A stretch of 64,000 nt of DNA from assembly GCA_936450465.1 (NCBI GenBank), contig OW388296.1, positions 52,364,931 through 52,428,930 of the forward strand, given 5' to 3'. Numbering within the stretch: the stretch's first letter is position 1; every line of letters begins with the position of its first letter. The notes beneath the pieces are model-generated. The model did no database searches. It worked only from the letters and a program-made list of their open reading frames with translations, and was not told where the DNA came from. The translations under genes and the position numbers were made by a program. Positions 1 through 64,000 of the stretch are shown in pieces. This stretch comes from Gibbula magus. Lineage: Eukaryota; Mollusca; Gastropoda; Trochida; Trochidae.

Positions 1-695
1 CGAGTTTCCCTGGTTTTCTGAGTGAAGTCGTCGGCAATATTCACAGATTGACCCCTTAGTTTCCCGTAGATTTCAGTATGGATGCCTTCTGTTTGATGTC
101 CTTCAAGGTGACGAGAATAGGACGAGCTCCTGAAGACTTGGATGATATACGTCTCGTTCGTTATGTCAATTTCGTCTTCGAGTTCCAAACTGTCACTGAT
201 TACTTCCCGTACTTTCTCTTCCGTGTCATTTTCAGATTCTCCCGGTGCCTCTGGAACATTATGGAAGATTAAGTTGTTCATGCGGGATCGGTTTTCTATC
301 ATTTCGACCTTTTCTGATAGAGAACATACTCTCTTCCTCAATTCAGCGTTTTCTTCTGTCAAATTCACGACATCTTTTTCGAGCGTTGTTACTTTCAGTG
401 ATACTTTTTTAAAGTTGATATTCATTTCTTTTCGCATGTCCTTTATTTCTTTAAAAAGTTCTGCGAGACAAACCTCATTATCTACAAGCGTGGTTTGCTT
501 TTTCGGTGGCCCCGGGTTCTTTTCCAAGTCATTGCTGGTGAGTATGAGCAACAGGGATGTAAATAAACATAGTTGGAGATCAGGACTGCACGTGCAGCAC
601 GCGCTGATACATGGCGGCCATTCGTTGTGCTCTCCTAGACATAAGGGGATGAATTTGACTTGAAAACAGCTAATACGAGTTCTATATGCACACAT
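1..695 (-). pseudogene. LINE ORF1 (5' part) with 2A-like peptide, runs off window start
   Basis: An open frame runs on the minus strand from an ATG at 695-693 to the window edge, about 231 codons. In order it holds a Cys-rich stretch, a hydrophobic leader-like segment (LQLCLFTSLLLILTS, about 531-575), the 2A-type motif DLEKNPGP (507-530), a coiled coil rich in heptads (KEIKDMRKEMN through EKVEMIENRSR), and the start of an RRM-like region (MNNLIFHNVPE). Coiled coil plus RRM is the usual layout of LINE ORF1 nucleic-acid-binding proteins. Some APE-type non-LTR elements are known to carry 2A at the ORF1 N-terminus, where it makes the ribosome skip between Gly and Pro. Near positions 55-130 the frame that matches the family (RPILVTLKDIKQKASILK) is shifted relative to both sides, so two compensating indels are likely and this is a decayed copy. 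The clade (CR1/L2-like) is inferred. Confidence 0.75.
507..530 (-). other. 2A ribosome-skipping motif DLEKNPGP
   Basis: The codons for D-L-E-K-N-P-G-P match the consensus D-x-E-x-N-P-G-P exactly. They lie in frame 55 codons after the ATG at 695 and directly after a hydrophobic segment. Skipping would release an N-terminal leader of about 63 residues, and ORF1p would begin with Pro. That the motif is active is inferred. Confidence 0.8.
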
Positions 696-1968
696 GTCAC
701 ACGCCATTATGTCTCTTATGCATAAAGCGTATTTGTTGTCGGGGTTTTGGGCGAATTTCTCAAAAGAATTCAAGAAAAATCTTCAAAGTTTCCGGAGCTC
801 CCGTAACACGCGACCGGTCTCCTATTTGATATATACATCCTTTGTCAGAAATATGTACGGGTACTGTGGCTGAAAGGTCATATATACATTTCGGACGTTA
901 CAAGTACAAACTCGGGGATTATATGTCTGTACATTAATTTCGAAATAATTATTTAGATTGCTCTTGGTAATCTTTGTCGTATATTTTCTTTGTGTTGTGG
1001 CTTAACGTTCACATTTGACGATAAAAGCGTATGTGTTTATTCAAGAATTTCCATAATATTTGAAATTGAAAAACATTCTATCAGTATTAAGAAATATAAA
1101 ACTTTATCTTTTGAGAACTATAGAAGTCCTTATTTTAATACATCGTTAAATTCGTGACAACTACGATACACATTTGACTTTCTGAAACATTCTGAAACAA
1201 ATAGATCAATATTTTTTAAAAATGTAAATAAGTAATATATCTATGATAGGGTTGATCTATCTTCTTTGAATGCGAATTTCATTCTGTCATGCATTTAGTT
1301 GAAACTATCGTAGACAAATCCTATAAATTTCCTTCACTTATGCTTTCCGACGCTGTATATTCAAAAGTTTAACTGGAAGGTAGCCTACTCGTCAGGCTTA
1401 AAACGTAAAAAAAATCTTCAAATAAGATTTGGTTTGTTTTTTAAAGGCAATCAAATGTGTACCTAATTATTGATAATTTTCTAAAATGTTAAGTTATATT
1501 ATTATTTTTTCTTCATCGCAAATATAAAAGAGTTGTCTTCAGTTACATGTATAATTTTCATATGCGCAGCAAAAATAACGATGGAGTGAGTTATTTACTC
1601 GGTGTCGCAAAAAGTGCGGTTTCTCCACGGCAATCTCAAAAGTAGGCCTACTGAGGGTGCCGTCCTTTCGATATCTTCGGAACAAAGTTATGCATAATTA
1701 TTCTGTTTTCATAATCGTAAAGAGAAAATAATTATCTTTAATTCCATGTATACATCGAATATGCGCAACGAAATGTAAACATGCTGGAAGTGATGCGACA
1801 AGTGTCGCAAATTGGGCGATTATCAAATTTGTTTCTTCTTTGATGTGTTTCCTTTTCATATAAATATTTGAAAATACAATCTTCAAATCAATCAAATAGG
1901 ACAGCTTTTTAATACACTCAAACAGTGCAAGGCAATTTGATCATTGAACCATGTTTTATGTATAGAGA
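696..1968. other. AT-rich noncoding stretch
   Basis: No coding region or recognisable repeat is seen. The part next to 695 is probably the 5' UTR of the LINE on the minus strand. The rest contains only short chance ORFs. Confidence 0.5.
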
Positions 1969-2308
1969 TTATTACCCGAGGAAGAGTGTCATATGACTTT
2001 TACGAAACGAGTGTGAATTTTTGTTTATTGCCCGAGCGAGAGCGAGGGTTATACATAAATTCGCACGAGTTTCGTAAAAGTCATATGGCACACTTTCGAG
2101 TGTAATAATTTCTTTATTACCGGTTCTATTCCATGTGAAAATAGTCAAGCAAGCCACAGTGACGTCACGAACAATAGTTTTATGACGTCACAGACGACAC
2201 AATACGGGAAGCCGCGGTGAAACAATCGTTGCTAGGCAAACGTGATATGTGCACATGTGCTCATATCAATAATATTAACTCGGTTATTTTCAACCATATG
2301 GGTAATAA
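1969..2308. mobile_element. Palindrome-containing MITE, copy 1
   Basis: The 340-bp element starts with TTATTACCC and ends with its complement GGGTAATAA. Its first part is a long imperfect hairpin (arms about 1990-2035 and 2045-2092, sharing the core CATATGACTTTTACGAAAC). A second copy lies inverted at 6583-6953. No coding. The superfamily is not assignable from the termini alone. Confidence 0.7.
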
Positions 2309-2532
2309 AACTCTTTCTGTTGATTTCCATATAGGCCTAATGTGAGCGTGTACGCTGCAGTGGAACAAGCCAGCAATCAGCATCTAAATGGCGGCCGAAC
2401 TTAGCGCCCCTAGTGAGAAAGGGGGATAATTCTAAACATAGCTTCAAATAGAAACGTTTATACGGATAAAAATGCAAATTTCAGAGTCAAGTAACGGAAG
2501 TTCTTTTTAAAAAAATAGAGCCATGGGTTATG

Positions 2533-4677
2533 TAGCTCATCAGGAATTTATTAATTTATTATCAAAGGTTGAATATCTAAGTTAACTCAAGTAATTAAGT
2601 AAAGTAATCATTGTTAACAAGTTTAAATAGTTTTGAATTCGACCCCTGTGACTTTAGCTTGGAGTCACAGGGTCACCAAATCAACAATTTAGAATCTCTA
2701 CTAGCCAAGGAGTGGTACAAAACAATACTCACTCATTTCATTGCTGTCAATTATATTTAAAAAATTTCCAAACAATATAAGCAAAATATTACCCCATGCA
2801 ATAATCAAGAATGTTGAGAAACAATGTCCTGTGACGAACAGAAAAATATCATGTTACCACTGAGGGCTCAGACAGTGCACCTGGTGCATGGTTCAAGTTA
2901 AATAAGCTCAACACTATCATTGCTCTATAAGAGAGGCACAGGAAAGGGATCTAGGTCATGGTCTGTGAAGTCCTTATATGTGGCAACAGGGTCACCGAAT
3001 CTACAGTTCAGAATCCCCATTGGTTTTATGGTCCTTTCATCTTGGAGAAGAAGATGAAAACTGGTTTAAGTCAAAGCACAGGTGAAGTTTAGCGCAAATA
3101 TGTTGCGCAACAGAGATGAACGACCAGTTTTCCCTATGTGCGAACGAAGTGAGCAAAGGTTGGCAACGTATTTCTCTCGACTCGAATCGAAATAATTTTC
3201 AACTGTCAAAATTCATTGTCCCAAAAATTCAAACTCGACACCCATTTGAACACAGGGTCGTGCTCTCTTAATCCCAACCCCATATGTTACATTTACTCAC
3301 GTAAAACATATACAATTAATTATTTTAAGCGCCCAGAGAGGCTTCTAAATTCGTTCTTCGGCACCATTCTCACTCGCAAACTTCCGCTATACGGAGCGAA
3401 TGAATTACCAGGGGAGTTAACTCCGAATACTGTTAGTACGACACGACCTTTTTCACTTTAAATAGTTTATAGAGCAACCTAAAAAAATATATCTCTATAT
3501 CATAAAACAAATACTATATTGCACAATTATAATAAAATGGTTTTATTATCATATTTCTAGACAGTTATTAAAATTTCCAATGTGCATGACGAACACTGTT
3601 GCTTGAAATGTGCCTTAAAGCTACAAGGCTTTGTGGCTACAAAACCTATCTGAAGCTGACAACTAAGTGCTAAGAACCAACGATATTAATAAAAGATACA
3701 AGAATAAAAAAATCAATCGAGTCGGAAAAGAACAAATCTAACAGCGATTGAATATCGATTTTTTTTTTAAAAACTCCGAAATTACTCGATGTCTACTGAC
3801 GCTCAAATACCCAATCTATCGAAAAGTTGCACTGCTAATTACAGAGTTATTTCCCTTGGTTTTCAATATTTCGATAAACGTATTTTAAACTTCTAAAAAA
3901 ATCCAAGAATACGACAAAACATCCCATAAATAAAGATTTAAAAGTTTAATGCAAAATGGGGTTATATTATAATTCTTCTTAATGTAAAATATTCCTTTTC
4001 ATTCGCTCCGTATAGCGAAAGTTTGCGAATGGTGCCGAAGAACGAATTTAGAAGCCCCTCTGGGAGCTTAAAATAATTAATTGTATATGTTTCACGTGAG
4101 TAAATGTAACATATGGGGTTGGGATTAAGAGAGCACGACCCTGTGTTCAAATGGGTGTCGAGTTTGAATTTTTGGGACAATGAATTTTGACAGTTGAAAA
4201 TTATTTCGATTCGAGTCGAGAGAAATACGTTGCCAACCTTTGCTCACTTCGTTCGCACATAGGGAAAACTGGTCGTTCATCTCTGTTGCGCAACATATTT
4301 GCGCTAAACTTCACCTGTGGTCCAAGGCATGTGAGGCCCTTATTTGGTGCCACAGGGTCACCAATTTAAAATACCTTAAGGGGTTTTGGCCAAGGAATCT
4401 GCACACAATCTTAAGGCTTCTAGCTCTTTTTGTTCTGGAGAAGAATATGAAAATAGATTTTTAGGTCATGGCCTGTGAGGCCTTTATTTTGGGCCCTAGG
4501 GTCACCAAATCTACAATTTAGAATAAAACATAAAATTTCACCTCTCTAGAGTAAATGGTTCTGGAGAAGAGGTCGAAAAAGCGAAAAGTTTACAGACGGA
4601 TGGACGGATGGACGGTCGGACGCCGGACGCCATCCCATGCCATAAGCTCATCGTGCCCTTTCAGGCCTGATGAGCTA
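2533..4677. mobile_element. Non-autonomous DNA element with TIR TAGCTCATCAGG and degenerate ~120-bp modules
   Basis: The 12-bp terminal repeats are TAGCTCATCAGG (2533-2544) and CCTGATGAGCTA (4666-4677). Inside are several diverged modules, each with 'cacagggtcaccaaatctac', 'ttctggagaagaa' and 'ggtcatggcctgtgagg', and near the right end a run of ggacggatggac-type repeats followed by a small hairpin. A minus-strand fragment of the same family lies at about 32080-32245. A large fold-back element is nested inside (3077-4319). No protein is encoded. Confidence 0.65.
3077..4319. mobile_element. Fold-back (long inverted repeat) element
   Basis: Arms of about 325 bp (3077-3404 and 3998-4319) are near-perfect reverse complements, both ending in CACAGGTGAAG at the outside. 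They flank a spacer of about 590 bp with no coding. The outer ends sit inside the modules of the surrounding element, so it inserted later. Translations of the two arms are nearly identical, which reflects the inverted repeat and not a gene. Confidence 0.75.
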
Positions 4678-5417
4678 AATATTAAAAGGACTTCACACGC
4701 GTTAACATTTCGAACGCCTGTAATAACGGAGAGAGCTTCGTGTACAAATACATGCTTCATTTCATTACATTAAAATCTACCGAACAAACACTTTATAAAT
4801 ATTCACAGGTATCAAAGGCAATTTGAGTCACATATTCATTTACCGAGCGTCAATCTTCACTTCCATAATGTGACTTGTGTAAAGAGGATTTTAGAATTAG
4901 CAGCTTAATATTTCGTTTAGCTCTCCGTACGATCTATGTCATGCGAGTGGCCATTTGCAACCGAGCCGAGGGGAAGCAACTCTCGTGCCTTCGTGACTCT
5001 CCCACATGATTACACGGTTTCAAGCGACGGGACGCACGAGTTCGAATTTGCCGTCCTTAAGCCCAACTCACACTACGTACGATTATAGTACGATAACATT
5101 ACGATTCGATCGTACTGGTATCGTACTTACGTTTTTATGATCTACTATATCAATACGGTTTATGTGCGAGAAATGCACGAGGTGTGTACAATCAATGTAC
5201 GAAAGAAACACGATTTTAACACGATCAGAACACAATCAATACGAACTTAACACGACACTCTCACGACGCTCACGCGATGCCATCACGATTGGTTTACGAA
5301 TAATGCACGATTTTTAAAAGAATTTTTACCAATCAAACTTCTTCCCTCCAAAACTGTTTCAACTCCCTTCCATTGAATGAAAGGCGCACTAGTTTAGTTG
5401 CGCATCAGGTTTTGAAG

Positions 5418-7248
5418 ATGACAACTAGAAGAAGATTGGAACTTCAACTGAAGCTAATTGATGTGGAATTAGATATTATAGAGTTGAATGAGGAAACAAA
5501 CAAGAGGAAAAGAGTGTTGCAGCTGGAGGGACCGCCAAAGAAGAGAAGGGCGAGAACCGTTTGGACACGAGGCTGGCTGTTGCAGAGACCCTTGTATGGG
5601 CAGTACGAGATTCTGCTCGCGGAGTTGAATAACGAGGACCGGGTCAGCTACAAGACCTTCCTGAGGGTAGACAATGCTGTCTTCCAGGAGTTAGTCACTC
5701 GAGTCGGTCCTCGAATCAAGAAGAGAGACACTTTTTTCAGGAAGGCACTCGACCCAGGCTTGAAGATTGCGGTAACGCTACGTTATCTTGCTACGGAGAA
5801 CAGCTACTTGGACCTGCAATACTTCTTCAGAATCGCCAGCAACACCATTGGACGCTTCATACCCGAAGTCTGCGAGGCGATTATAGAAGAATATTCATCA
5901 GAAGTCATGTCGCCATGCGTAAGTCAAGAACAGTGGAAAGCTATAGCTGACGGCTTTCTGGACATGTGGAATATGCCACACGCATGTGGAGTTCAAGGTG
6001 GAAAACATGTGCGGATCAAGTGCCCGAGGAAGTCAGGATCGCTATTTTACAACTACAAGCACTATTTCTCAAAAGTATTATTTGCTTTGGTAGACCATGA
6101 ATACAAGTTTATATACATAGAAGTCGGGGCCAATGGTGCCTGCTCGGATGGCCAGCTCTTCAAGCATTCTGAACTCAGACAATTGTTGAAGGATGAAGAC
6201 CTGGGTCTCCCCGAGCCAGTTAAACTTCCCGGGAGCCAGGAAGAAATGCCGTATTTCATCATCGGTGACGATGCCTTCCCATTGCTAACATGGCTGATGA
6301 AACCATACTGCAGGCGTCAGATGACTGGGCAAGAACGAGTCTTCAACTATCGACTGTCACGGGCAAGGCGGATCGTGGAAAACGCTTTGGCATTTTGTAT
6401 TGCAAGTTTCAGTGCCTGCTCGGTACGCTGTGCCAAGTGAAGACGGAGAACATGGACTCCATCATTCTGTGCTGCGTGATGCTCCATAACCTCCTTCGCA
6501 GTCGCTATCCTGGCAATCCTCAAGGTAAATGTGTAAACACGTAATATATATATATATATACTCAAATAAATGATAAAAACCTTTATTACCCATATGGTGG
6601 AAAATAACCGAGTTGATATTATTGATATGAGCACATGTGCACATATCACGTTTGCCTAGCAACCATTGTTTCACCGCGACCTCCCGTATTTTGTCGTCAG
6701 TGACTTTATAAAACGATTGTTCGAGACGTCACTGTAGCTTGCCGTCGCAAGGGAAGTGGGCCGTTTTCTGGCTATTTTTACGCGAATCAGACGGAATAAA
6801 ATGGGTAATAAAGAAATTATTACACTCGAAAGTGTGCCATATGACTTTAACGAAACTCTTGCAAATTTGTGTATAACCCTCGCTCTCACTCGGGCAATAC
6901 AAAAATTCACACTCGTTTCGTAAAAGTCATATGACACACTTCCTAATAATAATCCCTATATATATGCAAATGATTGTAAAATCTATCTATCTAAGTATGT
7001 TCCGAATTTGTTAATGTATTTTTATTCTCATAATATCTTTGTATTGTATTGTTCATATTGTTCTGTTCAGCTGCAGACCAAGAAGACGGATAGCTCAACG
7101 TCGTCGCTGGAGACTGGAGGCAGTGTCGCCAGCTGGACGACACTAGCAACAACAGGAGTCAAGCCGGGACCAACGTCCGAGATACCCTTGCAACGTACTT
7201 TCAAACTAGAGCTGGGTCTGTACCATGGCAGCTGCAAGCCCTGAGCTA
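5418..7248 (+). pseudogene. Harbinger transposase (DDE_Tnp_4), two exons, broken
   Basis: Exon 1 starts at the ATG at 5418; the frame is open upstream only from a TTG at 5373. It encodes a basic N-terminus, then the Harbinger nuclease. Visible motifs are CGVQGGKHVRIKCP, NGACSDGQLFKHS and RARRIVENA. Three lesions are visible. The first catalytic Asp (DGKH in the family) is Gly. A 1-bp loss after VENA at about 6388 shifts the frame, and the true continuation FGILYCKFQCLLGT...LHNLLRSRYP lies one frame over. After a GTAAAT donor at about 6526 and the acceptor near 7070, exon 2 continues (LNVVAGDWRQ..., RDTLATYFQTRAGSVPWQ) but carries an in-frame TAG at 7091-7093. The intron contains a MITE. Family assignment is strong; the exact splice sites are inferred. 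Confidence 0.85.
6583..6953. mobile_element. Palindrome-containing MITE, copy 2 (inverted)
   Basis: Reverse-complement relative of the element at 1969-2308, sharing TTATTACCC, the segment GAGCACATGTGCACATATCACG and the internal hairpin. It lies in the predicted intron of the Harbinger transposase. It also keeps about 60 bp that copy 1 lacks or has altered. Confidence 0.7.
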
Positions 7249-7437
7249 AACTTTGACCTCTAAACACACGCTGTACAACACTTGTCGGCCATCTTTATGG
7301 CTACAGCTTCCTCAAATAAAGTTACTTATTATGTCTTAGATTGTCAAGTCTGTTCATTGCCATCCACCAATCCATTTATTATCTTTGATTGTCATTCTAG
7401 AAATTGACTTGATAAAGGATGAAGACAATTGTTTTGG

Positions 7438-7548
7438 AAATACAACTTCTTTATTCTGTATAAGCATCATTTCGGAAGAAATTGTAATGTCAAGCCGACG
7501 TTAGAATCTATGTCGAAACGTCGCCTCTACAGAATAAAGAAGTTGTAT
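7438..7548. repeat. Short palindromic Penelope-like relic
   Basis: The ends ATACAACTTCTTTATTCTGT and ACAGAATAAAGAAGTTGTAT are 20-bp perfect inverted repeats. The right half contains 'cgaaacgtcgc...aataaagaagttg', the same 3'-terminal signature as the Penelope-like element at 12098-13779. It is probably a 3'-terminal fragment with an inverted piece. Confidence 0.5.
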
Positions 7549-8521
7549 AATATCCATAAAACATTCTTAATCTTTCATCGATTTTTATTATATGAACGGT
7601 AATATACTTTTCTGGATTAATATATAAGTAACTAAACGACCTTCTATTTAACAATATTTTCATTAAACGAGTAAATGGTCTTTAATGCGAAAGCTTTAAT
7701 GAAAATGGTTTTAAATAGAAGGAAGGTTGGTATCCTGTGTATTACTCACCTACTTTAATTAATCGAAATAGCCGATGATGCTGAAACTATGAGCCCGACA
7801 CAATTGTGTAACGATTGTATCCCGATCGTATAGTGAATTTTGACTTCGTGTACTGTTCGACTTGCCATCGTGGTCCTAAAGTTTAGCACTTTATGGGTTA
7901 ATTTAACTAGAGTACGGCAACAGTACGATCGCAAGACGGACAGTTTATCGTTTGTGTTGTGGTTGTGATGTTATCGTATCCAGAGGCTGAAGCAGGATCA
8001 ACACAATCACAACACAGTCACTACACGTTCAAAACACAATCACTACACGATCGACAGGCCAACAACACGATTTTCTGAAATTAGGAACATGTTTCTAATT
8101 TGGACGAATCGTGTTGGGCAACGAACACGATCAGCTCAATCACTATACGATGACAACACACTAACATCACAGTAACAACACAGTAACAACACGATGACTA
8201 CACGACGCAATCGTACAGCGATTGTAGTCGATCGTACGTAGTGTGAGTTGGGCTTTACGGTAATTATTTTTCATTTAAACACCGTATTTTGAATCGTATT
8301 AGAATATTGAAAATTAATATCATGCCAAAATAACAATTATTTTAACTGAAAGCATCATTAAGGAGGCATTATTTTGTGTCATTTTACCGTGAGAATAACA
8401 CGCTGCTATTTGCATATATCAATATGCGAAGTTAAAGAAAACTTCAACTTTGAAATTATGGTCAAGCTGTTTAGCGCAAAATGAATGAATAATGACATTG
8501 TATGATAAACGTACCATGCTC

Positions 8522-8639
8522 GTGTGTTTTGGTATGGTAAATATCCTGCATTAGGAATAAACACTATGTATTTAGCTCGCCAAGGCTCGCAAAATACAAT
8601 GTTTATTCCTAATGCAGGATATTGACCATACCAAAACAC
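8522..8639. repeat. Hairpin repeat
   Basis: About 50-bp inverted arms (8522-8573 and 8590-8639, both with GGTATGGT.AATATCCTGCA or its complement) surround a 16-bp loop. It is a likely short palindromic MITE. It has no coding. Confidence 0.65.
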
Positions 8640-8689
8640 GTTCTCATGATAACCTCTATTTATAACAAAAATCCGTAGTGGTCTTAACG

Positions 8690-8909
8690 GCGATGTGTAT
8701 AAAGCAAAAATGGCAGCCATTTTTAATGGGGACACATTTATTATTTCTAATTACAAAAACGATTCACATGGCTTTATCGAACTATATACACCCATTTTTA
8801 AACTTGATTCTCCGAAGAGACAAGGGTATTTTACTAATGGTGACATTATTTTTCAAATACAATTCATCGATTTATTTGAGTGGAAAAAACGTGCTACTGT
8901 TCCTTTAAA
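8690..8909 (+). mobile_element. Kolobok-like MITE fragment
   Basis: The sequence is a diverged, 5'-truncated relative of the MITE at 57347-57701, sharing 'aaaacgtgctactg' at the right end followed by TTAA. The ORFs here match short ORFs in the other copy only because of the shared repeat. I do not call a protein. Confidence 0.55.
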
Positions 8910-8939
8910 GCTTTTAATTACCTGTGATGTATTTGGTAT

Positions 8940-9660
8940 CCTTCATTTCACTTATCTTCAATAAACAAAAAGGTTCGTTTGATCTCCATGTTGATATAAA
9001 TCCCCTGAGAATTAGCTGAGTACCTATATGTATATTCCAATTAAATTAGCAAGCGTTCAATCAATTGTAATCAAATCACTCTTTAGACTTACTCATTTTG
9101 ACAGACACCAAAATAGTTTCCTTTCTATTTTGTTCCATTAATATGTAGACTCTGTATGCAGCTACATTGTTGCTTTCATTAATGTCGAACTAGAAAGTGC
9201 CTTTACTCGTAAGAACAGATGTATACCAAATTTGGTGAAGAAAGGTCAAGGACATGTAGTTTTAGAGTTATGCCACGGGAACGACATGCTCGGTTACATA
9301 TGGTTTTATATATGCTCCGTTACTCTCCACTATATCACCCGAAACGCCGACGGAGACGCAAACTCGACCATATAAGTTAAACTGAGCCCGTTGATCAATC
9401 CAATTCACATATTGTCATGACAAAAAAATGTTTAAATCAGATGAATACGTTGTAAGCCTCTTTCAAGGGAACACATTTTGCACCTGTGTTATCCCTCACC
9501 TTTCAGCTCGGGTTACAATGCTTATTGCAGAGATGCTAACAGTCGACCATAAAACATTCGCGTGAGGCATAATTTTCTACACTCACAAAGAACAATATTT
9601 CCTTTTGGAATTTCATTACACAAACAATTATCTAAGGGATTTGCTAAAAAATGTCACTGT
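8940..9660. other. Noncoding stretch
   Basis: No coding region or repeat is recognised. It probably includes the 3' flank of the esterase-like gene on the minus strand. Confidence 0.4.
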
Positions 9661-10205
9661 TCACCAACGCTGCTGTTTCCTTGCTTGCTCGATATACTTG
9701 AGGAAGATATTCGCCTTGACTAGATTCATGCCGATACCATAGTGTTGTCCGTCGATACTCATCATACCGTCGGTCATGCTGAACGTGTCAAAGACAGGGA
9801 TGTTCAGGGACTCCAAATAGGGCTTCATTTTGGCATTGTATCGTTTCACCTGTTCGTATGTCTGGTTGATATATGTTGGAGACTTGAGGACGCCGGGGGA
9901 GTGTGGCGCGGCCCACAGAAACCTGGGTCTGGATTTCAGCTTCTCTGTCCTTCGCATTAATTGTTGTACAAAGGTTCTTTTAACAATATCTTCGTTATAA
10001 CTGTTATGTATTCCTATGCCCATGACAATCAATGACGTATCTTCCCATCGAATTTTGTTGTTTAAATCATTCCAGAAATATGCGCTGTAGTAGAAGAAAC
10101 CCTTAATGACGACACTACCACCACAGAGTTTAACATCATCATCAACATAATATCGACATGTTTTTCCAAGAAAAGCGTGCCAGTCGCTGCACGTTTGTCT
10201 GATAT
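9661..10205 (-). CDS. PC-esterase/SGNH-like membrane protein, 3' exon
   Basis: Last exon of the gene that starts at 15960. It begins at 10205 after the acceptor TTTACTTTCAG and ends with a stop at 9661. In the frame that continues exon 1 it reads DIRQTCSDWHAFLGKT..., then WEDTSLIVMGIGIHNS and near the C-terminus SIDGQHYGIGMN. The D-x-x-H pair (D373 and H376 of the joined 402-residue protein) is the expected Asp-His of the SGNH triad in the Pmr5/Cas1/PC-esterase family. Exon 1 ends in phase 1 and this exon supplies the other two bases, so the join restores one frame. The other frames here are shadows. Confidence 0.8.
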
Positions 10206-12518
10206 CTGAAAGTAAAGAGCAATTTTAATTATTGGTCTTACTGCTGAGAATGATAAAAATATTGGCAAATGTGAAATTATGTATACCACAAAAACTATGT
10301 TCAGTGCATCAATAAAAAGGTTTTGTCAATGTTAATTATATCTAACCTGAATAGAAATGATGAAACTATCAAAGTTCATTATTATCATAATATCACATTA
10401 CAAGTATCCACAGTATAAAATGAAAACATCCTATCATTCTATTAAGGGGATATTTAGTGTGTTTGGGGGAGTCATATGTGTCAAACGTTTGGTATTATTT
10501 TATAAAGAAGTATATTGACTGTTACCTAAGAATACAGTTTAATGATAGTCGATTCACTATAGTGAGATGAAAGCAGTGATTTCTGATCGAAAACCGGACA
10601 ATATAACGCGGCGGGTATGTGGCAATGAGTTAAACTTAATTTTTTAAACTTATCTAAAACAGACGAAAAGAAAAAATTGAGTTGTTAACATTTAACAGAT
10701 CATATAACTTCTGTGCATAAAAATGATTTGTGAAGTTTCGGTTTCTGCATTTGTATAAGGCTGTTATTGTTAGATTATGATTGGAAACAAGTACGTTTGG
10801 CAATTTAGGATTTGGAAATGCTAGTTGAGTGAAACTTATTTGAACTGAATTCAACACATATGGTATTTTCATTCGTATCAATTAAAATATAATGAGAAAC
10901 ACTGAACGTCCGTCAAAAGACGAAGTGTTCGAAATTGACGTCGGTCCGTAGGCCGGAGGTCGGCAAAAAGGACCGGGCCGACAGATTTGATTTGTTGGAG
11001 GTCCTTATGGCCTGCAGCTGTCAGGAAGCCAAAAGATTGATTCATCTGATTTTAATATTTTTAGAAGATGTCACACATTGTTTTTGTTAACTTATATATT
11101 GGTGAAAAAAGGTCGATATACCAAGACAGGAAAAACCCAGAAATTTGTTATTGATTTTTGTATTTCCAATATTTTTCCAACACGTTAAGTTGTTTGTTGA
11201 GCTGTATTTATCAATTATACGAGTTGTTATATCTATTGTTGCATATGCTATTGTGCATCCTGTCTATATTGCATATAAATTATTTCAGGTTACTGCTCCA
11301 ATTGAATTGTACTCGAACTGTCTGTAGGAAAGAAAGTAACGTCGTACTAGACATCGCTCGGACGCTGTGTGACGATACAGGGGTTTCAGTGAGACGACAA
11401 TGCAGCCTCCATATTCTAACACTCCAAGAAGGTAATTTTATATCACCTTCTTATTTCTCATTTCTATGTCGTTCTATATAACTTCTGATAATATTTTTTT
11501 ATATCGTGGTTGAACATATATAAAACATTGGTAACATGGTTTCGTGCTTGTCGTTGTTTCACTACTCGTGATATAAATGAAATACACTTGAAAAATCCCA
11601 ATTGACTTCACATTACTTGCTTTATTTACATGTTTTTATTCTTCTTTTAGGAATATCAAGCTCCTTAATATGCAAGACCCCCATCAACGGAAGTGACTAT
11701 TTCCTTTCGGAAAGGGAACACAGCAGATAATTTGTCAATGTAATAAGTGTTTAAATGTGTATTATCCACATTAATAAAACAATAAGTTGACATTGTTTTT
11801 AATGGAAGTCTGTGAATCAGTATTATGAGCATGATACCCGAACGCAACCAGACAAGCGTACATCTATCGGGATATAAATGTACTCCACGTGACCACATTA
11901 CAATCATATGATTGGACGAAAGCATGTGACTGTGCTCTAATTGAAATTAGACCAATAGGTTTATTTTTATCATTCGACATACTTTAAAATTTTCACAAGA
12001 TATTGTTAAGAGAACTGTTTTCAAAGAAAGATAATGTATAAGATTGTAACCAAATGTATTTTAATTTTTACTAACCTGATAAACTAGCATGATATTGAAG
12101 ACAAATATTTATGGATGATCAACTTCTTTATTAACAATAGCGACGTTTCGGTATAGATCCTTATACCGTTATCAAGCATATGGGAGAGATGATAAAATCA
12201 GAGATTATATACATGAAACATTTTTGGTATGATAATGGGATAACAAAGCCAACAAGATGAGATAACAATAAGATGAAAGCTGTAACAAGCAGGTAGTGAT
12301 AACATGGATACCAGTGGAAGGTAAGTTAATTGAGTTGGGATGGGGATACAATGCAGCAGTGAGGGTTTTGACAGCGTCCCAATTGATGTTGTGTTGTGGA
12401 AATTTGGTGATGTGTTCTGAAATGGCTGATTTGTTGTCTTCCTTGATTGTGGATGTTTTGTGTTCTTTGATGCGTATGTTGAGTGGTCTGGATGTTTCCC
12501 CAATGTAGTTACTGCCAC

Positions 12519-13419
12519 AGTCATACTCCCTTCAAATAACGACCCCACTGCACTCCTCCAACACCTCAACCAACAGCACCCTCGTATCCAATTCACCTTC
12601 GAAACTGAAACCGACTCACAACTTCCATTCCTTGACGTCCTAGTTACTCGCACACCTAACAATACCATCCAAACCTCTGTTTACCGCAAACCCACGCACA
12701 CTGACCAGTACATCCACTTTGACTCAAACCACCCACTCAGAACTAAATCCGGCATCATCTCCACTCTAACCCGCCGTGCTATAAACCTATCCTCTGACTC
12801 CCCTGACTCCGAACTAAATCACCTCCGGCATGTCTTCACCCAACTCAACAATTACCCAACTCATCTTGTTGACCGTGTCATCAACCGCACTAAAAATCCA
12901 GCACCTAAACCTACTACTACCAAGCCTACCCCTGCCCCCATTCGCATCCCACTACCCTATATTGGTAAAACTTCACATCACATCAGCCGCCTACTCAAGC
13001 AGCAAGTAGGCATAGACACATACTTCTCCACGGCCACCCCACTCAAAACCATCATTAGGGCTAATGGTAGGAAACACTCCACAGCTAAACAACAACCTAA
13101 AGGCGTAGTTTACAACATCAGCTGCAACTGTGGCAGTAACTACATTGGGGAAACATCCAGACCACTCAACATACGCATCAAAGAACACAAAACATCCACA
13201 ATCAAGGAAGACAACAAATCAGCCATTTCAGAACACATCACCAAATTTCCACAACACAACATCAATTGGGACGCTGTCAAAACACTCACAAACAACAAAC
13301 ATGATTACACCCACCGCCGTTTATCTGAAGCTTTACAAATTTTGAGACATAACCCCTCTTTGAATAGAGATCAAGGCTATTTCATCCCATCAGCTTACAA
13401 CCACTTAATCCACAAATAA
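12519..13419 (+). pseudogene. Penelope-like RT thumb plus GIY-YIG endonuclease, C-terminal part
   Basis: The frame is open from 12460, but the first 20 codons lie in the inverted segment and are chimeric, so the real homology starts at about 12519. The N-terminal half (FTFETETDSQLPFLDVLVTR, TSVYRKPTHTDQYIHFDSNHP) is the RT palm/thumb end of Penelope-like elements. The C-terminal half has the GIY-YIG-type core GVVYNISCNCGSNYIGETSR followed by RIKEHK, with the conserved Arg and Glu/His surroundings. The endonuclease nicks target DNA for target-primed reverse transcription. The catalytic RT core is absent, so this copy cannot move on its own. The frame is intact to the stop at 13419, so the copy is fairly young. 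Confidence 0.88.
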
Positions 13420-13654
13420 TTAATCCACTCTACTCACTCTGGCTTCCTTCATTATCCTCCACTGATTGCTCACCCTCACTGCTGCATTGTATCCCCATCC
13501 CAACTCAATTAACTTACCTTCCACTGGTATCCATGTTATCACTACCTGCTTGTTACAGCTTTCATCTTATTGTTATCTCATCTTGTTGGCTTTGTTATCC
13601 CATTATCATACCAAAAATGTTTCATGTATATAATCTCTGATTTTATCATCTCTC

Positions 13655-13705
13655 CCATATGCTTGATAACGGTATAAGGATCTATACCGAAACGTCGCTA
13701 TTGTT
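13655..13705 (+). other. Possible degenerate hammerhead-type fold at PLE 3' end
   Basis: The sequence CTTGATAA is followed by a 7-bp stem (CGGTATA / TATACCG) and then AAACGTC. Its position and the GAAAC box resemble hammerhead ribozymes known from Penelope-like elements. The first box is not the canonical CUGAUGA, so activity is doubtful. Confidence 0.35.
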
Positions 13706-14940
13706 AATAAAGAAGTTGATCATCCATAAATATTTGTCTTCTTCATCACACCAACTTCTAGAATGCCTCTCAAACAGTTTAGCATGATATTGTTTTGGTT
13801 TTAACTTGAAAATGTGATACTGAACAAACAAATGGTAGACATATGTTATTACATACCTGGTTCTTAGTGTAGTGTCAACAAAATAAGTTATTTTTCACAC
13901 AAAACACTCCAACATTTTATGAAAATACAAAATTTTTAATTTTCCCCAGGTACTGAGGCCATGGAATGCCTCTGGTATAAAAAAAAAAAGAAGAAAAAAA
14001 GTAATTGGTGTATTTGCATTTGTTACAATTACGAAACTAAGTTTTAGCACGGAATGTTAGGATCCACAGTGTCTCCTAAGGAGCCACAGCTTTTCAAACT
14101 TGTGGATCTTTAAAGAGTCATCAAGGATGTTGATGAACATATAGGAAAATTGCCAAAAATCTATCTCCGTGAAATATATACATTTAATTTTTCACAATTT
14201 TGTTCGACCCAAAATAAAATTGCACTAATTAGTAAAGGTGTTTTCCAGTCTAAATATAGATCCAGTTACACACTGTATACAAAGACACGAAAGAAAAACA
14301 AAGTTTATGAGCAATGAAAGAAATTGAAATATATAATTTTTGGCGGTTGTTTATTTACCATTTCATCTAATATTGATTTGCTACAGATATTAAAATAATT
14401 GTTTTACCCAACTAGGTATTTTGCTTGAATTTTATAATTAATGATTATTTTTTTTAAATGCCATAATTTGCTGGTCTTATCTTAATAAAAAGTACATTAA
14501 ACAGGCAATAATTTGTATATTCTCAGGACATTTAGAAACTTTGTTTATAAAGCAATCGTCACATTCAGTAATGTGTGACGAGGATAACATGCACGTGCAG
14601 CACATGGGTTGGTATGGCAACTTGCGCTTGAGACGAGCCTTCACGCTTCGGAAACGCTTGCTGTTGCGTTGTATGTTTTATGCAATAAAGGGGATTCTGT
14701 TTATATGACGTCACATACACTTAACGCGCGCTACTCGAAAGGGTACTTCTCTTTGAAACCAAATTGCATTATATTGTCGTGATATGAAAATTATTTATCA
14801 CATGTCATTTTGTAGATAACATATTTCTCTGGCGATTGACGTTATAAGTTTATTTTCCAAAAAAATGTATTTATTTGAAACACTAACATTCTTGGTGGCT
14901 CTTTAAGGCCTTCAGTTGACCCGTATTAGTTTCAAACACT

Positions 14941-15250
14941 GCGGGGGCGGGATAGCGCAGTGGTTAGCGCGTTCGGCCTAGGATCAAGAGGTCCGTTGTT
15001 CGAATTCCGCCAGGCGCACGGCAACTTTGTCTGCAGTAGAGAACTGTTCTACACGCAGTAAGGTTTGGGTGCAATGCTACACTGAATGTCAGTGCAGTAC
15101 CATGGTTCGCTAGTTCCAGCCGTTGCTCGCAGGTTACACCGCAATGCATAGCCACATTACGTTGCGGGATTTCTCCCTGCAATAATACTAGCAGCCGTGA
15201 TATAAGTGAAATACTCTTGAAAGCGGCGTTAAACCCTAACTCACCTCACC
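14941..15250 (+). mobile_element. tRNA-derived SINE, MetaSINE (MESC)-like tail
   Basis: The head carries a Pol III A box (TAGCGCAGTGG, 14953-14963) and B box (GTTCGAATTCC, 14998-15008). The 3' end has the conserved 'gtgatataagtgaaatactc...gcggcgttaaaccctaactcacctcacc' module seen in animal MESC/MetaSINEs. The flanks TTCAAACACT (14931-14940) and TTCAAATACT (15251-15260) form a 10-bp target duplication with one mismatch. Confidence 0.85.
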
Positions 15251-15296
15251 TTCAAATACTGCTCATACATGATATATAAAATAAAGCATGGTATAC

Positions 15297-15960
15297 CTTC
15301 CGTGACGTCAGACTTCATAGCACCATCCTTCATGTTCCCTGTCACAACGAGCAGCAAAGCTGTGTAGAGGTTTCGAATCAAGGAATCTCCAACAAAGGCA
15401 ATGTTCAAACCCTTCAGTATCTGACATGCGCTCTGAGGACTGTGGGTACCGTACACACAGGCGGGGTTGGAGGGAATCCAGGAGGAATATTCGGCGTGCT
15501 TCATGTTCCTGATGTCAAAGCAGTTCTCACACTTGCACTCCTCAACAGACTTGGAGGAACATCTGTAGTTGAAGCAGCACGGTGTGGCACCTTCAGGGTC
15601 ACACACAGCTCGGTACTGTCCAGTAACTCCTGGCTCCTTGGTGCTTATATTGCCACACAGACCGTCCGACCTCTGGTAGTTTCGGGGGAACTTGAAGTCA
15701 TGTCTTACCCGTTTCAGGAATTGAAACATGTGGTTATTCTCCTCAGGAGTCAACGGACGTGTTTTCCATCGACCTTTCGTCATATTTTCTATGACATGAC
15801 ACTGTTGTGTGACGACTACTGAGCGGGGAAGAGGAATGGCGTTCTGTTCAAACGTACTTATGAAGCCTGTTGACACACCTCCATAGTTCTTAACCGATGT
15901 CAGCAAAATCATAAAACAAATGCCTGCAGAAAACACTGCGACGAATTTTCTTTTCTCCAT
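15297..15960 (-). CDS. PC-esterase/SGNH-like type II membrane protein, 5' coding exon
   Basis: The first ATG is at 15960, right after the acceptor-like TTATTATTGCAG, so a 5' UTR exon upstream is likely. A called start six bases further out is a TTG. The 221 codons give a short cytoplasmic tail, one signal-anchor (FVAVFSAGICFMILLTSV), a Cys-rich luminal region (CDPEGATPCCFNYRC, CKCENC) and the catalytic block NIAFVGDSLIRNLYTAL with the nucleophile Ser at residue 193. The exon ends at the donor G|GTATAC (15297/15296). With exon 9661-10205 the gene encodes 402 residues. The family includes acyl- and carbohydrate-esterase-like Golgi proteins; the substrate is unknown. The reading past the donor to 15241 is intronic. 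Confidence 0.82.
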
Positions 15961-16068
15961 CTGCAATAATAAAAATTACACTGAGTAAATATATGCAGGT
16001 GTGACAGCTTGGGCAAGCATATGCCTCGAAGACCTTTTGTTGTTACCCGAATTGTCCTTATTATTATC

Positions 16069-16101
<33 letters not shown>

Positions 16102-16102
16102 T

Positions 16103-16152
<50 letters not shown>
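16069..16152. repeat. (AGT)n microsatellite
   Basis: About 28 AGT units with one interrupting base, in an otherwise unremarkable region. The poly-Ser frame across it is not a gene. Confidence 0.95.
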
Positions 16153-17170
16153 CCGGCAATTTTGTCTACAAGATTAAGGCAAATTACAGTGGTAAAATAT
16201 TTTAATTTAGTGAACCTTGTCTTATAAGAAGTAGGCAGATAATTAAATTTGGGTAAGTCTCGAAGACCTTGTTATCCAAATTTTCCTTTCTCAAAAAAAG
16301 GTTTTCAGAACTTTATTTTCACAAATGATAAGACATATCATTAAGATATGAGAACATATAAAATTTATGCTCATTGAGATATATCAGGTCTGTGGCCAAT
16401 TAATTTAATTAGCAAGTTTGACCATTAATGCTTTAGAAAGTCGTGTAATAGTTATGTTTTATGGTAAACAAAATAATTTAGTGATTGCTTCTTATTATTC
16501 AAAAACATGTTAGGTAGGCAGTTCAATAACTTTGCTATTTATCTACTTTGAAGGCAAAAATAATAGCAACCAATGTTTCTCGAGGAAAAGTATTCAAAAC
16601 CTGTAGATTCTAAAAAATTGACTTTGAAAAACAGATTCTACTGACACTGTCACATACATAGCAATGTATTATTTCAGAATATTGTCAATATGGTATCAAC
16701 AACAGAAGCTTGTGTTATGTTTTTATTATGTTTTAATCTTCCTCATGTCTTTATGAAAACAAGTTAGTTACAGAACTGGCTTTTCAAGTCGCAATTAACA
16801 GGTTGATACAGACTTTCGGAGTCCATACCATAAGGCGATACGATATACGAACATAGAAACATCTAATTTATATTAAGACAAATGAATAATTTATTAATAT
16901 TATTAATACAGCTAATACCCAAACTAAACAGTGGGTACGAGTTCTCCTGCAGATTTGAGCACGAGTTTTCCGATTTTTGTGGGTACGAGTTCGTTTTGGG
17001 GACGAGTTTTCCTACAGCCGCAGCATCAAAATAAAAGTGTAGGCAGACCGAGAAAAAACAGGCCACCCCTATATTAGAAGTGAACATGACAATATCTGAC
17101 AACAGCATAGATTTAATAATTTTATTTGTTATAGATAACATGATATATTTTGACATATAAAGTATATACT
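16153..17170. other. Noncoding, with a short GAGTT-rich stretch
   Basis: No coding is seen. The sequence 16930-17015 repeats 'gggtacgagttctcctgc / gagcacgagttttcc / gggtacgagttcg / ggacgagttttcctac', a small degenerate tandem array. Confidence 0.5.
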
Positions 17171-17179
17171 ATTTACATA

Positions 17180-18130
17180 CAGATTCACATTTTTATGTTA
17201 TCACATTATATACGAGTCACAGCATGATTGAAAGGATAAATAAAATGAAAATTCACAGTTTCTAATGTTTTCATACATTTGCCATATTTTATATTGAATA
17301 TCTTTACATCGTTGTTTAAAACATTCCATAAAACATTATATGTCACCACAGTCTTGGGAGATCCACGCATTATAAACTAGTCTCCATTAATAAAGTACGA
17401 GCAAGTGACACCCAACTGACATCACCATGGTCGTCATATGACTTAAGCATTAAATAACATGCCTTGGATGACGATTTGTTTAAATATGTAGTAGCCTTGT
17501 CCAATATTTAATACATCTATGAACATAATGAATACATAGTCTCGACCTTCCAACTTCACCAAGTATAGCCGAGTTAGACAGAAATTACTGACTCCAAGAT
17601 ATTTTTTAGGGAAAGAAATATGAACTTTTTCAATATTTTCTCTAACAGAATAACCCCATATTTATGATCCATATAAAAGTATCGGTGCTATTTTGGTATC
17701 AAATATATGGGTAATAATATTAAGTGGGATTTGAGGGTACTTGTTAATGAGTTGAGTAGCACACTGAAATAGTGGCAGGGGCGGATCTAGAGGGGGGGTG
17801 CAGGGGTGCGCAACCCCCCTTTTCAATTAAAAATAACACTGAAACCAACCTCAAAACAGTGGTGCACCCCCCCCCCCCCCCCTTTTTGCCACAGACATAG
17901 TATATTTACCCTGTATATTCAAGATGTTAACCTATCACTAAGCAGAAAGAACCCCCCCCCCCCCCCCCCCCCCCCCGGAGCTGTATCCGCCCCTGAGTGG
18001 TATTTAGATATGTTAGGTATGTTAGATTTATCCGGGTTAATACTCATTCTGTTAGCCACCCACCACTGTTAACTGTATTTAGTTAACACTGAGAGATCAT
18101 AGATGTTCGGATTGGACTTATAGATCTGAT
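17180..18130 (-). pseudogene. LINE RT fragment, split by a poly-C MITE
   Basis: On the minus strand, before the MITE, a piece reads WVANRMSINPDKSN, the end of a LINE RT domain. After the MITE it continues QLINKYPQIPLNIITHIFDTKIAPILLYGS, a stop, IWGYSVRENIEKVHISFPKKYLGVS, typical of the region downstream of RT in invertebrate LINEs. It has several stops and frameshifts and is inactive. Confidence 0.65.
17776..17995. mobile_element. Short MITE with TIR CAGGGGCGGAT and poly-C tracts
   Basis: The 220-bp element has terminal repeats CAGGGGCGGAT / ATCCGCCCCTG and is flanked by the direct repeat AGTGG (17771-17775 and 17996-18000). Two long C homopolymers fill much of it. The termini look hAT-like, but the 5-bp duplication does not fit hAT's usual 8 bp. 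It splits a LINE fragment. Confidence 0.65.
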
Positions 18131-19700
18131 GAAATGCATTTTTCTCAAGAATGACAGATGATTACCTTTACGTATATTGTATATCGGAATCAATTGAGCA
18201 TGAAATCGAAACAATATACAGTTGCAATTGATAATTAAGACGATTTTAATTCACCCATTTTAACACTACCGCAATTAGTTGGGCGATTCATTTTGAAAAT
18301 GCTCACTGAGGCGTGACTGTGATAAACGACAGACGGGGCCGGCTAGACAGCCACTCCGCCGAGTCTCGTTAATAGAATTTATGAGGTTATTACATCGCCA
18401 AAAAGACATGTTTATGTAATAATTGTGTCATCTGCGGAATTACCTAGTTGGATATCTAAACATTCGATATATGGGAAATTTAAGTTGGTTTATTGAAGAT
18501 TTCTTTGTGAAATTAACAATCAAAATGTTGCGAAATTACGTTGAATTATGACTATCGCCGAAAATCAGATTCCTCCTGATACGTCACAGAAGTCATGCCC
18601 TCAGGGGTCACACCCCCGCAGACTTTCATTCTGGTCGCCGGGACTAAATTAGGCAGTTTTTTAAAAATCCGTATATAAATAATTCATTGACCGATTTCAG
18701 AAAATTTAAAATCGAGCAATTGTCAAATTGACATCCCATTTTAATGAATCCGATTTGGACCATATGTCATTGCATCTATCCTTTAGCTGACCTGAACTTA
18801 AGAAACCAGTTTTGTTTTTATTAAACAACAAAATAACAATTATCATGCTGTGTCGATAGTTATTTAATATAGAAAATTTGGTGGACTTATCACTCATCAA
18901 CTCAAGCAACCAGTTATAAACAAAACAAAACAAGTATACAAACTAACAACAAGCAAAAAAGAGTGAGTATGGCTCACTAATACCCCCGACTGTTCAAGTT
19001 TGACATTTTTATTTTACTTAAAGAGAGAGGTGTTTACCTAAGGATTGATAAGCCATGAAATGTAATTGCTAAGATAAAAGTGATGGTTGAAAGGGTAGGA
19101 CAAGTCTCTTCATGTAAAAAAGGGTGGTTTAAGTAACAGTAAGAATAATAATAACTTGAAAAGGTAGGGGTAACATAACACTACTGCCTTTACCACTGAT
19201 TTCAGCTTTATTTTGGAAATTAATCCATTATAATGATACATTCGAGTGACTTGGAACAATAGGTACATGGAAGCACATCGCTGTAATCACAGTGAGGGAT
19301 ATACCTAAGTTTATGACTGAAAGCAAAGAAAATTTAACTTTTTCCAAAATATAATCAGTGGAAATATAAAATAGTAAAATCAACAAGAACACAGAAGTAG
19401 CTTTTGATGAAAGTTGCATGAAAAAGTAAATGATAGAGTCAACAAATCACAACACAGAAGTAGCTTCATTCATTCTAGCTCCGATATGACGAAGTAAACA
19501 CAATTTTGAAATTCGGTTTAAATTTCGCACTGCATCTCTCCTAGTGGTGAAGAAGACATGTGCACAATTTTAGATGGATGAGATGAATAGTTTTTCTGTA
19601 ATCGACCGCACAAAAATTTTCTTCTAACGGAAGGACGGGCGGTATCGTTGGTATTACTATATAGAACGTTTTGGAGTAAACGTCATTATTTATACTTATA
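18131..19700. other. AT-rich noncoding stretch
   Basis: Only short chance ORFs are present, and no repeat signature is recognised. Confidence 0.4.
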
Positions 19701-20198
19701 TATATATAATTACCGTTGATAACTCACCGTAGCCATTGAGTTCCTCTCAATTAATCACTCGACCAGATATAACACTGACAAATAAAGAGAGTTACCTCCC
19801 CCGACCCATGTCAGCGAAATAAAGACCGGTGATTTTAAATAATAACGTATACTCAAAAACGTACTATTATTTACATACTCTGGTTGATAACGCACCGTAG
19901 CCAGCATCCAACTGATGGAGCCGGTCTGCGAGGCAACCCGAGAGTGGGAAGGTAACTAGACCCCTTAACCCCCTGTTTGGCGATTGTAATGCGAAATATG
20001 ACCGCTGGCTGACACTAACCGAACCTGAACCTGGACGTTTAGCTAGCCAAAACCTTAGGGGTGCAAGGTTATCACCCCTGTAGGGTCGGACCAACAAACC
20101 ATAAGGGTCGCCAACTAAATAACAAAAAACACGACAACCAAGTGAGAGTGCGATGCAAAATTTATTTAAGGCGCACTAAAGGAGAAAGGGCCAATCCC

Positions 20199-21300
20199 TT
20201 AACGTGACGAAGGGAACCCCCTGGACGGGTGTCCAGAGGAGGTACCCTGTTGAGCAAACACTTGAGGCCCTAGCCTCTGCACGCCTACCAAATCTTTGGT
20301 TGATACGTCGCGTAAATAGTGGTTAGCGAACACCATGCCAGACTTCCAAAAACAGCCCGCCATGATGTCCGCTACAGGGATGTTAGTATGAAGAGCCATA
20401 GTCGCTGAGACCACTCTGATTTCATGAGGTTTAGAGCGAGCAGGTAGAGGGAGGTCAGCCGCCTTGTAGCCCACCTGAGATAGACCCCTAGTAGTCTCTT
20501 GTCCATCTCCTTCACGCTTGTCTGTGAATGAGGCAAGAATCGCCTGCACCTCCCATGCCGTAGGGACTGAGTTCGCTCCACATAGATATGTAAAGCACGA
20601 ACCGGACAGAGGGGCAGTTCTCCTCATCTGAAGGGTCAATAGTGGAGAAGAATATTGAACTGAATTGAGACTGAATATTGAACGTTCTGCCACGCTCGTT
20701 GGCAGTTTACTTCTTACATATGAATTCGGGAGCTAGCCCCAGCGTGGCTACGCCCCCGTCCCTAACCTCAAACCGTAGGAGGTCTCCCTGTGAGGCATGC
20801 AACTCCGATATTCTGGCAGCCAATGCCATGGCTAAGGGAAACGCTGTCTTAACTGAGAGATGAAGAATAGTAGTGTCGGCCAGAGGTTCGTAAAAGTCTG
20901 ACTTAACGTGGTTCATCACTACCGCAAGTCCCACTCCGGAGGCCTCGATTTCTGGTGTCCGTCCACCTGTCGATAGGTCTAAACGATTTCCTTAAGCACG
21001 GATATGTCTATACCCGGTTACCATTTGCGGAGAACGGACATTATCGCGTACAAATAGGTATTAATGGAGGACGCCTTAAGACCTCCCCGCATGCGGAGGT
21101 GAACTAGATACTCAGCGAACCGAGGAACCGTTACCGCAGAATATCCAACCCCTTCTTCTTGCAGAAGGCTGCGAAGGCGTTCCACTGGAAGTCATAGAGC
21201 TTCCTCGTGGACTCATGGACTCATCGCTGGGCGCTGGCCACCGTTTTAGCCACTGCTTGAGAATAACCGGCGCGTTTTAACCCCATTTTGAGATAAGACA
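20199..21300 (-). pseudogene. DIRS tyrosine recombinase
   Basis: The N-terminal core-binding part is recognisable in pieces (STRKLYDFQWNAFAAFCKKK; VPRFAEYLVHLRMRGG). The catalytic part is open from 20693 to 20199 and has SKPHEIRVVSATMALHTN (H-x-x-R box), then WKSGMVFANHYLRDVS with the nucleophile Tyr. The enzyme would integrate the circular DIRS cDNA. Multiple stops and frameshifts lie upstream, so it is a pseudogene. Confidence 0.75.
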
Positions 21301-21555
21301 AGTGTGTCGATGAAAGACCTGCGAGTTTCGTGTACGCGGCCGGTTGGCTTGCTCGTGAGGAGGTCCCACCTGAGCGGAAGAGGAACTGGGTCCTGCGTGC
21401 TCAGCCTCCTGAGAGGTACGTACCATGCCCTTGCCGGCCAGTCTGATGCTATGAGTAGAAGCCGATTTGCGCCATTATTGTCGCAGCGGGAAAGGCGTAA
21501 ACGGCCATCCCATGCCATCCTAACTAAAGGGCGTCGGGTCGAGTACTGGAGACAC

Positions 21556-22040
21556 CTAAGTCAGCAACTGATGATTGAGCCGTGTCACAAAGAGGTCTAT
21601 GTGCGGCCTTCCAAACTGAAGGCATAGACTCTCGAACACTCTTGGGTGCAAGATCCAATCCGTGGACGGAGGTTTGTCTGGGCGAGACAGAGGGTCATCT
21701 AAAACGTTCTTGGCTCCCGGGATGTGCACCTCTCGAATGGAGAGGTTGAGGCTGTCTACCAGGCGAAACAGCTCCATCACCAGTTGCAGAATTGAGTCTG
21801 CCCTGGTCGACCCTTGTTTGTTGATCGCTCAGGCCGCAATCGAGCTGTCCGTGTGGACTAGCAAGATTTCGCCCCTCAGGCAGGTCAACCAGTGTGCGAT
21901 CGCCAGGCAAATAACATCTTATTCTAGGGCGTTGATGTGCTGCTCCGCTTGTCCTGGAGACCACACGCTTGCCATTCGTTCTAGGCCCAGATGGGCTCCC
22001 CACTCTTGGGTGGAGGCGTCCGCGAACAGTTGAAATGTGC
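21556..22040 (-). pseudogene. DIRS RNase H domain
   Basis: The frame reads FADASTQEWGAHLGLERMA, HTDSSIAA, a stop, AINKQGSTRADSI, then PGAKNVLDDPLSRPDK and FGRPHIDLFVTRLNHQL, the standard DIRS RNase H-to-downstream sequence. Two in-frame stops (after INALE and SSIAA) disable it. Catalytic D-x-E-x-D residues are partly visible. Confidence 0.8.
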
Positions 22041-23199
22041 CCGGAGGGGAACCCCCGAAAAGACATTATCTACCGCCCTCCACCAGGCTAAATGGTGGAT
22101 GATGTCCCTCGGAAGTGAGAACACGTGACGGCATGTCTTCTCCCTCACATGAGTGTTGAGAAAGACTTGTAGAGGTCTGAGCCCCCTCAGGTAAAGTCTT
22201 GTGCCGAGGTCAGCAGACCCAATAGCCGTTGCCAGAGGCGCAGTGGTAACAGCTCACGGAGGGCTCTGATCAAAAGTTCCTCGCCCCGCCCCATCCGTTG
22301 CCTCGTGACCAGGGCCTTGTAGTGTTCAGGTGAACGCCTAAGAAGGTTAGGGACGGAGTCCATCCTGAGCTCCGTCAACACCTTGGCGTCGAATCTGGAC
22401 GTCAACAGCTTTTTCTTCTTGCGACCGACCGACCTGTTAATGCGTTCACACCGCTCGGCGACAAAGGAATGACGTCACAGGGGTAAGCCACCTAGCGGGG
22501 GTCAGGGGTCGGGGGAGGTAACTCTCTTTATTTGTCAGCGTTATATCTGGTCGAGTAATTAATTGAGAGGAACTCAATGGCTACGGCGAGTTATCAACTA
22601 GAGTATGTCAATAATACATTTTTAGGTCGTTTTGATTTGATGGACTCATCAATAGATAATTAGAGTGTCAAAATAAACTGTTTTTCTCAAAGTTTAGTTG
22701 TGTAAAGTGTCATGTACAAATTTCTCACTGTGTCTACACTCCTGTGACCAACCGACCTTGACGTGTGTTGTTTTAAGCTGTAGGCAGAACGAGTTGTAGG
22801 CAGATCGAGAGGATACCCAATGCCACACCGCTGTTCTGTTTGCTGTAAACTGTTGGAGTATTTTTGGTTATCAAGTTTCACTTTACAAGTGTCCTAAAAT
22901 CGTTATGTATTATATATATAACATATAACTGATATGAATATTGAAAGACGGTTGATTCATAGACGTTCGAAGACGTTCATAGACGTTCCTGTTAGACACC
23001 AAATGTCATACAATGTTAAAAGCACTAAAGGGCTAAAATATATATTTATAAAAGACTGGTATATACATTTTCTAAAAATATTATACTAAAATATCACTAG
23101 AGGCGGGAGTGAATAGTCTACGTTTAAACATGTTGGTAATGAGTGCAGCTACGGAATTAGATAGATCGTCGCACTGCATAATAAATGTACATTGGTCCG

Positions 23200-24950
23200 G
23201 AATTGACATTTCTTATATTAGGATGTTAAGAGGAGACACGATCAAAATAGGGGGTTCTCAGATCAGAATATAAATTACAATCTATTAGAAAGTGTGTCTC
23301 GTCCTCAATCTTAGAGGATATACAATATCTACATATACGTTGCTCTAAGGGAGTTTTGGGCTTCTTAAACCGGCTAAGTTCTACGTCGAAGGAGAGTGTG
23401 CCACATCTAAACTTTGCTAAGTAACTTCTATGAGCCCTGTCATTTACTGAAGATGTACCAAAATAAGTCTTAAAAAGACGATAAGTCCCAAAGTGATTTA
23501 AACCAATTTGCTTTATCTATATCAATAAGTTCACCTTTTAGAATAGTAAAATTAAAATTTAAAGACAATTGTAAATTTTGGAAAATTTTCCCAACAGTGC
23601 AATCCCAAGACTTCGTTATTGCTGAAGACCACCCGTGGATAATAGAAGTAAATCTGTTATCACTTGCACATGAAATTATTTTCCAAAAACGAGCTATTTC
23701 AATACGTTGTTTCGTTAAATTAGAGAGCCAACCCATCTCCCCTCTGACTGCTAAATTTGGAGTCTCATTACCCACTCCTAAGAAAAACCTACAAGCTCTA
23801 TTTTGGATAGCATTAATACAACTGGATTCTTTCGTGCCCCATATATCAGATCCATAAGATAAAATAGGTTGAACTAAATTGTCATACAATTTGTGAATAC
23901 GTCATAATTCATACCACCAACATCCTTAAATTTACTTATAATAACTCCTAACGCTCTACCAGCTGATTTAGCAATAGCTTTAGCTGTATACTGCAAATCT
24001 AAATGTTCCTGAAGCCAAATTCCCAAGTATTTATAGGAATTAGTTACCTCTATATTTTCATTGCCACAAGTAAAGATAAAAGATGAATGTACAGAGGAAA
24101 TGTTACGATAATGGACTATCTTGGTTTTTTGGCTGTAAATTTTAAAGGCGCCATTTCTTACACCACTCACTGACACAATCAAGCATACGTTGAAGTGATG
24201 CTTCGAATTCATTAGGGGCCATCAAAGCAACATCATCTGCATACAATAGGAGACTGATCATGGTGTTATCTACCTCTATCCCACAGTTGAGTGTATTAAC
24301 CTCATGAACTAAATCATAAATAAAAATAGAGAAAAGTGACAAAACGCAGCCCTGCTTAACTCCGCTATTTACCGCGAAACTATTGGTCATATTACCATAT
24401 ACGAAAACACGCGAGTGATTATTTTCATATAACGATTTGAACGCCGTAAAGAATTTTCCATTTACTCCCAATTTTATCAATTTGTACCAAAGACATTCTC
24501 GATTGACGCGATCGAACGCTTTCATTGCATCGATATAACACACGAAAGTAGGGAGATTTGTCGACTTCCGGTTTTTGATGATAGAGAATAGCGTATAAAT
24601 AATTTATGTTCGGATGTACTACGTTTACTTCGGAAACCATTCTGCTCTTCGTCGAGCAAATCATTACGTTCGAGCCACTCAGAAAAGCGCGTGTTGAATA
24701 TGTCCGCGTAGATTTTACATTTCAACCATTCACGCTCAGCTGCAGAGACAGTATCTAGTTGCTTTTCAAGATCAGCACACCAATACGGTTTATACTTTGA
24801 CTTACCTTTCACAGAAGTATTCTTAACATTAAAAACAACGCCAATTTTATCAAGTTCATCATATAAACAATTCAAGAAATCATTATAGGCAACATTGACA
24901 TAATGTTGTGTACTCAAGCTTAACTCAATTTTACAAATAGTTTCATTCAA
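23200..24950 (-). pseudogene. LINE RT and C-terminal domain, decayed
   Basis: From the right, the minus strand has a linker, an RT segment (NGFRSKRSTSEHKL; IDAMKAFDRVNRECLW; SGVKQGCVLS; the active site LLLYADDVALMA), the region SYKYLGIWLQ, and PILSYGSDIWGTKESS. It ends with RFKKPKTPLEQRICRYC and EDETHFLIDC, a Cys/His knuckle common at the ends of invertebrate LINE ORF2s. An internal deletion before the RT fingers and at least three frameshifts show it is dead. The endonuclease domain is absent, consistent with 5' truncation. Confidence 0.8.
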
Positions 24951-26700
24951 ACGCGTGACACACTTGTTGCTAACAAGAAAATTACATCGAGTTCAACATG
25001 GTCCGGTGATTTCGTAGGTCAGACCAGTTCGCAGGACCCGTGAATTCGTAGGAGCACAACAATAAAAGATCATGAAGTGATGTTTGAACTTTGAATATTT
25101 GTTGGAGATTTATTTCTTACTTGTAACATGTTTGGAGACCATGTCATGTTCATGTCATATCATATTCTGTTAATCTGTGAAGCCTTTTCCGAATGCAGGA
25201 ATAAGTTTTTTAAATGCGTTAATGTTAACCAACAAACGATGTACAATCTTATAATTGCAAAAAATGCGGATGCAATTCAAAATGTTGCAATATTTATAAA
25301 ACGTTTGATGTACCTTATGAAATCTCATGTTAAATCGTCTTCAAAGTCACGTGACCAAATTGTTCTAATATAATTTCAACTGTACTATGTGCCACTGAGC
25401 CTTACATGCTGAATAAACATGTCTATATGTCTGTCTGTCTAGCGAACTAAAGTATCTTTGGATAAGAGTAATGACGCGACAAGATGGCGGATTCAATTAC
25501 TCAATGTATCTTCGTGAGTTTAGTTTCAAAGGCCATTGCAAATTGTGTATCAGTACTTGTTGAAATTTTATACAAATAATTAACTGCGGTATTTAACTCT
25601 TCTTTACATTTATTTGATACACTTATTTTGATTAAAACCCTGAAATAAAATCGATATTTCTTTTTCTTTTGGACATCAACAGACATTTTTTTAATAAACG
25701 CCCCCATTTTACGATTTTTTAAACGCCCAGGGCTTCTATTACGGCGAATACGGGTATGCGTTATCTGATGATAGATTTATTTTTCAAATATAACTGTTGA
25801 TATTATGTACATTTATGGTATGTTATGTTCATACAAGCCCATATTTTAATAAATATTAAATAGTAACGACCAAATATAACAATGATGCACAAAATAAATA
25901 ATTCCACCATTAAGTGTAACACATTACATCACACATTACTTGTAAAGTAGATTATTTGTTTGATGTTGTCAATTGCTTTGATTAATAAATACTCTGTCGG
26001 TTACAGTTATAACTTTGATATAAACTTGAATTTTAGAATTTTACAATATCAATCAAGGATAAACATGTTTGATAACTTACTTGTAATTTCTTCCTGATTA
26101 GATTGTTGGTACTGGTCTATGTCCAGTCGTCACAAGAACTTGTTCACTGTTGTCCTGATTCTGAACTTATGTCCTCTGTACACTAAATTCTGGCTACCAC
26201 GTTTATTTGGAATGAAGCTAACGTCTACCTGAACGTTTGCCATCTTGTGATGGAAACTGAAACTGGCATGGCCCACTTGAATAAGCCAATTAGGGTCGTT
26301 AATTAGGCATCGTTAATTATAATCCGATATTCGTTTGGTTCATGCACATAAAGCAGAGTTTCCTACTTTTGAAGGGAAAATTAAGGTCTGCCTTATGTTA
26401 GTTTGACCAGTAGTGTTAAGCCGATGTAAATTAAGTTTGGTCGGAGGGTTCTCATTTTTTAGAGGGATTAAGGGATTAGGGCTGGGGGATTATAGTCTGT
26501 CGCTGAAATATGTTCACCTAATTGAGTGAACTGTGTTTAATGACTGCATTGGATATTTGAGTGAACTGTGTTTCATATAGTAATGAATTTGATTAAAACC
26601 CACCGTTTGGTCAGTCTGTTAATCCGGATTATCTGGATTCTCTGCTTGGGTGATCAGCTCATTAGGCGTAAGGTCTACCTTGTCTACCTTGCTTACACAC
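24951..26700. other. AT-rich noncoding stretch
   Basis: No gene is seen. Short ORFs at 25128-25373 and 25501-25707 have no recognisable domain. The stretch 25690-25765 (aaacgcccagggcttctattacggcgaatacggg) looks like the terminus of a DNA transposon, but no partner end was found. Confidence 0.4.
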
Positions 26701-26704
26701 TGGT

Positions 26705-27892
26705 ACAAGCTTGAAGTTAACATCTCAAAAAAACCAAGGTAGTTGTATTTGGAGGGGGCCTATCAATAAGTACAAAAACTGATTTGTCTTGGGTGATCAG
26801 GAAATATTTCCAAGACTCTTATACTTACCTTGGCATTTCCGTTCATAGAAACCGCAAATTTTATTCTGCTATTAAACTGTTGACACATAATGCATCAAAA
26901 GAAATGTTTTGTCTCCTGCGTAGAGCTAGGGATAATCATTTACCTTTAGATACTCTCTTTAAAGCATTTAATGTCATGATTACTCCTATTTTATTGTACG
27001 GCTGTGAAATATGGGGCTATGAAAATACGGAAATTATTGAAAAACTTCATCTTAAATTTCTAAAGCTGTGTACTGGTTTAAGAAATTCAACAGCCAATTT
27101 CTTTGTATATGGCGAGCTAGGAAGAGAACCAATGAGTATAAAAATAGCGAAGAGAACTATTATGTTTTGGCTTAATACACTTACTACTAATAAAATGAAA
27201 ATATCTAAGACAGCTAGACAGCTCTAGAATATTTAATTTATGAAAAACTGAATAATGGTAATGATAATGTTTGGCTTAAGAACGTAGAGTGATGTATTCA
27301 GAAACCCTTATAATTACTCCCCGAAATGGGTCTCCTCACAAGTAGAAATGACACTAAGGGATCATTTCTATCAATTCTGGCGAAGCTCTGTTCTCAACAG
27401 CTCTAAAGGAATATATTATATTTGGCTTAAGGAAGTACCTTCCTTTGAAAACTATCTTCTACTTCAGAAATCATATTATATCCCACTTTTAAAATTGAGA
27501 ACAAGTAACCACAATTTCCCAGTAGAAAGCGGCAGATGGCGTGGTCTACCCCTGAGGATAGAACATGCTCTCTGTGTGATTCTCCAGCTGTTGCAGATGA
27601 AATACATTATTTATTTAGATGTTAATCACTTGAAACAGAAAGGCGTATTTATATCAATGAATGTTTTCTTAAATGGCCGAATATTTACAAATATAAAAGA
27701 TTAATATGTACCACAAAAGTGACAGAATTGAAAAATCTATCGAAATACCTACGAATCGTTTCCGAAAAGTTAAAATGAAGATGTTGTTATCACCATTCTT
27801 GTCTGTTTATATAATATGTATATATGTTTTATTCTATTGCACCGTAGTGGGTGGTTTTTGAGAAATAAAACGTTGATTGATTGATTGATTGG
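26705..27892 (+). pseudogene. LINE 3' fragment with (TTGA)n tail
   Basis: The frame gives KTKVVVFGGG, YTYLGISVHRNRKF, ITPILLYGCEIWGYENTEII and GELGREPMSIKIAKRT, then after shifts PEDRTCSLCDSPAVADEIHYL with the C-terminal Cys/His knuckle. The 3' end is 'aaataaaacgttgattgattgattg', a microsatellite tail typical of CR1/L2-like LINEs. It is 5'-truncated. Confidence 0.75.
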
Positions 27893-28490
27893 AAAACGAG
27901 AGAAAACAAGAGAACGCATTCATGTTGGAAGAAAGTCTCCTAATCTAGGTGTACGTGGAGATATGGGTTGGACTTCCACCTTCATTAAAACAAAAAATAG
28001 AAATTATACGTCTGTGGCGTGTAATTAGTAAAAGTGACAACGATCGAATCGTCCATAAAATCAACACATGGTCTCAAAAGTATCGTAAATCATGGGCCAG
28101 CAGATTCAACTCTACAATCTTATCTTGACAGTTACCTGTTCCTGACATAATGAATATCATCATAACTGACATGGAATTTGTTAAACACTGGTTGTTCCTA
28201 TTAGATCAACGTGATTGGCTGGATGAGTTGTGGAATGGTAAATGACCTATACATGGTAATAAGCTTCGAACATATCGGTTATATAAATATTCATTCAACA
28301 CTGAAGCCTATTTAAAAACAGCTGTTAATCGAAGCGCCTTCGCCAAATTGAGATGTGGAACTCTACCGCTAGCAGTAGAAACTGGAAGATTCTCGCGCCC
28401 TGTAGTAACTCTGTCAAACAGGACTTGTACCTTATGTGATACAAAGGTGGTTGAGGACGAATTGCATTTTTTTAACTAGTTGTAGCTTTT
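27893..28490 (+). pseudogene. Second LINE 3' fragment, abutting the first
   Basis: It begins directly after the (TTGA)n tail with HVGRKSPNLGVRGDMGWTS, continues KLRCGTLPLAVETGRFSRP and NRTCTLCDTKVVEDELHFF, and has many stops. The order shows that it is a separate LINE copy. Confidence 0.65.
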
Positions 28491-28796
28491 ACAGTGACTT
28501 AAGGCATAACCTATGAACCTATGCCGCATCCCTCCAACCATTCTTCCTTCATCAGCCACCCGTAAACCAGCTCTGCTTCCTTATATAATTATGAACACTC
28601 AAATTGTGTAACTCCTTAGCCGCCCTTGTAAATAAAATGTATATATATACGCCGAATGAATTGTATCCACATTGTGGGGTATTCATGTACTTGCTAAATA
28701 TTATCATAGATTTTATATTGTTGTATCGTAATGTCTATTTTCACGTACTTACGTGTATGGTATGTATTGAAATGTATGTATGTATTTGTTATATTT

Positions 28797-29085
28797 ATCC
28801 CCCGCCACAACGAAGTTGGCGGGGGATATAGAAATGAGCTCCGTCCGTCTGTCCGTCTGTCCGTCTGTCCGTCTGTCCGTCTGTGCGTCCGGGCTTTTCC
28901 ATTCCGGCCTCAAACTTCAAAACAATTCAATATATTTTGCTGAAACTTTGTACAGGTATCAACACAGTAGTCTAGATGTGCCTTTTGCTATATAGAAAGT
29001 AAATGCATTATATATTCAAAATGCATAAATATATTCAAAATTCCTACATGGCGGGGGATATGGCCGACTCTGTCTGCTTGTTGTA
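28797..29085. repeat. Hairpin plus (GTCC/GTCT)n repeat element
   Basis: The sequence CCCCGCCACAACGAAGTTGGCGGGG forms a hairpin at the start, followed by about ten GTCC/GTCT units. A second GGCGGGGGATAT motif lies at about 29048. It looks like a dispersed noncoding repeat; ORFs across it are artefacts. Confidence 0.6.
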
Positions 29086-30021
29086 TTTGAATGTAGTGTT
29101 TTCGTTTGTGTAGGTGTGTGTGGGTGTTTATGTGTGTGTGTATGTATGTGTGTATGTATGTGTGTGTTTGTTAAAGGTGGCAACCGGGGACAGTTGTATC
29201 TATACACAACCTTCAACCGGGGACACACACTCAACCGGGGACGTCCCGGGTTAACAGAACTTTGCCATATGCTTTTTTTTCGCCCTTTTAAACCTAGGAA
29301 ATGTATTTTTGGCCCGGACAGTACTTTGTCCCGTTTGCCTGTAAAATTTCATAAACACTTACACACATCATAAGGGAATAGAATTTGTTGGTATTTCGCG
29401 CCGATACACAAGTGTCCCCGATTACACGGAAAATGCAAGGTTAGCAGTGTGAAGCCAGCAACATGAGGGAAGGCTGACTTCTGTAGCGCCAAGGAATTTT
29501 TAAGTGGTTAATATTTTCAAAGTGCAGTAATAAATAATTTTCTATTATATCATTCAATATTCAATAAACTTTAATATTCGTATTGAATCAAGCTGCCATC
29601 GTAGACTGAAGTTATGTTAACTGACATTTAGCATCTTCCGCACGCATCGGGCGAGATATGCATTTACAAGAAATTCATATTCATTAAATAAAACCTTTAT
29701 GCAATAGTAGGATTATGAGTAAATAAGCATAATCTTATATATTAACGCTCATATTTAGCTCTTTCAATCTTTCATTTTTCGCAAATCAATGGCAAACGCT
29801 TACTACGCAATGCTGTAATTTGATACAAAAGGAACATTACATTTAAGGAACATTGATAAAGATGTTGTTTTGTATTTGTATTACTTTAAAATGAAGTAAA
29901 GATTAAAATGAATTTACAAAAGTATCGAGGGAATACCTTTATTCCTGCATTGTACTTTAATTGACTGAATTTCCGATATTTCGAACTTGACATATTAATG
30001 CCTTAATTAATGAACACATTA

Positions 30022-30564
30022 AACATTAAATTCTTGTAGTTCCCTAAACGGTGATCTGTATCGTGTCAATTTATCTGAAAGTAAATCTTGCATTTGTGGT
30101 GCTTTAGTTGAAGATGTTTATCATTTCTTCTTGAGATGTCCAAGACATGCTGATCTTCGTTTAGAATTAAAGCAAAGATTTTATAATTTAAAGGCAGAAT
30201 TTGATATTAATACAATCCTGTATGGAAACCCAAATCTTCCACAAACAGTCAATGAAAACATATTTCACCATGTTCATAAATTCATTGGAAGGAGTCAACG
30301 GTTCAAATAATACATTAATACTAATGTACGTATTTACCATATTCAAAGTGCATTTTGTCATAAGAATAACATTTCCAATTGTGTCTTGCCTTAATAATGT
30401 ATATTACATGTTTACCCACTTCGTCACTTGTAGATTTCTTACTTTCTTGTTATGTATTCTAGCCTTGTAAAATAGTTGTTGATTACCTGGAGAGGGCTTC
30501 TATAAGTTTCACAACTTGTGCCCAATTCATTTCTTAAATGAATAAAATATGTTTTCAATCAATC
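30022..30564 (+). mobile_element. LINE 3' fragment inserted in copy A
   Basis: Flanked by the perfect 13-bp target duplication AATGAACACATTA (30009-30021 and 30565-30577). The empty site is present in copy B near 46770. It encodes the C-terminal knuckle of an ORF2 (SLNGDLYRVNLSESKSCICG, EDVYHFFLRCPRH, then HKFIGRSQRFK and a stop) and ends in a (CAAT)n tail. The reading frame is intact over about 90 codons, so it is fairly recent. Confidence 0.88.
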
Positions 30565-31079
30565 AATGAACACATTATCTCTATATATTGTGAACTGTCT
30601 TTATGTTCATAGGGTACACTCTATTATTATCTATTGCTACTTACTAGATAGTGTTACTAATAAAGTCAGTTATGAAGCATGACTAACATATTTTGTCTCT
30701 TTGTGGATACTCGCAGTGATAATCTAAATCTGAATTATTACAGCGCATTTTCAGTATTTGCACTTATTGATGTTGCTTAATCGTGTGAACATATTTAAAA
30801 GCCATACTTATATCACACAATATATCTTATTTATTTTATTTATACCAATCATTAACTAACTACACCTATATTCTATCGGTTGATTTATTTAAGAAAGGTT
30901 TAGGATGGCAACTTAAAGGGACACTCCGTATGTTATTGTAGTAACATAGGTCAAAAGTTAGCAAGGGTGTTATTTCATCGAGAAGTAATGACTGTTGTCG
31001 AAAATTACCCTTTTAGTGCAAATCTGTTCAGTATATTTACATTATTAAGATGTGACTTAACTATCGATTATTGGACCGA

Positions 31080-31245
31080 GGCGAAATGGGTGTGCGGTAA
31101 GCTGTTGGTACGGTCAATGCTGGCGATAGTTGCCTTACTCTGAGGGCGTGGGTTCGAATCCCGCATGAGACTCGGCCCGAAAAAGAACGAGAATGTGTAC
31201 TATTGAAGGTAGTTTTATCCCAAATATAACCATGTTATATTTATA
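31080..31245 (+). repeat. tRNA-Leu-like SINE module
   Basis: A B-box-like GGTTCGAATCC preceded by a long variable-arm-like 'ctctgagggcgtg' resembles the 3' half of a tRNA-Leu. It is followed by a conserved body (cggcccgaaaaag...attgaaggtag...ccaaatataaccatgttata). Related copies lie at 42645-42828, 47285-47450 and 50220-50440. The acceptor stem does not pair, so it is not a functional tRNA gene. Confidence 0.6.
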
Positions 31246-31861
31246 TGAAGCATATAGAGGGACAAATATTGGTTGGTACTGTTAAATGAACATATAACTG
31301 GTATGCTTGTAATTAGGGCGCATGAATTCGGCTTCTCATCGTGTATTAAACCGCTACTCGAGTTTCATTGAAAGCAAGTTATTGTCAAATATTAGGCGTC
31401 GAGTGAGATGATTTGGAGGATAATCAGGGCATTTGATATTTTATGATATATTGATATGTATCACATCTAAATAACATTTTAAGAAAAACACGTCGTTTCC
31501 CTTTAATGAATAACAATATAAGCATATTAAGTACATTTACAGACATTTCTCAGAAAGTCCACCTAGTCTTTATCTCGTTCTCTGACAGTTGGTAACACGT
31601 TTAGATGGGATAATATTGCCCGTTCATAATAGGCCCTTTACACCAAACTCGTTCTCACCGGCACCATGTTCTTGATTTTTTAGAACGGGCTCGAACTGTC
31701 CGAGAGCGGAATGGACGTAATTGCAACTGTTTGCGAACTTTATGAACTGGCTCGGACGTACTAAAAACGAAAGCGTGCGTTTGAATGTTGGACATGTCCA
31801 ACGTTCTCCCTATTCTGAAATTGGACGGAGTACTAACGTACTAAAAACGGGATTGTCATAG

Positions 31862-31930
31862 GCCTACTTCGAACGGAACCGCCGTACTTCGAACGGAATT
31901 ACCGTACTTCGAACGGGATTACCGTACTTC
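31862..31930. repeat. 21-bp tandem repeat (CGTACTTCGAACGGaATTAC)
   Basis: Three to four units in copy A, and about two in copy B near 48060-48107. Directly downstream, TTAAGCCCCTGTCACACTTC looks like a Harbinger terminus with its TTA site. Confidence 0.7.
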
Positions 31931-32352
31931 GATCTTAAGCCCCTGTCACACTTCTGCGTATCATCATTTCTTCTGAGTTGCGTTTTGATACTTCTTTCAT
32001 ACGCGGCCGTACGCAATATACGCCGCTCATTGGCATCCTATACGTTTAGGTGAAATGTTGTGTAGAGACTCTTTGGTCAAAGGTGATTCTTAATTGTAGG
32101 ATTGGTGACCCTGTGACTCCAAATGTGGGTCACAGGGGTCATGATCTAAAAACTTTTTTTGTTTGTTAACAATGTATTACTTGCGATAACTTAGAGATTC
32201 AACCATAGATAATAAATAAATGAAATCCTGATGAGCTACAGAGCCCATGCCTCTATTTTTTTTATTATTACATTCATGTGTTTGTCAAATGTTTCTGTTC
32301 CTTTTTCCTATTCTTTTATAGATAAGATAATAAGAATGATCCTTTCTTTCAG

Positions 32353-33612
32353 ATTGTCTCTGACCAACCTAAAGATAAGAGGGATGAATGCACAACTTGC
32401 ACAGAGGGGCATCCAGACAACAAGTGTGTTTCAGGAAATATTCACCTTGCCCAACCAAGCGATTTTACTTCCGAAAACATGTCCCTGATTTTCAATGACT
32501 ACTGTGCCAATGTAGATCAAGCACCTTTTAAAACCCTGAATAAGTGTGAGCAGGCTGACGTATCTGTCTGCACTATCAGTACACAAACAGAGGAACATGA
32601 AGAAGTTAAATTTGCTACAACAGCTACCCAAACTGAAATTGCTGACAGTCCAGTCCCTACCAAGTCTTTTCGAGATATTGGTATTCAGGTGGAGAGACCA
32701 GATATCACATACGAAGATGTAATTCAAAGTGATGAAAAGTGTATGTTTTACACAGGGATTCCAAAAGTTAAGATATTTGATTTACTGTTTGATGAGATGG
32801 ATGATGCCGCGGAACACACAAATCGCAAAGGGAATGGAATCAATACTGGACGACCAAGGAGTCTTCGGCTGGTAGATGAGTTTGTTCTAGTCATGATGCG
32901 ATTGAGACTCGGACTACTTCTTGAGGACTTGTCATATCACTTCAAGATTTCAGTGTCCACCTGCAGTTCAATAACAAACCATTGGATATGTTACCTCTCA
33001 CATAAACTGACTTTTTTAATACATTGGCCGTCAAAGTCTGCCATAATTGACTCAATGCCGCAGAAATTCAAAAGAGTACACCCAGACTGTCGGGTAGTAA
33101 TTGACTGCACTGAAGTTTTTACAGAGACCCCACAATCTAACATAAATAAATCTCTTCTATATTCACATTACAAATCTCACATGACTTATAAGGCACTAAT
33201 AGGCATAAGTCCTGCAGGAGTTGTTACTTTTACTTCAGACTTGTGGACAGGGTCAATAAGTGACAAACAGTTGACAGAGAAATGTCATATTCTAGATTTG
33301 TGTGAACCAGGTGATGCCATAATGGCTGACAAAGGATTCCTCATCACTGACTTAACAGCACCAAGATGTATTAAGCTTATAATACCCCCATTAAAAAGGA
33401 ACAGACAATTAGACAGGAGACAAGTGGAAGTTACAAGAAGAATTGCTAACTTAAGGATTGATGTGGAACGAGCAATTTCTAGAGTTAAAAAATTCAGAAT
33501 TCTTCAGGGGGTGATGCCAATAACAATTGCTCACCTTGCAACTCATGTGTGGAAAATATGTGTTTCTTTGACAAATCTTCAACCACCACTTACATTTGAT
33601 GAAGATGATTAA
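32353..33612 (+). CDS. ISL2EU/Harbinger-like transposase with HTH and DDE nuclease, intact exon
   Basis: The exon begins after the acceptor CTTTCTTTCAG; an internal ATG is at 32479. Counted from that ATG (377 residues), an HTH_Tnp_4-type helix-turn-helix spans about 130-170 (LVDEFVLVMMRLRLGLLLED). The DDE nuclease follows, with VVIDCTEVFTE (D209), WTGSISDKQLTE (D262), MADKGFLI, and RIDVERAISRVK (E330). All three catalytic acids are present and the frame is open to the stop. The preceding 42 codons contain C-x2-C (CTTC), perhaps the end of a THAP-like domain whose first exon has been lost. The 5' truncation makes full activity unlikely. Confidence 0.85.
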   Translation: MVSDQPKDKRDECTTCTEGHPDNKCVSGNIHLAQPSDFTSENMSLIFNDYCANVDQAPFKTLNKCEQADVSVCTISTQTEEHEEVKFATTATQTEIADSPVPTKSFRDIGIQVERPDITYEDVIQSDEKCMFYTGIPKVKIFDLLFDEMDDAAEHTNRKGNGINTGRPRSLRLVDEFVLVMMRLRLGLLLEDLSYHFKISVSTCSSITNHWICYLSHKLTFLIHWPSKSAIIDSMPQKFKRVHPDCRVVIDCTEVFTETPQSNINKSLLYSHYKSHMTYKALIGISPAGVVTFTSDLWTGSISDKQLTEKCHILDLCEPGDAIMADKGFLITDLTAPRCIKLIIPPLKRNRQLDRRQVEVTRRIANLRIDVERAISRVKKFRILQGVMPITIAHLATHVWKICVSLTNLQPPLTFDEDD

Positions 33613-33869
33613 ACACTAACAGAGATAAGAACATTCAGTGTTTTCATAATGAAAAGGACCAATAAACAAATAAAACCAATAGACTCCAGATTTACAGATA
33701 CATTTATTGTATTTTATTGATTGATGTAATGTCCAACAAAATACACTAGAAAAGTGAACCATGTCATTATAATCGTACATGTATCTTGGTTAAAATAATA
33801 CAAATACTTTGCTGTAGATAAGGCTTATAGCAAAGTGTTACATGTACAAATTGATTGTCCATAATATTG

Positions 33870-34600
33870 TACATGTATTCAAGTGAACGCCTTCTGTCGG
33901 GCTGTTAAATATTGGTTGAAACTAATTGAAATGCCTGATAGTAGAATACCTAAGAAATCATATGATATGTTGGTAAATTTAGACAACTATGGATACTCAA
34001 ACTACGTATCATCAATGCGAATGTTGTTATTTAACCATGGATTTGGTTTAGCCAATCAGTTGGCAATAAGTTGTTTTTCTTAAAAGATTTAAGGATGTTG
34101 CTATAAATATGTTTTTATCAGTCATGGACTAGTGTACTACATAATAGTACAAGATATAGATTGTATAAAAAGTGTAAAAGGCTTTTGTCTCCAGAAAAAT
34201 ATTTAACTGCAATAACCGTGAGAAAATATAGAAATGTATATATAAGATTAAGAGCCGGATTACTAAGACTAAAAGCAAATGAAGGCAGATGGTCCAATAT
34301 TGATTACTGTTGAAGAATATGTCCACTTTGTAATTTAGACATAGAAAATGAATATCATTTTTTACTTGTATGTGAAAAATATAGTGATCTTAGAAAACAA
34401 TATTTTCCATCCTATTTTTGTACTAACCCAAATATGTTTAAATTTAAATGCCTTATAATGACAGACAAATATGCTATGATGTTTAATATTTGTCAATATG
34501 TGTATCACAGCCTCCTAAAAAGGTTATAACTTTTGTATTATTATTTGTACATGTACATGGGCCTATGGCCTAAACACATGAATAAACATACTTGACTTAA
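33870..34600 (+). pseudogene. LINE 3' fragment within the ISL2EU-like element
   Basis: The frame reads NAFCRAVKYWLKLIEMPDSR, RMLLFNHGFG, then after shifts RAGLLRLKANEGRWSNIDYC and RICPLCNLDIENEYHFLLVC. This is the C-terminal domain of an invertebrate LINE ORF2. The 3' part has the 'acatgtacatgggcctatggcc...aataaacatacttgac' tail. It has many stops. Confidence 0.7.
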
Positions 34601-35120
34601 CTAATGTACTAGTACATACTCAGTTCTATCAAAGACAACTGTTATGTAATATAGCTGGATTTTGTCATTAACTGATGACTATCATTACAATTATATATCT
34701 GTAATGCATGACTCTTTGTAAAACAATTTCAATTTGACTGTATGAATTTCATAGCTACCAATCACCTTTTTTTCTGTATTTTTTCAATACAAGTTTGCAA
34801 AATTGAAAATGGATGGTCTTTGTCCTTATGTACAATAAACCATCTGTGACTTGACTATGATTTTATTACTTGATATGTTTTGCAGTTGATTGCCTTCGGT
34901 CTTGGGACAAAGAATGGAAAGCAATCACCATGTAATTAACAAGTTATTAATTTCGTCTGGCCTAAAAGCAGGTTGAGTAACATACAATCTACATGAAATA
35001 GTAAACACACAAATTACTGCTCCAGTGATAGGACATTAAATATGCTTCCAACTTGTGAAAACTATTCTGGTTGACTGATCAACAGGAATAACGGCTTGTT
35101 TTTGGTAGTTTGGTACAGAT

Positions 35121-36282
35121 TCAAAAGAGCTTTTTCCCACGTTTTACTCTATGAGAGAAGAGCTCTGGAAGTAATGCATTAACATAAAACTTATTAAGTT
35201 TCAGGAGCATCTCTTGCCAAAACTGGTTGTCATAGTAGATCCTCTCAACAGAATATCCTTTGAGTGTCCAAATAAAGAAATCACACCATTTCCGCTGAGA
35301 AATTGCCAGCTGTCCTTGTACCTGGTAGTAGTATGGGTGTTTGCGTTTCAGTTTTAGTTCTCCATTAACAATGTGACAGCAGAAGGTCTTGTCAGCAGCT
35401 GCTTCCAAAGGTGTCACACAACGCTTGGAATAGGGACACTTGATTTCCAACACACCTTCGGAATCTGAACAGTGAGCACAATCAAGTAGAGCGTCTGGAC
35501 TGCTTCCCAAATGAGGGTACAAGGGGTGGACAATCAATCCACAAAGAGAATACCTTAGTGGAGTGTGTGTTTTCCGTGCATATTGCAAGTATGTTCGCCT
35601 TGCAGCTGACTCGTGTGTTCTGCCCCACCTCAATGCACTACTGTCAAATGTCTTGTAGCTAAGAACGTGAGAAATATTTGCCTGAGGTGGTGTTTGCTCC
35701 TTCATGGTACAAATCCTGCCAAAGTTTGATGATGTTACTCGCCCCTCTCTCGCATCGTACCAACTTTGGTTATTTGTCTGTCCTTTGGTTACTACCTGGA
35801 TATCTTTACAGTCCTCATCTGTCATCACCAGATTTTCGAAATAAATTTCAAAATCTTCCTTGCACTTCATAGAATTCAAGTCAACACTATCATGATAGTC
35901 AAAGTCAATATTATGTAATTTCGGCAGAATAGAGACTGGGGCTGCTTTCAGTTTGGCAAACTTGTCCTGAGAAAGTAAGAAGCCAGCACTTGGTGAAATA
36001 TCATGCAATTTATCACAAAAGTTGGGAACATTTACAGGGTTAATGTTCTTCAAATCAGAAATTCTGGATAATGCAGGAGTTGTTTTTTTCTGTGAAGTCT
36101 CACTTATCCTAATTTTCTTGAAAGCCAAGTGTTGAGACTTTTGAGGGGAGAGCTTTCTTTTCCTAGGCTCCATCCACTTGCACTTCTTTGAGGTGGAGGC
36201 ATTCAGTCCTTTCTCTCTCTTCTCAGTCATGTCTACCAGGGCGTAGAGCAGAGCAGCAACATGGTTGCAAGATTCTCCTTCC
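35121..36282 (-). CDS. YqaJ-type nuclease, exon 3 (SWIM end plus nuclease)
   Basis: The exon starts after acceptor TTTTTTTCAG at 36283. It opens with EGESCNHVAALLYALVD, the C-x-H half of a SWIM zinc finger. The YqaJ/lambda-exonuclease-like domain follows: SWYDAREGRVTSSNFGRI, LRWGRTHESAARR, HLGSSPDALLD and GVLEIKCPYS (the PD-(D/E)xK-type E, D and ExK), then YYYQVQGQLAISQRKWCDFF. No stops or shifts are seen. Such nucleases accompany transposases in ISL2EU elements; processing of DNA ends is inferred. Reading upstream to 36332 runs into the intron. Confidence 0.88.
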
Positions 36283-36573
36283 CTGAAAAAAATGAATTGA
36301 TTTTTATAATACCGGTACCCAGTATCAGACATAATATCAATAATTATTGATCATGATGACATATTACATAAGACGACTAATTACATGTATACTGAATCAG
36401 AATTAAGTTTATTAGCTTGTTTTTTTAACACAAAAAGAAAATAACGCTGAGACAAAATATTTTAAAATACCATACAAGTGAAGAAACAAACTGTTATTGA
36501 AAAAAATTGTATTATTTATAAATGACATATTGCATACATACTTTATATTCAGTTGTGAACAAATAAAACCTAC

Positions 36574-36977
36574 CCTGCTGCACATGTACATCCAGCCGCA
36601 TGCACATTGCCAGATATCTTCGAAAGTAACACCCATACAGTATAATCTGGTCTTTTGTTATTCTGGGCAGATGGTATTGATGGTATAACCTTGGACTTGA
36701 CATAGCAGTGGGAACAGTCATCAATTATCTTGTGATATTGTATACCATGAACATGGCCCTCTTCATAAAATACTTTAGCTTTAAGTTGTCTCTTTGCTTT
36801 CGTGGATTTGCTGTCAAAAGTTCTGTTCTTGTTTAGTACGAGGTAGTTATACAAATCCGTGAACCGTACGGCTGGAATGTCCTCTTCATTGATTGTCCAT
36901 TCAGGGCCAGGTACTGTCCATGGTTCTGGAATTACTTCTCCAAGCGGGGTTGTAAATCTAGATGCCTTCCTTGAATC
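36574..36977 (-). CDS. YqaJ-type nuclease gene, exon 2
   Basis: Acceptor CAATTTGTCCAG precedes 36977, and donor GG|GTAGGT follows 36574. The 404 bases read DSRKASRFTTPLGEVIPEPW, then GHVHGIQYHKIIDDCSHCYV and DYTVWVLLSKISGNVHAAGCTCAAG. The last is the C-x-C half of the SWIM finger that exon 3 completes (CTCAAG|EGESCNH). Phases fit on both sides. The segment between is not assigned to a domain. Confidence 0.82.
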
Positions 36978-37968
36978 CTGGACAAATTGTAAATTTTACT
37001 CATTAACATGTACTTATTCAGTGACAAAATGGTCAGTTGGCTTAAAAAGTTATACATAATATTCCTTTTTTATTTTTAAATTCATGATTAATACTAATCT
37101 AAGAATAACCCAATCTACAACAGTATTAAAAATACTATTTTTGAAAAACTACATATACTTCAAATCTTCAACTTTATGTCTCCAGACAATAATTCTTTTC
37201 GTTTCTATTTCTATCAACTTTAAAGTCATTAACATCCTTCAGAAAGGCTAGAAAGCAGTGCCCTCAAGTCACCTGTTTTCATGACTCACCTATTTACTTG
37301 GTATTTACATTAGATATCATTTCTCCTTGACCACTCAAAAGTGCCTGTCAGATATTTTGTCAATCAGTTGTTTCGAACAGACCCAATCCGGAAGTGATTA
37401 CTATTCATGATCAATCGTATTTGAAACTAAAGTTGAGGTTACATTAGTCAATGTATTAGCTGCTAATATGTTTTCTGTTTCGAGTAAATATGAATAATCT
37501 AATTTTCCGATGTAATTTACACTATCAGTCCGTGCTTGGAAATCAGTGAACATATTACAATTTATTGTGGCTTATGCTGCGTTGTAAATTTAAACTTAAA
37601 ACAAATACCACGAAAACAGGTGACCCATGATAACATGTAACTCAAGGATAAATTATCATCCGTAACTGACATAATATTGTGAACCAAAATCAACAACAGA
37701 CTAAAACGAAGTTTTTTCCTGTTATAAAATGTTTGAAATACATGTCGTCTATCGTTCTCAGTCTATGTTTGACACCATTAGAGTTCAATGTCATAGACGT
37801 CATTACCAGGAAAACTGGTAACAAGAGGGCATTTTACTGATATAAAATTATTTATTGTCAATTTTAAATTAGCCTACGAGTCTGAATCTCCTCATCTCTA
37901 TAACTGATTTTTCACAACAAAGTTGCGTTTATGACATAATCGTCTGTATCTAGATATTAAACAAGTAC

Positions 37969-38175
37969 CTGTTTGTCTTCGTCTTCAGACTCGATGTTTA
38001 TTTTCTGTTTGGAGAGAAAGTTTAGTCCATCAGCCCGCTTTATCAACTCTGACTTCGTCCCGGAAATCTGACAGCCACGTTCACGCAAGTAAGCTTTCAG
38101 GTCACGCACTGAAAAGCTCTCAAAGTTATTCGCTTCGCTCCGTTTATCAACGTCTTTTTGCACTGTGGCGGCCAT
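37969..38175 (-). CDS. YqaJ-type nuclease gene, exon 1 with SAP domain
   Basis: ATG at 38175. The 69 codons include a SAP DNA-binding motif (FSVRDLKAYLRERGCQISGT followed by KSELIKRADG), then an acidic end (ESEDEDKQ), and stop at donor CAG|GTACTT. With exons 2 and 3 the protein is 590 residues: SAP, middle region, SWIM, YqaJ. The gene starts within about 75 bp of the right end of the inserted element, as expected for a transposon gene read inward. Confidence 0.85.
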
Positions 38176-38335
38176 GTTGGCTGATCATTGCTCGTCAGCG
38201 TCAAGGGAGATAACTTGCTAAAGGGAGATAACACCCTTATCGGAAAGGACTATACGTCGGCATATGCATAGACCATTTCTATACGCGTGAAAGTTTTGGG
38301 CATGCTCAACTCATACGCTCATACGCAACTCATAA

Positions 38336-39070
38336 AGGCCCATTCTCACGGTGCGACCTGTAGTAACTACTTGTAGTATCGATCCGAGATGCAACGTGAG
38401 ACTACCCGAGTCGTACCAACTTTGACAAGCTCACAACCAGTTGAAAGCGAGTTGCGAGAAAAAGAAACTTCCCTATTTCTTGCGATGGGTTGTATGAAAT
38501 TGACCAATCAGAGACGTCGAATTAGTATCCCAAGAGTTCAGTCCCTTTGTAAACATGGAAAAGAAAAGCCAAGAACCGCTTACCAAAACAGAAACAGAAA
38601 ATTTTGTTAATTATTACTTATCACAAGAGTCACTATGGAACATTTCGCACAAAAGTTACTCCAAGCGTGATATTCGCCAGGCGGCAATGGCGATGATCGC
38701 CCAACAGATGCAGGAGAGCTGCGGCCGAGTCATGACAGGTGAGTGATTTCTTGCACGTAGATTTCTAGCAGACGACGTTTGTTTGTGACTGATAGGAAAT
38801 CGTGTTTACCCGTTTATATAGCGGATAATAGTCGGAGACACGAAACTATTGATAAATGAAATGTAATTGATAATCGACAATTGTTCTACAGTTTTCATTA
38901 TTGAATCGTTGGTTTAAAATTCGTAAGTCCGTAAAAACAAACAAACAAGTTTAATAGGGGAACACCGACTTCGCATGATATAGAAATGAAATGAAATGAA
39001 ATGTTGAGCTGTTCCCCGATTAAACACATTTATCATATTTTATTTTTAGGAATATAAAAAAAACACAAAC
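38336..39070 (+). mobile_element. Harbinger 5' fragment inserted in copy A
   Basis: Copy B lacks this segment. It begins AGGCCCATTCTCACGGTGCG after TAA (38333-38335), a PIF/Harbinger-like terminus with a TWA site. The right end has no matching TIR, so the element is 3'-truncated. Confidence 0.65.
38555..38738 (+). CDS. MADF (Myb/SANT-like) exon of a Harbinger element
   Basis: ATG at 38555. The residues TENFVNYYLSQESLWNIS.., then RDIRQAAMAMIAQQM fit the start of a MADF domain, the DNA-binding partner protein of Harbinger transposases. The exon ends at a good donor (ACAG|GTGAGT, 38738/38739), and the following exons are missing. Fragment only. Confidence 0.65.
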
Positions 39071-39230
39071 ATTCATACGTAATACATCGATTTCCCATCG
39101 GTCGCGTGCGGCACACGTACGTTATTAATACGTAGTGGGTATGCACTCCATACGCAGTATTTGCTGCTCTCCCGAACCACATATGAATACACATAGCGTA
39201 CTTGGACCGAATATAGCACGCATGCTGAAC

Positions 39231-39545
39231 AAACTCAAAACGAATGTCAACACATTATACGCATTTTAACCGTGTTCCTTGCAATCGCACAGTGCATTGT
39301 CCTTATGTGGAACGTATGACAAGCATATGCATCACGAACTCAAAACGAATGTCAACACCTTATACGCATTTTAACCGTGTTCCTTGCAATCGCACAGTGC
39401 ATTGTCCTTATGTGGAACGTATGACAAGCATATGCATCACGAACTCAAAACGAATGTCAACACCTTATACGCATTTTAACCGTGTTCCTTGCAATCGCAC
39501 AGTGCATTGTCCTTATGTGGAACGTATGACAAGCATATGCATCAC
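39231..39545 (+). repeat. 105-bp unit repeated three times
   Basis: Three tandem copies, each starting (g/a)aactcaaaacg and ending catatgcatcac, with about 2 differences between copies. Copy B has one unit (about 48481-48585). The period is divisible by three, so one frame stays open across all copies; there is no other sign of coding. Confidence 0.95.
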
Positions 39546-40164
39546 GCACACATATCGTACATGACAGACAACAGATCAAAACAGACGAAATGTCATCGGT
39601 GCTGTTATTCAATTTCAAATTTGAGTCCAGATTTGATGTTCCTATATTAACCATTCATTTGTGTGTCATTATATATCCGTGCACTCAATAATATATTCTT
39701 TTAAAACAGATGTATACTGGCCAAAAAGGGTTTTAATGTCAACATGGACACACTTGTTAGATTTCAGGAGGTATACAAGGTATTTAAAAAATAACTTAAT
39801 TCAATTGCCAAAGTGAAAAAATTAGCCATCGGCTCTATAGCTAGGTCATCAGGCTTTGAAGGATTTATATCAGGCCTTGTATGTGAAATAATAGGTTCAT
39901 AACATAAATGTAATGACTTATCACAAAACATTAAATTCCACTGCTTTTACGCTCTTTAAAAGAAGAAGTAAAATAATTTCATGGAGTGATATCTATAACT
40001 CACACTCAGTATCACTAAATTTGCTCTCAATTCATGTTAGAATGCCTTTTATAAGTGATTTATGAAAACAACATCTGCAAATATGCCTGATTTAGGAATA
40101 AAATAATGTTTGCCCTATCCTATCCGAACTGCATCAACATTCTCAAATGGCGAATTGGGTACAT

Positions 40165-40607
40165 TTCACTTAATAGTTAATCGGCTTGTCACGGGTATTT
40201 AATATTGGCTTAAAATTTTGAAAAGTTCATCGAATCGATATATAATTTTCATATACAATGCATTGTTGAACGCTTCAGATGAGAAACTTGGGATTGAAAA
40301 CTTTATTGAGAAATATGTTCTTCAAGTTTGGTTTTGGATATATTTGGGTCGCTAATATTACTAGTAGTGATGCTTTTGTGAGAGAATTTACACAACGGGT
40401 TAAATATATTTATTCCCAAATGTGGAATCATGCATTGTCAACTAGATTGTATCTTTAAATAAAAAAAATCCTTAGAAAAATATTTAACTTATACAAAAAA
40501 TACAAATTGCACTTACACGCTTCCGTCTCGGCTCACATATGCTTATGGTATCCCGTCCACACACAGATGTAACTCGATCACAGTACGCCCCTTTCAGTTG
40601 CTATTTC
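40165..40607 (+). pseudogene. LINE ORF2 C-terminal relic shared by copies A and B
   Basis: Broken frames give YWLKILKSSSNRYIIF, LRNMFFKFGFGYIWVANIT, FVREFTQRVKYIYSQMWNHA and LTRFRLGSHML, parallel to the LINE at 33870-34600. The counterpart in copy B (to 49869) is interrupted by a LINE tail. It predates the duplication. Confidence 0.6.
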
Positions 40608-40940
40608 ATGAAAATTTGTTCGAAATAAAATTAGTTGTTTTTAAGAAGTTGCTACTACGTTCCTACACATTTCTAAAAGTTCAAAATAGGTCTTCGTTAC
40701 GTTCTATTCGTTCTTAGTACGTTTAAGAAATTCTCATACAGTTTTTACTCCTTTGGCAGTACGATATGAAGGGACGTGTATGAATAAGTGCGGTTTGGTA
40801 TACATAGTTAAACAAGTAAAACATAAACAAATAGCAGCTGTAAACATTTTGAATGTTGGTTTTCGTCTACTTTAATTTTATGCTAGCCGGGCAATAAGAA
40901 AAGGGGTTGTTTGGTTTTAACACATTTCATTCATGATGAA

Positions 40941-41089
40941 ACAGTTTAGGAATAGGTTATACCGGTGTAGGGATGCACCTGTTTCAACTGGCACGAAGAC
41001 GATTGTCAATGGATCTCAGAAATCAATTATTGGTATGCACTCTGCAGGAATGTCCTTCAAGGCGATAGGACAGTTTAGGAATAGGTTAT
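40941..41089 (+). repeat. Tc1 fragment between 20-bp direct repeats
   Basis: The 20-mer ACAGTTTAGGAATAGGTTAT occurs at 40941-40960 and 41070-41089. Between them, 40990-41069 is identical to 41621-41700 of the nearby Tc1 transposase. It looks like a patch copied from the Tc1 element with a target duplication. Confidence 0.75.
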
Positions 41090-41366
41090 CCCCCTTAGAA
41101 TGTCCTCTCCTAGGAGAAGACGATAACGGGAACTCTTTTGGGAAAAGATATAGATTTCCCATGGCCAATTTTTATCTTCAAAACTATTCCATTGAAGATT
41201 TAAACTTTTTAATAGGAATTAGAGCACAGTCAAATGCTATGAAACTAATCACTGATAGAACAGAGGAGAGTGAAAAGATGGTTTTTCCACTTCTTAATTT
41301 CATTAGCTAATCAGTAGTTAATAAGTTAAAAAGAAGGTCTTACATATATATACAATAAAAAAAAAG

Positions 41367-42612
41367 TTAAGCATCCCCTGATTTTTGTGATGACTTTGTT
41401 TTCGAGAATATTATAAATAGTTAAACAAGGTTCATTTATGAGAAGAGAAGTGTTTGTGCGATAGTTCCAACCAGTGATGCGTGACAGTCACGCCTACACG
41501 TTCGAGGCATGCACGTGCAACATGCTACGCTCGAGGATCACAAAGAGCAGTATGGCCCAACTGCATTTGGTGGTATGTAATGTTGCTTTCCATAGCCATT
41601 CAAGCATATCTATTGAACATGGCACGAAGACGATTGTCAATGGATCTCAGAAATCAATTATTGGTATGCACTCTGCAGGAATGTCCTTCAAGGCGATAGG
41701 ACGAAATCTTGGCTACCATTACACTGTTGTAGACAGGAAGTGCAATGGACCGTCCAAGGTCTGGAAGACCTACTGTCACTACACCTCGAGAGGACCGGCA
41801 CCTTCTTCGACATGTACGCCGAGAACCCTTCCTGACAAGTCCTCAGCTGAAACGTCTGTGGTAACCAAATCGAAACATCAGCACCAGAACAGTCAGAAAT
41901 CGCCTCAAACCGGCAGGACTAAAGGCAAGAAGGGTAATTAAACGTCCCTTGTTGAGAGACCATCATAAACGTGCACGTTTGGCATGGTGTTTGGACAGAC
42001 AACACTGGAATCTGAGGACCTGGTGGAAAATCCATTGGTCTGACGAGAGTCGATTCATGTTACTAATGGGCGTGCACGTGTTTGGAGACAGAAGAATACA
42101 GCCTTTACTCCCAGGAACATCCAGCCATCTGTTGCGTATGGAGGTTGCTCTGTTATGGTATGGGGATGCCTGTCTCATGACTGCAAGCTGGATTTAGTCA
42201 CCATCAGGGGCAACTTAACGGGAGCTCAATATATCTGGGACGTGCTACAGCCAGTTGTTGTTCCTCATTTCGATAGCCATGCACTTGATACACGACCACA
42301 ATACATGGACGACAACGTCCGGCCTCACCGATCACATGCCGTTGTCAATTACATGCGAGCCAAAGCAGTGACAACTTTACCCTGGCCAGCAGTAAGCCCA
42401 GATCTGAACCCTCTGGAGCTTTTGTAGGATTCTAGGGCGGCGGCTCTGGGCTCGGAATCCTCCAGTACAGAATTTACATGAGTTGGAGGCAGCTCTGCAC
42501 GCTGAGTGAATGTTATTGACACAATAACAGATCCGACGTCTGACTGGAGGCATGAGACGTAGGGTGCAGTGTGTCATCCGGGTACGTGGCGGTCCTACCA
42601 GATACTGTTCAT
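41367..42612 (+). pseudogene. Tc1/mariner transposase, decayed
   Basis: ATG at 41619 opens MARRRLSMDLRNQLLVCTLQ (HTH region). After frameshifts come RPRSGRPT, HWSDESRFML, and in another frame QYMDDNVRPHRSHAVVNYMR and VSPDLNPLE. The last three hold the catalytic D, D and third acid of Tc1 elements. At least three frameshifts and several stops are present. A left terminus may lie near 41367 (gttaagcatcccctgat), but no matching right end was found. It is absent from copy B. Confidence 0.8.
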
Positions 42613-42644
42613 TCTTGAACATGTATACTAGGGTCTACAAAGAG

Positions 42645-42828
42645 CATTTAGAAGTGACAATACCAATGCGAATGTGTTTTGTGTGGTAATCTGCTGGTAC
42701 GGTCAGTGCTAGCGAGTGTTGCCTTACTCGGAGGGTGTAGGGTCGAATCCCGCATGAGACTCGGTCCGACAAAGTACAAGAATTTGTACTATTGAAGGTA
42801 GTGTTATCCCAAATGTAACCTTGTTATA
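42645..42828 (+). repeat. tRNA-Leu-like SINE module, copy 2
   Basis: Contains 'ggtacggtcagtgctagcg', the B-box relic GGTCGAATCCC and the body 'ccgacaaagtacaag...attgaaggtagtgttatcccaaatgtaacc'. It is more diverged than the 31080 copy. Confidence 0.6.
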
Positions 42829-45038
42829 CAAGATATTTTACCTGCAGTTATTCGTATCAAATTAATCTGTTTTTGAAATTGAAAGTTAACAATGAGACTT
42901 AAAATACTCCTCACTGTTATTTTTTTAGAATTACAAAGACAATGAACCTTGGATACACATTGCTAGGGTATATTGGTGCACCCATAATGTATGGTCTTGT
43001 ATACAGTCTAGGAAATCTTCTCCAGAAGGTCTACAGCTACATGAATATGAAGTTGAAAGCTCAAAGTTTAATCTAAAGAAAAATGTTGAATTGTTTGGCA
43101 AACTACTGTTATTCCATAATCTATTTAATAAGTTTAATAAGAACATTATAGCGTTCGTTTTAAAAACATCAATATATATATAGTAATTGACTGAACGATG
43201 GAACGAAAGAGAGAATGAATGAGAGATTGTCATGTTCATTCATATTGTCTCATTTATATCCAGAAAACTCTGAATGCTCATCAACATTTATGACATTAAA
43301 TGGATATACACAAGATATTGAGATAAATTTGAGGTGTTGTTTCATGAGAGTTTGAGCATTTCATCTGATGTACCAGCTTGCTCAAACAAATTATCCATTT
43401 TATCAATTTTTTTTATTTTGTTTGATTAATGGCCGATTATCAAATTATTCAGTGCATGCTTCACCCAAGCAATAGTGATCTAAGTTATTATAAATTTGAC
43501 AGACCTATCCCAAAAGATAATATTGTATTCTTTCGGCCTGAATCACAAAACTACATAAAGTAACACGTGTGTGTTATAAATGATGAGTTATAGTAAGAAC
43601 TAGGATAAGCTTTAAAAAACTTTTATTGACAAAGTATGTTATGTCATCTTGATGATTGACCTATCTTACAGTCTGTTTACTGCTCCACCACTGCTTCTTA
43701 ACTTGCAGATTGGATGCCAATTAAGTTCAATCACTGGTAGATTTTAGAAACATGTCTAAGTGTTTATCATGGTACTGCCTTTCAATTATCTTATATCAAT
43801 TTTACCTTGATGGTTTTATACCTGTGACACTTGAAAACGATCGTCGTCTTTGATATAAACAGTACGAGAGTTATACAACCAATTAGCGATCCTAATATAC
43901 CATCATACCTGCACAAACGCTAATTACGTAATGGTTTCATCAAAGGCGGCTGAGTTTCACATAATTATATTACGCTGCACAGCCTTTCAGGGTCAATGTG
44001 AGTGCTTACGCTCATTAACACAGAGAGTAAAGGAACTATCAATTTTAGGTATGTTATATTATTATTTATAATTAAAACATTTTAATTTCTGGCTTTCTCA
44101 TTAATAAAATTTTGATAAAATGTGTACTTCACTTTCCATAAGGCCATAGAACGTTTTCCATTTGGTGCTAAGACAACTTTTTAGTTCTTAATACTCCGAT
44201 AACAAAGGCAATGATTATAGATTATAGAGTGAAGAAAGTAAAGATAAAGCTTTTAATGTCAAAACCTTTACACTTGATCTTTATTACAAATTTTTTATTC
44301 AAAGAGTTCTCTGTTTTAGCATGGCAAGTTGGTGTTGGAGGTATTTCATTGCAAAACGAAAACAAACAATAAAATATTATCAAGTTGACCAGTAAAATAT
44401 CAGGTGTCACTTTAAATATTCGAATACTATTAGGCACTCGGCAAATTGAAAAACTGGCTTCTAAAATTATTACAGACTCCGAACATTTTTTTCATGATGT
44501 ATATGTACTTTTACCTTCTAGATGCTGCATCCAATTTAAATGAGTTACATGTATTGGTAAAGATCTGTCTGCCTGTCTGCTTTAAAAACATCATAGCTAT
44601 TTCCACGATATTTCATCCGGTTATTTTCACATGATTTATCATTTTATACAGTCTTATATTTAATGAGAAGAAATGGTTTTACGATTTTACTTTATAATTA
44701 TGAGTTTATGAGTTTATCATTGGCCGATAGACTCATTGCAACTATCACACAACTAACTCTTAAAAGTGTACACGTTTGAATATGAATGATTAATGATAAA
44801 AAGTCAACACATGTTGTTTAAGTGTATTGAATTTGATAACTTATACTTGTTGGTCCACTTGTTCGTTAATTTTAATTTTTTTTATGCGGAAGAGTTTCTG
44901 GCATAATGCAAATGAAATTTATGATTGTTATGTCGCAAGTTTAAGAAAAATATGAGTGATTATCATGATAATAATGTTGTCAATTTGTTACATTATATAC
45001 ATCTGTATTTTATTTTGCAATGACTCTTTTTGTCAATC

Positions 45039-45830
45039 TAATGAGTATGCAATAATCTCTTAAACACACATATATGTCCGTGATTTGTATACAAAGGTGA
45101 ACCCAAATGTCACCATTTCAATACAGAAATACCTAATATACAAATGTCCCCGCTTCCATGGTGTTAATGATACACACTGTCCCCGTTTGCTTGTGAAAAT
45201 TAACACATACGCACTTTTCACTTATCGTTACGGTAGTAAATGGATTTTCAGGCTGAGTGTGACCGTCAGATTTCAATAACCTCTTAAACACACCTATATA
45301 GCCGTGATTTGTATACAAAAGTGAACCCAAATGTCCCCGTCTCCATACAGAAAAACCTGATAGACACATGTCCTCGCTTCCATGGTGTAAATGATACACA
45401 CTGTCCTCGTTTGCTTGTGAAAACTTACACATACACACTTATCGTAGCAAAATGGATTTTCAGGCTGAGTATGACCTTCCGATTGCAATAACTTCTTAAA
45501 CACACACATGTATCTTTGTTTTGCATACAAAAGTAAACCCAAATGTCACCGTTTCCATAGATAAATACCTGTTACACACATGTCCCCGGTTCCATGGTGT
45601 AAATGATACACACTGTCCCCGTTTGCATGCGGAAAAGCACACACACATAATCGGTGTGTGCCCCGTTTCCTACATGAAAGTTCATACTCGTTCAAATGTA
45701 TCCCATAGAGCCAGTCAATGGTTTGAACTAACACACTTGACAAGGGAAGTAAGCCATACAAATGGTACAGCTGTAGAGCAGCTGGAAAAATGTCCCCGGT
45801 TACATGTGTTTTCTAAGTGTCCCCGTTTGC
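45039..45830. repeat. GTCCCC-rich minisatellite between copies A and B
   Basis: Three to four diverged units of about 200-235 bp, each with 'acacacatatatg...tttgtatacaaaagtgaacccaaatgtc', 'catgtccccgcttccatggtg' and 'acacactgtccccgtttgc'. Frames across it give repeated peptides, which reflects the array and not a gene. Confidence 0.85.
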
Positions 45831-45847
45831 CACCTTTAACATCAATG

Positions 45848-45890
<43 letters not shown>

Positions 45891-45925
45891 TTGTTAAAGG
45901 TGGCAACCGGGGACAGTTGCATCTA
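45817..45925. repeat. Palindrome around a (TG)n tract
   Basis: CCCCGTTTGCCACCTTTAACA on the left pairs with TGTTAAAGGTGGCAACCGGGG on the right, across about 50 bp of TG repeats. It sits exactly at the start of copy B and could form a cruciform. Confidence 0.75.
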
Positions 45926-47284
45926 TACACACCCTTCAACCGGGGACACACACTCAACCGGGGACGTCCCCGGTTAACAGAACCTTGCCATATGCTTTTT
46001 TTCGCCCTTTTAAACCTAGGAACTGTATTTTTGGCCCGGACAGTACTTTGTCCCGTTTGCCTGTAAAATTTCATAAACACTTACACACATCATAAGGGAA
46101 TAGAATGTGTTGTTATTTAGCGCCGATACACACGTGTCCCCGGTTACATGGAAAATGAGAGGTTAGCAGGTGTCCCCGGTTACACGGAAAATGCTAGGTT
46201 AGCAGTGTGAAGCCAGCAACATGAGGGAAGGCCGACATCTGTAGCGCAAAGGAATTTTTAAGTGGTTAATGTTTTCAAAGTGCAGTAATAAATAATTTTC
46301 TATTATATCATTCAATATTCAATAAACTTTAATATTCGTATTGAATCAAGCTGCCATCGTAGATTGAAGTTATGTTAACTTACATTTAGCCTCTTCCGCA
46401 CGCATCGGGCGAGATATGCATTTACAAGAAATTCATATTCATTAAATAAAACCTTTATGCAATAGTAGGATTATGAGAAAATAAGCATAATCTTATATAT
46501 TAAGGCTCAAATTTAGCTCTTTCAATCTTTCATTTTTCACAAATAAATGGCAAACGCTTACTACGCAATGCTGTTATTTGATACAAAAGGAACATTACAT
46601 TTAGGGATCATTGATAAAGATGTTGTTTTGTATTTGTATTACTTTAAAATGAAATAAAGATTAAAATGAATTTACAAAAGTATCTAGGGAATACCTTTAT
46701 TCCTGCATTGTACTTTAATTGACTGTATATTCCGATATTTTGAACTTGACATATGAATGCCTTAATTAATGAACACATTATCTCTATATATTGTGAACTG
46801 TCTTTATGTTCATGGGGTACACTCTATTATTATCTATTGCTACTTAATAAATAGTGTTACTAATAAAGTCAGTTATGAAGCATAACTACCATATTTTGTC
46901 TCTTTGTGGACACTCGCACTGATAATCTAAATCTGAATTATTACAGCGCATTTTCAGTATTTGCACTTATTGATGTTGCTTAATCGTGTGTACATATTTA
47001 AAAGCCATATCACACAATATATCTTATTTATAGAGATTTATACCAATCATTAACTAACTACACCTATATTCTATAAGTTGATTTATTTAAGAAAGGTTTA
47101 GGATGGCAACTTAAAGGGACACTCCGTATGTTATTGTAGAAACATAGGTCAAAAGTTAGCAAGGGTGTTATTTCATCGAGAAGTAATGACTGTTGTCGAA
47201 AATTGCCCTTTTAGTGCCAATCTGTTCAGTATATTTGCGTTATTAAGATGTAAGTTAACTATCGATTGTTGGACCTCGATTTTT

Positions 47285-47450
47285 GTTGAGGCGAAATGGG
47301 CGTGCGGTAAGCTGTTGGTACAGTCAATGCTTGCGATAGTTGCCTTACTCTGAGGGCGTGGGTTCGAATCCCGCATGGGACTCGGCCCGAAAAAGTACGA
47401 GAATGTGTACTATTGAAGGTAGTTTAATCTCAAATATAACCATGTTATAT
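47285..47450 (+). repeat. tRNA-Leu-like SINE module, copy 3
   Basis: Counterpart in copy B of 31080-31245, with the same GGTTCGAATCC box and body. Confidence 0.6.
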
Positions 47451-49335
47451 TTACATGAATCAGATAGAGGGACAAATATTGGTTGGTACTGTTAAATGAA
47501 CATATAACTGGTATGCTTGTAATTAGGGCGCATGAATTTGGCTTATCATCGTGTATATACGTATTAAGCCGCTACTCGAGTTTCATTGAAAGCAAGTTAT
47601 TGTCAAATATTTGGCGTCGAGTGAGATGATTTGGAGGATAATCAGGGCATATGATATATTGATATGTATCACATCTAAATAAAATTTCATGAAAAACACG
47701 TCGTTTCCCTTTAATGAATAACAATATAAGCATATTAAGTACATTTACAGACAGTTCTCAGAAAGTCCACCTAGTCTTTATCTCGTCCTCTGACAGTTGG
47801 TACCACGTTTAGATGGGATAATATTTCCCGTTCATAATAGGCCCTTTACACCAAACTCGTTCTCACCGGCACCATATTCTTTAGAACGGGCTCGAACTGT
47901 CCGAGAGCGGAATGGACGTAATGGCAACTGTTTGCGAACTTTATGAACTGGCTCGGACGTACCAAAAACGAAAGCGTGCGTTTGAATGTTGGACATGTCC
48001 AACGTTCTCCCTATTCTGAAATTGGACGGAGTACTAACGTACTAAAAACGGGATTGTCATACTTCGAACGTAACTGCCGTACTTCGAACGGAATTACCGT
48101 ACTTCGATCTTAAGCCCCTGTCACACTTCTGCATATCGTCATTTCTTCTGAGTTGCGTTTTGATATTTCTTCCATACGCGGCCGTACGCAATATACGCCG
48201 CTCATTGGCATCCTATAAGTTTTAGGTCGTTTCTTATACGTCGGCATACGCATAGACCATTTCTATACGCGTGAAAGTTTTGGGCATGCTCAACTCATAC
48301 GTTCATACGCAACTCATAAGTTATTCATACCCAATACATCGATTTCCAATCGGTCGCGTGCGGTACACTTACGTTATTAATACGTAGTGGGTAATCACTC
48401 CATACGCAGTATTTGCTGCTCTCCCGAACCACATATGAATACACATAGCGTACTTGGACCGAATATAGCACGCATGCTGAACGAACTCAAAACGAACGTC
48501 AACACATTATACGCGCCATTTTAACCGTGTTCCTTGCAATCGCACAGCGCATTGTCCTTATGTGGAACGTATGACAAGCATATGCATCACGCACACATGC
48601 CATACATGACAGACAACAGACCACAACAGACGAAATGTCATCGGTGCTGTTATTCAATTTCAAATTTGAGTCCAGATTTGATATTCCTATATTAACCATT
48701 CATTTGTGTGTCATTATATATCCGTGCACTCAATAATATATTCTTTTAAAACAGATGTATACTGCCCAAAAAGGGTTTTAATGTCAACATGGACACACTT
48801 GTAAGATTTCAGGAGGTATACAAGGTATTTAAAAAATAACTTAATTCAATTGCCAAGGTGAAAAAATTAGCCATTGGCTCTATAGGTCATCAGACTATGA
48901 AGGATTTATATCAGGCCTTGTATGTGAAATAATAGGTTCATAACATAAATGTAATGACTTATCACAAAACATTAAATTCCACTGCTTTTACGCTCTTTAA
49001 AAGAAGAAGTAAAATAATTTCATGCAGTGATATCTATAACTCACACTCAGTATCACTAAATTTGCTCTCAATTCATGTTAGAATGCCTTTTATAAGTGAT
49101 TTATGAAAACAACATCTGCAAATATGCCTGATTTAGGAATAAAATAATGTTTGCCCTATCCGAGCCCATTTGGGTATGAAGTTTGGGGCTTCATGTAAGC
49201 TAAATCTATGGAAAGGGAAAAAATATGCTATATGTGAAAAAGTCAACTGCATCAACATTCTCAAATGGCGAATTGGGTACATTTCACTCAATAGTTAATC
49301 GGCTTGTCACGGGTATTTAATATTGGCTTAACATT

Positions 49336-49338
49336 TTT

Positions 49339-49371
<33 letters not shown>

Positions 49372-49470
49372 TTTATTCAGTAGAAAGGCCTGCGGCCCAC
49401 GTACAGAATTATATATAGTACATGTATTGAGAGTTGCTATTTATTAAATGAATTACTTTAAAAAAAAGTT
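49336..49470 (-). mobile_element. LINE 3' tail insertion in copy B
   Basis: Starts with (TCAA)n and continues 'cgtttattcagtagaaaggcctgcggcccacgtacag'. On the minus strand this is a LINE 3' end with a TTGA tail. It is absent from copy A at about 40213. Confidence 0.75.
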
Positions 49471-50219
49471 AAAAGTTCATCGAATCGATATATAATTTTC
49501 ATATACAATGCATTGTTGAACGCTTCAGATGAGAAACTTGGGATTGAAAACTTTATTGAGAAATATGTTCTTCAAGTTTGGTGTTGGATATATTTGGGTC
49601 GCTAATGTTACTAATAGTGATGCTTTTGTGAGAGAATTTTCACAACAGGTTAAATATATTTATTCCCAAATGTGGAATCATGCATTGTCAACTAGATTGT
49701 ATCTTTAAATAAAAAAAAATCCTTAGAAAAATATTTAACTAATATTGATGTGGAAAAAAAATACAAATTGCACTTACACGCTTCCGTCTCGGCTCACTTA
49801 TGCTTATGGTATCCCGTCCACACACAAATGTAACTCGATCACAGTACGCCCCTTTCAGTTGCTATTTCAGTTGCTAAGATGTACTAACTTTGATATATCT
49901 GAATAAGATTTACATACATGTATATGTATAATGTGATGTTTTTAATACTCGATGTGGTTGATCATGCCAACCTATTTCACATTGCCTTAACGTAGATATT
50001 AACACACAAAAGTCGATGTCATCAACCACGCTACATTTAAAGTTTATACCTGATTTATTTATAACTTAAAGGTTCGTTTTGCAACAGTGTACTGTTTAGT
50101 AATACGTATCTGTTCTAATTTGATATAGATTTTGCAATTTGGAACATCTTACCTGTAATTTTTTACCAGGTACTTGCAAAAGCTCACCCATATTTACTTT
50201 CTGATATACATGAACAAGA

Positions 50220-50440
50220 AATACATGCTATTAAGATAGTGAACAACTATAACAAGGTTATATTTGGGATAACACTACCTTCAATAGTACACATTATTGT
50301 ACTTTTTCGGGCCGAGTCCCATGCAGGATTCGAAACCACACCCTTAGAGTAAGGCAACTATCCCGCATGAGACTCGGCCCGAAAAAGTACAAGAATTTGT
50401 AATATTGAAGGTAGTGTTATTCCAAATGTAACCTTGTTAT
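50220..50440. repeat. Inverted pair of tRNA-Leu-like SINE modules
   Basis: About 90-bp arms meet near 50349: the left arm reads ...ctttttcgggccgagtcccatg, the right arm cccgcatgagactcggcccgaaaaag.... It is a head-to-head palindrome of the module found at 31080 and 47285. Confidence 0.75.
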
Positions 50441-51677
50441 ACATGCACAAGGATAACATACATGTATATGTTAATCGATAATGTTACAAAATGATTTTCA
50501 TAGTTAAGGAATACTTACCAAACGATTTTAGTACAGGCATTGACATTAGACTCGACGAGAACGCGACGCGATCTTCAACTTAATTTAAATATTGCTAGGT
50601 CGAATGAATCCTAAACTGACTGTTGGTTGTACTTGCATTATCAACAATTGTGTGTTAAGATATCACATGACACAAAAATGACACAACGCTGTGTGCAAGA
50701 TAATTGCAAGTTGCCACATGCAAACGCGAAATGGATCACTGATTTCTTAAACGTGAAGTTCTTTCATAATAAAAGTTCTGTATTGAGTATTATTTATTCA
50801 AATTTGAAAAGGTATTATGAGAATTGAGAAACCTCCCAAGCTCACACAAACGTTTTTGAAAACGTTATTGGAACGACTCTCTATAAAGTTTCATAAGAGT
50901 TTCTGAAAACCTTTCTGCCACGTTGACGCAAAAAGACTAGATCAATAACACATGTTATTCAACGATTATAGTGTTCAGGATGTTTACTGTCGATAATATA
51001 TACGTTATGTATGTATAAGGCACAGCAATAGTTTTATGTATTTCGATATATTTAGTTTTACCAATGTTTGTGATTATCATGTATAAAAAAACAATTACAC
51101 TTCTACAAATTAAAGTGTTAAAAGAAAATGTATATCAAAAGATATTTTACCTGCAGTTATTAGTATCAAATTAATCTGTATTTGAAATTTAAAGTTAACA
51201 ATGAGATTTAAAACACTCCTCACTGTTATTTTTTTAGAATTACAAAGGCAATGAACCTTGGATACACATTGCTAGGGTATATTGGTGCACCCATAATGTA
51301 TGTTATCATGGTCTTGTATACAGTCTAGAAAATATTCTCCAGAAGGTCTACAGCTACATGAATATGAAGTTGAAAGCTCAAAGTTTAATCTAAAGAAAAA
51401 TGTTGAATTGTTTGGCAAACTACTGTTATTCCATAATCTATTTCATTTTAGTTTAATAAGAACATTATAGCGTTTGTTTTAAAAACATCAATATATATAG
51501 TAATTGACTATACGATGGAACGAAAGAGAGAATGAATGAGAGATTGTCATGTTCATTCATATTGTCTAATTTATATCCAGAAAACTCTGAATGCTCACCA
51601 ACATTTATAACATTAAATGGATATACACAAGATATTGAGATAAATTTGAGGTGTTGTGTCATGAGAGTTTGAGCATT

Positions 51678-54044
51678 TTTTTATATTTTTTTTTATGTTT
51701 TTATTCCCAAGAAATCACATTACATATGTATACAAGCATATAAGACAATGTTTACACTTGTTTGTATATAAGAATATGAAGATAAAACAAAAACCTGTTG
51801 ATTTGCATGATGTCATCTCAAATTAAGAAGAGTGTTGACATTCTATGTACACAATGATATGGCCTATTCATTGTAAACAGTAGTTTCTTGCACATGAAAT
51901 AAAGGGATTGAAATAGAAGAAACATTGGAAGATCATTATGAATAAGGTTATATTAATAGAGTGTGGAGTGATGACCAAAACGCAAAGAATTTTGTTTGTT
52001 CATTGTTTGAGTAAGCAATGTATTTACATAATTTATAGTATCTTCTTATTTCATTTTTAATATGATTAAAATTTGGCTTTGAATCTTTTCTGCTCATATT
52101 GTAAATGTTTTTTTTCACAATCAGGCAGATTACATTTAATGGATTGTTATTTTTCCCTTTAAAGCCCAAAAGTATATTTTCAAGATTTAATTCAATATGT
52201 CCTTCACTCAAGGTTCCAAGCCATAATGCCAAATCTCTCCACACTCCATATACAATGTTACATTCAAATAATAAATGCTGTACAGATTCTTGCGTCTGTT
52301 TACAGAATGTACATAGTGGTGAATCAATCAAACCAATCTTGTACAAAAACTTATTGGTTGTTAAAATGTTTTGAGTTACCTTGTATTGAAAATATTTCAA
52401 ATTCACACTTTGTGTGCATCTATTGGGCATTAAATTAATATTTTCCCATTCGGTCTGTGTAAGTTCTCGTCCCAATCTTTCTTCCCATTTCAGCTGACCT
52501 GATGTTCTAGCAAATGCAAAATTACATAGAATTTGATAATAATATTTACTTTTCTTACCCATGCTCATCACACCTATGTTAAAAGGGAGAATAGGATATA
52601 GTTGTCTATTTTCCAGCATCTTGACTGTTATACTTTTTTTCTTCAAGTAGTCAGCTACTGCTTTTTTTATACTAAGATATTCAAGGAAGTTGATATTAAT
52701 GTTAAACTTATCTTTCAGATGCCCTAGGGAAGCAAAATTTCCATCTTCTTTTAAAATATGACAAAGAAATACAATTCCCTTTCTTCCCATTTCTTAAAGT
52801 AAACTGGCTTCCTATCTATCAACATATTATTATTGCACCATAGTGCCTGGCATAGAATATATTTTCCTTCAGTAATGTTTTTATAGTGAATATTTAGGTA
52901 TTCTGACCATATCTTTAGTGTCTCTCTCCAAAATCTATTATTAAGTTTTGGTAAAATATTTTTTAAGATATAATATCCGTCAGCCATCCATATCCTTGGC
53001 ATATTTGCTATGGTCTCCATTACATTATTTTCCCAAAGTGTGTCATCATAGCATAGTCTTCGAACCCATAGTACCTTTTGGGCTTTAATAGTATTTTTAA
53101 TATTTGGAACATTAATCCCTCCAAATTTTGTAGTGGATGATATGGTTGCCCTTTTTACCTTATCTGTTTTACCTTTTTTTTACCAAATAAAGTTAAAACA
53201 TTTCTTCTGCAACCGGTCAATTATCTCATCTGGTGGGCTTGGAATAGAGGAGAAAAGATGATTTAATTTTGGCAAAAGTAGTGATTTCAATACAACATTT
53301 CTTCCCATTGGTGTGAGGGATCTCAATGACCAAATTTGCATCTCCTTATCTATTTTACCTAGTTTTTCTGTGTAATTAAGTTCTACCATTTCGTCTAAAT
53401 CAACATCGAAAGTAAAGCCCAAAAGTTTGAAATTTGATTGTGACCAATCAAGATTATAATCTTTACATATTTGTGTCTAGATCTCTTTTTTGATCCAATC
53501 CAAATCAACCTAGTTTTGTCTGTATTTACCTTTAGGCCGGAAAATCTAGCAAAGAAATTTAAAGTATTAAGTACTCCATACAAACTTCTTTCTGTTCCAT
53601 CTAGTAACACTGTTGTGTCATCTGCAAATTGTGCTAGGAGGCTTTCAATATTTCCAATTTTGATACCTTTGATATTCTTATTATTCTTTATCAGGAGGGC
53701 TAGTATTTCAGCGCATAGAATAAATATATATGGTGAGACAGGATCTCCTTGTCGGCAGCCTCTAGAAATTTTGAAGAAGGAACTCCCAAATCCATTTACC
53801 AAAACACTAGACTCTATATCATTGAATAAAGTTGTAATCCATTTTTGTATGCTATGTCCAAAATTAAAGACATTTAAGATAAATTTTCTGTCGACCGAGT
53901 CAAAAGCTTTTTCAAAATCTATCATAAGTAATAATCCCGGGATCTGATAGTCTTCTGTATGGTCCATAACATCGTAGATTAATCTCGTTACCTCACCTAT
54001 ATATCTGCCTGGAACAAAACCTTTTTGATCTTCATTTATATTTT
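51678..54044 (-). mobile_element. L1/Tx1-type LINE inserted in copy B, 5'-truncated
   Basis: The 13-bp target duplication GAGTTTGAGCATT occurs at 51665-51677 and 54045-54057, with the empty site in copy A near 43350. The minus strand ends in an A/T-rich tail at the left. About 2.4 kb of ORF2 is present and the endonuclease is missing. Confidence 0.9.
51948..54044 (-). pseudogene. L1/Tx1-type ORF2, RT and C-terminal domain
   Basis: RT blocks are LLLMIDFEKAFDSVDRKF, SRGCRQGDPVSPYIFILCAE and the active site LAQFADDTTVLLDG, then FSGLKVNTDKTRLIWIGSKK. Downstream are WEERLGRELTQTEWENINLM and the C-terminal knuckle LCTFCKQTQESVQHLLFEC. Breaks occur near 53400 and between 53180 and 52790, with several stops. 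The RQGDPVSP pattern and C-terminal knuckle point to the L1/Tx1 group. It encodes no endonuclease, so it cannot move by itself. Confidence 0.85.
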
Positions 54045-55733
54045 GAGTTTGAGCATTTCATCTGATGTACCAGCTTGCTCAAACAAATTATCCATTGTAT
54101 CAATTTTTGGATTTTATTTGATTACGGCCGATTATCAAAGTATTCAGTGCATGCTTCACCCAAGCAGTAGTGATCTAAATTATTATAAATTTGACAGACC
54201 TATCCCAAAAGATAATCTTGTATTCTTTCGGCCTGAATCACAAAACTACATAACGTAACACATGTGTGTTATAAATGATGAGTTATAGTAAGAACTAGGA
54301 TAAGCTTTAAAAAACTTTTATTGACAAAGTATGTTATGTCATCTTGATGATTGACCTATCTTACAGTCTGTTTACTGCTCCACCACTGCTTCTTAACTTG
54401 CAGATTGGATGCCAATTAAGTTCAATCACTGGTAGATTTTAGAAACATGTCTAAGTGTTTATCATGGTACTGCCTTTCAATTATCTTAATATTAATTTTA
54501 CCTTGATGGTTTTATACCTGTGACACTTGAAAACGATCGTCGTTTTCGATATAAACAGTACGAGTTATACAACCAATTACCGATCCTAATATACCATCAT
54601 ACCTGCACAAACGCTGTGTCCCGCTTGAATGAATTACGTAATGGTTTCATCAAAGGCGGCTGAGTTTCACATATATTACGCTGCACAGCCTTTCAGGGTC
54701 AGTGTGCGTGCTTACGCTCATAAACACAGAGAGAAAAGGAACTATCAATTTTAAGAATGTTATATTATTATTTATAGTTAAAACATTTTAATTGCTGGCT
54801 TTCTCATTTGAAAATAATTATTTGTTATCATTTTGATAAAATATGTACTTCGCTTTTCATAAGGCCATAGAACGTTTTCGATTTGGTGCTAAGACAACTT
54901 TTTAGTTCTTAATACTCCGATAACAAAGGCAATGATTATAGATTATAGAGTGAAGAAAGTAAAGATAAAGCTTTTAATGTCAAAACCTTTACACTTGATC
55001 TTTATTACAAATTTTTTATTCAAAGAGTTCTCTGTTTTAGCATGGCAAGTTGGTGTTGGAGGTATTTCATTGCAAAACGAAAACAAACAATAAAATTGAG
55101 TTGACCAGTAAAATACCAGGTGTCACTTTAAATATTCGAATACTATTAGGCACTCGGCAAATTGAAAAACTGGCTTCTAAAATTATTACAGACTCCGAAA
55201 TTTGTGTCATGATGTATATGTACTTTTACCTTCTAGATGCTGCATCCAATTTAAATGAGTTACATGTATAGGTTAAGATCTGTTTGTCTGTCTGCTTTAT
55301 ACACATCAGTTGTGAAATTAGCTATTTCCACGATATTTCATCTGGTTATTTTCACATGATTTATCATTTTTTACAGAAATGGTTTTACGATTGTACTTTA
55401 CAATTATGAGTTTATGAGTTTATCATTGGCCGATAGACTCTTTGCAACTATCACACAACTAACTCTTAAAAGTGTACACGTTTGAATATGAATGATTAAT
55501 GATAAAAATTCAACACTTGTTGTTTAAGTGTATTACATTTGATAACCTATACTTGTTTGTCCACCTGTTCGTTAATTATTTATTTTTTTTATGCGGAAGA
55601 GTTTCTGGCATAATGCAAATGAAATTTATGATTGTTATGTCGCAAGTTTAAGAAAAATATGAGTGATTATCATGATAATAATGTTACATTATATCCATCT
55701 GTATTTTATTTTGCAAGGACTCTTTTGTCAATC

Positions 55734-57340
55734 TCATTTTTGCTGAACTTCACTGACGGTGGTCAACCAGGGACTCTGTAATCAGATCGGAGCAATCGTC
55801 ATGTGTAAATGCCTAACCTAACGCTGCGTTCCGGTCGGTGTTATGTAACATGTGTATTCGCTCTTAAACAGGTTTTCCTGGTAGACTGTACCTCGGCTAT
55901 CTTGTACTGCAGCCATATTGAGCTATTTATCTATCAACAGTCACTATAGACACTTTTATATGGGTATCTAATCTAACTTTTATGATGACAAAGAGGTACC
56001 AGTTTGTGTCTTTGCTTCAACATCCAGTGTTTGGACATCAAATAGCTTTGCAATTTGACTTGATATGGTGATTTAATGCTGCACAATAGCCCATGAATGT
56101 TCATTATCCGTTGAAACAATATTTGAATGTCAAATTGTAGAATTGCAATGACATTCACGTGTTATAGATGTGAAAGGTAAGACTTATTTTCTAAACTACA
56201 ATTAAACTTATAAATAAAACCTATAGACAATGTAGACCTAGATAAAAGGTTGTGTAAACATTTATACTTCAAGGTATTTATAGAAGTTGAACATGTATTA
56301 CTACATATCATAAAATCATAAAATAAAAACATAAAATAAGCACACATCATTTCACCACAGACCCATGGTTCTGTTCAGCATAGTTTGGGTGGGTGATTTT
56401 TCATATTAGTCCTTCTCAAATAAATTCATGAATGGCGATTTATATTTACATGTTCATTATTGTATTGTATTGTTTTGTATTGTATTGACTCGAATACCTA
56501 CGCTAGATATCTAGATATTACAATTTCCTCTAGTTATGTGAATGTCAATTATTTGTGTAAGTGTATTGGTATTTAAAGATAACCCTCTTATCAGTGTTGA
56601 CGAATATACATCCGAATACACACCCACAGGTTATCGCGAATACACGCCATTCCTTATCCCTACAAGCCTAGCGTAACTGCGGGTCATAAACCAGTGGAGA
56701 AATTATGCGCAATACTTTGAATATTTCGTTATTAGAAAATCGCTCGGTATTATAACCTTACATAAATAATGATAATTATCTTAAATATTGCGTTTCTTAT
56801 CTCTCTGAGATATTCTTTATTTGTATACGATTCTTTATCGGCGTAAAAGTGTAAAGTATATTTAACCAGTTTAAACTAGTCATTATTAAATTTAATATTA
56901 AATCATATGATGTCCGTTATTATTGTATTGCTAATTCTATATATAAAATTACTTACATTATTTACATTTTACTACAGGCACTCTGTTGAAGCCTTTCCTT
57001 ACCAATTTTAACTTTGGAACTTATGCTTGTGTACCTTGCAGTTTTATGCGTGATTGTTTTCAAACCTTGTAAAAACGTCTCATCGGTACATTATCCTGAA
57101 TCGGTACCGTTAGTATGTTTATAATGTCATTTATAAAATGTCTGGTAGGACAGACGGGCGAACATAATTAATACATGTTATATTGATGCGTCGTTAAAAC
57201 ATTCATGCAATAGTTATTTGCGAAAGAAGCACTGATAAACAGGTTAATTCAATATATAAGGCCCAATGGCCCAAGGAACAATTCATGTTTCAAAATGACA
57301 GCTTGAGATGACGTGACATAGATAATGATTTCCCCCAGAA
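55734..57340. other. Noncoding stretch
   Basis: No gene or recognised repeat apart from a short TGTAT-rich stretch near 56461-56487. Confidence 0.45.
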
Positions 57341-57346
57341 TTTTAA

Positions 57347-57701
57347 AGGGGCAGTAGCACGTTTTTTTTCAAAATTTATTTTTTCAAATTTCCCATTTAT
57401 AATGATAGTTTCTGTCATTTAAATTAACTTTAGCGGTTAATACATCTTATTACACAAACCAATTAACTGTAGTGGTAAAAACTATGTTGCGTATAAAGCA
57501 AAAAATGCATGGCGGCCATTTTATTGTGAACACAATTTATTATTTTGTATTACAAAAACGATTCCCATGGCTTTACCGAAACATGTACACTCATTTTAAA
57601 CTTTATTTTCCAAAGAGAGAAGGATGTTTTACTATTGGTGAAATTATTTTTCAAATACATTTCATCAACTTATTTGAGCGAAAAAACGTGCTACTGCCCC
57701 T
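57347..57701. mobile_element. MITE with TTAA target site (Kolobok-like)
   Basis: The ends AGGGGCAGTAGCACG and CGTGCTACTGCCCCT are part of perfect inverted repeats of over 20 bp. They are flanked by TTAA (57343-57346 and 57702-57705). TTAA duplications with AGGG-type ends suggest a non-autonomous Kolobok element. A diverged relative is at 8690-8909. Confidence 0.75.
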
Positions 57702-58264
57702 TTAAAATAGACATCAAATCTGTTATAAAAATGACAGGGTATTTTAAGATATCAATATTATCAGAATTAATAATAATATTGTAAGAAGAGTATACATCGC
57801 TTGTGGATTGCAAAAGCGTCACAAACTAACAATTTGTGAAATTCGTCTTCTTATTGACCAGAAGAACATGAGAACATCATAGATCATTCAGCGTATAATA
57901 ATCCTTTCTAAAATGTTGTATTTTTAAGGAATGTAATGCAATTCTAAATTTACATAGATTTCGTAAGATTGACTTGACACTGAGAAAACATAAATACTTT
58001 TCCGGTTCAAACCCCAATTTAAAATAATGTAATGACTTAAATAACTTGATGAATTAATTGTTTCGGACCTATTTGTGTAAATATATCCTTAATTCGTTGT
58101 TTAAAGATAAAAAGAATAATATTTGCCTGTCACCAACATTTTGATTCAACCAGATATATAAGGCAATCCACTTTACAATAAATATTTCTCATATCAGCTG
58201 ACTAATGCGTGTTAACCGGACATATTTATGCGTGCACGCTATTGAAAATGCATCCTAAAACTAA

Positions 58265-59223
58265 TAGTTAAGGGGATGAAGCGTTCGAACACCAGCCTGA
58301 CTGCTCTCAGCTCTAGCACGTTGATGTGCAGGCTGGCCTCCACCTGGGACCAAAGACCCGACGCCGAGTGGGGCCCTAAGACCCCTTCCCAGCCCGAGAG
58401 CGAAGTGTCTGTCTGGACTGTGCACGAGGGCACCGGCGTCACCAGAGAGATACCCCTCGAGAGGTTCTCTGTGCTGGTCCACCACAAAAGATACGGCGAG
58501 AGCCACCCTGGAGTCTAGAGCTGCTTCTCGTTACTCTCGGAATGAGACCACAGACCCGCTAGGGCCTGCTGAACCGGTCTCATCCGAAGTCAAGCTCTGT
58601 AAACCACGTCCACTGTTGCCGCCACCAACCCCAGCAACTGGAGCCATTTGCGAGCAGTGTGACGGTGGGACTCTAGGAACAAAAGCGTGGCTCTCTGAAC
58701 CTTCAGAACCCGGTCTGGAGCGAGAGAAACTCTCGCCAGATCCGTCTTGAACCTAGTACCTAGGAAAATCTCATCCTGTGAGGTCTACAGGGTCGACTTC
58801 TTCAGGTTGATTATCCAGCCCAGGGATACCAGTAGACTGATAATCTCCATGGTGGCCGCCTGGTTCAGAGCCTGAGACAGAGCCCTGACCAACCAATCGT
58901 CCAGGTACGGGAAGCAAAACCGACCTCGTGCCCTGGCAACCTGAGCGGGAATGGGCATCAGCTTCGTGAACACCCTCGGCGACGTGGAGATGCGAAGGGT
59001 AGAACCTTGAACTGGTAACATGTCCCGTCGAAAGCAAACCTAAGATATTTCTTGAACTCTTGGTGCATCAGGACATGCAGGTACGCGTCTTTGAGGTCTA
59101 TCGAGGAAAGCCACTCACTTGCCTCTACCGACGCTATGACCGACCTCAATGTCTCCATCATGAACGATGGAACCTCTATCTTTCTGTTGAGATACTTGAG
59201 GTTGAGTATCGGTCTGAATCCCC
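58265..59223 (-). pseudogene. DIRS-type RT and RNase H, downstream of the Chapaev insertion
   Basis: The minus strand gives GGFRPILNLKYLNRKIEVPS, WLSSIDLKDAYLHVLM (first catalytic Asp), KYLRFAFDGTCYQFKVLPF, then after a shift STSPRVFTKL and FPYLDDWLVRAL with an intact YLDD box. RNase H follows (TDTSLSGWEGVLGPHSASG, HINVLELRAVRLVFERF). It ends abruptly at about 58265. The N-terminal part lies at 63552-64000 beyond the inserted transposon. Confidence 0.85.
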
Positions 59224-59931
59224 CACGGCTGTTACTAGAGAGATACTTAGCTGAGGTATCAGTTACAAGCTGGCCGCTTTGAGAAGGCGCCCTCTGATAG
59301 CAGAGTTGGAGTGGCTGTATGCATGCCAGTGCTTGAGTGAGAGAACACATGCATGCTATATATAGCTTGCATTGATATCCCTATGTGTGTACATTTAAGA
59401 TTATTGTATCAACTAATTGACAACAGATTTAAGATGTGTTTGTGTAATTAAGAAGACAAAATATTGATAATAACCTTTGACATTTTACAGTTCTTTCATG
59501 ACATTCCACAAATACTTGCGGACAGAAGACTACTCAATTTCGCTAATTTACAATTGATTATATCATACTAACAAATTTTTGCAGACCATTTTTGGAAATA
59601 CCATAGCATTAATCTATCTGTTATCTTTGAGATTCAAAAATCATTTTCAGTGGTTCAAACTTCGCAATCATAAGAATAAGTGATAATATGACCTACCATT
59701 CCGCTGTGTTAAAGTCTTGAAAAGTAATCCATAACACATATATTTCCATGAGAAACACAGCAGTGACACATAATGTAACACATTCACATAGGGTACTCCA
59801 TGACTCCTTGTTGCTACACTAAACAAGGGCAAGCAGTTGAATTTATCCCAGTTATTTCACAAAATTAAAGGTACACATCACAAAATTATTTTTCTCTTTT
59901 CACTGCACATAATGTTACATATAATCCAATG

Positions 59932-62900
59932 TTAATACTCCTTTCTTCTTTTTTTCAATGGGATGGAAGCTTGAACAACAGGGGAGACTTGCAAATGGTG
60001 TTCTTTCATAATGGTCAAATATTTTGACTCCTCCGATTTCATCCCCCAGACTCGTCTCTTCAGGTGATTGAGAGTGGCATGGATCTGCTCTCCACCTTGC
60101 TCACCATGCAGTGCCATGCCAAACTTCCATCTGTCCATCCAGTCACACACATGATCTTCCAGCATGTGCATCTTTGGTGTGATTGACTGTTTGGGGAAGA
60201 CACGCCTGAAGAAACTCATGTACTGTTCAATGCTGCCTTTAATTTGCAAAATATCATCTTGTGAAACGACATCATCGTGTGCAACAATGTTGTGAACATC
60301 TGCGAATCTTCTGTTCAGTTCTTGAAAGGATTCTCTGATACGATATGCTTCTGTTATCAGGGACCTATCTGTTGTTAATTCTAAAGTGTCCTTTGTAACA
60401 CTCCTGCAGATATCTTCATATACAGTTGATCGAAGATATTTATTGCAGTGGTTTCCTACAAAAGAGCGTCCGTGATAGGCTTGTGGTATTATCTTATTTC
60501 TTTGAAGCATAGTATCAAGGTTGGATGTCACTGGTCCCGTTCGAAAGGGAAGTTTGTTTGATTCTTTTTGCTGTGTAATGCTTTCTAATAGTGCTGTAAT
60601 TTTTTCATTAAGTTTTGTTTCACTTCTCTGGAAATTTTTGAACCGAAACTGTATGTTCTATCCTGTCTAATTTTTCTAGCATTTTTCTCTTCTTGGTCTC
60701 AAGTTTTGCAACTTCCCTTAAATTTCCTATGTACTTCCCAAATATTGTATTTGGTAGTGGATCACTGGTTGCAGCAAGTTTCACAGCAATAAGAATATCA
60801 AGCTCATGGCAGTCATGTTCCAGCATGGTATGGTGCTTCTTCACAATGCCGAGAAGAATGTGTAGGTAAGGAGGACACACTCTGTGAAGAGATATTGGAA
60901 GAATAGGATTGTGGATCACGTTGTGAAAGTGCGAGGCTTTCTTTATATTTGACTTCCCTTTTTGGCAAAACTGTTTGTGGTCATCCTTCAGATCTTTGAC
61001 TGTCCTCCCGTCAACGTTGCGCCTCGCCTGTTCATCCTGCATTTGTTGTTTGGTGGTGTAACACCAGAGGCATGGGTATGTGCCTGCGGGGCCCGAAAGA
61101 CCATATATTTTAGTGAGAAATTCATAATCACCAAAGAGAAATGTTTTTATCTTCTTTTGTTGCCATTTAGTTTTGCCCAATTCATATATTTGCTTCACGT
61201 GTCTTTCAAGTCCTAAACTCAGATTCTTGAAACTGTCTTTTGCAGGAAACATGCTGAACACAATGGTGTTGTTTTTTGAGTTTGGATGAGGTAGATTTGC
61301 AACTTGCAATGTCATCTTGAAACTGCCTCCACCATGATCACCTCCAATTTTAAGCTATATTTCATCCGAAGGGATGTTATTGCCATGCCATGTTAGCATG
61401 TTTGATTTCTTATACTTATCAAGCATCTCAAGAACAAACAGTTTCAAGTCTTTTACGAAGACAATAGGTACAGCCTTCATGACTGGGCGCTGATTATCAC
61501 CCATCATTTCCATGTCGGTTCGGTGGCATTCAATGTGATTACCTATTGCATTAAGCTGAGCCTGTCGTTCCGAGGATTCGTTTTCAAATTTGATGCCCAT
61601 TGCTTTTAAGAAATGTTTCTGCTTACGATATTGTGACCATGACAGCCCAAGATACGATCTCATTGCTATTCCATATTTTCTGCCAATCGTCATTTTTCTG
61701 TGAATGCCAGCTGAACCACACACATGTTGCCTTTTTTTCACAGGTATATTTCGTATTTCCGCAATTTGTTGACTGACAACAGAATCCTGACTATGGCCAG
61801 CTATCATTGATCTTATAGCTGCCAATTCCTTTGAGCGTCTTCTTTTCAATGGAGAATTCGCATCTAATGATGTCTTTCGGGCTCGTCGTATTTTTCTCAG
61901 GACAATTGGCTGGCCTTTAGTTTTACACCTGACCACATTTTTGTCTTCTGTTGTCAACAACTTCCTCCGTACAAGATGTGTTTGAAGGGATTCCTCCATT
62001 GCTGATAGTGGTTCTGTAACAGATTTAGATAGGCATGATCCAACAGTTACAGTGTGTGGCATATCTGGAAATTGCATCGGTGACGTTTGCATTTCTTTAT
62101 ATTGTTTAGGAATTGGTGTGGCTGGATTGGTGTCGACATGCTCACACGTGTGATTTATCATTGTTGAAAGATGATCTGTTTTTGAGCAACATGTGCACTT
62201 GACTAACAAACACAGTAACTGTGACTTGAACTTCCAGTCAACTCTCTCAACCTCCTGAAGCTGCACTGATAATTTGCATGTTGGGCATGGTACAGTTTGA
62301 GATCGTTCATTCTGAAATACTTTGCTTAAACATCTGCTGCAAAAGTAATGTTCACAAGGATCACATTTAGTTTTAACAGATCTTGGTGAGAAAATGTCTT
62401 GACAGATTGAACACATGTAATTTGATTTCTGCATTTCTGTAAGTCCTGTAATTTCAAAGTCAACATTTGCTGGTAATGTTGGAAAACTATCATCAAACAG
62501 ATCCTGAAACATATCATCTGTATCCAATCTAGGAACTGTTGTTTGGCTTTCTGTTTTTCTTTTTAGTGGCCGACCCCTTTTACAATGATCAGACACACTT
62601 TGACAAATCCAACACAATTTCTCTTCTTTGCAATCACTAACACACCACTTTGTATCAAGGATATTAGCATCCCGAATTGCATTCTTATCTCCATTTGTAG
62701 CTTCCCTGCCTTCTTTCAATACTCTCCTATTATAGTTCAACATGCGTCTGTAACAATGATTACATATCTTTGAAGGATGACTGAAAATATTGTCATTCTT
62801 AATGTCTATTCCATATACATTCAATATATCTTCCACATAATTTTGACATGATTTTGTAAACTTCTGTGACACCAACTTTGCTCTACATCCACATATTCGT

Positions 62901-62947
62901 CATAGATATTGAAGGTTTTCTTGATGAGCAGAGTGAAAATTACTCAT
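59932..62947 (-). pseudogene. RAG1-N-terminal-like plus Chapaev transposase, nearly intact
   Basis: The natural ATG is at 62947. After 15 codons an in-frame TGA (62902-62900) replaces what should be the first Cys of RICGC; the frame then stays open to a TAG at 61357-61355 (context DEI*LKIGGDHGGG, probably a Trp codon). It stays open again to 60620, where a 1-bp shift leads into the last 199-plus codons ending at 59932. In all about 1004 codons. Residues below are counted from a TTG at 62875. The N-terminal half has HPSKICNHC (C38/C41), C88-x2-C91, a basic KRGRPLKRK, a C3HC4 RING (C155, C158, C174, H176, C179, C182, C197, C200) and C230...H242-x3-H246. This is the order seen in RAG1 outside its catalytic core. 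The C-terminal half is Chapaev-like: GGDHGGGSFK, FGDYEFL, GLSGPAGTYPCLWC, and ALHGEQGGEQIHATLN. Confidence 0.85.
62170..62413 (-). other. RING plus C2H2 zinc-finger domain within the fusion protein
   Basis: CSICQDIFSPRSVKTK, then CDPCEHYFCSRC and VPCPTC form a complete C3HC4 RING with all eight ligands. Twenty-six residues later VKCTCC...INHTCEH gives a C2H2-type finger. RAG1 has RING then C2H2 in the same order, and the RING has E3 ubiquitin ligase activity there. Activity here is inferred. Confidence 0.85.
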
Positions 62948-63483
62948 ATTTAAACTGTATCGCAATATCTTACATAAAGTGATGCTTCCATTGACAATAT
63001 TGTGAAGAACACATTAGAACTCACTGTATAAAACACATCCGACGTGTACCTTTAAACTGGCAGTATCATTAAAACGCGACTTGAACCACTGATGTTTCCA
63101 GGCAGAAATGATAATATAAACATGTGTGGGTAACATAATCTGGAATTTATCAACAAGGAAAAATTTCATCACTGGAGAACGTGGGTTTGAAATATCAACA
63201 ATTTGGGGGAAATGTGCTCTTTCACCCCTATGGCAAGAAAGGGCTGTCTGGGAAGCAATTAACTGATAAGCTGGGTTTTGTTATTGTTAGTGTCTGACCT
63301 AGGGTCGTAAGTGTCGAAGAGGCTAAGTGGTATAATGACAAGTTACAAGATGTAGCAGACAAGGGGAAACTTTTACACCTAATAGCTTCAGTTGCTAACA
63401 TGGCGGCCATTTTTAAACAGCTTCTGTAAACCTAGTAACGGGCTAGGCGCATGCGCGTCACGCTGAGTCAGCCAAGCTGTGAC

Positions 63484-63547
63484 TTATCTAGCTCGGCTCT
63501 CTGCTGAAGCTAAATAGCCACGGTTTAAGCAGAGTGAAACAGCCGTG
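63484..63547 (-). other. 5' terminal region of the Chapaev element
   Basis: The outer end reads CACGGCTGTTTCACTC. The DIRS reading frame runs on by chance through this sequence to a stop at 63484, giving a chimeric tail after KKDGG that is not part of the DIRS protein. Confidence 0.75.
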
Positions 63548-63551
63548 CCCC

Positions 63552-64000
63552 CGTCCTTCTTGGTAACTATGAAGTAGGTGGAATAATAACCACTCTGCTC
63601 CTGACCATCGACGAAGTCGACAGCCAAAAACGCCTCATGCCCATGATAGCGACCATCATTTGACTTGCGGCGCTGCAGATAGCGTCGCGCGCCAGATGAG
63701 TTCCTACTGCTGAGTGAAGGGAGGCAGTCGGCGCCCTTGCTTACCGATAAGGGAATGGGTCGCGGACCCAGCAAGGGAGGTGAGGGAGAGCACGTACTCG
63801 CGACCCCCGGGACATCGAACAATCCCTCCTCGCCGATCTGGTACCGTTTCAACAGGTCCGGGCAGTCCATATGTGCGGCCTTCGGGGTGGCAGTGATCAC
63901 CCGGCAGGCGAAATCCAGTTGAAACCGGGGCTGGGGGCGGGATAACCACCTGAGGCAGAGCCAAATCAATACGATCGCGCATCTGCCTCAGTGCGAAAGC
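63552..64000 (-). pseudogene. DIRS-type polyprotein, N-terminal side of RT, runs off window
   Basis: The minus strand gives a Pro/Gly-rich region with unclear frame, then SGYYSTYFIVTKKDGG, the fingers of a DIRS RT. The Chapaev insertion follows directly. Removing the insert with one target copy rejoins this in frame to FRPILNLKYLN at 59219. Confidence 0.8.

Follow-up and report, generated by a model that had tools for sequence, protein, structure and literature searches.

The window, a 64-kb stretch of DNA, harbors a broken 4.3-kb DNA transposon of the Chapaev type; its only recognised gene encodes a RAG1-like region and a RING finger ahead of a predicted DDE core (Table 1). We place the probability of this reading at about 90%. 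The element lies on the minus strand inside a retroelement reverse-transcriptase gene, both of its ends are present, and its gene is interrupted by two stop codons and a frameshift. This build was already described in 2015 (PMC4411706); the present copy is a new example and not a new kind of element.

The gene frame runs from a possible ATG at 62947 to a stop codon that ends at 59932 and comprises open stretches of 514, 244, and 241 aa. In the four frames of this 3,016-base interval that contain none of these stretches, the longest open runs are 55, 66, 75, and 87 aa, so the gene frame is far above chance and not accidental. Every motif quoted in a first-pass annotation of this DNA was found on the minus strand of this interval, in the order claimed. 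The near-complete gene that it described in one reading direction stands as a frame of about 1005 codons, but one that is interrupted by a TGA, a TAG, and a frameshift. A full protein cannot come from the present copy.

Table 1. Features of the transposon copy, its gene, and its target site (positions within the window; residues are those of the conceptual read-through)
Feature	Position	Strand	Basis
Whole transposon copy, 4,324 bp	59224..63547	-	CACGGCTGTT inverted at either limit, where the target frame breaks
Target-site duplication, CCCC on + strand (GGGG on - strand)	59220..59223		Frame restoration of reverse transcriptase
Target-site duplication, second copy	63548..63551	no strand
Terminal inverted repeat, downstream end	59224..59233	no strand	Exact 10-bp repeat CACGGCTGTT
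Terminal inverted repeat, upstream end	63538..63547	no strand	Exact 10-bp repeat CACGGCTGTT
Broken transposase gene, about 1005 codons	59932..62947	-	Frames, read-through, Pfam
Pre-RING region resembling RAG1, probably zinc-binding ("central non-core domain"; "Chapa"), with RGRPLKRK	62555..62926	-	Alignment, PDB, Pfam
TGA stop in frame, opposite C110 of mouse RAG1	62900..62902	-
HPSKICNHC	62779-62753	-
CWIC	62614-62603	-
RGRPLKRK, basic tail	62578-62555	-
C3HC4 RING finger	62276..62413	-	PF13639, PF00097
C2H2-type pattern behind the RING, VKC..CC...HTCEH	62138..62203	-	Alignment; zf-RAG1 not listed
DUF1280 (Chapaev transposase) match, residues 423-590	61178..61681	-	E 2.7e-17
In-frame stop TAG, within the DUF1280 match	61355..61357	-
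GGDHGGGSFK, with the probable first catalytic Asp (residue 537)	61316..61345	-	Assigned by eye
FGDYEFL...PCLWC, with the probable second catalytic Asp (607) and the C(2)C pair	61061..61135	-	Assigned by eye
FGDYEFL	61135-61115	-
PCLWC	61075-61061	-
Frameshift site, approximate, near 60649	60642..60657	-
HMLEDH, the H(4)H motif	60151..60168	-	Motif named in a passage of PMC4079192
HGEQGGEQIH, likely catalytic Glu (residue 950)	60079..60108	-	Assigned by eye

The part of the predicted protein that precedes the RING resembles RAG1. When its first 150 residues were searched against the PDB (177,635 distinct sequences), the top match was the RAG1 structure 21wb (E 0.0044). The 23 matching sequences at E up to 10 comprised 3 of RAG1, 19 of myosin, and 1 of TRIM21; the other two RAG1 rows, both full-length, stood at 5.7, the myosins at 0.048 and worse (the best of them 11-fold behind 21wb), and TRIM21 at 0.068. 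The 21wb match is composed of two collinear stretches with E-values of their own of 110 and 0.8, and it is therefore the summed score that counts. Among the 24,736 models of Pfam, RAG1_imp_bd was the sole one listed for the same residues at E up to 10 (0.0023). Its 18.0 bits lie below the curated cut-off of 23.3; mouse RAG1, the positive control, reached 295 bits in the same scan. The model was absent from the listings for the 514-aa frame and for the whole read-through; the match thus depends on the piece that was searched, which includes 15 residues ahead of the first stop.

Aligned directly with residues 101–379 of mouse RAG1, the pre-RING part of the head scored 69, a value reached by none of 1000 plain shuffles and none of 1000 shuffles in which Cys and His were held fixed. 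Passages of PMC3124419 list C110/113, C175/178, and C210/213 of the RAG1 central non-core domain as residues mutated as potential zinc ligands. Five of these six cysteines pair with C19, C62, C65, C112, and C115 of the element in the pre-RING alignment, and C110 falls on the TGA stop. An alignment of the whole head (residues 1–300) places mouse C210 and C213 on D87 and A90, such that the pairing with C112 and C115 belongs to the pre-RING alignment only. In that alignment, the blocks HQ..L..-RIC, ID.K.D...HP..C..C, and C.IC correspond to mouse RAG1 102–113, 160–178, and 210–213; the basic stretch RG.(P)LKRK behind C.IC was likened to RAG1 by eye. Judged from its sequence, the region before the RING likely binds zinc. 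The rank of RAG1 in both database searches, together with the shuffles, bears out the earlier claim of a RAG1-type region; its matches are not to generic RING proteins only.

The RING finger itself is complete but generic in database searches. PF00097 was above cut-off in three Pfam scans, including that of the whole read-through, and PF13639 was at or above cut-off in two and below it in the whole read-through scan. The nearest PDB matches of the RING were TRIM2, BRCA1, and RNF4, and RAG1 was absent from the best 60 of 88. Compared directly with mouse RAG1, it scored 111; none of 1000 plain shuffles attained this value, and 3 of 1000 did with Cys and His held fixed. Behind the RING, C251, C254, H266, and H270 align with C355, C360, H372, and H376 of mouse RAG1, where zinc finger A spans 355–376 (PMC3124419, in part). 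The C2H2 finger of the first-pass annotation accordingly stands by its alignment to these Cys and His residues, but the Pfam model zf-RAG1, which matches mouse RAG1 in the same scan, was not listed for it. With a generic RING and a RAG1-matching first part, the head is RAG1-like through that first part and the order of its modules more than through the RING. The RAG1 series of zinc modules that had been proposed is upheld for the order and the pre-RING region; the RING matches RINGs generally and, in a database search, not RAG1 specially. AlphaFold2 models of the 514-aa frame and of a piece with the RING and C2H2 pattern had pLDDT values of 34.2 and 44.2, too poor for structure comparison.

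The C-terminal half matches Chapaev-type transposases, as had been proposed. Scanned against Pfam with X in place of each break, the read-through matched PF06918 (DUF1280; 63.5 bits, cut-off 25) across the TAG stop, and the 244-aa open piece alone also matched this family (E 9e-10, 39 bits). DUF1280 is equated with putative Chapaev transposases in the cited part of PMC3985635. Passages of PMC4079192 give C(2)C, LH, and H(4)H as Chapaev motifs, and we located these by eye in this order as CLWC (626–629), LH (687 and 695), and HMLEDH (928–933). By eye, we assigned D537, D607, and E950 as the likely catalytic residues of the core. Further hallmarks of Chapaevs named in the same source, 3–4-bp target-site duplications and invariable 5'-CAC/GTG-3' ends, are also present in this copy, which combines them with the DUF1280 core and the motifs.

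Other searches with the read-through or its pieces returned no relatives. The 241-aa piece had no match in the PDB, and the 244-aa piece had a single one that we take as chance, as we do the Pfam match of the 241-aa piece to SF-assemblin (0.0031, or 0.03 in the read-through; under cut-off). NCBIfam matched 0 of 3 pieces. None of 4,759 candidates from a set of 5.8 billion proteins matched the 1005-residue read-through at E up to 0.001. Pattern scans of viral contigs gave 24 matches and 1 match, of which 0 were confirmed, and the pattern GDHGGGSFK had 0 matches there. The pattern HGEQGG.E occurs in three viral contigs (L001–L003), for which the best tblastn alignments to the read-through were short, none with an E below 0.31. 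In L001 and part of L002, the listed frames are G+C-rich and phage-like by eye, and we therefore regard these matches as chance.

The limits of the element are set by its place in the target gene. Its termini, CAC...GTG, which the first-pass annotation had not named, carry an exact 10-bp inverted repeat that was first noticed by eye, and the minus-strand flanks outside them are GGGGG and GGGG. In an empty-site reconstruction, the flanks joined minus one 4-bp copy give a target that reads KKDGGFRPILNLKYLN, and the 93-residue flank join matches Pfam RVT_1 (E 1.9e-9). The insertion target is a retroelement reverse-transcriptase gene, with parts at 58958–59219 and 63552–63987. Among overlaps of 0 to 5 tried at the junction, 1 and 4 keep the frame: an overlap of 4 bp yields KKDGGFRPIL (junction KKDGG/FRPIL), the ordinary reverse-transcriptase motif, and an overlap of 1 bp inserts an extra glycine. 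Because removal of 4 bp restores the target frame with KKDGGFRPIL, we favor a 4-bp duplication, GGGG, with its length picked via the target reading frame at one insertion within a G run. The ends are likewise derived from this one insertion.

Exact 10-bp inverted pairs are common by chance (37 in the region, compared with 10–30 in 20 shuffles), and it is therefore their place in the target gene, not their rarity, that marks the ends; a repeat finder did not include them among the longest 25 of 184 inverted pairs. A search for longer terminal repeats gave a best sub-terminal alignment that 53 of 500 shuffles equalled or exceeded, and we restrict the claim to the 10-bp ends accordingly. No second copy of the element was found in the window. 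The transposase gene leaves about 700 and 600 bases of the element, in which no open stretch lying wholly outside the gene exceeds 88 aa. Pfam scans of stretches of 62, 67, and 88 aa outside the gene revealed no second gene, and no RAG2-like kelch gene was found among these three short stretches; their best match was a weak one of the 88-aa stretch to the short repeat model LVIVD (E 0.0026, 17.5 bits, cut-off 20.2).

Two of the closest described systems are Chapaevs. Kapitonov and Koonin (2015; PMC4411706) recognize in a truncated RAG1 N-terminal part a "Chapa" domain, named after Chapaevs and also present in Chapaev3, and describe two Chapaev subgroups in which a RING "similar to RAG1" comes after Chapa. 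By this description, these Chapaevs share with our element a RAG1-type N-terminal domain, a RING, and a Chapaev core in a single protein. In the part of the literature found, PMC4411706 is alone in treating Chapaev, RING finger, transposase, and RAG1 together. Chapaev3, as characterized in passages of PMC4079192, has the same CAC/GTG ends and C(2)C, LH, and H(4)H motifs as the element but duplicates 3-bp TWA, where the element duplicates 4-bp GGGG; this rules out Chapaev3 as its subgroup. An Aplysia element, N-RAG-TP (Panchin and Moroz 2008), is said in parts of PMC8355894 and PMC2996935 to encode a RAG1 N-terminal-like protein and is, by that description, another likeness; the first-pass annotation proposed our element as a member of its lineage. 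RAG1 of jawed vertebrates (21wb, 6oem, 1rmd) has the same module order ahead of its core. It differs from the element in the core, which in the element is DUF1280 and not significantly alignable to that of RAG1, in the spacing of the Asp-Asp-Glu residues (69/342 by eye in the element and 107/253 in RAG1), in the absence of a visible RAG2 gene from the element, and in that the element's RING is not specially RAG1-like.

Such a head invites the question of whether the copy is instead a decayed RAG-like transposon (RAGL/ProtoRAG, TransibSU), that is, a RAG1L with a Transib-type core whose RAG2L partner was lost. Its head modules follow the RAG1 order, with a pre-RING region of RAG1 type (below cut-off in Pfam and modest in the PDB), its 1005 codons come near the 1040 residues of mouse RAG1, and the weak LVIVD match also counts on this side. 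The core, however, matches DUF1280 and hence Chapaev, and the Pfam RAG1 family PF12940 was not listed for the read-through at E up to 10. Although the human RAG1 core sequence readily finds amphioxus RAG1L (6b40; E 6.9e-72), the element's core shows no significant overall similarity to that of mouse RAG1 (residues 552–1007): 70 of 1000 shuffles attained its local score and 7 of 300 its global score. One block, around D708, scored 59 and was equalled by none of 1000 shuffles, but it had been chosen by eye and does not serve as a test. At 4 bp, the duplication is shorter than the 5 bp given for Transibs in the cited part of PMC4411706, and the small spaces outside the gene, with their short open stretches, also weigh against this reading, although a RAG2 gene may have been lost. 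We consider a RAG-like origin of the copy very improbable.

It is also very improbable that this is a Chapaev transposase with an unrelated, generic zinc-finger and RING N-terminus that merely resembles RAG1. The generic RING, the Pfam match under its cut-off, and the modest PDB match would all fit such a view, but RAG1 came first for the pre-RING part in two blind searches, the Cys/His-fixed shuffles never reached its score, and the literature already describes Chapaevs with a RAG1-type domain (PMC4411706, in part). That the locus is a domesticated host gene of transposon origin, and not a dead copy, is almost certainly wrong: a 514-aa open stretch survives, but the gene carries two stops and a frameshift, and both transposon ends and a target-site duplication lie within another mobile element. 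We retain the reading of a broken Chapaev-type transposon with a RAG1-like head.

From its family and by analogy, an intact relative would probably act as a cut-and-paste transposase. Its core would bind the CAC...GTG ends, excise the element, and reinsert it through a cut staggered by 4 bp, which would produce the GGGG duplication of this copy, and catalysis would take place at a DDE active site of the RNase H fold, as expected from the family. The N-terminal region and its basic tail would probably aid DNA binding and nuclear entry, as do, according to passages of PMC3124419, the central non-core domain and basic region of RAG1. The RING would probably ubiquitinate its own protein or a chromatin partner, again by analogy to the RAG1 non-core region; the same passages mention ubiquitin ligase activity of RAG1 from earlier work.

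The first-pass annotation had presented the element as the RAG1 N-terminal region travelling with a transposase other than Transib and as bearing on whether RAG1 arose by fusion. Such a combination is indeed seen here, but it is not new, being reported with Chapaev in PMC4411706; and the core is indeed DUF1280, but PMC4411706 places Chapaev and Transib in one superfamily, which leaves half a contrast. The cited part of PMC3985635 puts DUF1280 and RAG1 together in clade II of an RNase H-like tree. Given these groupings, the element alone provides no argument for late fusion. The passages of PMC4411706 use the same facts in the opposite sense: Chapa and RING in Chapaevs are taken to mean that the two formed one protein with the core before Chapaev, Transib, TransibSU, and the RAG1 ancestor diverged from their common stock, and hence that the combination is ancestral and not a late fusion. 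The fusion view is kept in the cited part of PMC8355894, with reference to N-RAG-TP. We think it likely that the resemblance of the head to RAG1 reflects shared ancestry, inherited from a common ancestor and not gained by fusion.

At somewhat less than even odds, we further speculate that the whole RAG1 head (zinc region, basic tail, RING, and C2H2) is an old, self-contained Chapaev–Transib module that RAG1 inherited together with its core, and that Chapaev copies such as this one keep in full without RAG2. If so, the head would have served transposons, in self-ubiquitination or the choice of targets, before V(D)J recombination and before the pairing of RAG1 with RAG2. According to the cited part of PMC11844651, the role of the RAG1 non-core regions is less clear than that of the core. 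Chapaevs that carry the whole head offer a way to ask what the module did before antibodies, and they bear on whether RAG1 originated by fusion or descent. The present copy is one more such example, well delimited because both of its ends and its target site are preserved; the general point has been published since 2015.

Other traces of mobile elements and repeats occur elsewhere in the window. On the plus strand, open frames of 378 aa (5304–6437) and 428 aa (32326–33609) match DDE_Tnp_4 (5.7e-21 and 6.3e-41) and are perhaps Harbinger-type genes. A 409-aa minus-strand open frame at 35124–36350 contains a YqaJ-type domain (2.7e-19), and the adjacent 36573–36995 has no Pfam match at 0.01. Reverse-transcriptase sequence is found on the minus strand at 53398–54057 (RVT_1, 8.4e-22), followed by a zf-RVT piece at 51951–52793 (1.1e-9). 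At 39232–39546, a 105-bp unit, a multiple of three, is repeated in three tandem copies that are 99% alike and lie in a plus-strand open frame.
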